Shown: positions 1-51,347 of the stretch, piece by piece
Layout: every line of letters begins with the position of its first letter
How positions within the stretch are numbered: position 1 is the stretch's first letter
Origin: a virus
Length of the DNA stretch: 51,347 bases
Virus record (IMG/VR): IMGVR_UViG_3300027805_000021
Coordinates: 1-51,347 of that record
Strand: one strand, 5' to 3'
Notes under the pieces: generated by a model
What the model was told of the DNA's origin: nothing
Database searches by the model: none
Seen by the model: the letters and a program-made list of their open reading frames with translations, nothing else
Made by a program: the position numbers and the translations under genes

Positions 1-778
1 AGTTTGTTTGTATGAAAATTAAAGATTCTTTGAGTTTATCTACACCATCATCTAAAATCTCATTAGTAAAAAACCCCCATTTATTAACAAAATACCTCGC
101 AGATCTTTGCCAATTTTCATTATAACCTTCTTTATTGGTAATTGATGAGTTTTGACTGCTTCCTTCTATGTCCGTTAGATATTCTTCACTGTTTAATAAA
201 TCTGGAAAATACCAAAATGGTGGCGCAACACCTTTTCTGATTAAATTATATGCAAAATCTATGTGTTCAAATGCATTTAAATAATTTTCATCAAAATATC
301 CAAGTTTTTTGATTAGATTTGCATTTATATACATAAATGCCCCCTGTGGGTTGTGATAAAAACCTACTTTTACACCATCAGGTTGCTCTAAAACGTATTT
401 TAATGACTTTTCATTACCTGCTACCTTCTCATAACACAAATGATGTATACCAGTAGAGTTTGAGGCTTTAATATAAGCCTCAAATACATCCGGTCTTTTT
501 ATTAGAATGTCATCTTCTATTACAAATATATGTTCACAGTTGAATTTTTCAATCAAAAACTTAATTGCATGATTTTTAGAAACAGAGACACCTAGTTTTC
601 TATTATGTTGTATAACAAACTCCGCATCACTATCACTAGTGTAAGTATCATAACCATCATTTACCACGACAAGAGCATCTATCATTTCTCTCGGTATAGT
701 AGAAAGAACTTTCTTGTAATATTCCGGTCTATTGTATGTTATTATAGCAACGCCTATTCCTGATGATATTTTTTCCAT
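1..778 (-). CDS. Glycosyltransferase, GT-A fold (family 2-like), 3' end missing
   Basis: The reading frame starts at the ATG at 776-778 and is still open at the window edge, so the C-terminus is lost after about 259 codons. The N-terminus (GVAIITYNRPEYY) is a typical family 2 glycosyltransferase beta-strand and loop. VVNDG and an EDD triplet in FVIEDDILI supply the nucleotide-sugar and metal-binding DxD-type site. GYFDENYLNAFEHIDFAYN is the acceptor-side region. It is a clear paralogue of the next gene and overlaps its 3' end by 25 bases, so the two are co-transcribed. The substrate is unknown; glycosylation of virion proteins or of DNA is possible. Confidence 0.8.
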   Translation of the reverse strand, partial: MEKISSGIGVAIITYNRPEYYKKVLSTIPREMIDALVVVNDGYDTYTSDSDAEFVIQHNRKLGVSVSKNHAIKFLIEKFNCEHIFVIEDDILIKRPDVFEAYIKASNSTGIHHLCYEKVAGNEKSLKYVLEQPDGVKVGFYHNPQGAFMYINANLIKKLGYFDENYLNAFEHIDFAYNLIRKGVAPPFWYFPDLLNSEEYLTDIEGSSQNSSITNKEGYNENWQRSARYFVNKWGFFTNEILDDGVDKLKESLIFIQTN

Positions 779-1584
779 ATCTCCTTTAAACACTTAATAG
801 TTTCTTCTTCTGTTGCAACTTTTTCTATCGGGCCATAACCATTAACCACAGAAAAATTATTTTTTTCTATAAAAACATCCAATCCTTTTTTAAAAGTTTG
901 TTGAAAATCTTTTTCAGACCTTATTTTTGATTGTTGATGATCGGGAACTATGTCTTTTAAATAATTTCTAGATCCATTAACATCGGCAAAGTATCTAAAT
1001 GGTGGATGATACCCTTTTTGTATGATTTGATAGGTATGATCCACGTGTTCCATTGCATTATAAAATCTCTCATCCATTAAACCAACTTCTTTTATTGTAT
1101 CGATATGATAATAGCTAAATGCACCTAAAACATTTGGATATAAATCAACAGAAATGTCAGTATTCGGATATTGTATCGTTCTTAATACATTAGGTTCTCC
1201 CAAATGTGTTTTATTGTGATTTCCGTGCAATCCATAATTGAAATGTTTTATCCCTGTTTTTTTAGATGCCTTTATGTATAATTCAAAAACATTTTTATTG
1301 GTTATTTCAACATCATCTTCCATTAAGAATATATGTTCACAACCATTATCTATTAAATAGTGTAATGCTTTATTTTTAGCTTTTGCTACACCAGTATAAC
1401 CATCAGTTTCAATATAATTTATTGGATAAATGGGTAACTTTTCTTTTCCATCGTTTATAACGACATATTCAATGTCAGTTTTTTCCTGAACAATATCAAA
1501 TAAACTAAAAAATGATTTTTTAAAAAAATCAGGTCTATCGCAGGTTATTAAACCTATTCCAATTTTATCATTTATTATTGGCAT
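754..1584 (-). CDS. Glycosyltransferase, GT-A fold (family 2-like)
   Basis: This 276-residue protein has the same architecture as the partial gene downstream. GIGLITCDRPDFFKK lies near residue 8, VVINDG near 41, and an intact EDD motif in HIFLMEDDVEI near 90. GLMDERFYNAMEHVDHTYQ lies near 170. It is the middle gene of three overlapping glycosyltransferase genes, overlapping both neighbours by 17-25 bases, which implies translational coupling. In T4 the DNA alpha-glucosyltransferase gene agt lies in the same neighbourhood, between genes 55 and 47, but this protein looks like GT2 rather than T4 AGT. Donor and acceptor cannot be read from the sequence. Confidence 0.82.
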   Translation of the reverse strand: MPIINDKIGIGLITCDRPDFFKKSFFSLFDIVQEKTDIEYVVINDGKEKLPIYPINYIETDGYTGVAKAKNKALHYLIDNGCEHIFLMEDDVEITNKNVFELYIKASKKTGIKHFNYGLHGNHNKTHLGEPNVLRTIQYPNTDISVDLYPNVLGAFSYYHIDTIKEVGLMDERFYNAMEHVDHTYQIIQKGYHPPFRYFADVNGSRNYLKDIVPDHQQSKIRSEKDFQQTFKKGLDVFIEKNNFSVVNGYGPIEKVATEEETIKCLKEIWKKYHQE

Positions 1585-2341
1585 AACTTTTTTGTAAATT
1601 CTCCATACATTTTAATAATTCATCCTGTGTAACACCAACAGGATCGTTTTGATATGGTATATACTTGTGCTCATGATAAAAATAAGCAAAGGTTAATTCC
1701 ATAGATCTGGTCATTTTATCTTTTCCTATATCTTTAATATCTTTAAAATTAATTTTCTCTATTGGAGAAATAGATTCTTCTATATCATCTTTTTCTATAG
1801 TAGGATTATAATGATTTGGTGGATATACCTTTTTATTTCTCATTTTTACAATGTAATCCAACACATCAAAATCCTTTGTATCAAAAAATCTTTCATCAAA
1901 GAACCCGAAATTTTTTATTATACCGGAATATAAAAATATAAAATTGGTATTTAATGTTGGACTTATATTTAAAATTAAATTGTTAGTATCATCTTCCAAT
2001 ACTACATTATTGTCTCCCGATCCTGTTATAAACCAAGTTCCAAATGTATTTGCTACATCTATTGTTTTTTCAAAAATTTTTGAATTTATAATTTTAACAT
2101 TTGAATTTAAAATAAAATAATATTTAAATCCTTTAATTCTTAATTGTGTTAGAACATAATTTCTTAGTGTTGCAAATGAAACATCATTTGAATAATGTCT
2201 ATCACAATTTTTTGATGTTTTTTTATTACATACTACTACAACATTGTTTTTTAAATCGTCTGGTATTGACGCTAAACAGTTTTGTAAGTCTTCATCGGAA
2301 TATATATCTAATATTCCTATTCCTATTTCTTTATTAATCAT
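1568..2341 (-). CDS. Degenerate glycosyltransferase-like protein
   Basis: This 257-residue paralogue belongs to the same trio. The N-terminus (EIGIGILDIYSDEDLQN) and the late GFFDERFFDTKDFDVLDYI segment align with the two neighbours. The position that carries EDD in both of them reads ILNSNVKI here, so the metal-binding DxD-type site appears to be lost. It may be a non-catalytic partner, an enzyme with a changed mechanism, or a gene decaying without frame loss. Its start overlaps the end of the gp47 gene by 8 bases, so it is the first glycosyltransferase gene read after the recombination genes. Confidence 0.6.
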   Translation of the reverse strand: MINKEIGIGILDIYSDEDLQNCLASIPDDLKNNVVVVCNKKTSKNCDRHYSNDVSFATLRNYVLTQLRIKGFKYYFILNSNVKIINSKIFEKTIDVANTFGTWFITGSGDNNVVLEDDTNNLILNISPTLNTNFIFLYSGIIKNFGFFDERFFDTKDFDVLDYIVKMRNKKVYPPNHYNPTIEKDDIEESISPIEKINFKDIKDIGKDKMTRSMELTFAYFYHEHKYIPYQNDPVGVTQDELLKCMENLQKSYANNK

Positions 2342-3377
2342 TTGTTTTTAAATTGTATATTTGTTTTATGTATTCTTTTACTTCTTTTTTATTTTTTATG
2401 TCAATACTATCAACATAAGTTTCAATGTCATCTAATATATTAACAAAATTTAATTCTTTTTCCACTTTTTCTTTGTTTATTTTTAAATCAGGCTCTGCAT
2501 AATCTATTCTAAAATTGATGGGTAAATGTTTTTGAACATTTGAACTTAATAAAAGTATTTGTTCTGGTTCAAGATTAGAATCTACTGTTAGTGATATATG
2601 ATTATTTTTTATGTTTAATGTTTCTAAAAGTTGTTCATCTTTTAAGAGTTTATCAACAGATAACTTGTAATATTTTGGAGAAATGTCATTTTCTATAAAT
2701 TCAAAATCATTATTTTCAATATCGTAGATGTATATTCCTCTTTCATCCAAAGTATCACCAAAATTTTGCTGATATGGACTCCCTAAGTAAACTATTTCAC
2801 CATTATCGTATTTTCTATGATCTTTTTTATGAAAATGTCCAGATACAATGGTTTTTGCTTTTTTAAAGAGATCATTTGAACTCATACCGTGTTCACACAC
2901 TTTATATGTATTCATATAAAAAGAAACTATTTCAAAATGACCAAATATAATGTCTGCGACTGGAATATTTTCATAATCGGTTCCCCATGGAACCAATACT
3001 GCCTTTTTATCTTTTATTTTTATTTCAGTAACATTATTATCTATTATTTTTATATTAGACCAACCATCTAGCAATGATATAGAATTAACTTTACTGTGCT
3101 CCTTGAAATAACTATCATGATTTCCTGCTAATATATTTAAATTAAAATCTTTAAAACAATCAAAAAATTTTTTAGCGGTATCTAATGTTGCAACAGATAT
3201 TTCACTTCTATTATGAAATATATCACCACATATTATTATATCACTTATTCCCTTTTCTAAAAATTTTTGAGATGACCATTTAGCAAAATCTAAAACTGTA
3301 TTATGCCATAACTGACTATCTTGACCTAAACCAATATGAATATCTGTAAAAAGTCCAATTTTGTTATTTTTGATCAT
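2334..3377 (-). CDS. 47: Recombination endonuclease subunit gp47 (SbcD/Mre11-like)
   Basis: This is a calcineurin-like metallophosphoesterase of 347 residues, close to the 339 of T4 gp47. Visible motifs are FTDIHIGLG (motif I), IICGDIFHNR (II), LAGNHDSYF (III) and the later SGHFHKKD and YLGSPYQQNFGD motifs that complete the two-metal site. With gp46 it would form the phage Mre11/Rad50 nuclease that resects DNA ends for recombination-dependent replication. gp46 is not in the window. The start overlaps the end of the gp55 gene by 14 bases, as expected in a T4-like 55-47 neighbourhood. Confidence 0.92.
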   Translation of the reverse strand: MIKNNKIGLFTDIHIGLGQDSQLWHNTVLDFAKWSSQKFLEKGISDIIICGDIFHNRSEISVATLDTAKKFFDCFKDFNLNILAGNHDSYFKEHSKVNSISLLDGWSNIKIIDNNVTEIKIKDKKAVLVPWGTDYENIPVADIIFGHFEIVSFYMNTYKVCEHGMSSNDLFKKAKTIVSGHFHKKDHRKYDNGEIVYLGSPYQQNFGDTLDERGIYIYDIENNDFEFIENDISPKYYKLSVDKLLKDEQLLETLNIKNNHISLTVDSNLEPEQILLLSSNVQKHLPINFRIDYAEPDLKINKEKVEKELNFVNILDDIETYVDSIDIKNKKEVKEYIKQIYNLKTND

Positions 3378-3963
3378 TTGAATACATGTTTTTTTTATTT
3401 TTAAAAATATTTTGATTTTCCGATATCATTATAAGCTCTTCTTGATATTTTAAATGAGTTTCATTTATGTGCTTTTCTTTTTTGATTCGGTTTCTAAATG
3501 CATTGAATGCTATTCTAGTAAAATATGAAAATGGATTGGTTCCTTTTATTCTATCATATTTTTTTGACATCAATGCCTTAAACATTCTAATTAAAGCATC
3601 ACCCACCATGTCTTCTCTATATGTGTAATTGATAAAATTAGAAGCATAACTCAATTTATGTGCTATTTTGCTAACCATTTCTGCTAATTCGTCTGTAAGA
3701 ATTCCACTATCATAATATTTTGATATTTCCTCGTCAAACTTTTTAGGTTCAACATAAAATTCTTCTTTTTTAACCTTAGATCTTTTCCTTTTAGGTTCTA
3801 ATATTTCATCTAAAACAATTAAATCATCATCTAATGGAACATCATCTTCCAAATTAACATTTTCATCATCTTCAATTGAAATTTCTTCTTCTTTATTGAT
3901 AGAATCATCATCATCGATTAAATCATCAATCAATTCATCTTCATTGTATTTTTTTTTCTTCAT
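3364..3963 (-). CDS. 55: Late-transcription sigma factor gp55-like
   Basis: This 199-residue protein matches T4 gp55 best around residues 115-165, where YREDMVGDALIRMFKAL and NPFSYFTRIAFNAF correspond to the sigma region 2 segment of gp55 (T4: KNPHAYITQACFNAF). It should redirect host RNA polymerase to TATAAATA-type late promoters, many of which are visible in this window. Two oddities stand out. The first 75 or so residues are a very acidic extension (runs of D and E) absent from T4 gp55. The short C-terminus (ending KKNMYSNDQK) shows no hydrophobic sliding-clamp-binding tail like the T4 SLDFLYE motif. Its start overlaps the end of uvsW by 23 bases. Confidence 0.85.
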   Translation of the reverse strand: MKKKKYNEDELIDDLIDDDDSINKEEEISIEDDENVNLEDDVPLDDDLIVLDEILEPKRKRSKVKKEEFYVEPKKFDEEISKYYDSGILTDELAEMVSKIAHKLSYASNFINYTYREDMVGDALIRMFKALMSKKYDRIKGTNPFSYFTRIAFNAFRNRIKKEKHINETHLKYQEELIMISENQNIFKNKKNMYSNDQK

Positions 3964-5362
3964 AATTAAATTTTTCCGAGTCGTAAAGTTTCTTTCTTTC
4001 TTTTAAATGGGTTTTACCATATTTTGTATTATCAGATATATCAAATATGTTTGCCATTGTTTTGGTTGGATGTAATCTCAAAGCTCTACCAATTGATTGC
4101 ATTATTTTTATTTTTGCTTTTCCTGCTGATGCAAAAATAATATTATGCAAATTTGGTATATTGATACCTGTGCTAAATATTTTAGATATGGCTACAACTA
4201 TAACATCATTTTTATCATTCATCAATGATCTTATATTCTCTCTTTCTTCTATTTCAGTGGAACCTCTAATAAAATAAAATGGTTTTGTTGTTATCTTTTC
4301 TAATTTTGATACGATATTTAAACCATGATCAATTCTATCTACCATTATTATAGTATTATTAGACAATTTATTAGCCAAATTACATATTATTTCATTTCTT
4401 CTATCGTTTTGTAAAAGAAAATCCATCTCTAATTGATATGCTTCTGCTGGTTTACTAAAATTTAAAAAAATTTTTGGTAAATTTTTATGAATTACATCTA
4501 AAATTATAATTTTGAAGTTTGATATATAATTTTTATTTTTTAAATCTAGTGTTTTCTCTTGATAAACAATTGGTCCTATTTTTCCTATAATATTCCATTC
4601 GTCTATAATCGTTGATGGCATGGTTCCCGTAAAACCAAATTTAAAAGGAGTTTTAATAAATTTTAAAATTTTGTTTATTTCGTTGTTTTTCTTGAATCCA
4701 TGACACTCATCTATCATTAGTATCTTAACATCATTTAAAATTGATATATCAGTCTTATCTGATAGAAGAATCTGTGTACCCGCAATAATTGTTGTTGCAT
4801 TTGGATCTGGTATATTGTCTCCGGACCATTTTGTGACATTTTCCATTCCATATGAAATAAAATCTGAACAGGTTTGTTCTACCAATTGAATAGTAGGAAC
4901 CATTACTAAAACTAATGCGTTAGGATCTTTTAAATTTTGTCTTATGGACTCTATTAATCCTGCCATAATTAAGGTTTTACCACCAGCTGTAGGTATTAAC
5001 ACTACACCCTTTCCCTTTTTTAAGGCTTTTAGTATAGATGTTTTCTGATGTTCTCTATATTCCAATTTAAAATTTGTAATTTCTGGATTTTCAAATCCAT
5101 TATTATAATTTTTTAAAATATCATCATCAACTTCAAATTCTATTTGATTTGCATGTAAAAATGCTTGAATGTTTTCTAATAAACCAGATTCAAACTTTCC
5201 AGATGGAGTGATGGCATAAATTCTGGCTTGTGCAAATTTAGAATTTCTTCTAAATGCAGGATTTGGAGCAGAAAACTTGTCTCTTATTCTATTCAAAATA
5301 GATAAATCACAATTTATTTGAAATTGTGATTTATTATTACCAGAATAAGTGATTTTTACCAT
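3941..5362 (-). CDS. uvsW: UvsW-like superfamily 2 DNA helicase
   Basis: This 473-residue SF2 helicase has Walker A PTAGGKT at residues 124-130, a DECH box in MIDECHGFKK, motif III in FGFTGTMPS, and motifs V and VI in FSTGINIPN and QSIGRALRLHP. About 95 N-terminal residues form the small substrate-recognition domain typical of UvsW. T4 UvsW (503 aa) unwinds branched intermediates, R-loops and Holliday junctions and helps switch from origin- to recombination-dependent replication. The gene lies between gp55 and uvsY, close to T4 order, but an HNH gene separates it from uvsY. Confidence 0.9.
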   Translation of the reverse strand: MVKITYSGNNKSQFQINCDLSILNRIRDKFSAPNPAFRRNSKFAQARIYAITPSGKFESGLLENIQAFLHANQIEFEVDDDILKNYNNGFENPEITNFKLEYREHQKTSILKALKKGKGVVLIPTAGGKTLIMAGLIESIRQNLKDPNALVLVMVPTIQLVEQTCSDFISYGMENVTKWSGDNIPDPNATTIIAGTQILLSDKTDISILNDVKILMIDECHGFKKNNEINKILKFIKTPFKFGFTGTMPSTIIDEWNIIGKIGPIVYQEKTLDLKNKNYISNFKIIILDVIHKNLPKIFLNFSKPAEAYQLEMDFLLQNDRRNEIICNLANKLSNNTIIMVDRIDHGLNIVSKLEKITTKPFYFIRGSTEIEERENIRSLMNDKNDVIVVAISKIFSTGINIPNLHNIIFASAGKAKIKIMQSIGRALRLHPTKTMANIFDISDNTKYGKTHLKERKKLYDSEKFNYEEKKIQ

Positions 5363-6114
5363 ATATTTTTGTTTCCTTTAGAAAGGTTTTCATTCCACCA
5401 TAAAGGTTGCATATTTTTATAATTAAAACATTTTTTCTGTTCGTCTTCATTTATAAGATTAAATGAAGATACTGGTTTAATATGATCTATATGCCAACCA
5501 AATTTACCATGATTATCCCAAGACATACCATCTTTAAACTGTGTTTCTATATGTTTTTTAAAAACCTGTAAAGAACATCCCAATAAATCTAATGTTTTTT
5601 TTGACTTTATTATTTTTTTATTATGTAATGCATTATTTATAGATCTTCTCAAGGTTAAAGAAATTTTAAAATTTACATCGTATAAAATTCTTTTTTTTAC
5701 ATATTCTTTATAATATTTTTTAACTCTATTTGAGTTTTCTTTTTTATTTTTTTGTTCTTTCAAATACATAGATTTACCATGTATTTTTCTATAATTTTTA
5801 TGATATTCTCTTAAACGTTGTTTGTTTTTTTCTCTATATTTTTTACATTGCTGTAAATGTAAATCTCTATTTTTAATACGATATTGTTTTTTCTTTTCGT
5901 TTATTATTTTTTTGTTTTTTTGAAAATATTCTTTCTTTTTCTGTTTTTTTATTTCATCCAAAGATAAAATTTGATTGTTTTCTTTTAAATTTTTCATAAT
6001 TATTCCGAATACAAGAGGACAAACTGTATTATTCCAGTCGAATATTTTGTTGTCAGCCAAAATATTCTTACTCTTGTTATTCTTTATATTTATATTTTTT
6101 AATAAAAAAATCAT
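5356..6114 (-). CDS. HNH homing-type endonuclease
   Basis: The C-terminal 60 or so residues carry the HNH core: WHIDHIKPVSSF, then CFNYKNMQPLWWNENLSKGNK, with the conserved D-H pair and downstream N residues. The first 150 residues are lysine-rich and helical, with repeats such as KKYREKNKQ and HKNYRKIHGK, probably a DNA-binding arm. The start overlaps the UvsY stop as ATGA, which supports translation from 6114. An alternative ATG at 5998 (MKNLKENNQ) would drop 39 residues of unlike composition. Its place between uvsW and uvsY, which are near neighbours in T4, suggests a mobile free-standing endonuclease inserted into a recombination operon. Confidence 0.82.
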   Translation of the reverse strand: MIFLLKNINIKNNKSKNILADNKIFDWNNTVCPLVFGIIMKNLKENNQILSLDEIKKQKKKEYFQKNKKIINEKKKQYRIKNRDLHLQQCKKYREKNKQRLREYHKNYRKIHGKSMYLKEQKNKKENSNRVKKYYKEYVKKRILYDVNFKISLTLRRSINNALHNKKIIKSKKTLDLLGCSLQVFKKHIETQFKDGMSWDNHGKFGWHIDHIKPVSSFNLINEDEQKKCFNYKNMQPLWWNENLSKGNKNIW

Positions 6115-6509
6115 GTCATTTCCATTTTAATAGTATTGTTAATAGACCCAAAATCATAACTCATAGACGAAAATACCTTTTCCACTCTTTCTAAATAATC
6201 AATTAACAACGTAATATCTTCTAGTTCTTGATTTATTTTTTGAATTACTTCTGATGATTCTACTTTGTTGTCTATAGCAGTTTTAGGAATTCCGGTTGGA
6301 ATTCCTTTTTCTGTTATATTTTTTAATACTTCTTGTTTTAAAGTTTTTTTCTTTCTTTCTAATTCAGTTTTGTTTTTTTTATGTTGAATTAACCTAGAAA
6401 CCCATTTGTGACGTATGGCTGGATGCTGCATTTCACGCTCCAATAAATTTAATTGATCGATTTTAACATCTTCGTTTATTTCTAATCTATATTTTTCAAA
6501 AAAGTCCAT
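6111..6509 (-). CDS. uvsY: UvsY-like recombination mediator
   Basis: This is a 132-residue helical, charged protein (T4 UvsY is 137 aa). HPAIRHKWVSRLIQHKKNK and the following lysine-rich KKKTLKQEVLKN stretch match the UvsY family pattern. UvsY loads the UvsX recombinase onto gp32-coated single-stranded DNA. It is the first gene of the leftward operon uvsY-HNH-uvsW-55-47-glycosyltransferases. The upstream gap is only 27 bases, shared with the divergent gene at 6537, and contains an AT-rich palindrome. UvsX and gp32 are not in the window. Confidence 0.8.
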   Translation of the reverse strand: MDFFEKYRLEINEDVKIDQLNLLEREMQHPAIRHKWVSRLIQHKKNKTELERKKKTLKQEVLKNITEKGIPTGIPKTAIDNKVESSEVIQKINQELEDITLLIDYLERVEKVFSSMSYDFGSINNTIKMEMT

Positions 6510-6536
6510 AAGTATATATTAATTAAATTATATACT
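6508..6536. promoter_or_regulatory. Divergent promoter region with AT palindrome
   Basis: The 27-base gap between uvsY (leftward) and the gene at 6537 (rightward) contains an inverted repeat with perfect 8-base arms: AGTATATA at 6511-6518 and TATATACT at 6529-6536. ATAAGTAT at 6508-6515 is the same element found before many late genes here. The symmetry would allow initiation in both directions or binding of a dimeric regulator. No Shine-Dalgarno sequence is visible for either gene. Confidence 0.45.
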
Positions 6537-6764
6537 ATGTTTAATAAATTTCAACAAACCATAATTAAAATATTAGAAAATAATTCAGTAGGTAATGTAT
6601 TAGGTCAATCATTAGAACCTTTATATAGTCCTCCATCTGATATTACAAATAAAGATAGCTACGCTTCTAAAGATATGAGAACACCTAAAATATTAGGAAA
6701 AAAGGTAATAAAAAGAAAATTTCCGGAACTTATAACAAAGAAAACAAAAAAAAATAAAAAATGA
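6537..6764 (+). CDS. Small protein mimicking the mature N-arm of capsid protein gp23
   Basis: This is a 75-residue protein. Residues 1-14 (MFNKFQQTIIKILE) form a short amphipathic helix ending in an ILE motif like a gp21 cleavage site. Residues 16-67 align with gp23 residues 61-111 with one single-residue gap. NSVGNVLGQSLEPLYSPP here pairs with NSVGGAFGTPDTALYSPP in gp23, then D-x-YA, D-x-R-x-PK and the block FPELIT. In gp23 the shared block also begins just after an IEE motif, a likely maturation site. The copy ends in a lysine-rich tail (KKTKKNKK) and lacks the rest of the capsid fold. A capsid accessory or assembly factor is inferred. The stop overlaps the next start as ATGA. Confidence 0.7.
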   Translation: MFNKFQQTIIKILENNSVGNVLGQSLEPLYSPPSDITNKDSYASKDMRTPKILGKKVIKRKFPELITKKTKKNKK

Positions 6765-7201
6765 TAGATACTGGACATTGGATTTTATGTGAAGGTATTG
6801 AAATAACCGATGAAACATTTGGATTTTTATATTTAATAACAAACAATTTAACAAATAAAAAATATATAGGTAAAAAACAATGTATTTCCAAAATTAGAAG
6901 ACAACCATTAAAGGGGAAAGCTAGAAAAAGAATATGTTACAAACAATCCGATTGGAAGACTTATACAAGTTCATCTAATGAATTAAATGATGATATAATA
7001 AAATATGGTAAAGAAAATTTTACCTTTGAAATTATTAGAATTTGTAATTCCAAATGGGCATTGGCTTATTTTGAAATAAAAGAACAAATTGAAAGAGATG
7101 TTCTTTTAAAAGATGATTACTACAATGGAATAATAAATGTAAGAATTGGAACTGCACCTAAACAAGAATTGGATAATTATAAAAATAAAGTAATTATATA
7201 G
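6761..7201 (+). CDS. GIY-YIG endonuclease-like protein
   Basis: This 146-residue protein has GIY-YIG-type strands: FLYLITNN at residues 22-29 and KKYIGKKQ at 33-40. An arginine/lysine-rich stretch (RRQPLKGKARKRICY) and SDWKTYTSSS follow, and ENFTFEIIRIC is the third strand. This form is common among T4-like phages, often labelled Seg-like or putative homing endonucleases. There is no obvious C-terminal DNA-binding domain, so it may be a bare catalytic module. The gene is coupled to the capsid-arm mimic upstream through an ATGA overlap. Confidence 0.7.
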   Translation: MIDTGHWILCEGIEITDETFGFLYLITNNLTNKKYIGKKQCISKIRRQPLKGKARKRICYKQSDWKTYTSSSNELNDDIIKYGKENFTFEIIRICNSKWALAYFEIKEQIERDVLLKDDYYNGIINVRIGTAPKQELDNYKNKVII

Positions 7202-7202
7202 T

Positions 7203-7745
7203 ATGAGTTGTATTTATTGTGATTCCAAATCTTATGGTAAAGGTTGTTTATTTTCTCCTACTAATACCCATGTTCATATGGATGATCCTAATAGATGTAT
7301 ATATTGCAATTCAAAATATGTTGGAGGTGGCTGTATATACAACCCATATGGAAAAAATCATGTAAAATCTCCTGAATTTTTAAATAGAGTACATGAACAA
7401 ACTAAAAAATCATCAGTTTTGGCATATTTGTATGAAAAAGTTAAAAATTTAAAAAATGTTAAATATCTAACACCATTAAGTAGATTTTATAAAAGATTAT
7501 CAGAAATAATTTCAAATTCTGGTGAACCATTACTGGAAGCTTTTGAATTACAAAATAAACCATCCTTTGATGGCATTTCAAAAGAACAATATATTGAAGC
7601 AAATAATATAAAAAATAGATTAATAGAACAATATTCAGAAATAAACAAAACTATAACAAGAGCAAATTTATTTTTACCCAATGAAATAGTGGAAGAAATT
7701 TTAATTGATGCTATTATGGATAGTTGTGAACGATCAAAAAGTTAA
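7203..7745 (+). CDS. Protein with tandem CxxC zinc motifs
   Basis: This 180-residue protein is of unknown function. The first 60 residues hold two copies of a short motif, CIYCDSKSYGKGC and CIYCNSKYVGGGC, each followed by a histidine segment (THVHM and KNHVK). Each copy could bind one zinc ion. The remaining 120 residues are predicted to be mostly helical. It starts 1 base after the GIY-YIG gene stop and overlaps the next gene by 41 bases. A nucleic-acid or protein-binding role is possible but not shown. Confidence 0.65.
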   Translation: MSCIYCDSKSYGKGCLFSPTNTHVHMDDPNRCIYCNSKYVGGGCIYNPYGKNHVKSPEFLNRVHEQTKKSSVLAYLYEKVKNLKNVKYLTPLSRFYKRLSEIISNSGEPLLEAFELQNKPSFDGISKEQYIEANNIKNRLIEQYSEINKTITRANLFLPNEIVEEILIDAIMDSCERSKS

Positions 7746-8223
7746 AAATTATTTTTTATATTATTTAAAAGAAAATGTATTAATTTTTGATATTTCAAAT
7801 TATATAGATGAATTATCAGTTCATGTGGTAGATTTTGTTTATGATTGGGATCTTTTAAAAGATGGTTTAGTAAACTGTAGTAATATTTTAATAAAAGAAT
7901 TAATACAAACTAAATTACAATTAGAATTAAATAACTTTTTAAAAATTGCTAAGGAAAATAATTGTAAAATATTATCTTTTCTTTTTATTTCAAGTGAAAA
8001 GAAAGAATGGCATTCGTTTTTCAGTGATCCATCAAAAGTAATTAAAATTTGTAAAAAAATTTGTAAAAAAAATTTACCAAATTACAAAGAATTAAAAACA
8101 GAAAAAAAACTTTTTTTAAATAAAAAAGGTAAATTTTTAGATATTCCTTGTCTTATACCTTCCGGTGATGATGAAGAATTTTTATTAAAGGTACTTGACA
8201 AATTAAAAACTATTAATAAGTAG
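7705..8223 (+). CDS. Hypothetical protein
   Basis: This is a 172-residue lysine-rich protein that I do not recognise. An N-terminal hydrophobic strand (LLWIVVND), an acidic patch (FVYDWDLLKDG) and a C-terminal helix (DDEEFLLKVLDKL) are visible. It overlaps the 3' end of the zinc-motif gene by 41 bases in another frame, so the true start could lie further in, for example the GTG at 7726. It is the last gene of the short rightward group. The composition is very AT-rich, as in its neighbours. Confidence 0.5.
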   Translation: MMLLWIVVNDQKVKNYFLYYLKENVLIFDISNYIDELSVHVVDFVYDWDLLKDGLVNCSNILIKELIQTKLQLELNNFLKIAKENNCKILSFLFISSEKKEWHSFFSDPSKVIKICKKICKKNLPNYKELKTEKKLFLNKKGKFLDIPCLIPSGDDEEFLLKVLDKLKTINK

Positions 8224-8257
8224 TTTTGGTATTTTCCAAATAGATTAAAAAAACTAG

Positions 8258-8285
8258 TTGACATCTTATTTATCTGTATTATAAT
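8258..8285 (+). promoter_or_regulatory. Consensus-like sigma-70 promoter in a convergent gap
   Basis: TTGACA (8258-8263) and TATAAT (8280-8285) are separated by 16 bases, a near-perfect bacterial housekeeping promoter pointing right. It sits in the 103-base gap between two convergent genes, so its transcript would start near 8292 and run antisense to the lysis genes and gp25. Just downstream, an AT-only inverted repeat (ATAATAT, loop ACTAA, ATATTAT at 8312-8330) could end a very short RNA. The rest of the gap (8224-8326) shows no gene or tRNA. Confidence 0.55.
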
Positions 8286-8326
8286 TCTATTTATAGAGAG
8301 AAGATTTAAATATAATATACTAAATA

Positions 8327-8575
8327 TTATGAATTATTTTTAATATTTGCTAATTCTTTTAAAGCATCTTCAAAAGATACATTTTTAATGTTTGTGTAAT
8401 TTTTTACTGGTTCTTTTTCATCTGGTCCAGAAATTTTCAACAATTGTTCGAATACATTTTTTTCCAATTTCATTATATTTGGATCTCTTTCAAAAGTGGG
8501 AGCATTTAATCCAACCGATATATTTGAAATATTTGTTTTTTTAACCTGATTAGAATATATTTCAGAAAGTTCCAT
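8327..8575 (-). CDS. Small hypothetical protein after the endolysin gene
   Basis: This 82-residue protein is read from the ATG at 8573-8575 (MELSEIYSNQ), two bases after the endolysin stop. The frame stays open upstream to 8653, but that extension would overlap the endolysin and is arginine-rich, unlike the rest. I recognise no domain. FEQLLKISGPDEKEPV and FEDALKELANI look helical. Being the last gene of the lysis group, it might be a lysis accessory, but nothing in the sequence shows that. Confidence 0.5.
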   Translation of the reverse strand: MELSEIYSNQVKKTNISNISVGLNAPTFERDPNIMKLEKNVFEQLLKISGPDEKEPVKNYTNIKNVSFEDALKELANIKNNS

Positions 8576-8577
8576 AA

Positions 8578-9201
8578 TTATATACAAGTTTCTACCAATT
8601 TGGCTTCCGATTCTCTTCTTTCTAACAAACCGTCCATTCCTTTGTTTGCCCAAAGTCTTTTCATTTTTCTAATTTCCCCCGCTATTTGTTTGTATTGCTT
8701 GTTTGGGATCAATTCCTTGATTTTTGCCATCTCGACCCTAGAAGGGCCGTTTAAGCTCGTTCCACGGTTGAATACGAGCGATACAATAGCACCATAAGCA
8801 TCTGGACATAGTTCATTCAGTTTAGGAAATGTTTTTTCTGCTAATTTTGTAAATTTTGTCCATGTTAGTTCATTGAATATTTCCAATGCCTTTTCCCATT
8901 CCACGACTATTCCTGCTTCTCTTAATTTTACAGTATATTCCTTTCCCCTTTCTCCGGTTTTTCCACTTGCTTTTTTTATTAATTGAATTTGATTTTCTGG
9001 TAAAAAATTAAATATTTTTTCCAATTCATTTTCGGTATAATAAGCACAATCTATTCCAATTCCAATAGTAGGACCAGATGCTCCCTTTGGCCAAGTAAAA
9101 TGAGACAAATATTTATCATAATATGGTTTACCGCCACCTACTTCATATTTTAATAACAAATTTAATGTTTTATCGGATGGTTTTTTAGAGTTCATAATCA
9201 T
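8578..9201 (-). CDS. Endolysin, pesticin/T4-lysozyme-like muramidase
   Basis: This 207-residue protein has the pattern of phage pesticin-type lysozymes: LLLKYEVGGGKPYYDKY with the likely catalytic Glu20, then GPTIGIGIDCAYYTENEL with the Thr/Asp part of the site. PDAYGAIVSLVFNRGTSL is the C-terminal helical half. It would cut the glycan strands of peptidoglycan at lysis. There is no signal peptide, so it needs a holin, and the gene directly upstream, overlapping by 17 bases, encodes a holin-like membrane protein. The start is ATG at 9201 or an ATG two codons later. Confidence 0.85.
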   Translation of the reverse strand: MIMNSKKPSDKTLNLLLKYEVGGGKPYYDKYLSHFTWPKGASGPTIGIGIDCAYYTENELEKIFNFLPENQIQLIKKASGKTGERGKEYTVKLREAGIVVEWEKALEIFNELTWTKFTKLAEKTFPKLNELCPDAYGAIVSLVFNRGTSLNGPSRVEMAKIKELIPNKQYKQIAGEIRKMKRLWANKGMDGLLERRESEAKLVETCI

Positions 9202-9622
9202 TATCCTTCGAATTTGTTGTAATATGAGTTACTTCGTTTATATCAATCACTTGTTTTGAAAATTCATTGTTTGATGTATATCCAACATTTGAATTTGAAT
9301 TAACCCTATAATCCAATATTGTTTGGACACCCAAATAACTAGCAATTATAACCGCAAGTATCTTTATTGTTTCGCTAAAAATACTAACAAATGCTGTGGT
9401 TAAAGAGGGATGTGCTGCGGTTAAAAATAAAACAACTATACTTGCTGCATAAAATAAGCTCAATATTATTACAGAACAAAATACTACAAAAAATTTTTTT
9501 GAAGATAAAAAATTAATTTTACTCAAATCTTCTTTATATTGAGGTTGTGTATTCGGAGGAACCTCGCCACTATGTAACATGGCAGATGCCGTTTTTGCTA
9601 TGTTTACTATATTTTGCCACAT
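9185..9622 (-). CDS. Holin-like membrane protein
   Basis: This 145-residue protein has a strong transmembrane segment at residues 44-69 (FFVVFCSVIILSLFYAASIV) and a second hydrophobic segment near 77-98 (ETIKILAVIIASYLG). The N-terminus has a proline-rich soluble stretch and the C-terminus a polar 45-residue tail. Overlap with the endolysin start makes a lysis cassette and supports a holin role. Upstream, TGTAAATA at 9629-9636 (minus) ends 6 bases before the ATG, consistent with late expression. Confidence 0.65.
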   Translation of the reverse strand: MWQNIVNIAKTASAMLHSGEVPPNTQPQYKEDLSKINFLSSKKFFVVFCSVIILSLFYAASIVVLFLTAAHPSLTTAFVSIFSETIKILAVIIASYLGVQTILDYRVNSNSNVGYTSNNEFSKQVIDINEVTHITTNSKDNDYEL

Positions 9623-9628
9623 ATAATA

Positions 9629-9636
9629 TATTTACA
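9629..9636 (-). promoter_or_regulatory. Late-promoter-like element before the holin gene
   Basis: TGTAAATA on the minus strand, one base from the T4 late consensus TATAAATA, ends 6 bases before the holin ATG at 9622. With a T4-type start site the mRNA would have almost no 5' leader. Confidence 0.5.
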
Positions 9637-9638
9637 TA

Positions 9639-10139
9639 TCATGTTACTATTACTCCATCTCTGCTTAAATTAAGAGATATTGAACCTTTTCCATTGATTT
9701 TGTAATAATATATTTTTACATTATATTGATTTAAATCTGGCATGGGATATACGTCTACATTAGTTACCTTTATTCTTGGTTCATATTTAGATATGGTTTC
9801 AATAATATTTTGTCCCAAGCTATTTCCCACAAAAGAATTGACACTATCAAATAAAAATTGATCTAATGATGCTCCAAATTCAGGATTTAATATCTTTTGA
9901 CCTTTTTTGGTAGTAAAAATGTTATACAAAGAATTTCTTATGGCATCATCATCATTAGAAACTAATATATCACCAGAATCTATAACATTTAATCCGGAAC
10001 CTATTGACTTAGATACAGCCATATCTAAATTTAAATCAGTATATAGATGTGGTTCCTTTTTGTATTCTGTTTTTAAATCCGAATCTTTAGAATTACTAAT
10101 TTTAGGTTTTATTAAATTTTCTAGACGAACTGTAGCCAT
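9639..10139 (-). CDS. 25: Baseplate wedge subunit gp25-like
   Basis: This is read from the ATG at 10137-10139 (MATVRLENLI), giving 166 residues. The frame is open upstream to 10199, but ATAAGTAT at 10149-10156 (minus) and a better N-terminus favour 10139. Residues 65-165 carry the gp25/lysozyme-like baseplate domain: AIRNSLYNIFTTKKGQKIL, NPEFGASLDQFLF, then ETISKYEPRIKV and DVYPMPDLNQYNV. In T4, gp25 joins gp6 and gp53 in the wedge and follows uvsY in the map. Here uvsY is 3 kb to the left, so that link is partly conserved. Confidence 0.88.
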   Translation of the reverse strand: MATVRLENLIKPKISNSKDSDLKTEYKKEPHLYTDLNLDMAVSKSIGSGLNVIDSGDILVSNDDDAIRNSLYNIFTTKKGQKILNPEFGASLDQFLFDSVNSFVGNSLGQNIIETISKYEPRIKVTNVDVYPMPDLNQYNVKIYYYKINGKGSISLNLSRDGVIVT

Positions 10140-10148
10140 ATTAGATAA

Positions 10149-10163
10149 ATACTTATGTAAATA
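10149..10163. promoter_or_regulatory. Overlapping divergent late-promoter-like elements
   Basis: The 28-base gap between gp25 (leftward) and the gene at 10168 (rightward) holds ATAAGTAT on the minus strand (10149-10156, ending 9 bases before the gp25 ATG) and TGTAAATA on the plus strand (10156-10163, ending 4 bases before the rightward ATG). The two share one base, so polymerases could hardly occupy both at once. Confidence 0.5.
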
Positions 10164-10167
10164 TATT

Positions 10168-10698
10168 ATGGATATGAAAAAATTTAATAGATTCGACACC
10201 CTACTTGAAAATGCTTTTACTCATTTTTCTAATGGTGGGTTCAGAGAAGGTTCCCCAGTTAAAATCAAACAAGGTTTTTTTAACTCTTCTTATTTTAAAA
10301 AGCATTATAGTGGTTCTGTTGCTTTTTGTGAATGGTTGAAATCAATGGTAGACCAAGATTATTTTTTCTTTATCAAAAGAGTTGTTGGTGGTGGATCAGA
10401 ACAGAATATAAAGGATGCAAATACCAATGAGGGATCAGGTGATGTTTTCTTGGTGTTAAAGTGTGATCCAAGATCGGTGCATACACCAACAGAAATGTCG
10501 GAATTCACCGTGCCGGGTGATTTTGAATTGATTGAAGTATTAGATTTCGGTATAAATCTTCCTCCGGTACAAGGAGTAAAAAATAAATACGAAAAACCAA
10601 TTGGTACAAAACCAGAGGTGGTTCAAATTAATATAAATTTGGGAAATCAACCAGAAGATAATTCACTTCCCACTAAAAACGTAAATATTTCTAAATAA
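10168..10698 (+). CDS. Hypothetical protein with capsid-targeting-like N-terminus
   Basis: This is read from the ATG at 10168 (MDMKKFNRFDTLLE), giving 176 residues. The frame is open far upstream, but that part is antisense to gp25 and the promoter-like TGTAAATA ends 4 bases before this ATG. The leader is a short amphipathic helix ending in LLE, like a gp21-cleavable capsid-targeting sequence. The body (FNSSYFKKHYSGSVAFCEWL, then DVFLVLKCDPRSVHTPTEM) matches nothing I recognise and ends in a low-complexity tail. An internal head protein is a reasonable guess. It overlaps the end of gp44 by 8 bases. Confidence 0.6.
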   Translation: MDMKKFNRFDTLLENAFTHFSNGGFREGSPVKIKQGFFNSSYFKKHYSGSVAFCEWLKSMVDQDYFFFIKRVVGGGSEQNIKDANTNEGSGDVFLVLKCDPRSVHTPTEMSEFTVPGDFELIEVLDFGINLPPVQGVKNKYEKPIGTKPEVVQININLGNQPEDNSLPTKNVNISK

Positions 10699-11617
10699 TT
10701 TTTTCAATAGAAAGAATACAGCAGAAGAAATTTATTTCGTGATCTAATACGGAAGTATCTCTGTACATATACTCTCCTAATTCCAGTAATATCATCTTTT
10801 TTGTATTTTCTTGTAATTTAGACGAATAGAAAATTTCAAACATATCTTTCATTAGAGTTTGAAAATCAGAATCAAAATTTGATTGATTGGAAATTACAAA
10901 TTTTCTTATGCTTATACATGACTCTTTAACCAGTAAGGATTTAACTATTGAATGAGCATGAATCGATGCTCCGCTTGAAAAATTTAAATTTAATGTTCCA
11001 TTAATAGAAAATCTTTGTAAATCGTTTATAACACGTCTTAAATCTAAGTTTTTCTTTTCCAGAAAAGGTTTTAATAGATTTTTGGTATCATCATCAACCT
11101 TTATGTTCTCTTTATTTAAGATTTCCAAACATCTATTATATGAATCTTCCAAGTTTGGTTTTAAATTAAAAATTAAACATCTGGATTCCAATGGTTCGAT
11201 AATTTTATTATAATAATTTGCGGTTAAAATGAAACGAACATTTTCCGAGTATTCTTCCATTACATTTCGAAGAATTCTCTGACCTTCGGTTGTCAATCCA
11301 TCTGCTTCATCTAAGATAATAACCTTTATGTTACCATCGAATGATTTTGTTTGGGCAAATGTGATTACCTTGTTTCTGATTGTGTCTACACCGTTCTCAT
11401 CGGATGCGTTTACGTAAAGATACTGACATTTTAGTATATCGCTTACTATTATTTTGGCCAATGAGGTTTTCCCAGTACCTGGACTGCCCCAAAGAAATAT
11501 ATGAGGTGTTTTTTCATCCAAAAAATCAAAAAACTTTCTATTATCTTCATTGAGAATAATATCAGACAATTTGGAGGGTCTATATTTCTCAACCCACAGA
11601 GTTTTATACTTGTTCAT
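10691..11617 (-). CDS. 44: Sliding-clamp loader large subunit gp44-like
   Basis: This 308-residue AAA+ protein (T4 gp44 is 319) has the RFC-type start LWVEKYRPSKLSDI, Walker A GSPGTGKT at residues 44-51, Walker B VIILDEADGLT, sensor 1 region FILTANYYNK, and the arginine-finger SRC motif in PLESRCLIF. With gp62 it would load the gp45 clamp for the polymerase and, in T4, for late transcription. Its partner gp62 is encoded 12 kb away at 23895 rather than next door as in T4. An RNA hairpin covers the start codon. Confidence 0.93.
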   Translation of the reverse strand: MNKYKTLWVEKYRPSKLSDIILNEDNRKFFDFLDEKTPHIFLWGSPGTGKTSLAKIIVSDILKCQYLYVNASDENGVDTIRNKVITFAQTKSFDGNIKVIILDEADGLTTEGQRILRNVMEEYSENVRFILTANYYNKIIEPLESRCLIFNLKPNLEDSYNRCLEILNKENIKVDDDTKNLLKPFLEKKNLDLRRVINDLQRFSINGTLNLNFSSGASIHAHSIVKSLLVKESCISIRKFVISNQSNFDSDFQTLMKDMFEIFYSSKLQENTKKMILLELGEYMYRDTSVLDHEINFFCCILSIEKII

Positions 11618-11635
11618 GCCTATATGCTAAGGCAT
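11616..11635 (-). promoter_or_regulatory. RNA hairpin covering the gp44 start codon
   Basis: In the gp44 transcript, AUGCCU (11635-11630) can pair with AGGCAU (11621-11616) around an 8-base loop. The first two bases of the start codon lie in the 3' arm. This could restrict initiation. In T4, gene 44 translation is repressed by RegA at its initiation region, so control at this point would be in keeping, though no RegA gene is seen here. Confidence 0.4.
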
Positions 11636-11648
11636 TTTTAGTATAAAA

Positions 11649-11825
11649 TCAATCAATAATTAGCTGTTTGCCATTAAAATTTCTAGATACAACCTCAAGC
11701 ATATTGGAATTCTCATCGTCCAAGATTCCATCGGATGTGATGGTTTCATCATCATTAGAAATTACTAAATGATTGATATTGTTATTGATTTCGTATTCGG
11801 AATTTGTAATTATATCGGTATTCAT
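11649..11825 (-). CDS. Small acidic hypothetical protein
   Basis: This is a 58-residue protein when read from the ATG at 11823-11825 (MNTDIITNSEYEINN). An in-frame ATG at 11843 would add 6 residues, but GGTAAATA (11834-11841, minus) ends 8 bases before the inner ATG and would lie inside the longer form. It is rich in Asn, Asp and Glu with no recognised motif. It sits alone between gp44 and the divergent terminase candidate. Confidence 0.45.
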   Translation of the reverse strand: MNTDIITNSEYEINNNINHLVISNDDETITSDGILDDENSNMLEVVSRNFNGKQLIID

Positions 11826-11833
11826 ACTAAGTA

Positions 11834-11841
11834 TATTTACC
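11834..11841 (-). promoter_or_regulatory. Late-promoter-like element, leftward
   Basis: GGTAAATA on the minus strand ends 8 bases before the ATG at 11825. On the other strand TAAGTAT at 11828-11834 could serve the rightward gene at 11860, again giving a divergent pair. Confidence 0.4.
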
Positions 11842-11859
11842 ATACAACATTACAATTCA

Positions 11860-12345
11860 ATGCAAGATAATAATGAAATAGATTCAATAATAGAACAATT
11901 GAAAAGTGATTCGGTTCCTTCAAATTCAATAGTTCCATCGGAAAATAATGATAATATAACAGATGATAATGTAAATTCATTTGTTTATAAGAAGTCTGTA
12001 GAGCTTGTTAGTGCAAGTTTAGGAGCCGTACAAACGATTAGAGATAGCGTATTGACTGGAGTTGACCCAAAAGAGATATCTGCTCTCTCACAGCTTATAA
12101 ACGCAACCACTAAGGCATTAGATACATTAAATCAAATAAATTTACAAAACAAGAAAAGCAAGAGCAATTTAGAGATGAAAAGAATGGAATTGGAAGCCAA
12201 TAAGATGATTGCATCCAAGATACCACAAACAACAAATATATTGATAGCATCTAGAGAAGAGATATTAAAAGGTTTGGGAGATAAAAAACAAAATAAAAAC
12301 GACGATGTTATAGATGTATCATTAGAAGACATCAAAGAAGAATAA
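11860..12345 (+). CDS. 16: Candidate terminase small subunit gp16-like
   Basis: This is read from the ATG at 11860 (MQDNNEIDSIIEQL), giving 161 residues, like T4 gp16 (164). The centre (KKSVELVSASLGAVQTIRDS, then DPKEISALSQLINATTKALD) forms the long helical pair typical of T4-type small terminases, flanked by acidic disordered ends. gp16 assembles as a ring that recognises DNA and stimulates the gp17 packaging ATPase, which is not in the window. The call rests on length, layout and helix pattern, not a catalytic motif. The stop is 9 bases from the next gene. Confidence 0.55.
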   Translation: MQDNNEIDSIIEQLKSDSVPSNSIVPSENNDNITDDNVNSFVYKKSVELVSASLGAVQTIRDSVLTGVDPKEISALSQLINATTKALDTLNQINLQNKKSKSNLEMKRMELEANKMIASKIPQTTNILIASREEILKGLGDKKQNKNDDVIDVSLEDIKEE

Positions 12346-12349
12346 GTAT
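12342..12349 (+). promoter_or_regulatory. Late-promoter-like element
   Basis: ATAAGTAT overlaps the gp16 stop codon and ends 5 bases before the ATG at 12355. It belongs to the recurrent TAAGTAT class seen at 39362, 45700 and 47111. Confidence 0.45.
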
Positions 12350-12354
12350 ATTAT

Positions 12355-12657
12355 ATGAAATTTGATAAATTAGTAAAATCATTATTAAACGAAGCACCAA
12401 TTGCTGCATTTTCAACAAAAGAAGGATTACCTGTAAGAATAGATTTAAAAATAAAAGATCAATATGCAACAGATTATATTGGTTTTATTTCTTATATCAA
12501 ACAGGTAATGTCACAATTAGATCCTGATTCTAAAAATAAATTTTTAGAAGAATTAAAGAATAACGAAGAATTTAAAAATACTTTTGATTATTTTTATACT
12601 AAAAATGGTAATTTAAATAAAACAATAACCGATTTTTATAATGATATAAATCAATAA
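12355..12657 (+). CDS. Small protein with capsid-targeting-like N-terminus
   Basis: This 100-residue protein begins MKFDKLVKSLLNEAPIAAF. The first 13 residues form an amphipathic helix ending in LNE before a small residue, as in T4 capsid-targeting leaders cut by gp21. The body (ATDYIGFISYIKQVMSQLDP, then KNKFLEELKNNEEFKNTF) is helical and I do not recognise it. Its leader closely resembles that of the protein at 26554 (MKFDILVENYLETLLE). It precedes a strong terminator and is convergent with gp23. A minor internal head protein is the working idea. Confidence 0.55.
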   Translation: MKFDKLVKSLLNEAPIAAFSTKEGLPVRIDLKIKDQYATDYIGFISYIKQVMSQLDPDSKNKFLEELKNNEEFKNTFDYFYTKNGNLNKTITDFYNDINQ

Positions 12658-12682
12658 TTTTTTTGTTTTAATTTTTAAAAAT

Positions 12683-12716
12683 AAAAAACCCCATTTCCGA
12701 AGAAATGGGGTTTTTT
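12683..12716. terminator. Bidirectional rho-independent terminator
   Basis: There is a perfect 9-base stem CCCCATTTC/GAAATGGGG (12689-12697 and 12702-12710) with tetraloop CGAA, flanked by A6 on the left and T6 on the right. It works in both directions and separates the rightward gene ending at 12657 from leftward gp23 ending at 12741. It is the only strong intrinsic terminator I see in the window and marks the end of the capsid operon. Confidence 0.95.
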
Positions 12717-12740
12717 GAGTTTTGACCTGTATCTAACTTA

Positions 12741-14180
12741 TTAGAGATAGATGCGTCCTGTGTCGGGAGCAAATGCATTGCCAAGTCCTTTAACAATGAT
12801 GATATGATAGTAGAGATTCGCACCGAAGATGTGATCTACTACACCATAACGAGTCATAAGACCAACTCTTGGAGAGAAGTCGTTAGGACCGATTGTTCTT
12901 TGGATCATGACAGGAATATAAGGACAATAGACGATACCAGTGTCATAATATTCTGTACCTTTGAAACCTAAGAGGGCATATTCTAATGAGTTTGTACGTT
13001 GACCATCGAGATACTGAGCATCTGTACGAGTGTCACGGTAGACAGTAAAACGTCCGCCAAGGGAACCAACTTTGGCAATGCCTGAAGGTTGGGTGTTGAC
13101 GTTGCCGTTTACTGGCATCCATTGAAACTCTGGTAACATCTCAAGAATTGCACAAACGCGAGGAGTTGCAATAATGAAGTTAGCGGAACCACGACGATTG
13201 CGGATAGCAATACGGTTGGCTTCGACAATAACTTTGCTGTAGAAGTCACGATTACGCTCACCGAGCCAACGTGCGTCAGCTGATGCGGCGTACCAGAAGC
13301 TGTATCCATTCGGAGAACCTGCATTGAGGGCAACTTGAACCATTCTCATGACCATTTCGCGGTCGATTTCGGCTTGAATTTCATACGACATTGCGTTTGT
13401 CAATTCACCGTCGATATCGAGTCCGTTCATGTTCTTCAAGTCTTGTTCAAGTTCAATAGACCAACGAGCAGCAAGGCGGCGTGTGCCAGCCTCAACAGCT
13501 GTTTTGCTGAATTCGACAGTGACTTGAGGAATATTTCCGGTCAATTCAAATTGACTGAGAATAGCGGCAACACCTTTATCAGAATCGAGAACCTCGAAAT
13601 CTGTATTGGAGGTGAAGTTTGCGCTAGTACCAGTAAATCTGGTGTCTAAGTATTGATAGCCTAATTCTTTGCCTTTACCACCTGATTCAGCATAAGAACG
13701 ATCAATAAAATCGCGCCCAACTGTGGTTTTGCCATTAGCATGACCATCAAGTCCATTAGCACCTAAGCTATCTGCCTCATAGCGGTAACGAAGAGCGAAG
13801 GCCAATCCTACGGGTCCACTCATTGGCTGAACGCCGACGATTTCGTTAGTGATCAACTCAGGGAATGTACGACGAACCATAGGTATTAAAACCTTTGGTA
13901 AGCGTTGGTCGCCTGTTGCATAACGATCTCCAGCGGTAACCGTTCCGGGTGGTGAGTAAAGAGCAGTATCGGGTGTGCCAAAAGCACCACCAACTGAATT
14001 TTCTTCGATGCACCATCTTTCTTGGTTTTCCATTAGGATCGCAGTTGTTAAACGGGCATGTTCGTCTTCAATCGGAGCAACCTTATCGGATGTGTAATTG
14101 AGTACGGGTGACCATTTTTCTACTAATTGTTGAGCACGGGATCTATCGATGTAGCCTGTGGCTGGATTAACATTTCTCAT
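12741..14180 (-). CDS. 23: Major capsid protein gp23-like
   Basis: This 479-residue protein (T4 gp23 is 521) has the T4 capsid signature MVRRTFPELITNEIVGVQPM followed by SGPVGLAFALRYRYE near residue 120. Late motifs include FIIATPRVCAILEMLPEF and the C-terminal RYGVVDHIFGANLYYHII. Residues 1-60 should be the propeptide removed by gp21, with a likely site after IEE (58-60) before NSVGG; LME at 49-51 is a second possible site. The gene is much richer in G and C than its neighbours: 27 of 60 in 13201-13260 against 14 of 60 in gp22 at 14581-14640. This fits codon selection for very high expression. GAAAGG lies upstream, too far for a normal Shine-Dalgarno. Confidence 0.97.
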   Translation of the reverse strand: MRNVNPATGYIDRSRAQQLVEKWSPVLNYTSDKVAPIEDEHARLTTAILMENQERWCIEENSVGGAFGTPDTALYSPPGTVTAGDRYATGDQRLPKVLIPMVRRTFPELITNEIVGVQPMSGPVGLAFALRYRYEADSLGANGLDGHANGKTTVGRDFIDRSYAESGGKGKELGYQYLDTRFTGTSANFTSNTDFEVLDSDKGVAAILSQFELTGNIPQVTVEFSKTAVEAGTRRLAARWSIELEQDLKNMNGLDIDGELTNAMSYEIQAEIDREMVMRMVQVALNAGSPNGYSFWYAASADARWLGERNRDFYSKVIVEANRIAIRNRRGSANFIIATPRVCAILEMLPEFQWMPVNGNVNTQPSGIAKVGSLGGRFTVYRDTRTDAQYLDGQRTNSLEYALLGFKGTEYYDTGIVYCPYIPVMIQRTIGPNDFSPRVGLMTRYGVVDHIFGANLYYHIIIVKGLGNAFAPDTGRIYL

Positions 14181-14253
14181 AATTTATTTTTTTATTACCT
14201 TTCTATGGATATAGAATCAAGAAAAACAGATGCTTTTCTTCAACTGGAAATTT

Positions 14254-15156
14254 TTAGAACCTACTAAGTTCATTAAGATAGTTCGAAACTGGGTTAAATT
14301 CATCATTTTCAGATGAAACTGTTTTGGATTCCTTTATAACACTTTGAGCATATGGCTTTACATCACCACTCAAAGCCTTTTTCTTGGCTTCCTGAACCAA
14401 ATCAGAAGATTTCTCTTCTTCAGAGCGTTCGAACATCTCAACGACATAATTAAAGTTTTCTTCAATGTATGAAGAATCTTTGTCGTTCAATAAGTTAAAA
14501 ATGTATTCTTTTTTAGCTGATGGCAATCCTTTAGTTTTCTTTTCTAAAAGAACGGCAGTTTCATTTAATTTCAACTTTTCAGCAAGCATATGATTTTCTT
14601 TATATGCTTCATTTAATTTTTCATTAAGATCGTCAATTTTGGATTTTCCTTTGGAAACAACCGATTTAACACTTTCGTTAATATAATCTGGATCAATCCC
14701 AACTAACTCTCTAATTTTATCAAGCTGTTTACGTGCATATGTATTTTGAACAGCTTCTTCTAATTGAAGATTAGGAACATTTTTATCAAGATAAAGATCT
14801 AAATAATTGCTAATCTCGGAAACAATTTTTCCAGAAAATTTTTCTGCTTTTTCATTAATAGCCTTGCGGTAAAATGAAATTACGTTTTTTAATTTATCTG
14901 TGTGATTTTCAGTAAGGGCATTTACGACTTGTTGTAATTTACCAGTATGATCTGTATCAATTGCCTCTAAAAGTGTTTTAAGTTTATTTGCGTGATTTTC
15001 ATCCTGTTTGGATAACGCACTTTCTAATTCTAAAGTAACTCTAGCATTTACCTTTTCTTCTACTGCATTATCAAATGCTTCGGTAATTGCTTTGGCGGTT
15101 TCTTCGTTGATGACACTTTCATCGACTTGTTTTAAGATTTCTGCGAATTTATTCAT
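14254..15156 (-). CDS. 22: Prohead core scaffold protein gp22-like
   Basis: This 300-residue, highly charged, largely coiled-coil protein lies between gp21 and gp23, as in T4 (gp22 is 269 aa). Features are the N-terminal helix MNKFAEILKQVDESVINE, repeated NHADK/NHTDK-type segments, and KIDDLNEKLNEAYKENHMLAEKL. Several (I/L)xE motifs are potential gp21 sites, consistent with scaffold being digested during maturation. GGTAAATA at 15171-15178 (minus) ends 14 bases before the start. Confidence 0.85.
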   Translation of the reverse strand: MNKFAEILKQVDESVINEETAKAITEAFDNAVEEKVNARVTLELESALSKQDENHANKLKTLLEAIDTDHTGKLQQVVNALTENHTDKLKNVISFYRKAINEKAEKFSGKIVSEISNYLDLYLDKNVPNLQLEEAVQNTYARKQLDKIRELVGIDPDYINESVKSVVSKGKSKIDDLNEKLNEAYKENHMLAEKLKLNETAVLLEKKTKGLPSAKKEYIFNLLNDKDSSYIEENFNYVVEMFERSEEEKSSDLVQEAKKKALSGDVKPYAQSVIKESKTVSSENDEFNPVSNYLNELSRF

Positions 15157-15170
15157 AAACTGTATATTAT

Positions 15171-15178
15171 TATTTACC
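15171..15178 (-). promoter_or_regulatory. Late-promoter-like element before gp22
   Basis: GGTAAATA on the minus strand ends 14 bases before the gp22 ATG. The surrounding GAAAGGTAAATAATAAT resembles GAAAGGTAATAA before gp23, so the two most abundant head genes share this upstream sequence. Confidence 0.5.
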
Positions 15179-15196
15179 TTTCAAGAATGACATTTA

Positions 15197-15664
15197 TTAT
15201 AATTTTCTTAATGTATAACCACCATGGTCATCATTAAACCAAACACGTGGATAGAAACTTTCTTGATCCATACGTTTTCTCAAAAAATTTTCGGCATCTT
15301 CTTCATCACCGAATGTTGCTAAATGTTTACCGCCATAAATTGAGACATCTGTTCTGCCTCCCAATGTTCCGGAACTACTAATAATATAATCCTCTTCTTC
15401 TGGTTGTTCTTCTGACAGATTTGGAATCCTATCTTGAGTATCTTCAGGTTCTGAGAAATCACCGAAATCATTGTCATCTAAATTTTCTTTAACGACCTTT
15501 TTCTTTTTCTTTTTGCCACATTCTTCGCAACATGCTTTGTGCATTTTTTTAACCTTTTCTTTTAACTTTTTTTCAATTAAAGTTTCAAGTGTTGAATTTG
15601 CCGAAGAATAATTTTTTTCGCAAATTTGTGTTATAAACTTAGAGATGTCTTTTCGCAATTCCAT
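15197..15664 (-). CDS. Candidate prohead core protein (gp67/gp68 position)
   Basis: This 155-residue protein is encoded between the protease and the scaffold. The N-terminal half is a lysine-rich helix (ISKFITQICEKNYSSANSTL, ETLIEKKLKEKVKK) with a Cys pair CCEECGKKKKKK, resembling small T4 prohead core proteins in composition. An acidic linker follows. The last 50 residues form a compact domain (VSIYGGKHLATFGDEEDAEN, then YPRVWFNDDHGGYTL) of unknown role. GATAAATA at 15675-15682 (minus) ends 10 bases before its ATG. Function is inferred mainly from position. Confidence 0.55.
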   Translation of the reverse strand: MELRKDISKFITQICEKNYSSANSTLETLIEKKLKEKVKKMHKACCEECGKKKKKKVVKENLDDNDFGDFSEPEDTQDRIPNLSEEQPEEEDYIISSSGTLGGRTDVSIYGGKHLATFGDEEDAENFLRKRMDQESFYPRVWFNDDHGGYTLRKL

Positions 15665-15674
15665 AATGTATTAT

Positions 15675-15682
15675 TATTTATC
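15675..15682 (-). promoter_or_regulatory. Late-promoter-like element
   Basis: GATAAATA on the minus strand ends 10 bases before the ATG at 15664. The downstream AATAATA stretch matches that before gp22. Confidence 0.45.
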
Positions 15683-15697
15683 TTTTTTTATTCACAA

Positions 15698-16405
15698 TTA
15701 AAGTTTTTTTATTGCATTAATAAATGTAATAAATTGTTCTTTTAAATATGCATCTCTTTCTTTGTTTGGTAATTTAGAAATAGCCTTTTCAAATGTATCG
15801 TAAAAAGGTTCAAATTCACCACTCTCAGCAAGAACCCATTTTTTGGATTCCAAGATACCATTAACAAATGCAGTAGGAACGGATGGATCAGCAACAACAT
15901 CAATTGCAACCAATCTAAAGTCAGATACAACACCAACCCCTTGTTTGTTGTTATCAACTCTTCCCAATGCTCTGGATGATACACCTAATTTAACACCATC
16001 CATAATTAATGAACGAACGATTTGTCCCATTGGAGTAGAGAGAATTTTTGATTTACCTTCAAAGATGTCACCATTTTGTTTTAATTCTGTAACCATGTGA
16101 CAGGCTCTTTCCAAATTAACTTCAGGTGAGGTAGGATGATTTAATTCACCTGTAGATCTACTATTAACAATCATTTCGGAGGTATATCTATTGACCTCTT
16201 CTACCATTTGGTTTCTTGGATAAATTCTATTATTTCTATTTGGTCTATCTGCCATCAAAAACGGCCCTTGTATAAAAAGATTAGACGGAGAGTTTCTATT
16301 TTTTTCTTCCACCAAATATTTCAACTCATAATTTGGTGTTTCTACTAATAGATTATAGGCATTGCTCATATTTATATTATTATTACTTATACTACACTTG
16401 TTCAT
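15698..16405 (-). CDS. 21: Prohead protease gp21-like
   Basis: This is a 235-residue peptidase of the T4 gp21 family (T4: 212 aa). LADRPNRNNRIYPR-type residues near 50-64, the catalytic His in GELNHPTSPEVN (His90) and the catalytic Ser in GVSSRALG (Ser143/144) are all present, followed by FRLVAIDVVADPSVPTAFV. It would mature gp23, gp22 and other head proteins by cutting after (I/L)xE. The start at 16405 overlaps the gp4 stop as ATGA. An inner ATG at MSNAYNLL (residue 13) is also possible because the first 12 residues are Asn-rich. Confidence 0.93.
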   Translation of the reverse strand: MNKCSISNNNINMSNAYNLLVETPNYELKYLVEEKNRNSPSNLFIQGPFLMADRPNRNNRIYPRNQMVEEVNRYTSEMIVNSRSTGELNHPTSPEVNLERACHMVTELKQNGDIFEGKSKILSTPMGQIVRSLIMDGVKLGVSSRALGRVDNNKQGVGVVSDFRLVAIDVVADPSVPTAFVNGILESKKWVLAESGEFEPFYDTFEKAISKLPNKERDAYLKEQFITFINAIKKL

Positions 16406-16860
16406 TTTAAATGGTTTTCGTTAAAAATTAAAAATAAGTATCCTCTTTTTTCACACCATTCTCTTGCATATTTCCATTTTGCTAAATTTACTTCATAGTT
16501 ATACTTTTCATAAAGTATAGTTGATTGTTTTTTTCTACTGGTTATAGTTGGTGGTTTGGTTTGCTTTTCTGGTTTTACTTCAATTAAAACTTTTTTAATC
16601 GAATTATCTTTCATTTTTATTTCTGCTACCAAATCAACAAAATACCTGTGCATACGACCATCAGCAGGAGAAACATAAGGTATTACAACCGATTCTGATC
16701 CCCATGATATAACATTGATACTATTATCTAAAAATCTACAAGCGGATAGTTCCATTCGACTGCGATAAATAATCGGGTTAGTTCCTTTATATTTTTTAGG
16801 ATTTTTGCAATTATATATTCCTTGTACATAATTTCTATTCTTTTTTCCTAATGTTTTCAT
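16402..16860 (-). CDS. 4: Head completion protein gp4-like
   Basis: This 152-residue protein equals T4 gp4 in length (150). YRSRMELSACRFLDNS, WGSESVVIPYVSPADGR and HRYFVDLVAEIKMKD with KKVLIEVKPEKQTKPP form the nuclease-like fold of this family, with the acidic and lysine residues (E, D, E-x-K) of a TnsA/PD-D/ExK-type site. gp4 is needed to complete packaged heads before tail joining. It overlaps gp13 by one base (TAATG) and gp21 by three, so all three are translationally coupled. Confidence 0.85.
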   Translation of the reverse strand: MKTLGKKNRNYVQGIYNCKNPKKYKGTNPIIYRSRMELSACRFLDNSINVISWGSESVVIPYVSPADGRMHRYFVDLVAEIKMKDNSIKKVLIEVKPEKQTKPPTITSRKKQSTILYEKYNYEVNLAKWKYAREWCEKRGYLFLIFNENHLK

Positions 16861-17729
16861 TAACCAACAAAGAATCTTACAGGATCAGAATCAACATAGT
16901 TGGACATTAATTCTTTTTCTAATTCATCTTTTTCTTTTTCGCCTTGTCTCATTAAGTCTGTAGAATTTACAGTTTGGCCACCAAATAAATTAGTTCCGCT
17001 GTATTTTCCTCTGGTATGTGCAACTGCTATTTTCACCAAAGCTGTTGTATACCTAAAAACCCAAAGCTGAGATACCAAATCTTTAATTGGTTTTTGTACT
17101 TTGCAACCAAGTAAACCATAATAAATACTTGATGTACTTGGTTCCGGTATTAGTTTCATTATTTGGTTATCTGGATTAAAACGAACATATGGTTTTAATG
17201 CCAATAACTTTTCTCTTGTATCTAACCAATCTTTTAATACATGCCATGTTACCAAGTCATATCCAACATTACCTAATAGATGTCCGAAATATGCTTGTTG
17301 TGCAATAGTATGTTCAATAGTAAAAAGAGTATTAACCCCACTACTATTTCCCTGTTCTATTGAAAATATATCAACAACTTTTCTATAATCATCTAAATCA
17401 AAATCATAACCTTCAGAATTATCTGGTAATGTTGGGTCAGATGAATTGTTCATATCTGGAGTTATACTAAAAAGTTTATCGATTCGTAAACCAACCCCTC
17501 TTTCATATAAATCTGATCTAAAAATTAAATACTCTTCGGTTACACCAGCAAATTTAGTAAACCATTCGATAGCAATATCTATTAATTCATACATTTGTTC
17601 ACTACTAATTTCTATTTCAACTAATGGCTCACCTAATGTTCTTCTTACTCTTTGCGCCAAGTGATCATAACTTTTAATCTTGGAATTAAAGGTTGTGCTT
17701 CCGTGAAATGAATTAGGTAATACTGACAT
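16860..17729 (-). CDS. 13: Neck protein gp13-like
   Basis: This 289-residue protein (T4 gp13 is 309) has RRTLGEPLVEIEISSEQMYE followed by LIDIAIEWFTKFAGVTEEYL near residue 45, a pattern conserved in gp13-type neck proteins. VWFRYTTALVKIAVAHTRGK-like residues and the KEKDELEKELMSNYVDSDP tail complete it. The protein would form the ring below the portal that joins head and tail. It sits between portal and gp4 rather than beside gp14/gp15 as in T4. A perfect TATAAATA ends 6 bases before its ATG. Confidence 0.75.
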   Translation of the reverse strand: MSVLPNSFHGSTTFNSKIKSYDHLAQRVRRTLGEPLVEIEISSEQMYELIDIAIEWFTKFAGVTEEYLIFRSDLYERGVGLRIDKLFSITPDMNNSSDPTLPDNSEGYDFDLDDYRKVVDIFSIEQGNSSGVNTLFTIEHTIAQQAYFGHLLGNVGYDLVTWHVLKDWLDTREKLLALKPYVRFNPDNQIMKLIPEPSTSSIYYGLLGCKVQKPIKDLVSQLWVFRYTTALVKIAVAHTRGKYSGTNLFGGQTVNSTDLMRQGEKEKDELEKELMSNYVDSDPVRFFVG

Positions 17730-17735
17730 ATAATA

Positions 17736-17743
17736 TATTTATA
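17736..17743 (-). promoter_or_regulatory. Perfect T4-type late promoter element
   Basis: TATAAATA on the minus strand ends 6 bases before the gp13 ATG at 17729, inside the 17-base gap after the portal stop. With a T4-type start site the transcript would begin at or next to the ATG. Confidence 0.6.
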
Positions 17744-17746
17744 TTA

Positions 17747-19636
17747 TTATGCGGTAGGTTGCTCAGTTTCTTCTCCCTCTGCTTGACCTGCTGGCTGTGG
17801 TTCTAAACCTTGACCTTCTGGAATCTCTCCACCCGCCTCGGCTCCTGCTTCTGGTGTTCCTACTGCCCCGCCACCACCTCCACCAAATTCTGGAATAGCA
17901 GAGGAACCGCCGCCACCACCTCCACCACCGCCCATTCCTGCTTCTGCTCCACCTTGAGCAGCAACATTCTCGGCAGCTTCTAAGTGTTCTCTCCAATTTG
18001 GACCAGTGGAAGCAATTTGATCGAGTTCCCATTTCAATGCTGCATCTTTTCTCAACCATTCCATGTTTTCACTTATCTTGGAATCATTCAATCCTAAGTA
18101 ATGGCGCATGGCAAATGTTTTAGATATATTTTCTTGCTGTGCCATGCTTTCAAAATTTTTAATCTTTAATTCTAAATTTTGATTTTGTCTTAATGCAAAA
18201 TAACTACTAGGAGGACAAAATTCCAAATCAAAATAAGATTCGTGTAATTTATATTCATTCCACCATCCTCTTATTTTTAAATGAGTAATAAATGCATCTT
18301 TCAAACCTTTACAAAATTGAAATTGCATTCTTAAAATCATTTTTGCAAATCTTAATTCTTCTCTTAAAATTTCAGATCCATCTTTATAAGAATCTTCTGG
18401 ATTTAATCTGGTAGAAGGAACACCCAATGCATTATATAACTTTGTTACGAAATACATCAAGTCTTTCAATTCTCCAAGATTTTGACCACCTTGTAAAACC
18501 TGAACATCAGAACCGGATTCACCAGTTCTTTTTGCAAACCAATAAGAATCCAACATAGACTGTGGATCATATATATTACCTGCACTTCCACCATTTTGTG
18601 GATCATAGGATTTCTTAGACCAATAAGATTGCATCAATTGTTTTAAATATGCTTCGGCTTTTGCTGGAGGCATATTACCCACATCAATAACAAATTTAAG
18701 TCTTTCTGGTGCTCTTACTAAACGATAAATTACTATAGCATCTTCAATTAATGATAATTGTTTATATGCTCTTCTTCCTTTTTCTATATGAGGAATTCTT
18801 ATAGACATATCCTCGTTCCAAATACCGGAATTTATATAGGTTATTTGATTTCCTTCAAATGTTATTAGTTGATGTTGTAAAGAATTGGTAGGATTGGGAT
18901 TAGGCATCGGCAAGTTTGGTTGTCCTTGCTGATTATTTGTCATATTTATTGGTTTTTGAAATATGAAATTCTGAATTACATTGTTTTGAATGTTGTCATA
19001 GATGGGATTTATCAACTCACCGGGCACATTTAAGACACCAATAATTCCCAAGTCTTTATTTTTTTCGTGTACAATATTTTCAAAAAATATTTCTCCCTCG
19101 GTTAATAACTGTCTACAATAACCCCATCCTTTATTTTCTAATTCATAACTTTGAACAAATTTATGAAATTCTTTTTCTATTTCTAATTTTTCTTGACTAT
19201 CAATTTTATTGAAACCAGAAAATTTAATGTTTACTACTTTTCCGTTTTCATCTTTATTTATAAATTCATCACATATAGCATCCAAGCAATCAGCCACTTC
19301 AGAAAAAGATGCCATTCTTCTATATTCTGATAATCTTCTTATTTTATCTGTATCTATTTGAGCATAAATAAAGTTATGATACCCTTTATCAGTTGACATC
19401 AAATTCGGATTATAATAATCCGATTGATTTTGATTCATGAACGGTCCGGTAATAACGGACTGTTGCATTACTCTCAATTCACGCTTTTTAGATAACCTAT
19501 CAAATAGTTCGTATTTGGGATTTGTATCACCAACATCCAATGCCTGATCAACATATGGTAATTTTGACAACAAAGAAGCTATAAAACTTCTTCCGGAATC
19601 TGGTTGCCTATTTGGTTGTGGTAAAATATCTGCCAT
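17747..19636 (-). CDS. 20: Portal vertex protein gp20-like
   Basis: This 629-residue protein is about 100 longer than T4 gp20 (524). The family pattern is clear: FSEVADCLDAICDEFINKDE, RIPHIEKGRRAYKQLSLIED, AIVIYRLVRAPERLKFVIDV, GNMPPAKAEAYLKQLMQ, and GVPSTRLNPEDSYKDGSEI. It forms the 12-subunit packaging ring. The last 75 or so residues are an unusual Gly/Ala/Glu-rich tail with two poly-Gly runs, and its DNA is far more G+C rich than the rest of the gene. TATAAATA at 19650-19657 (minus) lies 13 bases upstream. Confidence 0.95.
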   Translation of the reverse strand: MADILPQPNRQPDSGRSFIASLLSKLPYVDQALDVGDTNPKYELFDRLSKKRELRVMQQSVITGPFMNQNQSDYYNPNLMSTDKGYHNFIYAQIDTDKIRRLSEYRRMASFSEVADCLDAICDEFINKDENGKVVNIKFSGFNKIDSQEKLEIEKEFHKFVQSYELENKGWGYCRQLLTEGEIFFENIVHEKNKDLGIIGVLNVPGELINPIYDNIQNNVIQNFIFQKPINMTNNQQGQPNLPMPNPNPTNSLQHQLITFEGNQITYINSGIWNEDMSIRIPHIEKGRRAYKQLSLIEDAIVIYRLVRAPERLKFVIDVGNMPPAKAEAYLKQLMQSYWSKKSYDPQNGGSAGNIYDPQSMLDSYWFAKRTGESGSDVQVLQGGQNLGELKDLMYFVTKLYNALGVPSTRLNPEDSYKDGSEILREELRFAKMILRMQFQFCKGLKDAFITHLKIRGWWNEYKLHESYFDLEFCPPSSYFALRQNQNLELKIKNFESMAQQENISKTFAMRHYLGLNDSKISENMEWLRKDAALKWELDQIASTGPNWREHLEAAENVAAQGGAEAGMGGGGGGGGGSSAIPEFGGGGGGAVGTPEAGAEAGGEIPEGQGLEPQPAGQAEGEETEQPTA

Positions 19637-19649
19637 AAGTATAATTAGC

Positions 19650-19657
19650 TATTTATA
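19650..19657 (-). promoter_or_regulatory. Perfect T4-type late promoter before the portal gene
   Basis: TATAAATA on the minus strand ends 13 bases before the portal ATG at 19636 and lies in the 42-base gap after gp15. It likely starts the main head transcript. Confidence 0.65.
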
Positions 19658-19678
19658 TAATAAATCAATGCATAATTG

Positions 19679-20851
19679 CTATATTATATTAACATTTAAC
19701 CCTTCCATTCCACAATCTTTACATTCCAATCCTAATGCTCCATCATATGCAAAAACTTTAGGAAGATGTTTATCTTTTGTTAAAATTCCATAACCCGCTT
19801 CATTTTCTACTATGACATCAATATAACCAGATTTTTTTGGTATTTGTGGTAAATCAAAACTTAAAAAGTTTTCATTAAACAAATTAAATTCTGGAACTGT
19901 TATACCTCTAAAAGCAGGATATTTGTTTTCCATGTTTGGGATAGATGAAAATGGATGAAATAAAGTAATTCCATCAAACATTGATTCGTCGGATGCACTC
20001 AAATACACATTTCTAACTTCAAAAAAAGATTTACCATATATTTCAATAGTTTTAAAATTATTGAACTGATTATATGCTACAATTTTACAAGGTTGTATGT
20101 CTTTAAGTTGTGGTCTAGCAGAAATGGAAAGATGATCTGTATAATGTTCATCCAGATCTATTAATAAATTTGAATCGCTATTTATTGCGGTGTAATCAGA
20201 ATTTATTACATATATTTTTTTTACTATTTCGTCTATTTTTTTAAATAACCAACCTTTTATAGTAAAACTTGTATCGGCGGTTATTCTAAATGCTTGATTC
20301 GGACCCGCATCATTTGGATATTGTAATGAAATATTACCATTCCATAAAACCTCGGTTCTTATTTCATATTGAGTTAAAGAACCATCTAAGTCTGGTGTTT
20401 TCCAAGAAATTACAATATATGGATCACAATATGGAGTAAAATTGGATATCAATTGCTCCATATCATTTTGATATTTTGTTATCAATGTCATATTGACACC
20501 AATATTAACCGGAATTGGTTGAGGTATATGTTTTACATAATCTACAGATTCATTAATTTTATTATAATTGACATTGAATCCATCATTTTTATTAAAAACT
20601 CTATTCTGATCTCTGGAAATAGATGCCATACTAACAGCAATAGCGGGAACCGTAATTCCACCCGGTGCGGGATTTTGCAAAGTATTAAAAACTCTTTGCT
20701 TTGGTCCATATACATAGTTTACTTTTATATCATTTGCAGGAGTTACTAAATTTTTGTCATTATCATATCTTTTAATAAAGACATCATTGAAAGCACCAAC
20801 GAACTGCTCTAAAATCGTTTGAATCTCCCAGTAGTATGTATATTTTTTCAC
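19679..20851 (-). CDS. 15: Tail sheath terminator gp15-like with extra C-terminal Ig-like domain
   Basis: This 390-residue protein has a GTG start (20849-20851). Residues 10-230 resemble T4 gp15 (272 aa): FVGAFNDVFIKRYDNDKNLV, then NMTLITKYQNDMEQLISNFT with PYCDPYIVISW, matching T4 FTRYEDDMFQIVEQILPYFQP, then FTIKGWLFKKIDEIVKK matching the T4 FEVNGWMYPPVDDA region. gp15 caps the sheath and tube and binds the neck. About 140 extra residues follow (CKIVAYNQFNNFKTIEIYGK to GYIDVIVENEAGYGILT), reminiscent of an IPT/TIG Ig-like domain. The element GTAAATATAAGTA directly precedes the start. Confidence 0.78.
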   Translation of the reverse strand: MKKYTYYWEIQTILEQFVGAFNDVFIKRYDNDKNLVTPANDIKVNYVYGPKQRVFNTLQNPAPGGITVPAIAVSMASISRDQNRVFNKNDGFNVNYNKINESVDYVKHIPQPIPVNIGVNMTLITKYQNDMEQLISNFTPYCDPYIVISWKTPDLDGSLTQYEIRTEVLWNGNISLQYPNDAGPNQAFRITADTSFTIKGWLFKKIDEIVKKIYVINSDYTAINSDSNLLIDLDEHYTDHLSISARPQLKDIQPCKIVAYNQFNNFKTIEIYGKSFFEVRNVYLSASDESMFDGITLFHPFSSIPNMENKYPAFRGITVPEFNLFNENFLSFDLPQIPKKSGYIDVIVENEAGYGILTKDKHLPKVFAYDGALGLECKDCGMEGLNVNII

Positions 20852-20868
20852 TACTTATATTTACATAA

Positions 20869-22530
20869 TCAAACTATTCTATCTAAAAAATGTTTTGGTA
20901 AATTTGACTTCTCGCGCATTATAGTATCTGCAATAATACCATCCAAGATATATGTCATGGAATAATCGTCCTTTGATCTTGTACACCTTCCACACATCTG
21001 TATCAACTTGTCTAGCATTTTCATTGTGTATTGTTTTGGGTTTTTATCAAACATCATCTTTATTCTTTTAGAACCTAATGGTAAAAATGGAGATTTTAAT
21101 ATGATTTGAAATCTACCTAAATCACCATCTAAACTAATACCAGTATCTAGTGATGGACTTACTAAAACTGTTGGTTCAGTAGTATTTTTATGATCATCTA
21201 GAAGTTTTTCATTGTTAGTAACCAAATCTTTAAATAAAAATCGTTTATGTTCTTTAATTTTAATTTTTAATTTATCGGCTATTTGATTAGTATGTGTATG
21301 GACCAATCCCTTATCATTCTTATGCTTGTCACATATTGCTACAGCAGCATCTAAAACATGGGGTAAATTCTCTTCCATGTTTTTATAGGACAATCTATAT
21401 TTTCTACTACATAAAATAGGAGATTTTTTAGGATCAAAAGAGGATTCCATTTCAAAATACTCATAATCATTTATACCCAAACTTTTAGCATATTCTTTAT
21501 GATTACTGATTGTAGCAGACATCATAAGAATTTTATCTGCACCATCAAACATTTCTTTTGCAATAGGTTTTACATCATATGGACAGAATATAACACCTTC
21601 CGAATCTCGTTTTTCTGTCAAGAATGAACACTTTTCCCAATTGTCGATTGTTTCCTTCAATGAATTGAAAAGCCTGTTTAATTTAGACATTCTTTGCATT
21701 GATTTAAAATAAAGTTTATCCGTTGATCCGTTCGGCATATTGGATAATTGATCTTTTACCGCATCTAGTTCTTTTTCGATTTGTAGATATATATCTTGCA
21801 ACCAAAATAAAGATGTTTTTTGATCATCGGTCAAAAGTTTTTTGAACTTTATATTTTCTGAATATAAAGAGATATATTGTAAATTTAAACTACACTTTGA
21901 AACAAGTTCATCCTCTAAACCATTTGCTTCATCACAAATATAAATTTCCCTTTTCTTTAAAAAAGTTGGTAAATTAAAAAATACTCTATAATTTAAAATA
22001 GGACAATGTGAAGATAAAGATTCATTCCTTGCTCTGTAATAAGGACATCTATCGTTATCAAAACATTCTTGTTTTAATTTAGGAGAAAATAAACACGGTG
22101 CGTTTTCTGTACTAAAATTACAATCTACTTCACATTGGTAATTATTTTTTCCTTTGATTGTTGGTATATATGGAAAAAGACCTTTATATTGATCTTGTAA
22201 AGATTTTGTAATTGTTAAAATAAAAGATCCAGATGATGCAGCATTTAAAAAATTTGATTCATATAAATACTCATTGTTTTTATTCTTTTTATAAATCGCA
22301 TATGAATTTATTAGTCCCTTTAGACTATCATCCATATAAGAAGCGGAATTGCCTACCGTGAGGCCAATATGACTCTTTCCAGAGCCTGTAGGTAAACATC
22401 CAATTACTATTTTTTTACCAGTACTAAAGCATTTATCTATTTTTGACAATGCTTCAACTTGTTGCTTTCTAGGTTTAGAATTTTCTGGAAAAAAATCTAC
22501 TAATTTGTTTTTATGTTCTAAAGTTTTCAA
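20869..22530 (-). CDS. DinG/XPD-like iron-sulphur DNA helicase
   Basis: This is a 553-residue superfamily 2 helicase. Walker A PTGSGKS lies at residues 47-53. A cysteine cluster follows (YQCEVDCNF, APCLF, QECFDNDRCPYYR), as in the Fe-S domain of the Rad3/XPD/DinG family. The DEAH-type box reads CDEANGLED. Motifs V and VI are VSPSLDTGISLDG and KLIQMCGRCTRSKDD. It would unwind DNA 5' to 3' and may clear R-loops or repair intermediates. It directly follows a run of small genes and overlaps the preceding Cys-rich gene by 20 bases. Confidence 0.85.
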   Translation of the reverse strand: MKTLEHKNKLVDFFPENSKPRKQQVEALSKIDKCFSTGKKIVIGCLPTGSGKSHIGLTVGNSASYMDDSLKGLINSYAIYKKNKNNEYLYESNFLNAASSGSFILTITKSLQDQYKGLFPYIPTIKGKNNYQCEVDCNFSTENAPCLFSPKLKQECFDNDRCPYYRARNESLSSHCPILNYRVFFNLPTFLKKREIYICDEANGLEDELVSKCSLNLQYISLYSENIKFKKLLTDDQKTSLFWLQDIYLQIEKELDAVKDQLSNMPNGSTDKLYFKSMQRMSKLNRLFNSLKETIDNWEKCSFLTEKRDSEGVIFCPYDVKPIAKEMFDGADKILMMSATISNHKEYAKSLGINDYEYFEMESSFDPKKSPILCSRKYRLSYKNMEENLPHVLDAAVAICDKHKNDKGLVHTHTNQIADKLKIKIKEHKRFLFKDLVTNNEKLLDDHKNTTEPTVLVSPSLDTGISLDGDLGRFQIILKSPFLPLGSKRIKMMFDKNPKQYTMKMLDKLIQMCGRCTRSKDDYSMTYILDGIIADTIMREKSNLPKHFLDRIV

Positions 22531-22768
22531 GACTTCTTACTATATCAACATTGACAACTTTACGCAAGCAAGAACATGGAGAAAAAGAATAATTTTGATG
22601 ATTCCTTCCTGTGTTATATCTACCATAACACTTTTTACAATTTCTAGGAGGATTTTTGATCAATGGTATTTGACCTACATCTAGAAGTTTAATATCACTT
22701 TCAAGAACATCATAAATTGTTCCAGAAAATACGCTATATACTGGTGTTGTTTTAATATTGGTTTCCAT
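22511..22768 (-). CDS. Small protein with CxxC/CxC cysteine motif
   Basis: This 85-residue protein has NCKKCYGRYNTGRNH followed by SPCSCLRKV, a likely four-cysteine zinc site in the second half. The first half (VYSVFSGTIYDVLESDIKLL) looks like a small beta domain. It overlaps both the helicase gene (20 bases) and the next small gene (17 bases), so it belongs to one leftward operon. The specific function is unknown. Confidence 0.6.
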   Translation of the reverse strand: METNIKTTPVYSVFSGTIYDVLESDIKLLDVGQIPLIKNPPRNCKKCYGRYNTGRNHQNYSFSPCSCLRKVVNVDIVRSLENFRT

Positions 22769-23111
22769 CTATTAATAATATTGTATCCCAAAATTTATTT
22801 CCTGCAATCTTTTTTGGATAAAGAGACAGATACATTTCTATATCCGGTGAATATTTTGCAAGAGTTTTTATTCTATAATCAAAAAATACTAAGTTGTCAT
22901 CTTCATGAATTTCCACATCATAAGGAATAGGTATTTCTATTTTTTCTTTATCTTTTTTTGATGTTTTCATAATGAAAACCAAAAAAAAGTTTTTTTGATA
23001 AAACAGTATAAGTTTACCTTTTTTAAAGGATTTTTTTCCTATATCCATTGTTATTTCTTTTTGTAAAAGAAGTTTACATGCATTTTCTAATTTTGAACCA
23101 TGTATTGTCAT
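22752..23111 (-). CDS. Hypothetical protein
   Basis: This is a 119-residue protein that I do not recognise. A basic first half (KKSFKKGKLILFYQKNFFLV) is followed by an acidic strand-rich region (PIPYDVEIHEDDNLVFFDYR). WDTILLIDGN is near the end. It starts 4 bases after the stop of the SH3-like gene, and overlap with the next gene implies coupled translation. Confidence 0.5.
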   Translation of the reverse strand: MTIHGSKLENACKLLLQKEITMDIGKKSFKKGKLILFYQKNFFLVFIMKTSKKDKEKIEIPIPYDVEIHEDDNLVFFDYRIKTLAKYSPDIEMYLSLYPKKIAGNKFWDTILLIDGNQY

Positions 23112-23115
23112 TTTT

Positions 23116-23505
23116 TTATTTGTCCATGAATGCTTTCTTTTGCATAGCAGTCATTTTACCTAAAACTAAATCGAAGTATCTCCAAAATTCGGTCTGTTCT
23201 TTGGTTGTACCCATTTTAAACATTTTTATTAATTCACAAGAATTTGCTGGTATTGCTCTCCAATCTTGCATAAAAATATCCCAAACTACAACAAGACCTT
23301 TAGATTCCGCATTATAAGAAGGACTTGATTTGGGTGGTTTAAAATTCAAAATTTGTTTTCCAAGTTCAGAGTTTAATACTTGAAAATTTAAAGTGCATAA
23401 CATTCTTCTGGTAGATGGTATACGAAGTTTGTTTCTTCTAACAAACTTTAATTCCAAAATACCAGTTTGGCACAATTTTTTTAAACCTACTACGCTAAGA
23501 GCCAT
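23116..23505 (-). CDS. SH3-like beta-barrel protein (DUF2693-like)
   Basis: This 129-residue protein has the pattern VRRNKLRIPSTRRMLCTLNF followed by ESKGLVVVWDIFMQDWRAIP. It resembles the small SH3-fold phage proteins usually annotated DUF2693, in which a basic strand region precedes a VVWD-x-W-R motif. The C-terminal helix (WRYFDLVLGKMTAMQKKAF) is extra. Its role in phage biology is not established. It lies 1 base after the co-chaperonin gene and in the same operon as gp62. Confidence 0.5.
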   Translation of the reverse strand: MALSVVGLKKLCQTGILELKFVRRNKLRIPSTRRMLCTLNFQVLNSELGKQILNFKPPKSSPSYNAESKGLVVVWDIFMQDWRAIPANSCELIKMFKMGTTKEQTEFWRYFDLVLGKMTAMQKKAFMDK

Positions 23506-23506
23506 A

Positions 23507-23890
23507 TCATTTAGCTATGGGAGAACACACACCAAATATTCTAGATTCATTTAAAAATACAATGTTCTTTAAACCATTTAAATTTGTTACTTGAATACCT
23601 TTATCATTAGGAAAAATGATATGATCGCCTTCTTTTACGGTTTGGCATTTAGGGCCAGCTAATAAAACCTTTGCAACTCTCCATGCAAAATGAACAGTAT
23701 TAATAGGAACCCAAATACTTCCTCGTTTAACCTCAGTACCATCTTCATTCACATCTACATATTGACACATCAAAATATCGTCTAATACTTTATCCAAATT
23801 CCAATCAATAAGTTCTAATGAACTTCCTTTGTATAAATCCAATTGTACTTTTCCACCAATTACGTCTTCTTGTTCGGGTCTTGTTATCAT
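23507..23890 (-). CDS. GroES-like co-chaperonin (gp31 functional analogue)
   Basis: The 127-residue protein has a GroES-type barrel: WRVAKVLLAGPKCQTVKEGD, HIIFPNDKGIQV, and FLNESRIFGVC at the end, matching the V-x-x-GP...GD-x-V-x-F...E-x-x-I order of co-chaperonins. A loop at residues 40-58 (QYVDVNEDGTEVKRGSIW) could be the mobile loop that binds GroEL. In T4, gp31 replaces GroES so that gp23 can fold, and the large capsid protein here would need the same service. Confidence 0.7.
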   Translation of the reverse strand: MITRPEQEDVIGGKVQLDLYKGSSLELIDWNLDKVLDDILMCQYVDVNEDGTEVKRGSIWVPINTVHFAWRVAKVLLAGPKCQTVKEGDHIIFPNDKGIQVTNLNGLKNIVFLNESRIFGVCSPIAK

Positions 23891-23894
23891 AAAA

Positions 23895-24281
23895 TTAATT
23901 AGTAGGTGTTTTTAAATCTTCAAGTGCTTTTTGTAAAAAAAGAATTTCTCTACTCGATAATTCCATATTTTCAGATATTTGAATTATTTCATTGTCTATA
24001 TCGTCATCTATAGCGGATGTTTCCTTTTTAATATAGTCTATTTTCTTGGTACATTTAGGTAAAACTATTCTATAGAAATCTACAAAAGGAAAATCTGAAA
24101 TCTTAAACATCCATCTGTTTGTTGTAGCATTTATTATATTAACAGTGTCAGAATCCACCATAGACAACCATCTATTAAAAATAAAATGATAAACATTAAA
24201 ATTAGATGGTTTATATTTTGAATTTTTCAAAACCCAATTTATAACCCCGAAAAGATTAGTTTTGTCTTCTCTTTTTTTCAT
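23895..24281 (-). CDS. 62: Clamp-loader small subunit gp62-like
   Basis: This 128-residue protein is shorter than T4 gp62 (187) but in the size range of marine T4-like phages. The pattern NVYHFIFNRWLSMVDSDTVN followed by FYRIVLPKCTKKIDYIKK matches gp62 proteins, where the INR-x-LSM and PK-x-x-x-x-YIKK segments recur. One gp62 with four gp44 subunits loads the clamp. The C-terminus is acidic and helical. The separation from gp44 (12 kb away, in another operon) differs from T4. Confidence 0.72.
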   Translation of the reverse strand: MKKREDKTNLFGVINWVLKNSKYKPSNFNVYHFIFNRWLSMVDSDTVNIINATTNRWMFKISDFPFVDFYRIVLPKCTKKIDYIKKETSAIDDDIDNEIIQISENMELSSREILFLQKALEDLKTPTN

Positions 24282-24283
24282 TA

Positions 24284-24955
24284 TTAATAAAGTTGTTTAA
24301 ATTTATTTGCGCTTTCTTGCCATTCTGGTGTATTCATAGAATCGCCTAAACCAAAATGTGTTACCTTTATTGGATACACTCCCATTTTTAATTTATTGGA
24401 ATTTGCTCTTAAACAAAAAGATATATCATAATGATGAAAATTAAAATTTTCATCAAATCTAGTATTTGTATCCAATAATCTATTAACATTAACTCCTATA
24501 AACAAACCATCTAAAATCAAAGCACGGGAATCCGTATCACCAAAAGTACTAGTCCATACCTTTTTATCTTTTGAATGGGAAACTTCTCCCACCCAATCAT
24601 TTCTATCCGACATTAAATGCCATGCTGACATAGGAGAACCCAAGTTACACTTTTTAGATCCTGCTAAACCAACTATGTCATATTTCTCAAAAGCTAACTG
24701 CAATTTTTCTTCAAAGAATAAATCTTCTATCAATACATCATCGTGTATAAAAATAACATATTTGTCTCTATTTTCTTCTGTTATAAAAGAATTATATATT
24801 TTAGGCAACCCTTCCTTGTTTTCGGTTATTGCTGTACACTTGTTCGATATTCCTATCTTATCTAAAGACAGACGTAATTGTGAATTTTTTTTGAAATCTT
24901 CTAAATTATATTGTGTTGCGGTTACAATTTTATATTGGTTGTTTATTTTGTTCAT
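24284..24955 (-). CDS. Glycosyltransferase, StrF-like GT-A family
   Basis: This 223-residue protein has YVIFIHDDVLIED near residue 70, where HDD is the metal and sugar-nucleotide site, followed by YDIVGLAGSKK, VWTSTFGDTDSRALILDG, and NFHHYDISFCLRA near 180. This order is seen in StrF-type and related GT2 proteins. It is a different branch from the trio at the left end. It is the first gene of the operon leading to gp62. The substrate is unknown. Confidence 0.75.
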   Translation of the reverse strand: MNKINNQYKIVTATQYNLEDFKKNSQLRLSLDKIGISNKCTAITENKEGLPKIYNSFITEENRDKYVIFIHDDVLIEDLFFEEKLQLAFEKYDIVGLAGSKKCNLGSPMSAWHLMSDRNDWVGEVSHSKDKKVWTSTFGDTDSRALILDGLFIGVNVNRLLDTNTRFDENFNFHHYDISFCLRANSNKLKMGVYPIKVTHFGLGDSMNTPEWQESANKFKQLY

Positions 24956-24974
24956 GTGAAAAGTAAATATATAA

Positions 24975-24982
24975 GATAAATA
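24975..24982 (+). promoter_or_regulatory. Late-promoter-like element
   Basis: GATAAATA on the plus strand ends 6 bases before the ATG at 24989. A second partial element, GTAAATA, lies a few bases upstream. Confidence 0.5.
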
Positions 24983-24988
24983 ATTCTA

Positions 24989-25570
24989 ATGAATAATTTG
25001 AGAAAGTCAAAAAAGAAAAACATGAAAACAAAAAAAGCGCACTCTGAAGTAAAAAGAATTTTAAATTCTAATATACAAAGATTAGATTTAAACGAAAGTT
25101 CAGATATACCTTTTGTTAAAAATTTTTTATATTCTTTAATTAAAGAACAAGAAGATATTGTTCCAGAACAAGACCCAAAAAATCCAAAAACTCCCAATGA
25201 TTTTACACCGGAACAAAATCAAAAAGATCTAGAAAATTCATTAGATCCTAATACCGATCCTTCTCAATTTGATGTTGAGGGTGTAGCACCAGAACTAACA
25301 GTTCAAAATATCGAAAAGGTTTTAGACTGGTCTAAAAAACTTGATGAATTTGCAATGTTCTTAAATAGTCCACAGGAAGATTCTTTACATAAAATCCTTG
25401 CTGATAATGATAGAGCAGGTAGTTTGCTTAGAGGTGTTACCAGAAAAGCATCGGATTCCATAACCAGAATTGCTGGTGAAATTGAAAAACTAAAAGCAGT
25501 ATTGGATACATATATCAACACTGCACCTAAGAAATTACGCGATACTGAACAGTTAAAAATGGGAAGTTAA
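24989..25570 (+). CDS. Hypothetical late protein
   Basis: This is a 193-residue protein standing alone on the plus strand among leftward genes, with a late-type promoter element. The N-terminus is very basic (RKSKKKNMKTKKAHSEVKR). The middle is Pro/Asp/Asn-rich and probably disordered. The C-terminal 90 residues are helical (LDWSKKLDEFAMFLNS, then LRGVTRKASDSITRIAGEIE). A structural or head-associated role would fit its promoter, but no family is recognised. The end overlaps the primase gene by 4 bases, tail to tail. Confidence 0.55.
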   Translation: MNNLRKSKKKNMKTKKAHSEVKRILNSNIQRLDLNESSDIPFVKNFLYSLIKEQEDIVPEQDPKNPKTPNDFTPEQNQKDLENSLDPNTDPSQFDVEGVAPELTVQNIEKVLDWSKKLDEFAMFLNSPQEDSLHKILADNDRAGSLLRGVTRKASDSITRIAGEIEKLKAVLDTYINTAPKKLRDTEQLKMGS

Positions 25571-26523
25571 AAAATACTATTAAGTATTATTTGATAATCG
25601 ATTTCGTCCAAGTTTTCCTTAACTGCCAAATCATTAAAATCTTTAAATTTCATATCGGGAGTCCACATAAAAACATGTTCTCCCTTTTCTATTAATTCGT
25701 TAGTTTTTTCTTTTGCTGTATTATCAAAAGAAGGATTGTCCAATACCCATATTTTTTTGTGAAATGGATATTCATTAAGTTGTTTTCTTTGTAGTTGGTT
25801 CAAGGTTAAACCAGCAGCACTTACTGAATTTTTTACAAACATTGAATCTATTGGACCTTCAAATATAAAAATGTATTCTAATGATACATCTATATTATCG
25901 ATTCCAAATAATGATTTTTCATATCCAACTTTTCCTAAATACTTTGGATTAGAACCATCTAATGATCTTGTTTGATAAAAAATAACTTTATTAAATCTAT
26001 CATAAAATGGTATACATAACCTATTTTTGTGATAAATGTCAGTAAAGCTAATATATAAGCTTTTGGATCTATTTACAGCAGTATCAAGTTTTCTGTTTTT
26101 ACAGTATTCTACAGCAGTATTAAATATTTTATTTTTAGAATAAAATTTATTTTGAATAGAATCAAAAATATTTATAGAATCATATGGCAAAGAAGGTAAT
26201 TCCCTTTTCTTTGAAACAAATGGTGTTGTTTTTTTAAAAACATCTATAGAAGTATTGTTTTCTTTTATTTCACAGAAAATTTCTTCTGGTGAAGAATTTG
26301 AAACTTCACATATCCATTTCAAGGCATTCCAAGACCTAGAACAATTAAAACAATAGAATGTATTAGATGTTGGATAATAATATAATCTTTTTTTACTACC
26401 CCAACTACTTCCTTCTCTACAGATAGGACAACTTGCATTGTAAACATTGTCGTATCTTTTGTGCTCAGGATCTCCGGAGTATGCGTAAAACTTATTTAAG
26501 ATATAAGTTTCTGGTATTTTCAT
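25567..26523 (-). CDS. 61: DNA primase gp61-like
   Basis: This 318-residue protein (T4 gp61 is 342) has a zinc-binding domain at residues 32-61 with CPIC and CFNC pairs (C32, C35, C58, C61). The TOPRIM core includes YIFIFEGPIDSMF and KIWVLDNPSFDN. It makes RNA primers for lagging-strand synthesis with the gp41 helicase, which is not in this window. A sigma-70-like promoter directly precedes the ATG, suggesting early expression. Confidence 0.9.
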   Translation of the reverse strand: MKIPETYILNKFYAYSGDPEHKRYDNVYNASCPICREGSSWGSKKRLYYYPTSNTFYCFNCSRSWNALKWICEVSNSSPEEIFCEIKENNTSIDVFKKTTPFVSKKRELPSLPYDSINIFDSIQNKFYSKNKIFNTAVEYCKNRKLDTAVNRSKSLYISFTDIYHKNRLCIPFYDRFNKVIFYQTRSLDGSNPKYLGKVGYEKSLFGIDNIDVSLEYIFIFEGPIDSMFVKNSVSAAGLTLNQLQRKQLNEYPFHKKIWVLDNPSFDNTAKEKTNELIEKGEHVFMWTPDMKFKDFNDLAVKENLDEIDYQIILNSIF

Positions 26524-26529
26524 AAAACC

Positions 26530-26557
26530 AGAATACTAGTTTTTAAAAATATGTCAA
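26530..26557 (-). promoter_or_regulatory. Sigma-70-like promoter before primase
   Basis: On the minus strand TTGACA (26557-26552) and TATTCT (26535-26530) are separated by 16 bases. The -10 box lies 6 bases before the primase ATG at 26523, so the leader would be very short or absent. The spacing is the same as in the promoter at 8258. Confidence 0.45.
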
Positions 26558-27045
26558 TTAAATTTGTTCTCTAGGTTATCAAAAACCGAATCATCGAAAC
26601 TAAAGTCTTCAGAGTTTTCTTGTTCACCAGTTTCTTGATCTGATGTTTCTTCGTTTGAATTTTCATCTTCGGAAGATTCATTCTCTGTAGAATCTTCATC
26701 ATCTTTCTCTTCAAATGGAGAGAAAGATTTTCTTTCTTTTATAAAGAATTTTATAAATTCGTTAGCATTGAATTCGACTGGACTTTTCTTATCAAAATTA
26801 TGCTTTAAGTTGTTTTCTATTATAGATTTAATTTTAGAAATGGTAAAACGATTTTCTTCATTATCTTGTTTTAAAAATTCTAAAATTTTTGAATATATAG
26901 GTTTACTTAAATTATCATCGGACATTTTTTCGATATAATTTTCAATATCATCAAAATCCAATGAAATTTCTTTGGAATGATCTGTCTTTGGTCTTCCTTC
27001 TAAAAGGGTTTCTAAATAGTTTTCAACTAAAATGTCAAATTTCAT
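26554..27045 (-). CDS. Acidic protein with capsid-targeting-like N-terminus
   Basis: This 163-residue protein begins MKFDILVENYLETLLEGRP, an amphipathic helix ending in LLE before Gly, like a gp21-cleaved leader. Residues 20-110 are helical. The last 50 are a Glu/Asp/Ser/Asn-rich acidic tail ending DDSVFDNLENKFN. TGTAAATA ends 5 bases before the ATG, so it is probably a late gene. An acidic internal head or scaffold-associated protein is plausible. No family is recognised. Confidence 0.55.
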   Translation of the reverse strand: MKFDILVENYLETLLEGRPKTDHSKEISLDFDDIENYIEKMSDDNLSKPIYSKILEFLKQDNEENRFTISKIKSIIENNLKHNFDKKSPVEFNANEFIKFFIKERKSFSPFEEKDDEDSTENESSEDENSNEETSDQETGEQENSEDFSFDDSVFDNLENKFN

Positions 27046-27050
27046 ACCAA

Positions 27051-27058
27051 TATTTACA
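27051..27058 (-). promoter_or_regulatory. Late-promoter-like element
   Basis: TGTAAATA on the minus strand ends 5 bases before the ATG at 27045 and overlaps the 3' end of the kinase-like gene. Confidence 0.45.
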
Positions 27059-27704
27059 ATTTAAATGTAGCAGGTACGATATCTGATATTAAACTTTGCT
27101 CTTCACCAAATGGTTTACCTTCTTTAGTAATATAAAGTTCGGTCATTTTAATTCTTTGCTCTGGATTACCAAAAATTTCAATCAAAGCAGGACATTCATT
27201 TGTAGGGAAAACTCTACCATCTGCTCGGAGATATGATTGTTGAAATACTTTAAAGATATTATCAATTTCTTCTCTATAGATTGGATCGATATCTCTAAGT
27301 TCATTATCTTCTAATGGAACCTCGGCCACCTTTGTTAAGGGAAAGAAAAAAATAACATCAAACATTTTTAAGGTTTCCCTTACAATAAGTCTGGTTTCTT
27401 CTAGAAACCTATCAGAAACCTTTTCTTGTAAATTCAACCAAGATGAATATGCTAAATTATCCAAAACACACCTATCCAAAATAACAAAATCTTTTTTTGA
27501 AGATTCTATAGTTTGATCTACTAGAAAATTTAGTATTTGTTTTTGAGACTCTTCTGTTCCATCTTTGCTGTGTCTGATTTTATCGTTCTTGATCAAATCT
27601 CTATAAGAAGATTGTGACGTTTCATACATAGGCCAATTTTTTAAAAAATCTTGAACATATGTTGTTTTTCCTGTACTGTGAGTTCCTACTGTTGCTATTT
27701 TCAT
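27054..27704 (-). CDS. P-loop kinase-like ATPase (AAA_28/NadR-like)
   Basis: This 216-residue protein has Walker A GTHSTGKTT at residues 7-15 and a Walker B-like strand FVILDRCVLDNLAYSSW near 88. A helical lid follows (RFLEETRLIVRETLKMFDV), then IFFFPLTKVAEVPLEDNELR. This layout resembles the NadR kinase/AAA_28 group of small-molecule and nucleotide kinases. A nucleotide or nicotinamide-riboside type substrate is possible but cannot be read here. It is followed 8 bases later by the next leftward gene. Confidence 0.65.
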   Translation of the reverse strand: MKIATVGTHSTGKTTYVQDFLKNWPMYETSQSSYRDLIKNDKIRHSKDGTEESQKQILNFLVDQTIESSKKDFVILDRCVLDNLAYSSWLNLQEKVSDRFLEETRLIVRETLKMFDVIFFFPLTKVAEVPLEDNELRDIDPIYREEIDNIFKVFQQSYLRADGRVFPTNECPALIEIFGNPEQRIKMTELYITKEGKPFGEEQSLISDIVPATFKL

Positions 27705-27711
27705 ATAGTTT

Positions 27712-27966
27712 TTATTTTTTTAATTCTGGAAAGTAATTTAAAATATCTTCCGTATTTTCTTCTGAAAATACAGAATTTTCAATCTGAGAAATATATAAAT
27801 TCTCTGTTGGTATATTAGTATATTGTAATCTTAATTTTTTGCATATTTCTACCATTTTAGAAATATCTTCTTTATACCAATCTGCACAAATATCAACAGA
27901 AGATGAGAAAAGTAAAGATTCTAATATATATTTTAATTCTTCTTGGGAAAGTTTTAATTCGATCAT
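27712..27966 (-). CDS. Small hypothetical protein
   Basis: This is an 84-residue helical protein. IELKLSQEELKYILESLLFS followed by DICADWYKEDISKMVEICKK gives a two-helix pattern with conserved-looking Trp, Tyr and Cys residues. It is probably a compact regulatory or adapter protein. No enzyme motif is seen and I do not know its function. It precedes the kinase-like gene by 7 bases. Confidence 0.5.
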   Translation of the reverse strand: MIELKLSQEELKYILESLLFSSSVDICADWYKEDISKMVEICKKLRLQYTNIPTENLYISQIENSVFSEENTEDILNYFPELKK

Positions 27967-28004
27967 TAAAACTATTATATTATAAAATTAAAATAAATCA
28001 AATA

Positions 28005-28352
28005 TTAAAAGCTATTTTCTGGAAAATTTGATTGTGTACTATCTAAAAATGATTGAAGTGTTTTTTCTGCTTCTTTTGGTTCGGTTTCTATTTTTTTTTC
28101 TAAATCAGACAAACTGTTTCTTTTGTCTGTATCGTTTTTATATGCCATAATCAATGCTTTTTGAACCATTAAAAGCAATGCTTTATATTTTTCTTCATTT
28201 AAATCAATAGTTTCTTCTGTTGGTAATTCGGAATCTAATACTTCAGTAGGTTGAGGTTGTTGAACAGAAGGATCTTCTGCCATCATTTCATCAGCCTGTT
28301 GTTCTGTTAAATATTGTCTTGCTGCTTTGTCGAATATATCTTTAAATTTCAT
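28005..28352 (-). CDS. Small acidic protein with capsid-targeting-like N-terminus
   Basis: This 115-residue protein begins MKFKDIFDKAARQYLTEQQ, an amphipathic helix ending in LTE. An acidic Pro/Gln/Glu-rich middle follows, then a helix (EEKYKALLLMVQKALIMAYK) and a C-terminal region ending in SNFPENSF. Two copies of TATAAATA upstream suggest strong late expression. By composition it could be an internal head or core component. No family is recognised. Confidence 0.55.
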   Translation of the reverse strand: MKFKDIFDKAARQYLTEQQADEMMAEDPSVQQPQPTEVLDSELPTEETIDLNEEKYKALLLMVQKALIMAYKNDTDKRNSLSDLEKKIETEPKEAEKTLQSFLDSTQSNFPENSF

Positions 28353-28358
28353 TTTATA

Positions 28359-28375
28359 TATTTATATTATTTATA
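28359..28375 (-). promoter_or_regulatory. Tandem perfect late promoter elements
   Basis: Two perfect TATAAATA boxes on the minus strand (28359-28366 and 28368-28375) lie 6 and 15 bases before the ATG at 28352. This is the only place in the window where the element is doubled. Confidence 0.6.
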
Positions 28376-28409
28376 CAGTAATTTACAATATTTTGATTAA
28401 GTAATAATA

Positions 28410-30215
28410 ATGGACGAGAGTTTTATATTTAACAAAAATTCATATGTGGCATTTGATGGCACAAGTTTAAGAGATATAATCATAGATAGATTAAATCGAG
28501 GAAAAGTTTTTACCGATCAAAATTATCAAGGTTCTAATATCTCTGCTATTATAGATGTTATATCATATTCTTTTAGTAATTTATTATTTTATCTAAATAA
28601 AACATCATCGGAAAGTTTGTTTTCTGAATCTCAATTATATGAGAACATGAATAGAATTGTCAAGCTTTTAAATTATAAACCAGTGGGTCCACAAGGACAA
28701 ACTATTCCTGTTAAACTAACAGTGACAAATATTCCAAAGGGTAATTATATTATACCTAAGTATAGTTATATAAATGTTGGAAGTACAACATATTCATTTA
28801 ATGATGATGTATCTTTTTCCAAATTAACAGATTCTTTGGTAGAAGAAATAACCATACTTGATAATAAAGTAACACTAAGAGAAGGTTTTTTTCAAGAATA
28901 TCCATTATATACATCTGGTGGAATAGATAATGAAAAAATTTATTTATCGGTTGATTCAAAAGTAACAGTAGACAACTTTAATATTTTTGTATATGTTAAA
29001 AAATATAATACCGACACATGGCAAAGATGGACAAGAGTACAAGATTTGTTTTTAAATAAAGCTACAGACACTGTATATGAAGTAAGGTACAATGAAAATA
29101 AAAGATATGAAATAACATTTGGTGATGATATAAATGGTAAAAAAATAGAAAAAGGAGATTCTGTTGCTATCTATTATTTAAAAATAAATCCAGATATCCA
29201 AAATGTTGGAGTTGGTGCTATGAATTTAGTTCCTACGATATTATATAATTCTATTCAATTTACAAAAATTTTATCCGATACTGGTATAGATGCAGGAAAT
29301 TATTTAAATTCAAATGGTTGTTTAAATGTAAAAATAAGCAATGAATTTCCATCTACTGCATATTCACCAGAAGAAACTGTAGATAGTATTAGAAAAAATG
29401 CACCACAAAATTTTAAATCTCAAAATAGATTGGTAACAGCATCAGATTATGAAATTTTTATTAAAAGCAATTATAAAAATTTAATATCTGATATTAAATT
29501 GTTAAACAATGATGAATATTTAAAACAACATATAAAATATCTTTATGATAATGGATTAAAAAATCCTCAACAAGATACAAAAATATTATACAATCAAATT
29601 AAATTTGCAAATTCTTGTAATTTTAACAATTTATATGTATATATGATTCCATCAAATCAAGGACAGGAATACTTAACACCATCTCAAAAAGAATTTATTT
29701 TAGAAGGACTTAAAGAAGTAAAAACCATAACAACTCAAATAATTCCAATAGATCCGGTTTATGTATATATGGATTTTTATTTAAAAAGTTCAGAAGGTTC
29801 AAGTATAAATTTAGCCGATATAAATCAAACTAAAATTTTGATAAACAAATCATTTAACACAAGAAGAGCATCTTCGGCAATTGCATTGGAAATTAAAAAA
29901 ATATTCGATGATTCTTTCTCAAGAGAAAATTCTAAATTAGGACAAATTATAGACATATATCAAATAGCAAACAATATAGTTAATATTGATGGAGTAGATA
30001 GTATACAGACATATAGATCCGATATAAATCTAACTATAGACGGTTTATCTTTTGTTGTTTGGAATCCAACATATCCAGAAACCGATGTTAATGTGTTTAC
30101 ACAAAATTTAACAATAGAAAATTTCAAATTTCCTATTTTTAACAATATAGAAAATATTTTAGATAGAATAGAAATAGTAGAAAAATCAAATAGTATAAAA
30201 ATAGCAGATTTTTAA
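28410..30215 (+). CDS. 6: Baseplate wedge protein gp6-like
   Basis: This 601-residue protein (T4 gp6 is 660) has the gp6/baseplate J-like pattern: SYVAFDGTSLRDIIIDRLN, NYQGSNISAIIDVISYSFSN, LYENMNRIVKLLNYKPVGPQ, then RYEITFGDDINGKKIEKGD and APQNFKSQNRLVTASDYEIF. It dimerises to build the inner baseplate ring. It opens the long rightward baseplate and fibre operon. The ATG follows GATTAAGTAATAATA, a variant of the TAAGTAT element, with no Shine-Dalgarno. Confidence 0.9.
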   Translation: MDESFIFNKNSYVAFDGTSLRDIIIDRLNRGKVFTDQNYQGSNISAIIDVISYSFSNLLFYLNKTSSESLFSESQLYENMNRIVKLLNYKPVGPQGQTIPVKLTVTNIPKGNYIIPKYSYINVGSTTYSFNDDVSFSKLTDSLVEEITILDNKVTLREGFFQEYPLYTSGGIDNEKIYLSVDSKVTVDNFNIFVYVKKYNTDTWQRWTRVQDLFLNKATDTVYEVRYNENKRYEITFGDDINGKKIEKGDSVAIYYLKINPDIQNVGVGAMNLVPTILYNSIQFTKILSDTGIDAGNYLNSNGCLNVKISNEFPSTAYSPEETVDSIRKNAPQNFKSQNRLVTASDYEIFIKSNYKNLISDIKLLNNDEYLKQHIKYLYDNGLKNPQQDTKILYNQIKFANSCNFNNLYVYMIPSNQGQEYLTPSQKEFILEGLKEVKTITTQIIPIDPVYVYMDFYLKSSEGSSINLADINQTKILINKSFNTRRASSAIALEIKKIFDDSFSRENSKLGQIIDIYQIANNIVNIDGVDSIQTYRSDINLTIDGLSFVVWNPTYPETDVNVFTQNLTIENFKFPIFNNIENILDRIEIVEKSNSIKIADF

Positions 30216-30224
30216 TATATTTTT

Positions 30225-33200
30225 ATGGGAAGTTTATCGATCAATTTAAATAGAGAAACGGGATATACTAAGGCTACTACTTTTAGTGTATCTGTAAGTT
30301 ATGCACCATTAGACGAGTTAATAAAAATAAAATGGAATTTTGGTGATGGGGCTATTATATACGATAAAACAGAATTGGATCACTACTATGCCGTACCCGG
30401 TAAATATGATATAAATCTATTTGCATTTACAAATACTGATGTTTTAACAGCAAAAAGAACAGTAAAAGTTGAAAATTATGTAAAAGATTCCATATACTTT
30501 AACGTAATTCCTCCACCGTCATTTGCAGGACATATAAATCGTTATCCTTTTAGAATAAACATTACTACCGCATCTGTAGGTGAAAACATAGTGGATTTAT
30601 ATGCTCAATATTCCAGATCATATCCATATCAAGAACCTCAAAATAAATGGTCATTTCTAAAACCACAGTGGAGATTTTTGGATTTAGATGGAAATCAAAT
30701 TTGGAACATCAAGACAGTAGATTCTCCTTTAAAAATAACAGCAGATGGTATAGTAGATCAAATAAATGGAACTACGGTTGGAGTTTCTGGTTATGCGGAT
30801 TTTTATTTTGTTGATGACATATATAACAATGATTTGGCTTTTAATGGAGATAACTATACAACATTGTGGGCTACTCTCCAAACAAGTGGAAGAAGAGTAG
30901 TGAGCGATAGTTTTAATGCCGATCTGACACTACCAGGCTTCGCTAATAGCACAGCTAGGGCATTTGCACCTTATATGGTGTTAAAAAGGTTTCCAGAAAA
31001 ATTGTTAATTACAGAAAATGGATTGCGTCCACATTCAAATCCAAGATGGTCAGGTTCGGTTCAACCAGTAATAATAAAAGCAGGATTCAATGATAGTTTT
31101 CCCGACGATTGGGTTGATGGAAATGGTATATTACAATATGAACCTTTTGCTAAATATATACCTTTAGAACAACCTGACATTTATTTTAGTGCGGGTGTAC
31201 TAAATTTAAGTACAAATTTCACACCAACTCCAAAGTTTCAATGGATAGATGATACGACATACAAAGTTGGAGGTTATTACAAAGGATCTTTTCGAGTAGA
31301 TCCATCGACTCCGTATGCCTTTAGTACATATATAACAGCAGCAGCACTTATTAATACAGAAAATACCACAGCATCTTATTTCAATCCTCATATTTGGTTG
31401 CCAAATCCTAATGCTGGAACCGTATCAGTAGCTCAATATTATAAAAATAACAATTTAGATTTTGGACAAATTGATACTTTAAATTTGCAAAATGCACAGG
31501 TTAAAACTTTTGAAATGCCAGTAATAGATACTGTTGATTTTGAAACTGATGCAATGGCATTAACCGGATTCCATGGCATATACTCAGTAGCATCTTTACC
31601 CGCACCAAACTATCATGCATGGTTATGTGATTCAGAAATGAATATGTTATATAGAGTATCAACAATAGGTGAAATATTATGCTCTGTTGATTTAAACCAA
31701 GTGGTAAAAACAAAAAAATTAGGATATTCTATTCCCAATGTATTAAGTCCTTCTCATATAAGTTTAGATGGCGAAAGAAATATATGGGTTTCTTTACACG
31801 ATACATTATCGGTTTTGAAATTTAATCCAATTGGCGATTTTTTATTTGCTACCACTCCAATAAAAATAAAAGAAAGTTTACCAACTGGTGTATATGATTG
31901 GTTTATACAAAATTCTTATTATCCAACTACTACTGATGATTATGATCAAAGATTAATAGAACCTACTGGTATAGAAACAGACAAAGATAATAATTTATGG
32001 GTTTCTTATTCAAATTATTTAAGTGGATTTGTAACAAAAATAGATAAAAATGGAAATTTACTTTTAACAATAAGTTCTCCGGTTTGTTCATGTCCACAAG
32101 AAATAATATCTGATAAAAACGGCAATGCATGGATATGCAATAATGGAAATGTCTGGGGAGCATTTGGATCAATACAAAAAAGATCTTCCACGGGAGTATT
32201 GTTAAGTACATTCAATGGAATGAGAAGTCCAAATTATTTAACCTTGGACATGAACCAAAATTTGTGGTTTTCGTATGGTTTTAATAAAATAGGATATATT
32301 AATAATATCAGCGGAACAACATTAACATACACAATATCTGGAACTACTCTATGTTTAGCAGATAACATATATGCAGATTATCCAAAATCCAATATAGCAT
32401 TTTCGAAATATCCAAGTAAAATGCCATGGTTCAATGAAAATGAAAATGTGGATGAAACTGCAATAGAAGGGATTGCATGTGATATGAGAAATTATCTATA
32501 TGTTATAAATTCAATCGAAAACATGGTATATGTTTTTGATACGGTTGAAAAGAAAACAATAGATAATTTTTATATTTCGCCACAAGGATTTTTATTCTTT
32601 CAAGACGATCAATTAAAACCAACTAAAATGGAATATTATGAGTGGAATAAATCATTACAAGCCACTGGTGATTGGACAGGCTCTCGTTGGATTAATAAAT
32701 ATGGAGAAAATTATTTACCATACTTTACTACTACCAGTAAATCATTTTATATAACGGGTATATCAGATAAAATAAATTTTTATGATAGATCTGTCTATAC
32801 GGCATTTAAAATAAATGAAGATTTTAATTTAGCAGAAAATATGAAACAATTTGCACATATGCCAATTTTGCAAAAAAGTGAATTTTTCTTCGATGATTTT
32901 TTGGGTAATATTTTTGGAAAAGAACCATTTTATCAAGATGATTTAGCAGTTGTTGCATATGAAAAAATAGCAAATTATGTATCTAATAGTTCTGATCCAG
33001 ATACATGTGAAATACCACAATTATATAATTTGGCACAAATGATAAATTCCGAATCAGAAGATTTACAATTAAATTATCCACCAACTATAAAAAGAATAAT
33101 GGGACTTGCTAGTGTTAATTTGTCAAAATTGATAGGAACAGAATGCAATTGTGGAAGTTCTTTTCAACGACATAATGATTGTGCCAAAGTAGATATATGT

Positions 33201-33599
33201 CCATATTGTAAAAAAGAAAAGAAAAACAATAGAGGAAATCTTATAGAAACATTAAACTATACTATAACAGCAGGAACACCAGTAGTACTTAAAACAAAAT
33301 CTATAAACGATTATAGGTTAATACCGACAGGAATAGTTAATGACACTACAAAATATACCGTAAATATTTTGGCTACCTCTATAGGGTTGGGAGAAGACTG
33401 GACACAATATTATGAATTTTATGAATACGTACCATATTGGAACGGGGGAATAATAGAAAATTTAATAGATTGGAACAGCGATCAAACTACTATTAGTAGA
33501 AATTTATCAACAAATGACGACTGGTATAAAGATGAAGGTTTGTTGGATATATTTTTCAATTATGAACTATATAAAGGATTAGGATTATTAGATGATTGA
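30225..33599 (+). CDS. Large baseplate-region protein with PKD domain and beta-propeller
   Basis: This 1124-residue protein occupies the gp7 position directly after gp6. Residues 1-85 form a PKD-like Ig domain (KWNFGDGAIIYDKTELDHYY, then AVPGKYDINLFAFTN). Residues 450-780 hold repeated blades such as GIETDKDNNLWVSYSNYLSG and EIISDKNGNAWICNNGNVWG, like NHL/SMP propellers. Near residue 970 a Cys-rich patch (ECNCGSSF, CPYCKK) precedes a C-terminal domain ending YELYKGLGLLDD. It is probably a wedge or peripheral baseplate component. T4 gp7 homology is suggested by position only. Confidence 0.6.
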   Translation: MGSLSINLNRETGYTKATTFSVSVSYAPLDELIKIKWNFGDGAIIYDKTELDHYYAVPGKYDINLFAFTNTDVLTAKRTVKVENYVKDSIYFNVIPPPSFAGHINRYPFRINITTASVGENIVDLYAQYSRSYPYQEPQNKWSFLKPQWRFLDLDGNQIWNIKTVDSPLKITADGIVDQINGTTVGVSGYADFYFVDDIYNNDLAFNGDNYTTLWATLQTSGRRVVSDSFNADLTLPGFANSTARAFAPYMVLKRFPEKLLITENGLRPHSNPRWSGSVQPVIIKAGFNDSFPDDWVDGNGILQYEPFAKYIPLEQPDIYFSAGVLNLSTNFTPTPKFQWIDDTTYKVGGYYKGSFRVDPSTPYAFSTYITAAALINTENTTASYFNPHIWLPNPNAGTVSVAQYYKNNNLDFGQIDTLNLQNAQVKTFEMPVIDTVDFETDAMALTGFHGIYSVASLPAPNYHAWLCDSEMNMLYRVSTIGEILCSVDLNQVVKTKKLGYSIPNVLSPSHISLDGERNIWVSLHDTLSVLKFNPIGDFLFATTPIKIKESLPTGVYDWFIQNSYYPTTTDDYDQRLIEPTGIETDKDNNLWVSYSNYLSGFVTKIDKNGNLLLTISSPVCSCPQEIISDKNGNAWICNNGNVWGAFGSIQKRSSTGVLLSTFNGMRSPNYLTLDMNQNLWFSYGFNKIGYINNISGTTLTYTISGTTLCLADNIYADYPKSNIAFSKYPSKMPWFNENENVDETAIEGIACDMRNYLYVINSIENMVYVFDTVEKKTIDNFYISPQGFLFFQDDQLKPTKMEYYEWNKSLQATGDWTGSRWINKYGENYLPYFTTTSKSFYITGISDKINFYDRSVYTAFKINEDFNLAENMKQFAHMPILQKSEFFFDDFLGNIFGKEPFYQDDLAVVAYEKIANYVSNSSDPDTCEIPQLYNLAQMINSESEDLQLNYPPTIKRIMGLASVNLSKLIGTECNCGSSFQRHNDCAKVDICPYCKKEKKNNRGNLIETLNYTITAGTPVVLKTKSINDYRLIPTGIVNDTTKYTVNILATSIGLGEDWTQYYEFYEYVPYWNGGIIENLIDWNSDQTTISRNLSTNDDWYKDEGLLDIFFNYELYKGLGLLDD

Positions 33600-33615
33600 T
33601 AAATTGATATTTTAA

Positions 33616-33623
33616 TCTAAATA
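33616..33623 (+). promoter_or_regulatory. Late-promoter-like element
   Basis: TCTAAATA on the plus strand ends 12 bases before the ATG at 33636, within the 36-base gap after the PKD protein. Confidence 0.4.
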
Positions 33624-33635
33624 TTACATAATAAC

Positions 33636-36600
33636 ATGGCATTTGAACAAGGATATAACGTTACAGAATATACAGGTGCTGGAAAATGGCCGCATGAAAC
33701 TTACCGAATAACACCAGTAATAGGAGATGGTGATAATTTTTTTAAGGTAGGTAGCGACGAAGAATATTATTATGCATCCGAAATATATTATTTAAATAAT
33801 CCTTCTATAAGAATTAATGAAATAGAAAATAATCATATAGCAACTAACGGTATTAATATTATTAGAAAGGTATATGCATCAATTGCAAGTGCAAATGGTC
33901 ATTTTTCTGTTGATATGTTAAATATCAGAAAAAATAGATATGGCAATTTTTGTCAATATTTTGAAATGAGAGGGGAAAGTGGCCATGTTTATAGTTTTTC
34001 ACACTATCCTGCAAAATTATTTTTAATGCCCGTTAGTGCAAATAAAATTAATACAAATACTTATATACTAACAACATCGGCTGTTATAATTTCACCACAA
34101 ACATATTTTTTTAATGAAGATGTACCAAAAGATTCTAGATATGTACCCTCTACATATTATGATTATATTTTTAATAAAAATAATAAAATTTTTTTAAATA
34201 TTAAAATAAACGCAGAACCTGTAACTTTTTTTTATGGAATATGTGCATCACAACAAATAGTTAAAAGAAAATTTTTGACATATGGAAATACGTTTGATAC
34301 AAATCCTTATTATTCATTTTTTTCTTTAAAAGATTTTACAGGAAATTATAAAATTAGACCAGATAGTTTTTATCAAGAAGGACATTATAATTATTTTGTT
34401 TGGGATACACCACCTGGTGAGGTAGTTCCAGCTTTGTATTTTCAAGATTTGATATATAAATATTATCAAAATTCAAAAGCACCATTACCATTTTCATCAT
34501 CTGTAATAATGTATTATGATCCTGTTAATGCACAAAATATACAGTCATTTTCATATATAAATAGTTCAAATAACGTAAACACATTTAATTTTTCATTTAA
34601 TTCGGTTTTAAGTTCTACTATAAATTTGGATACAGCAAATGTTAGATACAATCTAAAAAGAATTTCAAATAGCAACAATAGTTTTTCAAATGCAATAAGT
34701 GGAAAAAGTGGAACAGATTTAACATTTTCATATGTAATTGATTCTGATTTTTTTAGAAGTGGTATATCCGTTATAAATTCATTAAATTCTATATATAATC
34801 ACGGAACTCCTACTGCAACTACAAATAATATAATACAACAAGGTTTTACATCAAATACAAATCTTAATGACACAGTAACTTTCTCTACCAAATATCCACC
34901 TTATTACTATTCATATGATGTAGGAGTAACATCATCACAATTAACCAAGAAGACAGATATACATAATCTATCCTTTTATTTAAGCACATATCCAACAACA
35001 AATACACAATCTGATTATTTTTCAGCAATAACATGTGTATATTCTGATTTTAATTATTTAGCATTAAATTTAACAGATTATTGTATAGACAATGAATATA
35101 TAAAATACGAAAGTGAATCATTGGATATAAATTTATTAAATGATATAAAAATATATTATATAGAAAATGGTCAAAAAAAACTATATGATATTGTAAATTC
35201 ACCATGGGTAAAAACTAAACATGGATCTAATTTAGAAATACACAATCCGCCTACTTTTATTGGTAATCCGATATTATCCTTAAGACCTAAGCTTTCAACT
35301 ATAGCAGGGTTTAAAGATGCTAGATTTTTATCTAAATTAAAATTAAAAGGTTTATACGAATCTCCTAAATATCCATTAATAATACAAACAATAAATGAAG
35401 GTAATGATTATATCGATTTAACATCAGAAATAATGTATGGTGAAAATTCAACAGGAATAAATTTAACAGATACTAAAATATCGTGGAATGTTTCACCAAC
35501 AACACAATATACAAAAATAATATCATTGTTAAAAAATTCTAATGGGAATTATATACCTCAAAATATAATAACACCAAATACATTAATTGATTTCAATTCA
35601 ACATCATGGGCAGTTAGAGTTTCTGGATATGCTGGACAAAAAACCGACATAACATTTTTTTCTGAAAAGCAAGATGATGATGTTGTAATATCAACAGATA
35701 CATTTTTTTATGATGCATTTTCAGATAATAAATTATTAATAACGCCTATAAACAATTTAAACAATTTAAATAAAATAAGAACGATAGATTTAAAAGTAAA
35801 TTTACCATATAATGGAAGAATATTGGATTTACCAATTGATACTAATATATTTTGGGATTGGACATATGATAATGCATATACAAACAGTACACCAATAACA
35901 GCATATTATGAAAATGGAAATGTTTATACTAGATATGATAATGATAGAGCATTAAATTTAAGTGCTATAAAAATTAAAATAAATCCAGCACAGACAGAAG
36001 AACCCAAAGAAATTATTGTAAAAATTAATTGTTATACAGTAAATGGATTAAAAGATACGTATACATTTGAAGTAGATACATATCCATCAGAAAAAATAAT
36101 AAAACCAAATTTAAAAGTAGCTTATAACGATTATCCAAACACCATACTTTTAGATACGGATAAAAACGAAACAACATTAACAAGAAATAATAATTCAAAT
36201 AATGTATATAAATTAAAAACAGAATTGCCATCCAATATAATTTTTAAATCTATTACATGGAGAATAGATAAATCAAATGGAACATTTGAAGAAGTTACAA
36301 ATAATAATAAAGAATATATATATACAGCAAATGCAAATATATTAAAACATACGGTAAAATGTACATTAAATGAATGTTATAAATTACCTTGGTCAGATAA
36401 AAACTTGCATAATTTTGAAAAAACATGTGTATTATATAATCTACCAACAAATGAATTCGATAAACAATTAAAATTTATTTCATATCCAGAATATGCATGG
36501 AAAAATAGCGATCAAGTATCAATATTATCACCTTCAAATTATAATACAATAGCCGCTGGAACAACTGCATATGATTATAAAAAATCAAATACACATGTTT

Positions 36601-39365
36601 TTTATGTTTCGGCAAATGTAAATTTTGATCAATATGTTTACACACAAGGATCGAATAAACAATTATTATTAAATACAACTAATGACGGAGTAAACAAAGT
36701 AGAAATACCATATGGTTCTGAATTTATATCTTCGGTTGGAACAAAATTATATCTTTCGGCATTTAATGAATATTTTCCATCAAATACCCCACTATATTAT
36801 CAATCATTAGAAGGTGGTTCATTGGTTACAAGGAGTTATAACATAACAGCAGAATCCATACCATATAGTGTTAGTACAGCGAGTAATTTATTATTCTTTC
36901 AAAATCCAAAATTAGTGGATTATAACGGTATAACACATACATTTAGTGCTACTATTACATCTTTTGATTTAGATATTAATAGAAGTATAATAGTAAGACA
37001 AAAATTTAATACAAATCCTTTAAATACTCCAGCAAAAATACAATCTGAACAATCTACTATTACATATATACTGTCCGCACCAAAATGGATAGCAAAGAGG
37101 GAAATTCCAGCTGTTGATGGTACATATACGGTGTTTACCATAAGACCCGGTGATGATCTGTCGCCACTTAGAGTTAAAAACACAACACTTAATACTTTAT
37201 ATTTAAATGCAAGTTCAAATTTAAATATAAAAATACCAGAATCTACGTTTGATACGATAAACGTAGGAAATTTAGGTTTGCTACAAGGTGGAGATTTTTG
37301 GGATACTAAAAATATATCAATAACCCAAAGAGCAAATTGGCAAACTCTACAAGCATATACCACATCAACACAACCAGAAATATTTTTAAATACTGCTTAT
37401 ACATTATCTGGCAATCAAGTATTTGTAGAATTTAATACACCAGAATATACAAAAAATCCAATAGTTTCTTATGCAGTAAATTTTGGAGAAGGCGTTATAC
37501 AAGAAAAACCAAAAAATGAAAGATTCTATAATACATACACAACACTAGGAACTTTTTATATAACATATAGCGCAATATATAACGATAATTCTAAAAAAGT
37601 ATTCAACGAAAAAACACCATTTATTGTCAAAAAAAATTGGGATGAATATAACAAAGAAAGTATAAGAATTATAAGTGAGGCAAATTTAGAATTGCCATAT
37701 AGTTTAAATGATATTTCCATACAACCAAATGAATTTGGTGATGCGGATATTTTCAATACATGTTTAAGTAGAATTGATGACAATTTAAATTATTTAAAAA
37801 ACAATATTCAAACAATTAATAGTAATGCTCCTTCATATTACTATGGATGGATGGGTTCGAATCAAGATAATAGATCCGATGGTATAAGATGGTATACACA
37901 AAGCTATGGTTCCGAGTTTTACGAAATTCCAAACTATGCAGCATCAGAAGGAACATCATATTTCACAGACATAAAAGATATACATATAGGAAAATACATA
38001 TATGTATTGGATGATAGAAGATTCAGACTTTTTGAAAAAGATAAAAATTGTAAAGAAATAAAATTTTTAAAATCTTCTGATATGGATGAATTATTTTTTA
38101 ATCCACAATCAATTACAGTAAATGAAGATGAAACATCCATATATGTGGCAGATTCAATTAGGCATAAAATATACAGATTTGATTTTGATTTTAGTGATTT
38201 ACAAAATCCTTTATTTGGATTGGTTTTAACTGTTGGAACCTTGGGTGGACTAAATGATAATAGCAGGTTCGATTTCCCATCTGAAATATTCTTATGGAAT
38301 GATAATGTATTTGTTTTAGATTATAACAACAATTGCATAAAACAATACAGTGGATCTTTATCTTGGATACATACATACTATGATGATGTTTTAAAAGATG
38401 ATCAAATATTGAATTTTACAGTCCATGAAAGTGGATTAATATATGCAGTAACTAAAAATTTAAAAGTTCATATATTCGATGAATTTGCAAAGTCTGTATA
38501 TTCTACATTTGATGTTTCTCAAATAGGAGAATCTGAAATAGTTAAAATAGAATTTGATGAAAATGGAGAATTTTTATACGTAACAACTACAGGAAACGTT
38601 TTTAAATATTCTTCGGTTGGAGAATTTTTAACAACATTTAATTTACCAAATATAAATGGATTAAAATTTACATCATGTAAACATTCATCTAATAGAGAAT
38701 TGTATATATCAACAAATAAATCAATTTTAAAATTTCAAGATTTTGTCGAACTATTTAAAATAGGAGATGGTTTAGATTCTAAGTATTGGTCACAAGATCA
38801 AATATTATTAAAAAAAGAAGAATTTGCAACTGATATAAATTACAATTTGGCATTGAATAGAACCGCACAAAATCTAAAAACATTCAGAGACTCATTAAAT
38901 GCAAAATTTGTTTTAGTATCAGAACAAACAGCAAGAGGAACCGCTACATACTTTTCATTAATACCAATACTAAAAGAAGATAATGTTGTATTAGTTTCAG
39001 ATGTAGAAAATGAAAAATTAAAAATTGGTGTAAATGAATTTTATATTCCCGATGTAGTCAATAGAGAATTGAAAAAATTACACGATTCTCAAATAAGTTT
39101 GAGGGAAAATTTGGATGTTTCATTTACAGATAGTTCAACATCAAATTTAGATGGTGAAAAATCAAAATGTGGAGGAGATTTCTGTTGGTCTTGGAAAGCA
39201 ATGTCTTGTTATGATTTATCTTTACCCGTAATAAGACTTTGTAACATAAATCCTATAACATATGCCGAATTAATGAACACATTTCCTGTTAATTATGCAC
39301 CAACAAAACTGTGGAAAGATGCAACATCAAATTGTTGTAATGAATATACATCACCATTAACATAA
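33636..39365 (+). CDS. Giant tail/baseplate protein with beta-propeller near C-terminus
   Basis: At 1909 residues this is the largest complete protein in the window. It is Asn/Tyr/Thr-rich and mostly beta-strand, consistent with a chain of Ig-like modules, for example NFGEGVIQEKPKNERFYNTY near 1290, which looks PKD-like. Residues 1443-1700 carry NHL-type blades (YIYVLDDRRFRLFEKDKNC, IYVADSIRHKIYRFDFDF, VFVLDYNNNCIKQYSGS). The end has a Cys-rich segment (CGGDFCWSW, CYDLS, SNCCNEYTS). Its position between the wedge proteins and the fibre suggests a peripheral baseplate or fibre-attachment protein. I recognise no specific family. Confidence 0.55.
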   Translation: MAFEQGYNVTEYTGAGKWPHETYRITPVIGDGDNFFKVGSDEEYYYASEIYYLNNPSIRINEIENNHIATNGINIIRKVYASIASANGHFSVDMLNIRKNRYGNFCQYFEMRGESGHVYSFSHYPAKLFLMPVSANKINTNTYILTTSAVIISPQTYFFNEDVPKDSRYVPSTYYDYIFNKNNKIFLNIKINAEPVTFFYGICASQQIVKRKFLTYGNTFDTNPYYSFFSLKDFTGNYKIRPDSFYQEGHYNYFVWDTPPGEVVPALYFQDLIYKYYQNSKAPLPFSSSVIMYYDPVNAQNIQSFSYINSSNNVNTFNFSFNSVLSSTINLDTANVRYNLKRISNSNNSFSNAISGKSGTDLTFSYVIDSDFFRSGISVINSLNSIYNHGTPTATTNNIIQQGFTSNTNLNDTVTFSTKYPPYYYSYDVGVTSSQLTKKTDIHNLSFYLSTYPTTNTQSDYFSAITCVYSDFNYLALNLTDYCIDNEYIKYESESLDINLLNDIKIYYIENGQKKLYDIVNSPWVKTKHGSNLEIHNPPTFIGNPILSLRPKLSTIAGFKDARFLSKLKLKGLYESPKYPLIIQTINEGNDYIDLTSEIMYGENSTGINLTDTKISWNVSPTTQYTKIISLLKNSNGNYIPQNIITPNTLIDFNSTSWAVRVSGYAGQKTDITFFSEKQDDDVVISTDTFFYDAFSDNKLLITPINNLNNLNKIRTIDLKVNLPYNGRILDLPIDTNIFWDWTYDNAYTNSTPITAYYENGNVYTRYDNDRALNLSAIKIKINPAQTEEPKEIIVKINCYTVNGLKDTYTFEVDTYPSEKIIKPNLKVAYNDYPNTILLDTDKNETTLTRNNNSNNVYKLKTELPSNIIFKSITWRIDKSNGTFEEVTNNNKEYIYTANANILKHTVKCTLNECYKLPWSDKNLHNFEKTCVLYNLPTNEFDKQLKFISYPEYAWKNSDQVSILSPSNYNTIAAGTTAYDYKKSNTHVFYVSANVNFDQYVYTQGSNKQLLLNTTNDGVNKVEIPYGSEFISSVGTKLYLSAFNEYFPSNTPLYYQSLEGGSLVTRSYNITAESIPYSVSTASNLLFFQNPKLVDYNGITHTFSATITSFDLDINRSIIVRQKFNTNPLNTPAKIQSEQSTITYILSAPKWIAKREIPAVDGTYTVFTIRPGDDLSPLRVKNTTLNTLYLNASSNLNIKIPESTFDTINVGNLGLLQGGDFWDTKNISITQRANWQTLQAYTTSTQPEIFLNTAYTLSGNQVFVEFNTPEYTKNPIVSYAVNFGEGVIQEKPKNERFYNTYTTLGTFYITYSAIYNDNSKKVFNEKTPFIVKKNWDEYNKESIRIISEANLELPYSLNDISIQPNEFGDADIFNTCLSRIDDNLNYLKNNIQTINSNAPSYYYGWMGSNQDNRSDGIRWYTQSYGSEFYEIPNYAASEGTSYFTDIKDIHIGKYIYVLDDRRFRLFEKDKNCKEIKFLKSSDMDELFFNPQSITVNEDETSIYVADSIRHKIYRFDFDFSDLQNPLFGLVLTVGTLGGLNDNSRFDFPSEIFLWNDNVFVLDYNNNCIKQYSGSLSWIHTYYDDVLKDDQILNFTVHESGLIYAVTKNLKVHIFDEFAKSVYSTFDVSQIGESEIVKIEFDENGEFLYVTTTGNVFKYSSVGEFLTTFNLPNINGLKFTSCKHSSNRELYISTNKSILKFQDFVELFKIGDGLDSKYWSQDQILLKKEEFATDINYNLALNRTAQNLKTFRDSLNAKFVLVSEQTARGTATYFSLIPILKEDNVVLVSDVENEKLKIGVNEFYIPDVVNRELKKLHDSQISLRENLDVSFTDSSTSNLDGEKSKCGGDFCWSWKAMSCYDLSLPVIRLCNINPITYAELMNTFPVNYAPTKLWKDATSNCCNEYTSPLT

Positions 39366-39369
39366 GTAT
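39362..39369 (+). promoter_or_regulatory. Late-promoter-like element before the fibre gene
   Basis: ATAAGTAT begins within the preceding stop region and ends 9 bases before the fibre ATG at 39379. There is no Shine-Dalgarno. Confidence 0.45.
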
Positions 39370-39378
39370 TTAAAAAAT

Positions 39379-41457
39379 ATGAGCAATAGATTTCACTCGA
39401 AATATCACAGAAAAAACCATCACACATACGGCAATGCATCAAACCCTGAAGCATCACACGACCCTATAGCAAGCCCAGATCAACCGTTTCTTGGAGATTT
39501 TTCATTACAAGGCGCATTGTGTGCAGTTGCACCAGCAAGTGCATATGCAGGATATTTTTATTCATCAAAAACAGGTGTTCGTACTATAGGTGGAGAAATT
39601 GGTTTAGCAGCATTTAGTTTTAATACCCCACTTTCTACTGCATTTGGTAAAAACATAATGCACGGTACGGTTGGTATAAATACAAATTCTATAACCCCTA
39701 CTTATGTTTTAGATGTATTGGGAAATACAAATTTGAATGGGAATTTAAATGTGGTTGGTGATGTTGATATAGATGGTGGAGATTTAACAGCTTCTACAAC
39801 AACCTTTAATCTTGTAAATACAACAGCAACAACTATTAATTTTGGTGGAGCAGCAACAAATATAGAGATTGGTAGTACTGATATTACTAGCACCGTTAAT
39901 ATAAATGGAACAGAAGAAAGTACATCTTGTACAACTGGTGCATTAATAGTTGATGGTGGTGTTGGTATTGCAAAAAATTTAAATATATGTGGACAACTAG
40001 ATTTGAACAATGTAACCGACAGCACATCTTGTACAACTGGTGCGTTAGTAGTTGATGGTGGAGTTGGTATTGCAAAAAATTTAAATGTATGTGGTGATGT
40101 AAAAATTTCAGGAGATTTAACCGTATTGGGAGCATATACATATTTGGATACCAAAGTACAAGTTACATCTGCAATGACAATTGAAAATACCGGAACTGGT
40201 CCCGCATTAAAAGTTACTCAATCCGGATCAGAACCAATTGCTCATTTTATAGATGTAAATGGTGACGATATAGTTTTTAACGATAATGGTTTTGTTGGAA
40301 TCGGAACCATGATACCATCTCAAAAATTACATGTGAGTGATGATACAACTACCGGAGATGTTAGAATAGCTCTTGGAAAGGATATAAATAGATTAGAATT
40401 TATTAGAAATGGAGCAGCTGATAATTGGATTAGATCATTTGGTGGTTCCTTTATAATAGATCAACAGAATTGTAATCCAATAATTTTTAGAACTAATGCC
40501 ACAGAAAAGATGCATATAACGTGTGATGGAAAGGTTGGTATCGGAGAAACATCACCAGAAGGATTATTACACGTTAAAAATGGTTCAGCGGGATCAGTAA
40601 CAGCACAGGCTAATAGTGTTGGAGTATTTGAAAATAGTGGTAATTGTTATATATCATTATTATCACCAAATTCAAACTATGCTGGTGTTGTAATGGGAGG
40701 ACCAACAAATCCTTATGGTTCTTATTTAAGTTGGAATCATGATAATTTAGATTTAAAACTCGCAACAAATCATGCTAATGCGGATATACAATTTTTAGTA
40801 TCAACAGAACAAGAGGCAATGCGAATAGCCCCTTCTGGAAATGTTGGTATCGGAATTACTACACCGTCCGAAAAATTAACAGTAAATGGAAGAGTTTCGG
40901 CTACTGGATTTAGATCAAATCAAGGTGCGCCATCTAATGTTAATTCATCAACCAACGGTTATGCTTTTGGATCTGATGGTGATACTGGTTTATTTAGTCC
41001 AATAGGAACTGGGGGAGCAGAAAATGGTATAGTATCACTATTCTCCAACAATGTTGAAAAATTAAGAGCAGATGGTAATGCTGTTACAGTATTTGGTACA
41101 TTATCTGCAACGGGTTCTTTTGTAGTTAACGGAACAATAAAAAATGATCCAAATGCACCCATAACAACAACAGGAAATTATCTTGTATCACAAGATGATC
41201 ACGATAAAACAATTTTGGCAGATCATGCAACAACTACTATAAATATCCAATTACCAAGTGGTTTAAAAGCAGGAACACAAGTTTCGGTAATAAGAGTTGG
41301 TGCTGCCACTGTACAATTTGCAGCAGCAGGTTCTCCCCTTCCTACTATATTATCAACACCAAATAATGATTTTAAAAAATTGGCATTTACAAATTCAGCG
41401 GCAAGTGCATATTGGACTGGTACATCTTGGTATCTTGTAGGAGATTTGTTATCATAA
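39379..41457 (+). CDS. Long tail fibre-type structural protein
   Basis: This 692-residue protein has a basic His-rich N-terminus (NRFHSKYHRKNHHTYGN) leading to DPIASPDQPFLGDFSLQGA, probably the attachment domain. The shaft has fibre-type repeats: FVGIGTMIPSQKLHVS, KVGIGETSPEGLLHVK and NVGIGITTPSEKLTVNG, the VGIG-x-x-x-PS-x-KLHV motif of many phage fibres. Two near-identical DNA units (39922-39992 and 40024-40094, 67 of 71 bases equal) encode TTGAL(I/V)VDGGVGIAKNLN. The C-terminal 100 residues form a compact collar/tip-like domain (ILADHATTTINIQLPSGLKA). Confidence 0.75.
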   Translation: MSNRFHSKYHRKNHHTYGNASNPEASHDPIASPDQPFLGDFSLQGALCAVAPASAYAGYFYSSKTGVRTIGGEIGLAAFSFNTPLSTAFGKNIMHGTVGINTNSITPTYVLDVLGNTNLNGNLNVVGDVDIDGGDLTASTTTFNLVNTTATTINFGGAATNIEIGSTDITSTVNINGTEESTSCTTGALIVDGGVGIAKNLNICGQLDLNNVTDSTSCTTGALVVDGGVGIAKNLNVCGDVKISGDLTVLGAYTYLDTKVQVTSAMTIENTGTGPALKVTQSGSEPIAHFIDVNGDDIVFNDNGFVGIGTMIPSQKLHVSDDTTTGDVRIALGKDINRLEFIRNGAADNWIRSFGGSFIIDQQNCNPIIFRTNATEKMHITCDGKVGIGETSPEGLLHVKNGSAGSVTAQANSVGVFENSGNCYISLLSPNSNYAGVVMGGPTNPYGSYLSWNHDNLDLKLATNHANADIQFLVSTEQEAMRIAPSGNVGIGITTPSEKLTVNGRVSATGFRSNQGAPSNVNSSTNGYAFGSDGDTGLFSPIGTGGAENGIVSLFSNNVEKLRADGNAVTVFGTLSATGSFVVNGTIKNDPNAPITTTGNYLVSQDDHDKTILADHATTTINIQLPSGLKAGTQVSVIRVGAATVQFAAAGSPLPTILSTPNNDFKKLAFTNSAASAYWTGTSWYLVGDLLS
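39922..40094 (+). repeat. Tandem 102-base repeat inside the fibre gene
   Basis: Two 71-base units (39922-39992 and 40024-40094) differ at 4 positions and are offset by 102 bases, an in-frame duplication of 34 codons of fibre shaft. Confidence 0.85.
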
Positions 41458-41461
41458 TGAT

Positions 41462-43585
41462 ATGGCATCTCTTGGACTAGGATATTATAGTAGTTGGTAT
41501 AATGTTGTTTTAAATCTAACTACTCAAGCCAATGTCAATCTATATAATTTTATAACATCTAATAGTGGATGGAACAATACTAGTAAAAAATTAAGAGCAT
41601 TTATAACTATACCAGCGGGATATACTGTTTATTCAACGAATCCATTGATACCCGCATTAAGTGTTCCCGCATCTTTTCGTTCTTATGACGAAATTTATTT
41701 AATAAATAATGGAATAATAGCAGGAGCAGGTGGAGCAAAGGGAACGGGTGGAGAAGGAGATCAAACACCCACCGAAGGAGAAGATGGTATAAACGGAGGA
41801 ACTGGTTTATATACTAGAAACAGAGTAATATTAACAAATAATGGATACATATATGGTGGCGGTGGTGGCGGTGGTGGCGGTGGTGGCGGAATAGAAACAT
41901 ATACAGTCGGATCAAGTGTAGTTTGTCAATGTTGTGATGCAAGCAATTGTGATGACTGTCCGGTTAATTTATGTGGAACCCAATGGTTCAACAGAAGAGG
42001 TTTCGATTGTTATTATTCTAGTAATAGTTGCACGGGTTTTTGTAATCCACCTTGTTGTGATCCACCCACAACAGGATTAAATGGGGTATATGTTCAATGT
42101 AAAACCAAAACATGGATCAATAATAAAGGAGGAGATGGGGGAGATGGTCAAGGTTATGGTCAATCTGTTGGTACTGGTGCTAATGGAATAGGTGGCGGGG
42201 GAAAGGGAGGAAACGGTGGAACATGGGGTCAAGCTGGTCAGGCAGGTATTAATGGTAATGCTACTGCTGCTGGTATAGCAGGAACAGGGGGATGTTGGGT
42301 TAATGGATCGGAATATTTAACAATAAAATCATTAAATATTGAATTGGGTGGTGCTTGTACTTCGTCCAATCAAGTTGTGCAAGTACCGAAACCGAAACCT
42401 CCGGTTCTTGTACCGACATACAATTTAACTGCAAGTGTATCAAATGTAGACGAAGGTTCTATTGTTACATTCACATTAAATACAACAAATGTAGCAAATG
42501 GTACACTAATACCATATTCTATTGCTGGTGTAACATCTCAAGATATAAGTGGTGCTAATCCACTTGGTAATTTTACTGTAAATAATAATACGGCATCATT
42601 GGTATTAAATATAGCAAATGATACATTAGTCGAAGATACTGAGACATTAGTATTAACTACAGTAGAGAATCTTTCTGTTAGTGTAGATATCAATGATATT
42701 GTTAATATTAGAATTTCATCTAATATCAATAACTACAATGGTGTAAACACATTTTTAACCTCCAATGGTTGGAATGGGGTTAAAAAAGTAAATTTAATAA
42801 TAACAGTCGATTCCGGTGTAACCGTTGGGTCTACTTCAGAATCAAATCCTGCTTTAACAATACCTGCATTGCCAACAGGAAGTACAATAACATTAATAAA
42901 TAATGGAAATATATATGGTGCGGGTGGATCAGGTGGAAGTGGTACAACGGGTGGTGGCGCAAATGGTTCAGATGGCGGAACCGCTATATCATCAGGAACA
43001 CCAATAATATTAAACAATTACGGAAACATAAAAGGCGGTGGTGGTGGCGGTGGCGGTGGTGGTGGATATAGCACTAAAAGTACTTCTTGTAGCTGGGGTG
43101 GGTGTTATAGTGTTGGCTTGGATTCTTGCGATAAGGACAATTGCAACAGCGCACCTGACTGTTGGGCAGGTTGGGTCACTTGGGAATCATGTAAAACAGG
43201 GACATGTACTGAGGGTACAGGAGCCAACAATTATTGCCGCAAAGGGGAACACGATGGTAAGCAATGCTGGACTGATCGGAGATGTACTTGGATGTATCAA
43301 CAAACTTGCATCTGTACCCATACAGGATCAGATTACTACGGTGGAAATGGTGGAAGAGGACAAGGTTCTGGTAATATTTCTGGTTCTGGTACTACTGGTG
43401 GAAGCACAACAATTGGCGGTAATGGTGGAGCATTTGGTACAAATGGATCGAATGGAGGAGATTATAGTGCATCTGTTACAGGAGGTAATTTTGGACTTGC
43501 TGGATATTATTTAAGATTATTATCGGGTGCAACATATGTAATTAATGCTCAATCTGGATCATCGGTAGCAGGAAGAGTTGGATAA
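41462..43585 (+). CDS. Glycine-rich adhesin with two Cys-rich inserts and a Calx-beta-like domain
   Basis: This 707-residue protein has two copies of one module. Module A (residues 1-310) starts MASLGLGYYSSW, runs to the strand LINNGIIAGAGG, a run of about 12 Gly, a Cys-rich insert (VVCQCCDASNCDDCPVNLC onward), then GGDGGDGQGYG and a Gly-rich end CWVNGSEY. A Calx-beta-like domain spans about 320-420 (YNLTASVSNVDEGSIVTFTL). Module B (425-707) repeats the scheme with another Cys-rich insert (SCSWGGCYSVGLDSC onward) and GGRGQGSG. Glycine-rich sandwiches like this occur in distal tail-fibre adhesins such as S16 gp38. Receptor binding is inferred. Confidence 0.65.
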   Translation: MASLGLGYYSSWYNVVLNLTTQANVNLYNFITSNSGWNNTSKKLRAFITIPAGYTVYSTNPLIPALSVPASFRSYDEIYLINNGIIAGAGGAKGTGGEGDQTPTEGEDGINGGTGLYTRNRVILTNNGYIYGGGGGGGGGGGGIETYTVGSSVVCQCCDASNCDDCPVNLCGTQWFNRRGFDCYYSSNSCTGFCNPPCCDPPTTGLNGVYVQCKTKTWINNKGGDGGDGQGYGQSVGTGANGIGGGGKGGNGGTWGQAGQAGINGNATAAGIAGTGGCWVNGSEYLTIKSLNIELGGACTSSNQVVQVPKPKPPVLVPTYNLTASVSNVDEGSIVTFTLNTTNVANGTLIPYSIAGVTSQDISGANPLGNFTVNNNTASLVLNIANDTLVEDTETLVLTTVENLSVSVDINDIVNIRISSNINNYNGVNTFLTSNGWNGVKKVNLIITVDSGVTVGSTSESNPALTIPALPTGSTITLINNGNIYGAGGSGGSGTTGGGANGSDGGTAISSGTPIILNNYGNIKGGGGGGGGGGGYSTKSTSCSWGGCYSVGLDSCDKDNCNSAPDCWAGWVTWESCKTGTCTEGTGANNYCRKGEHDGKQCWTDRRCTWMYQQTCICTHTGSDYYGGNGGRGQGSGNISGSGTTGGSTTIGGNGGAFGTNGSNGGDYSASVTGGNFGLAGYYLRLLSGATYVINAQSGSSVAGRVG

Positions 43586-43589
43586 TTTA

Positions 43590-43657
43590 TAGAACTTTTA
43601 ACACTTATTGTTAAGTATTATATAAATGCTAAATTTTGAAAAAACGATAAATTTAAC
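43590..43657 (+). repeat. Duplicated leader, copy 1 of 2 (copy 2 at 45679-45746)
   Basis: These 68 bases match 45679-45746 with three differences. The repeat includes the TTAAGTAT element and the first codons of the gene at 45715. It shows that the adhesin gene at 43682 lies between two copies of one promoter and gene start, as expected after a tandem duplication or insertion. Confidence 0.9.
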
Positions 43658-43682
43658 TAATATTTTAAGAGGTGAAACATAA
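43626..43682 (+). pseudogene. 18-codon remnant of the gene at 45715
   Basis: The ATG at 43626 opens a short frame (MLNFEKTINLTNILRGET, then stop). Its first 11 residues match the start of the protein at 45715 (MLNFERTINLT) with one change. The stop overlaps the next ATG as TAATG, and AGAGGTG within it is the only good Shine-Dalgarno I see in the fibre region. It is therefore a gene remnant that may now act as a leader peptide coupling translation to the adhesin. Confidence 0.7.
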
Positions 43683-45673
43683 TGGCATCACTCGGACTAG
43701 GATATTATGGTAGTTGGTTAACAGTAGTTGATACAATAACTACAGACCAACAAAATTTAAATTTATGGACATATATAAGTAATTTAGCAAATACTAGATT
43801 TGGATGGACAAGAGCAACTGGAAAAAAACTTAGAGGTATAATCACAATTAATTCGGGGGTAAATGTATATTCTAATAATCCATTAACACCATCTATAACT
43901 ATTCCAGCAGATAGTGCTAGTACTTTTAGATCATATGATCAGGTTATAATAATTAACAATGGTTCGATATTAGGAGCAGCAGGAGTTGGTGCATTAGGAG
44001 GAGGTAGTACAGCGGGTTTTGATGGAGGAAAAGGAGGAACTGCTATCTACACTAGAAGAAACCTTATTATAACCAATAATGGAAATATATATGGTGGAGG
44101 TGGTGGGGGAGGCGGTGGAGGTGGAGCATTTATAACAGAAGTAACATCAACACCAACAAATTGTCCAGGCGCATCCTATTGTAGTCAATGTTGCATACTC
44201 AATTGTCAAGGAAGAAATTATTGCTCTACTCCAAATGATTGTACACTGGGAGCAGCATGTTTTTCTTCTTGTCAATATTACTCAAACGCAAATTCATGCA
44301 ATGGATCAACAGTTGGTACATGTACCACCAAATATAGAGCATGTACAACATACACAGGTGGAAAGGGTGGAAACGGACAAGGATATGGTTCGGTTCCAAC
44401 TTCGGGTATAGTTGGCACAATATATGGAGCTTCTATATTTACCGGAAGCGGTGGAGATGGTGGAGCATGGGGGCAAGATGGAGAAAATGGATTAGCGGGT
44501 TCAACTACCAGCTTTGGTAATGGTGGACGAGGGGGATGTTGGATAGATGGTTCAGAATTTGCAACAATTCAAACCTCTAATGATGAGAGAGGTTATCAAT
44601 GTACTAGTAGCGGATCTAGTACATTGCCAGTATTATGGTCAGGATGGAGTTCACAGCCTTCTATAACAACTACCCCATCGGATGGTTCTGGTGTAACAAT
44701 TACTACACAATCAACTGATCTTTATATAGAACCTAGACAGGCATTAACTACTATAATAGTAAATTCACCAAACAATCTTGGGGGTGCTATAGATTTATCA
44801 AATAGTAGATTGTTACAAACAATGACATGTAACACACAATCTATAGCATCATTGAATTTGACTAATTGTTTTAGTTTAAAAACACTTAATTTTAATAGTA
44901 ATAATTTAAGTACTTTGAATGTGTCTCAATGTGTTTCATTGGAAACATTAAATTTAGAAAATAATAATATTCGTGGAAATTTAAGCGGACTATCTAATAT
45001 TTCTTTAACACAAAATACATCAAGAACAATATCAATAAAAAACAACAATATGTCAGCAACAAATTTAAATGACATATTTAATCAACTTCCACAAAAACCA
45101 CCGAGCATAACACCAGAATGGTCTATATATGTAGATAATAATACAGGAACATGTTCATGTAACTGGTTAACTGCAAAAAATAAAGATTGGAGAGTTTATC
45201 CGACATTATATAGTTTAACCAAAACTATAAATGCATCAACGGTGACTTTTGGATTGGATACATCATTATTAGGCGATGGAAATGTAGCATATACTATAAC
45301 AGGAGTTACTACCGGAGATATAAATGGAGCAAACTTAACCGGAAATTTTGTTTTATATAAAGGATACGGAATACAAACATTTACTGTTACTACAACGGCA
45401 GCAGGAACTAAAACAATGACACTTACGATTAATGGTGCAACTTGTTCTACTTCTATATCAGTTACTATTGTTACAACAACATCAACAAGTTGTGATAATA
45501 ATAGTGTATGTACTTGTTGTGATACAAACCCATTAGATGGATGCCCTCCTGCATTTTCAGGAGATCCTTGTCATCATCCAAACATGTGTACTTGGGCATG
45601 TGGTTCGTGTACAGGTGGAACGCAATACTGTATTGGTAGAAACGTAACAACCGTATCAAGAACATTAACATAA
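43682..45673 (+). CDS. Glycine-rich adhesin with Cys-rich insert and leucine-rich repeats
   Basis: This 663-residue protein is a paralogue of the gene at 41462. It starts MASLGLGYYGSW and has the same module: IINNGSILGAAG, NNGNIYG followed by about 11 Gly, a Cys-rich insert (SYCSQCCILNCQGRNYC onward), then GGKGGNGQGYG and CWIDGSEF. From residue 370, leucine-rich repeats appear (LTNCFSLKTLNFNSNNLSTL, then NVSQCVSLETLNLENNNI). A Calx-beta-like segment (YTITGVTTGDINGANLTGNF) and a second Cys-rich tail (CTCCDTNPLDGCPP onward) follow. LRRs in a phage adhesin are uncommon. It likely recognises host surface structures. Confidence 0.65.
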   Translation: MASLGLGYYGSWLTVVDTITTDQQNLNLWTYISNLANTRFGWTRATGKKLRGIITINSGVNVYSNNPLTPSITIPADSASTFRSYDQVIIINNGSILGAAGVGALGGGSTAGFDGGKGGTAIYTRRNLIITNNGNIYGGGGGGGGGGGAFITEVTSTPTNCPGASYCSQCCILNCQGRNYCSTPNDCTLGAACFSSCQYYSNANSCNGSTVGTCTTKYRACTTYTGGKGGNGQGYGSVPTSGIVGTIYGASIFTGSGGDGGAWGQDGENGLAGSTTSFGNGGRGGCWIDGSEFATIQTSNDERGYQCTSSGSSTLPVLWSGWSSQPSITTTPSDGSGVTITTQSTDLYIEPRQALTTIIVNSPNNLGGAIDLSNSRLLQTMTCNTQSIASLNLTNCFSLKTLNFNSNNLSTLNVSQCVSLETLNLENNNIRGNLSGLSNISLTQNTSRTISIKNNNMSATNLNDIFNQLPQKPPSITPEWSIYVDNNTGTCSCNWLTAKNKDWRVYPTLYSLTKTINASTVTFGLDTSLLGDGNVAYTITGVTTGDINGANLTGNFVLYKGYGIQTFTVTTTAAGTKTMTLTINGATCSTSISVTIVTTTSTSCDNNSVCTCCDTNPLDGCPPAFSGDPCHHPNMCTWACGSCTGGTQYCIGRNVTTVSRTLT

Positions 45674-45699
45674 TAAAATAGAACTTTTAACACTTATTA

Positions 45700-45707
45700 T
45701 TAAGTAT
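45700..45707 (+). promoter_or_regulatory. Late-promoter-like element
   Basis: TTAAGTAT ends 7 bases before the ATG at 45715. The same element occurs in the duplicated leader at 43611-43618 and before the gene at 47124. Confidence 0.45.
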
Positions 45708-45714
45708 TATATAA

Positions 45715-46389
45715 ATGCTAAATTTTGAAAGAACAATAAATTTAACAACATCTTTGCATAATACTATAACAAGTGTTTATGCTCCTTTAAATTTAACCAT
45801 AAATCCATCAACATTAATTGTTTCTAAAAAAATATATAAAATTGAATATATATTTGATGATGAAATTAAGACACAAACATTATTTTATAAATCAGATACC
45901 ACAGAAACATTACCATTTCAAAGTGAAATAGGAGATCCGAGAAATTACAAATGTAATAAAACTTTTTATATTACATCAACCGCCACATCACAAGTTTTTG
46001 GAATTAGTGCAAATGTTTATCAATTAGGAGTAACAAATCCTACTAAAATTGAATTTAAATTAAATTTAAATGCTCCAATAATGGATGGTACAAATGCAAA
46101 TGCATTTTTTGACAGCGTACAATTATTATATACCCGAATGTTCGGTGTAAATAACGACATATTATATGTTTTTGAATCTGTAAATCCTAATTATTACATT
46201 CCGGTTGTGGTTAATTGGAATAATAAACCAGTAATAGAACCAATTGTTGACCTTTCTTCTAAATCTAGAAGAGCATATAATATACTCAAACCATTTCAAA
46301 ATCAAAATGTGGAAAATCCATATAATACAGATTTTGTCGATAAACAAAAAGAAGTTGGAAATGATCCAAATTATCCAGATTGTAAATAA
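45715..46389 (+). CDS. Hypothetical structural protein
   Basis: This 224-residue beta-rich protein begins MLNFERTINLTTSLHNTITS. LIVSKKIYKIEYIFDDEIKT and FKLNLNAPIMDGTNANAFFD are typical strand regions. The Asp/Asn-rich C-terminus (KQKEVGNDPNYPDCK) is polar. It is co-oriented between the adhesins and another small structural gene 2 bases downstream. Its gene start is duplicated upstream of the previous adhesin. The role is unknown, possibly a fibre chaperone or connector. Confidence 0.5.
   Translation: MLNFERTINLTTSLHNTITSVYAPLNLTINPSTLIVSKKIYKIEYIFDDEIKTQTLFYKSDTTETLPFQSEIGDPRNYKCNKTFYITSTATSQVFGISANVYQLGVTNPTKIEFKLNLNAPIMDGTNANAFFDSVQLLYTRMFGVNNDILYVFESVNPNYYIPVVVNWNNKPVIEPIVDLSSKSRRAYNILKPFQNQNVENPYNTDFVDKQKEVGNDPNYPDCK
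46381..46388 (+). promoter_or_regulatory. Late-promoter-like element overlapping a stop codon
   Basis: TGTAAATA contains the stop of the previous gene and ends only 3 bases before the ATG at 46392. This is the tightest spacing in the window. Confidence 0.4.
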
Positions 46390-46391
46390 TT

Positions 46392-47114
46392 ATGAATAAG
46401 TTAATAGAGAATCAAACATCCGGTGAAATATGGATGAGAACGCCTAGTGGTAAAATTTTACCATCTACTGACGCATTATCAGCATTAAATTTAAAATATA
46501 GTACCATAGATTCAAATTTTCATTTTGAATTGATTAATAATGAAATAAAAAGATTTGACTTTTTTTACGATGTTATTTTTATAGAAACTGCATCTGGATA
46601 TATTTTTGATAAATTGAGTAAAAGTGAAAATATATTGATACCAGAAAATAATGATAATAGATTAACTACAACAGAAAATGGTAATAAATTTCCAGATTAT
46701 TGGTTGGATGAGGTAAATAAAAAAATATATGTCGTTGATAATGAAATAAAATATTGGACTTCTACATCAGTTAAAATAAACGTAAAAATTAAACAATTTG
46801 ATATAACAAAAAATTTATATTCTACAAAATTTTCTTATGATATAATTTTAACATATTGTAATTTTTCCAATCTTACTAAAAAACCTATTATAGAACCTTG
46901 CAAAATATCATATAACATAGATACCAAATGTTTTAATGTATCTTTTATATTACGTGGAAATAATGATGAATTTGGTCTAATAAGCACAACTCTAAAAAAG
47001 AATCAAAATTTAGTAATAGATAGTATAAATTGTTTATTACCATATACAACATTACAAGAAATAACCTCCGATATATTAGTAGATAAATTGTTAGAAACCG
47101 ATTTTTACAGTTAA
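46392..47114 (+). CDS. Hypothetical structural protein
   Basis: This 240-residue beta-rich protein is not recognised. The N-terminus (MNKLIENQTSGEIWMRTPSG) is followed by DFFYDVIFIETASGYIFDKL and a central WLDEVNKKIYVVDNEIKYW. Like its neighbour it is Asn/Lys/Ile-rich with no enzyme motif. It lies directly before the giant partial gene and probably belongs to the same tail structure. Confidence 0.5.
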   Translation: MNKLIENQTSGEIWMRTPSGKILPSTDALSALNLKYSTIDSNFHFELINNEIKRFDFFYDVIFIETASGYIFDKLSKSENILIPENNDNRLTTTENGNKFPDYWLDEVNKKIYVVDNEIKYWTSTSVKINVKIKQFDITKNLYSTKFSYDIILTYCNFSNLTKKPIIEPCKISYNIDTKCFNVSFILRGNNDEFGLISTTLKKNQNLVIDSINCLLPYTTLQEITSDILVDKLLETDFYS

Positions 47115-47118
47115 GTAT
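47111..47118 (+). promoter_or_regulatory. Late-promoter-like element
   Basis: TTAAGTAT overlaps the preceding stop codon and ends 5 bases before the ATG at 47124. Confidence 0.45.
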
Positions 47119-47123
47119 TATAA

Positions 47124-50100
47124 ATGGAACTTTATTCTAAACAAATATCAGATATATATTGGTATCCTATTAATTTTAATTTAATGGGTAATAAAATCAA
47201 TATGAAACAATCATATTTTGTTTTTAATAATGGTTTTAAATCAAATATATACGAGTTTTTAAATAATCCAAGTGATATAAAAATAAATAAAAAAACAGGA
47301 ATAGTGTTAACCAATTTCTTGTTAAGCAAACAAATTTTTGAAGATAAAAATTCACCAGAAAATTTAACAGACCTTTCTAAAATAGAAACACCGTTAAAAA
47401 CAACAGATTCTTTTGTTATAACCTTATCAACATATCAAAATAGAAATATTTTATATAAATCAAACGATAAAAATTATTCATCGTTAGATACTATAAAAAT
47501 ATTATTTGATACTGATCATGTATTTTTAGAATCATATAATGGAAATGTACTAACATATGATGGTTCTAATAATTTATTCTTTTCTTCTAGAATATCTCCA
47601 CCATCGGATTCACAAAAATTTAGTTATCTATTGGGAGACGACAATATAATATTATATTCTTATGGTAGTAACTATACAAAAGCAGTAACTATAAATTCAA
47701 ATAGAATATTGTCACTTACTAATGTATCATATGATTTAAATTCTTCTTTAGGAAACTCTAACATATTAAACTTTATATCATATAAAAGAAATAATTTGTT
47801 ATCCGATAGCATTAAAAATAGTTATTTTTGTAGATATGAATCTAGTCCATTATTATCCCAAAAAGATTTAATACCAACCGAAGAAAGTTTAAACGAAAAT
47901 TACACACAAAATTTTCTATCATTTTTTCCTTATCAAAATCCAAAATTTAATGATACATTAGAAACAGTAGATTATGATTTACAAATACATGGTTTAAAAA
48001 ATTACCAAACACCGGAATATAATTATTCCAGAGGATTTGATTATGTGGAGAATTATCCTGCAATTAGAAGACGATATAACAATATATTCTCTGGAACCAA
48101 TCAAGAAAATGGATTGGAAAATATATATTTAGGGTTTACTACAAATACATATTTAAAAAAATTTGAAACCGATAGAAACACAGTTTTTTACTTTCCACCA
48201 ACAACTCAAAGAATATCGGTACAGGATGCAGGTTTGATAGAAGATGGGGCATATTATGGAGAATTGCCTTATGTTTCAGATAGAATATATTCTAGACAGA
48301 TATCATACGAGGAACTAACGCCAAACGTGCCACAACCTCCTTCTATGTCTAGATTGGATGGAACATGGTTGTGTTCATGGTTATCTGGGAATCCAATGGG
48401 AGAAAAGATGTGGATGGATAGATACTTCAACTCTGCTTATTATACGACCGATACGGCATTGGGAGCAACTGATTTGTTGTACAACGAAAAGTTAAACCCT
48501 GATGTTGATTTTGAAGTTTGGGATCAACCATCGTCTCTGTATTTTGAACCCGGTGGGCAGTATGTTTACTTCCGTTCTGGACAAGAAAATTCTAAAACAT
48601 TTTTAACATATTTGAGTTCAGATTTTTATAATCCACTAGGATCTAAAATATTAGATATATCAAATTTTACCACCTCACCACTAATAGACAATACACCATA
48701 TACAAATGATGGGTTCATAGTAGGAAACGAAGATTCAAATTTTAACGGCGAATATTTAAAATTAACCGGAAAAAATCATATAGTATTTCCTGCTAAAAAT
48801 GTATTATTAGAAAAAAATCATTTAACACTTTCATTATGGTTAAGAGTTGAAGATTGGGGTAATATAAACGGAGATCAAATAATAGGAAATTATTATGACA
48901 GTGGATTTGGTTTTATAAACGAAGCAGCTTTAACCTCTCCTCTTTTTACTGTTGTTGATTCCACATCAGGAAATATTTTCAATTTAAATTTTAAACTTTC
49001 TCATATAGATAATATATCTATTCCATATAAACCAAATAGTCAAAATAACATAATACAAAGATTGTTGGATTTTAGTTATTGGGTAGTAGATTCATATAAT
49101 AGAATATTAAGAAAATATAACATAGAAGGAAAAATAGAAAAAACTGTTGATATATCAACTTATTTACAAAATAATCCATCATATCTATCATATATAGATC
49201 AATTAGAAATTGATTCTCAAGAAAATTTATACTTATATTGTGTAAAAGATAAAAAAATAGTAATACTCGATTCACAAGGAGAATTCATAAAAAATGTTAC
49301 ACACATAGAAGACTATAAAAGAATAGAAATACAAACAGAAATACAAACAGAAAAACCAGAAGAATTAGAAAAAAATTTAAAATACTCTTATGGAAATACA
49401 TCATGTATCGATAATAAAAATAGTCTGTGGGAAGTTATAGGAGGAAATTTATACAAAGACAAACAGATATATGCAAATCTAGGACCAATGCAACAAATAA
49501 GTTGCGATTCTAAAAATAATTTATGGTTGGTTCATCAAAAAGATAAAATAACAAAATTCAATATAACAGAAGACCGATTTGAATTTACAAAAAGCATAGG
49601 AAAAAATGCATTAATAGATGAAGATTGTTTTGAATATAATGGTCAGTTTAGATTTTTAAACTTTATTAAGACACCTAAAATAAGCAAAGTATGTGTGGAA
49701 ACATCTGATAAAACAGAAGACTTGGCTATTTTGGTAGATGATTCCGATAAATTAGTATACCTAATAAATTCCGAAGGAGCATTAGTTTCTAGATTAAGTT
49801 TATATGGATTATTAACAGTAGATTTAGCAACAGTAATAGAGAATCATAATTTCAAAGCATTAGGTGATTTTAGCAGTTATCAATTTTTAAGAAAATTTGG
49901 TTCATTAGATAAAAATTTAAGTTGGAAATTTAAAATTGCAACAGCAAATGGAAGTGACGGTAAATTATTGAAATTGACATATGATGTTAAAGATCTTCCA
50001 CCGGGCTGGCATAACTTTGTTTTCAATTTTGATTCAACCAATGGTACTGCAAAATATTACATAGATACAATACTTGTAAATACTGAAAATTTTGATAAAG

Positions 50101-51347
50101 CAAAATATCAAATACAATACGATTACAAATCATCCATATTGGTTGGGGCATCAAATATAAAAAATACTACCTTAAATGATTTAATTCAGGTTGAGGATGC
50201 ATATAAACTAATTGGAGATATTGGTCAAATTTTGATGTATAACAAATCTTTAACACAAGGAGAAATTGCACAAATATATTTTGCATCAAATTTATCTATA
50301 GATAAAGGACCATTAAAATGGAATATTCCAATTGGAGAAAGAAACTATGTGGAAGAAATAAAACATTGGTTTCAAATGCAATTACCAACAAGTAAAAGCA
50401 AATATTACAATATCAATATTCATAATTTACAGGCAGATGATAGTGTTAAAAAATTAATAGAAGATTCTATAAGAAGCAATATTAGAAAAATAACTCCTGC
50501 CCACACCGATTTATATAAAATAAATTGGATGGATTCAAATAGAGAAATAACCGATTCTTATGATTATTTAAATTTTTGTACACCACCACCAACATATCAA
50601 CTTACATCAAATAAAACTTCTGTAAATGAAGGAGATTCTGTTACATTCACCCTAACAACAACCAATGTTCTAGATGATACTAATGTACCATATACAATTT
50701 ATGGTGTATCACGTTCAGATATTGATGGTGCATCATTAAATGGTAATTTTGTTGTTAACAACAATACTGCAACTCTTACTTTAAATATCACAGAAGATAA
50801 TCTTACCGAAGATGTTGAATCTTTAACAGTTTTTTCTGGTGGACAAATAAAAACCGTTACTATTAATGATACCTCAAAAACACCGCTACCAACCTACGCA
50901 TTAAGCTCAAATAAAACTTCTGTAAATGAAGGAGGTTCTGTTACATTTACCTTAACAACAACTAATGTATCAAATGGTACTAATGTACCATATACGATAT
51001 CCGGTACTGGTATATCAACATCAGATATTGGTGGCGTACCATTAAATGGTAATTTTGTTGTTAACAACAATACAGCACTTCTTACTTTAAATATTACTGC
51101 TGATACACTTACCGAAGATACTGAGACTTTAACAGTCACTTCACAGGGACAAACAAGATCAGTTACTATTAATGATACCTCATTAACACCACCAACATAT
51201 CAACTTACATCAAATGTTAATTCTGTAAATGAAGGAGGTTCTGTTACATTTACCTTAACAACAACTAATGTATCAAATGGTACTAATGTACCATATACGA
51301 TATCCGGTACTGGTATATCAACATCAGATATTGGTGGCGTACCATTA
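47124..51347 (+). CDS. Giant modular fibre/baseplate protein, 3' end missing
   Basis: An uninterrupted frame runs from the ATG at 47124 to the window edge, 1408 codons without a stop. Residues 1-550 are beta-rich and unrecognised. A LamG-like jelly-roll begins near 567 (LTLSLWLRVEDWGNINGDQI) and resumes near 959 (PPGWHNFVFNFDSTNGTAKY). Between them lie NHL-type blades (YWVVDSYNRILRKYNIEGK, QISCDSKNNLWLVHQKDK). From 1156 come Calx-beta-like repeats (TYQLTSNKTSVNEGDSVTFT): two complete and a third cut by the window end. The protein probably extends well beyond the window and belongs to the host-binding apparatus. Confidence 0.75.
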   Translation, partial: MELYSKQISDIYWYPINFNLMGNKINMKQSYFVFNNGFKSNIYEFLNNPSDIKINKKTGIVLTNFLLSKQIFEDKNSPENLTDLSKIETPLKTTDSFVITLSTYQNRNILYKSNDKNYSSLDTIKILFDTDHVFLESYNGNVLTYDGSNNLFFSSRISPPSDSQKFSYLLGDDNIILYSYGSNYTKAVTINSNRILSLTNVSYDLNSSLGNSNILNFISYKRNNLLSDSIKNSYFCRYESSPLLSQKDLIPTEESLNENYTQNFLSFFPYQNPKFNDTLETVDYDLQIHGLKNYQTPEYNYSRGFDYVENYPAIRRRYNNIFSGTNQENGLENIYLGFTTNTYLKKFETDRNTVFYFPPTTQRISVQDAGLIEDGAYYGELPYVSDRIYSRQISYEELTPNVPQPPSMSRLDGTWLCSWLSGNPMGEKMWMDRYFNSAYYTTDTALGATDLLYNEKLNPDVDFEVWDQPSSLYFEPGGQYVYFRSGQENSKTFLTYLSSDFYNPLGSKILDISNFTTSPLIDNTPYTNDGFIVGNEDSNFNGEYLKLTGKNHIVFPAKNVLLEKNHLTLSLWLRVEDWGNINGDQIIGNYYDSGFGFINEAALTSPLFTVVDSTSGNIFNLNFKLSHIDNISIPYKPNSQNNIIQRLLDFSYWVVDSYNRILRKYNIEGKIEKTVDISTYLQNNPSYLSYIDQLEIDSQENLYLYCVKDKKIVILDSQGEFIKNVTHIEDYKRIEIQTEIQTEKPEELEKNLKYSYGNTSCIDNKNSLWEVIGGNLYKDKQIYANLGPMQQISCDSKNNLWLVHQKDKITKFNITEDRFEFTKSIGKNALIDEDCFEYNGQFRFLNFIKTPKISKVCVETSDKTEDLAILVDDSDKLVYLINSEGALVSRLSLYGLLTVDLATVIENHNFKALGDFSSYQFLRKFGSLDKNLSWKFKIATANGSDGKLLKLTYDVKDLPPGWHNFVFNFDSTNGTAKYYIDTILVNTENFDKAKYQIQYDYKSSILVGASNIKNTTLNDLIQVEDAYKLIGDIGQILMYNKSLTQGEIAQIYFASNLSIDKGPLKWNIPIGERNYVEEIKHWFQMQLPTSKSKYYNINIHNLQADDSVKKLIEDSIRSNIRKITPAHTDLYKINWMDSNREITDSYDYLNFCTPPPTYQLTSNKTSVNEGDSVTFTLTTTNVLDDTNVPYTIYGVSRSDIDGASLNGNFVVNNNTATLTLNITEDNLTEDVESLTVFSGGQIKTVTINDTSKTPLPTYALSSNKTSVNEGGSVTFTLTTTNVSNGTNVPYTISGTGISTSDIGGVPLNGNFVVNNNTALLTLNITADTLTEDTETLTVTSQGQTRSVTINDTSLTPPTYQLTSNVNSVNEGGSVTFTLTTTNVSNGTNVPYTISGTGISTSDIGGVPL
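50918..51347 (+). repeat. Near-identical Calx-beta-like DNA repeats
   Basis: Bases 50918-51044 and 51221-51347 are identical (127 bases, offset 303), and the second copy continues past the window. An older, more diverged unit precedes them from about 50589. Each unit encodes about 100 residues with the signature SVNEGGSVTFTLTTTNVSNG. Perfect identity points to a recent in-frame duplication. Confidence 0.9.

Follow-up and report, generated by a model that had tools for sequence, protein, structure and literature searches.

A small gene beside uvsY in a metagenomic phage encodes a second copy of the gp23 N-terminal arm and is a probable counterpart of T4 gene 61.1

The stretch of DNA analyzed, IMG/VR record IMGVR_UViG_3300027805_000021 over 51,347 nucleotides (the window), contains the gene of the major capsid protein gp23, further head genes, and a short gene next to uvsY, termed here the mimic. 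The features relevant to the analysis are the following.

6111..6509, minus strand: uvsY (PF11056, E = 1.1e-7; phrog_231), the divergent neighbor that fixes the conserved slot by synteny
6537..6764, plus strand: the gp23 N-arm mimic gene, 75 amino acids, ATG to TGA
6537..6578, plus strand: mimic residues 1-14, MFNKFQQTIIKILE, a predicted, capsid-targeting-like leader helix (AlphaFold2) ending in a gp21-type ILE motif (motif conservation) with a putative cleavage site
6579..6737, plus strand: mimic residues 15-67, the copy of the mature gp23 N-terminal arm (score 128 against a shuffled maximum of 55)
6738..6761, plus strand: the Lys-rich tail KKTKKNKK (net charge of the mature protein about +10)
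6761..7201, plus strand: a SegE-like GIY-YIG gene (PF19835, E = 5.6e-31; phrog_447), by synteny the usual downstream neighbor of the mimic
12741..14180, minus strand: gp23 major capsid protein, 479 amino acids (PF07068, E = 4.7e-90; phrog_138)
13842..14000, minus strand: gp23 residues 61-113, the copied N-arm region (alignment to the mimic)
14001..14180, minus strand: gp23 residues 1-60, the propeptide predicted from the sequence, ending in CIEE at a putative cleavage site
14254..15156, minus strand: gp22-like scaffold/core protein (phrog_237, E = 9.8e-7; PF25623, E = 4e-5, just below the cut-off)
15698..16405, minus strand: gp21-type prohead protease, presumed to carry out the processing (PF03420 Peptidase_S77, E = 1.5e-28; phrog_207)

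The start of the GIY-YIG gene overlaps the mimic stop codon by four bases. An Endonuclease VII/HNH-like gene (phrog_1035; 5356-6114, minus strand) is located between uvsY and uvsW; it is absent from the distant lineages tabulated and may be a mobile insertion.

The mimic product, MFNKFQQTIIKILENNSVGNVLGQSLEPLYSPPSDITNKDSYASKDMRTPKILGKKVIKRKFPELITKKTKKNKK, aligned over residues 13-69 with residues 58-113 of the gp23 of the same phage, with 48% identity, one 1-residue gap, and a BLOSUM62 score of 128, whereas 5,000 shuffles of the mimic gave a mean of 27 and a maximum of 55. Used as the query against the whole 51-kb record, it matched only itself and gp23. At the DNA level there was no comparable alignment, the best match being 18 nt long, and the same codon was used at 6 of the 27 identical residues. 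The similarity is thus old and has been kept at the protein level. A recent duplication or an assembly chimera was ruled out by the missing DNA similarity, the codon mismatch, and the occurrence of the gene on eight further contigs. The mimic had no Gp23 match in Pfam, and with 75 residues that correspond to the arm only, it lacks the HK97-type capsid fold that defines gp23 and gp24.

AlphaFold2 predicted a single helix in the mimic, at residues 4-15 (mean pLDDT of 83 for residues 1-10), the remainder being low-confidence coil; the gp23 model was also of low confidence (mean pLDDT of 52), with a disordered arm. The shared block begins just after the motif in both proteins, as ILE followed by NNSVG in the mimic and as IEE followed by NSVG in gp23. 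The original prediction, made from the window sequence alone, had proposed that a small protein copies the gp23 arm at residues 16-67 (gp23 residues 61-111), directly after an (I/L)xE motif that ends a short helix and ahead of a Lys-rich tail. The copy, the motif, its position at the end of the helix, and the tail were all borne out, and the limits proposed were correct to within about 3 residues. The motif and the protease gene together suggest that the mimic leader would be removed by gp21.

Close relatives of the mimic (84-99%) were found on eight further viral contigs, and divergent members were retrieved by searching the full records of phages with a related gp23. An alignment of 22 members revealed a single architecture, in which a helix of 8 to 15 residues leads to a motif ending in E, followed by a Gly/Ser/Asn-rich arm with a D.YA..D.R block and by a Lys-rich run. 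After this run, I-x-RR is frequent and matches gp23 (LIPMIRRTFPELI). Across families, the copy was directly preceded by (I/L/V/M)xE in 26 of 30 proteins and by the strict form (I/L)xE in 22 of 30, and the leaders ahead of this conserved motif vary from a 10-amino-acid targeting sequence or a 13-amino-acid helix to a domain of about 110 amino acids. The net charge of the mature forms in the window clade ranged from +6 to +11. In one contig (L167, 1134-1763), the arm copy and Lys-rich run are fused to a C-terminal domain of ~130 amino acids, for which Pfam, PHROGs, and NCBIfam gave no match and the PDB no convincing one. Its likeness to an ADP-ribosyltransferase was noted by eye only, was backed by no library, and was discarded.

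The position of the gene is also conserved. At the loci with tabulated surroundings, the mimic is divergent from uvsY, which is then followed by uvsW, gp55, and gp47, and the SegE-like GIY-YIG gene comes next after the mimic in nearly all cases, with L124 and L167 among the exceptions. One more small open reading frame (ORF) lies between the mimic and uvsY in G020 and G046. Among 14 large records searched, uvsY was reached in 5, and the small gene adjoined it in all 5; the mimics of G007 and G014, which were missed by profile searches, were found in this way beside uvsY. The recurrence of the same slot across lineages indicates that the mimic is an old resident gene and not a mobile fragment. 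Comparison of the window gene with its near relatives gave dN/dS values of 0.12 to 0.18, indicative of purifying selection. A late-promoter-like ATAAATA box was present within 60 nt upstream of 11 of the 16 genes of the window clade, against an expectation of 0.3; the window's own mimic gene has no such box upstream. The clade as sampled here consists of metagenomic contigs only, and the isolates nearest to it in gp23 sequence are cyanophages, which share about 35% identity. A profile built from diverse members was too variable for scanning the collection, and tblastn searches of isolates with the window protein or two divergent relatives returned nothing useful, whereas the arm of each phage's own gp23 succeeded as a query.

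The gp23 arm is highly variable among window-clade phages, and taken together the mimics resemble the arm of their own phage more than those of others. Across nine lineages of this clade, own mimic/gp23 pairs reached 91.9 versus 65.6 for other pairs (permutation p about 0.001), a difference that a few lineages account for. The resemblance was strong in the window, in G020 (small protein DNVAGGTGSVFSNGNVNIG versus own gp23 NNVAGGTGSVFSNGSVNVG), and in G035/G013 (for G035, NEDNVAGVGGVFGSGPSIGGVFNPP versus NEDNTAGNGGVFGSGASIGAAFNPP), and it was absent in G009 and G012. In cyanophages it was borderline (p = 0.05), and among Straboviridae it did not reach significance (p = 0.15). Given that the gene occupies a single slot, one old duplication without later matching would have left the copies equally far from all gp23s. 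In matched pairs, synonymous codons were mostly randomized, the same codon being used at 10 of 30, 11 of 32, and 18 of 35 identical residues; this argues against recent gene conversion and is still compatible with old conversion events. The small protein of G009 (L124) was closer to the gp23 arm of the window (L029; score of 130) than to its own (score of 85), as if these lineages had swapped arm types.

A search of the whole T4 genome with the T4 gp23 arm led to gene 61.1 (18966-19130, minus strand), immediately upstream of gp61. Its product (NP_049649; phrog_1823, unknown function) has 54 amino acids, MKTFKEFIKEDMVAGDSGGNPENISIGTTSGAVVNKGPEQIPKKKKEESKEKEE, and aligned with gp23 residues 57-93 with a score of 82, against a maximum of 61 in 5,000 shuffles; residues 11-38 pair with gp23 residues 66-93. 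Maturation of T4 gp23 removes 65 residues (PMC9958956), and residues 66-91 form the N-fist, which is disordered in the five portal-facing subunits of the portal-vertex structure (PMC7136217) and elsewhere contacts four subunits (PMC9958956). The gp23 arms are disordered within the prohead and become ordered on the shell at expansion (PMC9958956, PMC7136217). The N-terminus of gp61.1, MKTFKEFIKE, closely matches the proven capsid-targeting sequence of T4 IPII and IPIII, MKTYQEFIAE. Targeting of IPIII depends on residues 4 and 7 and its processing on residues 8 and 10, and gp21 cuts after L/I-X-E (PMC9026906); gp61.1 retains F7, I8, and E10 and has a conservative F instead of Y at position 4. 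This match strengthens the earlier proposal of a capsid-targeting leader, although the 14-residue leader helix of the window protein is not demonstrably the same sequence as that of T4. There was no similarity between gp61.1 and gp24, none of the PDB chains corresponds to gp61.1, and the literature open to searching mentioned gp61.1 in annotation lines only, with nothing on its function.

The T4 gene is not an isolated case, as tblastn detected relatives of gp61.1 in 1,403 phage records. An arm mimic was located upstream of or next to gp61 in 8 of 8 Straboviridae examined, which were picked because a first search had matched them, and the copy was far above shuffled scores. Counterparts next to gp61 occur in RB69, Aeromonas phage 31, Acinetobacter Stupor, Cronobacter leE, Proteus SJ_PmiM, Serratia 4S, and Vibrio K567. 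The copy begins straight after LFE, VDE, LNE, IIE, IKE, or LEE, even where an N-terminal domain of ~100 amino acids is present. Such a domain (F.EW.A...GII...G) replaces the 10-amino-acid targeting sequence of T4 in the 61.1 genes of L217, L218, L219, L220, and L212.

When a cyanophage gp23 arm was used as the query in cyanophages, short second matches were obtained in S-SSM7 (SSSM7_213, MKTYKELKEMMAVGTGGFTSAADSKGPVAGYDLPFGGMIRRW...KQTQKRKKDGR) and S-CREM2 (ORF160), and two other cyanophages gave no second match at that sensitivity. Exactly one arm-copy protein per genome was present in 9 of 9 cyanophages examined, all picked because the S-SSM7 protein or the arm search had matched them, and the copy was again far above shuffled scores. 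The slot is conserved, with a T4-GC 198-type gene before it and the gp61 primase gene and nrdA downstream. Small ORFs near the cyanophage uvsY were rejected as counterparts, as they showed no arm similarity and the true counterpart is the gene upstream of gp61. The C-termini of cyanophage members are long and variable (ORF160 shares a C-terminal region of ~160 residues with other cyanophage proteins), and the proteins of S-MbCM100 and P-RSM4 are without a leader as annotated. In CsCl-purified S-CREM2 virions, the ORF160 product (128342-129235) was identified by 7 unique peptides, at 13.1% coverage (PMC10665884, Table 3); this concerns one long homologue, and CsCl preparations can carry contaminants. 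None of the outcomes named at the outset as refuting the original prediction came up: homologues recurred, the alignment was far above shuffled scores, and presence in virions was found for this one cyanophage homologue. Short cyanophage arm-copy proteins are labeled "major head protein" in some records and in PHROG 696, which matches these proteins and not full capsid proteins, so this name is probably a mislabel. Annotation pipelines had therefore noticed the similarity but mislabeled it, and in the papers searched we found no explanation for an arm-copy protein.

On these grounds we propose a family of gp61.1-type gp23-arm mimics, characterized by a second copy of the gp23 N-arm, an (I/L)xE-type motif, and a Lys-rich stretch; judged by its sequence, the window protein has all three. 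Like the window mimic, T4 gp61.1 possesses a targeting-type leader, an LxE-type motif, a copy of the arm of its own gp23, and a Lys cluster at the end, and it is present once per genome. It differs in that its copy ends at gp23 residue 93, without the RRTFPELIT part, in that its gene lies upstream of the gp61 primase gene and not beside uvsY, and in its mature form, which is not basic overall. Since the tail of T4 gp61.1 after the cut is of mixed charge and the mature form has a net charge of -2, DNA binding cannot be what the tail serves for in every member. The cyanophage proteins (phrog_696 and phrog_3286; SSSM7_213, ORF160, and P-RSM4_198) share the arm copy, the Lys-rich stretch, and, in most cases, a short leader that ends in xE, but occupy another slot, in several cases have long extra C-terminal regions, and in two lack the leader as annotated. 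The uvsY-side and gp61-side slots differ, and the arms diverge too fast to separate a common from a repeated origin. Among other T4 head proteins, IPII and IPIII are likewise small and internal to the prohead with an N-terminal targeting sequence cut by gp21, but carry no gp23 arm copy, and the vertex protein gp24 is a minor gp23 relative in the shell that is processed by gp21, but has the full capsid fold and not the arm only. Inh, gp67, and gp68 are small or minor prohead proteins, gp68 with a basic tail, and none scored over the shuffled maximum against gp23. An identity of the mimic with Inh, suggested by the segE/uvsW neighborhood, was accordingly rejected.

We consider it probable that the mimic is a small prohead-internal protein that is cut by gp21, docks with its new N-terminus in the manner of the capsid N-arm, keeps its tail inside, and is the counterpart of T4 gp61.1. 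Its N-terminal helix would act as a capsid-targeting sequence that takes the protein into the prohead, and the gp21-type protease would cut after (I/L)xE at the same stage at which gp23 is trimmed, so that the new N-terminus would be a stand-alone mature gp23 N-arm (the N-fist in T4). During maturation and expansion, the arm copy may dock in arm or fist sites of the shell left unfilled by gp23 arms or share sites with gp23; candidate places are beside the portal or the pentamers. Since copy and fist have the same end point in T4, the vacant or disordered N-fist sites at the portal would be attractive. The Lys-rich tail would remain in the lumen against the DNA and could anchor cargo where an extra domain exists. 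Targeting, cleavage, docking, and tail position are what we infer for the window protein, and the destination of the arm copy is the most doubtful step. The sequences themselves show the copy and its conservation, the leader and the motif, the synteny, the selection on the gene, and, in the window clade, the resemblance to the phage's own capsid. Two further points have been shown by experiment elsewhere: one homologue is present in virions, and the T4 sequence to which the start of gp61.1 is so similar does direct targeting. Tentatively, and with clearly less confidence, the mimic might represent an overlooked maturation component, a separate free N-arm/N-fist that is processed with gp23 and fills those arm sites, at the portal vertex or pentamers, which gp23 is unable to occupy, its sequence being held to the fast-changing arm of its own capsid.

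Several alternatives were weighed. The mimic might regulate assembly by competing with gp23 for gp21, the scaffold, or the folding chaperone, thereby setting the pace of gp23 cleavage or of shell growth before it is degraded or expelled. The cleavage context it shares with the gp23 propeptide junction would fit, as would the N-terminus of T4 gp21, which is itself a self-cleaved block (PMC9958956), and the protease inhibitor Inh already known in T4-type phages. However, the conserved part consists of the residues after the cut and the gp23 propeptide is not copied, one homologue remains in the virion, and Inh does not resemble gp23; we regard this role as unlikely. About equally improbable is that the arm copy serves only to anchor or package a protein whose tail or fused domain works in the host, delivered with the DNA like IPI or Alt. 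The targeting sequence common to gp61.1 and IPII/IPIII, the fused L167 domain, and the long cyanophage C-termini point in this direction, but in T4 and the window clade almost only a short charged tail follows the arm copy, and the arm is the conserved part. A decoration or vertex protein whose arm copy binds hexamer or penton sites from outside appears very unlikely: mature gp23 arms do have their ends on the outer surface once the shell has expanded (PMC9958956), but with a cleavable targeting leader the protein would have to enter from inside before expansion, and most members have no folded outer domain. The vertex or decoration role raised in the original prediction is hence not favored over an internal one. 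A functionless capsid-gene fragment traveling with the homing-type endonuclease, as the four-base overlap might suggest, was ruled out for practical purposes by the dN/dS of about 0.15, the same slot in each related lineage examined, and the same kind of protein in another slot without a GIY-YIG neighbor in cyanophages and T4.

The internal, arm-docking role would provide gene 61.1, an orphan of the best-studied phage with relatives in over a thousand phage records, with a specific and cheaply testable hypothesis on head assembly. As an arm copy with a protease-type motif is present in nearly every sampled T4 relative, the best-studied phage family probably contains an overlooked head component. 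The arm-copy reading would account for the "major head protein" labels on short proteins and suggests that phages can detach an arm of the shell protein and reuse it on its own, perhaps to tether DNA or cargo. The resemblance to the phage's own capsid in one clade would constitute a natural experiment on arm-shell specificity.

Three other ORFs of the window, all of them unassigned, begin with a leader similar to that of the mimic, at 12355-12657 (plus strand; MKFDKLVKSLLNE), 26554-27045 (minus strand; MKFDILVENYLETLLE), and 28005-28352 (minus strand; MKFKDIFDKAARQYLTE), and their products are possible further prohead-targeted proteins.
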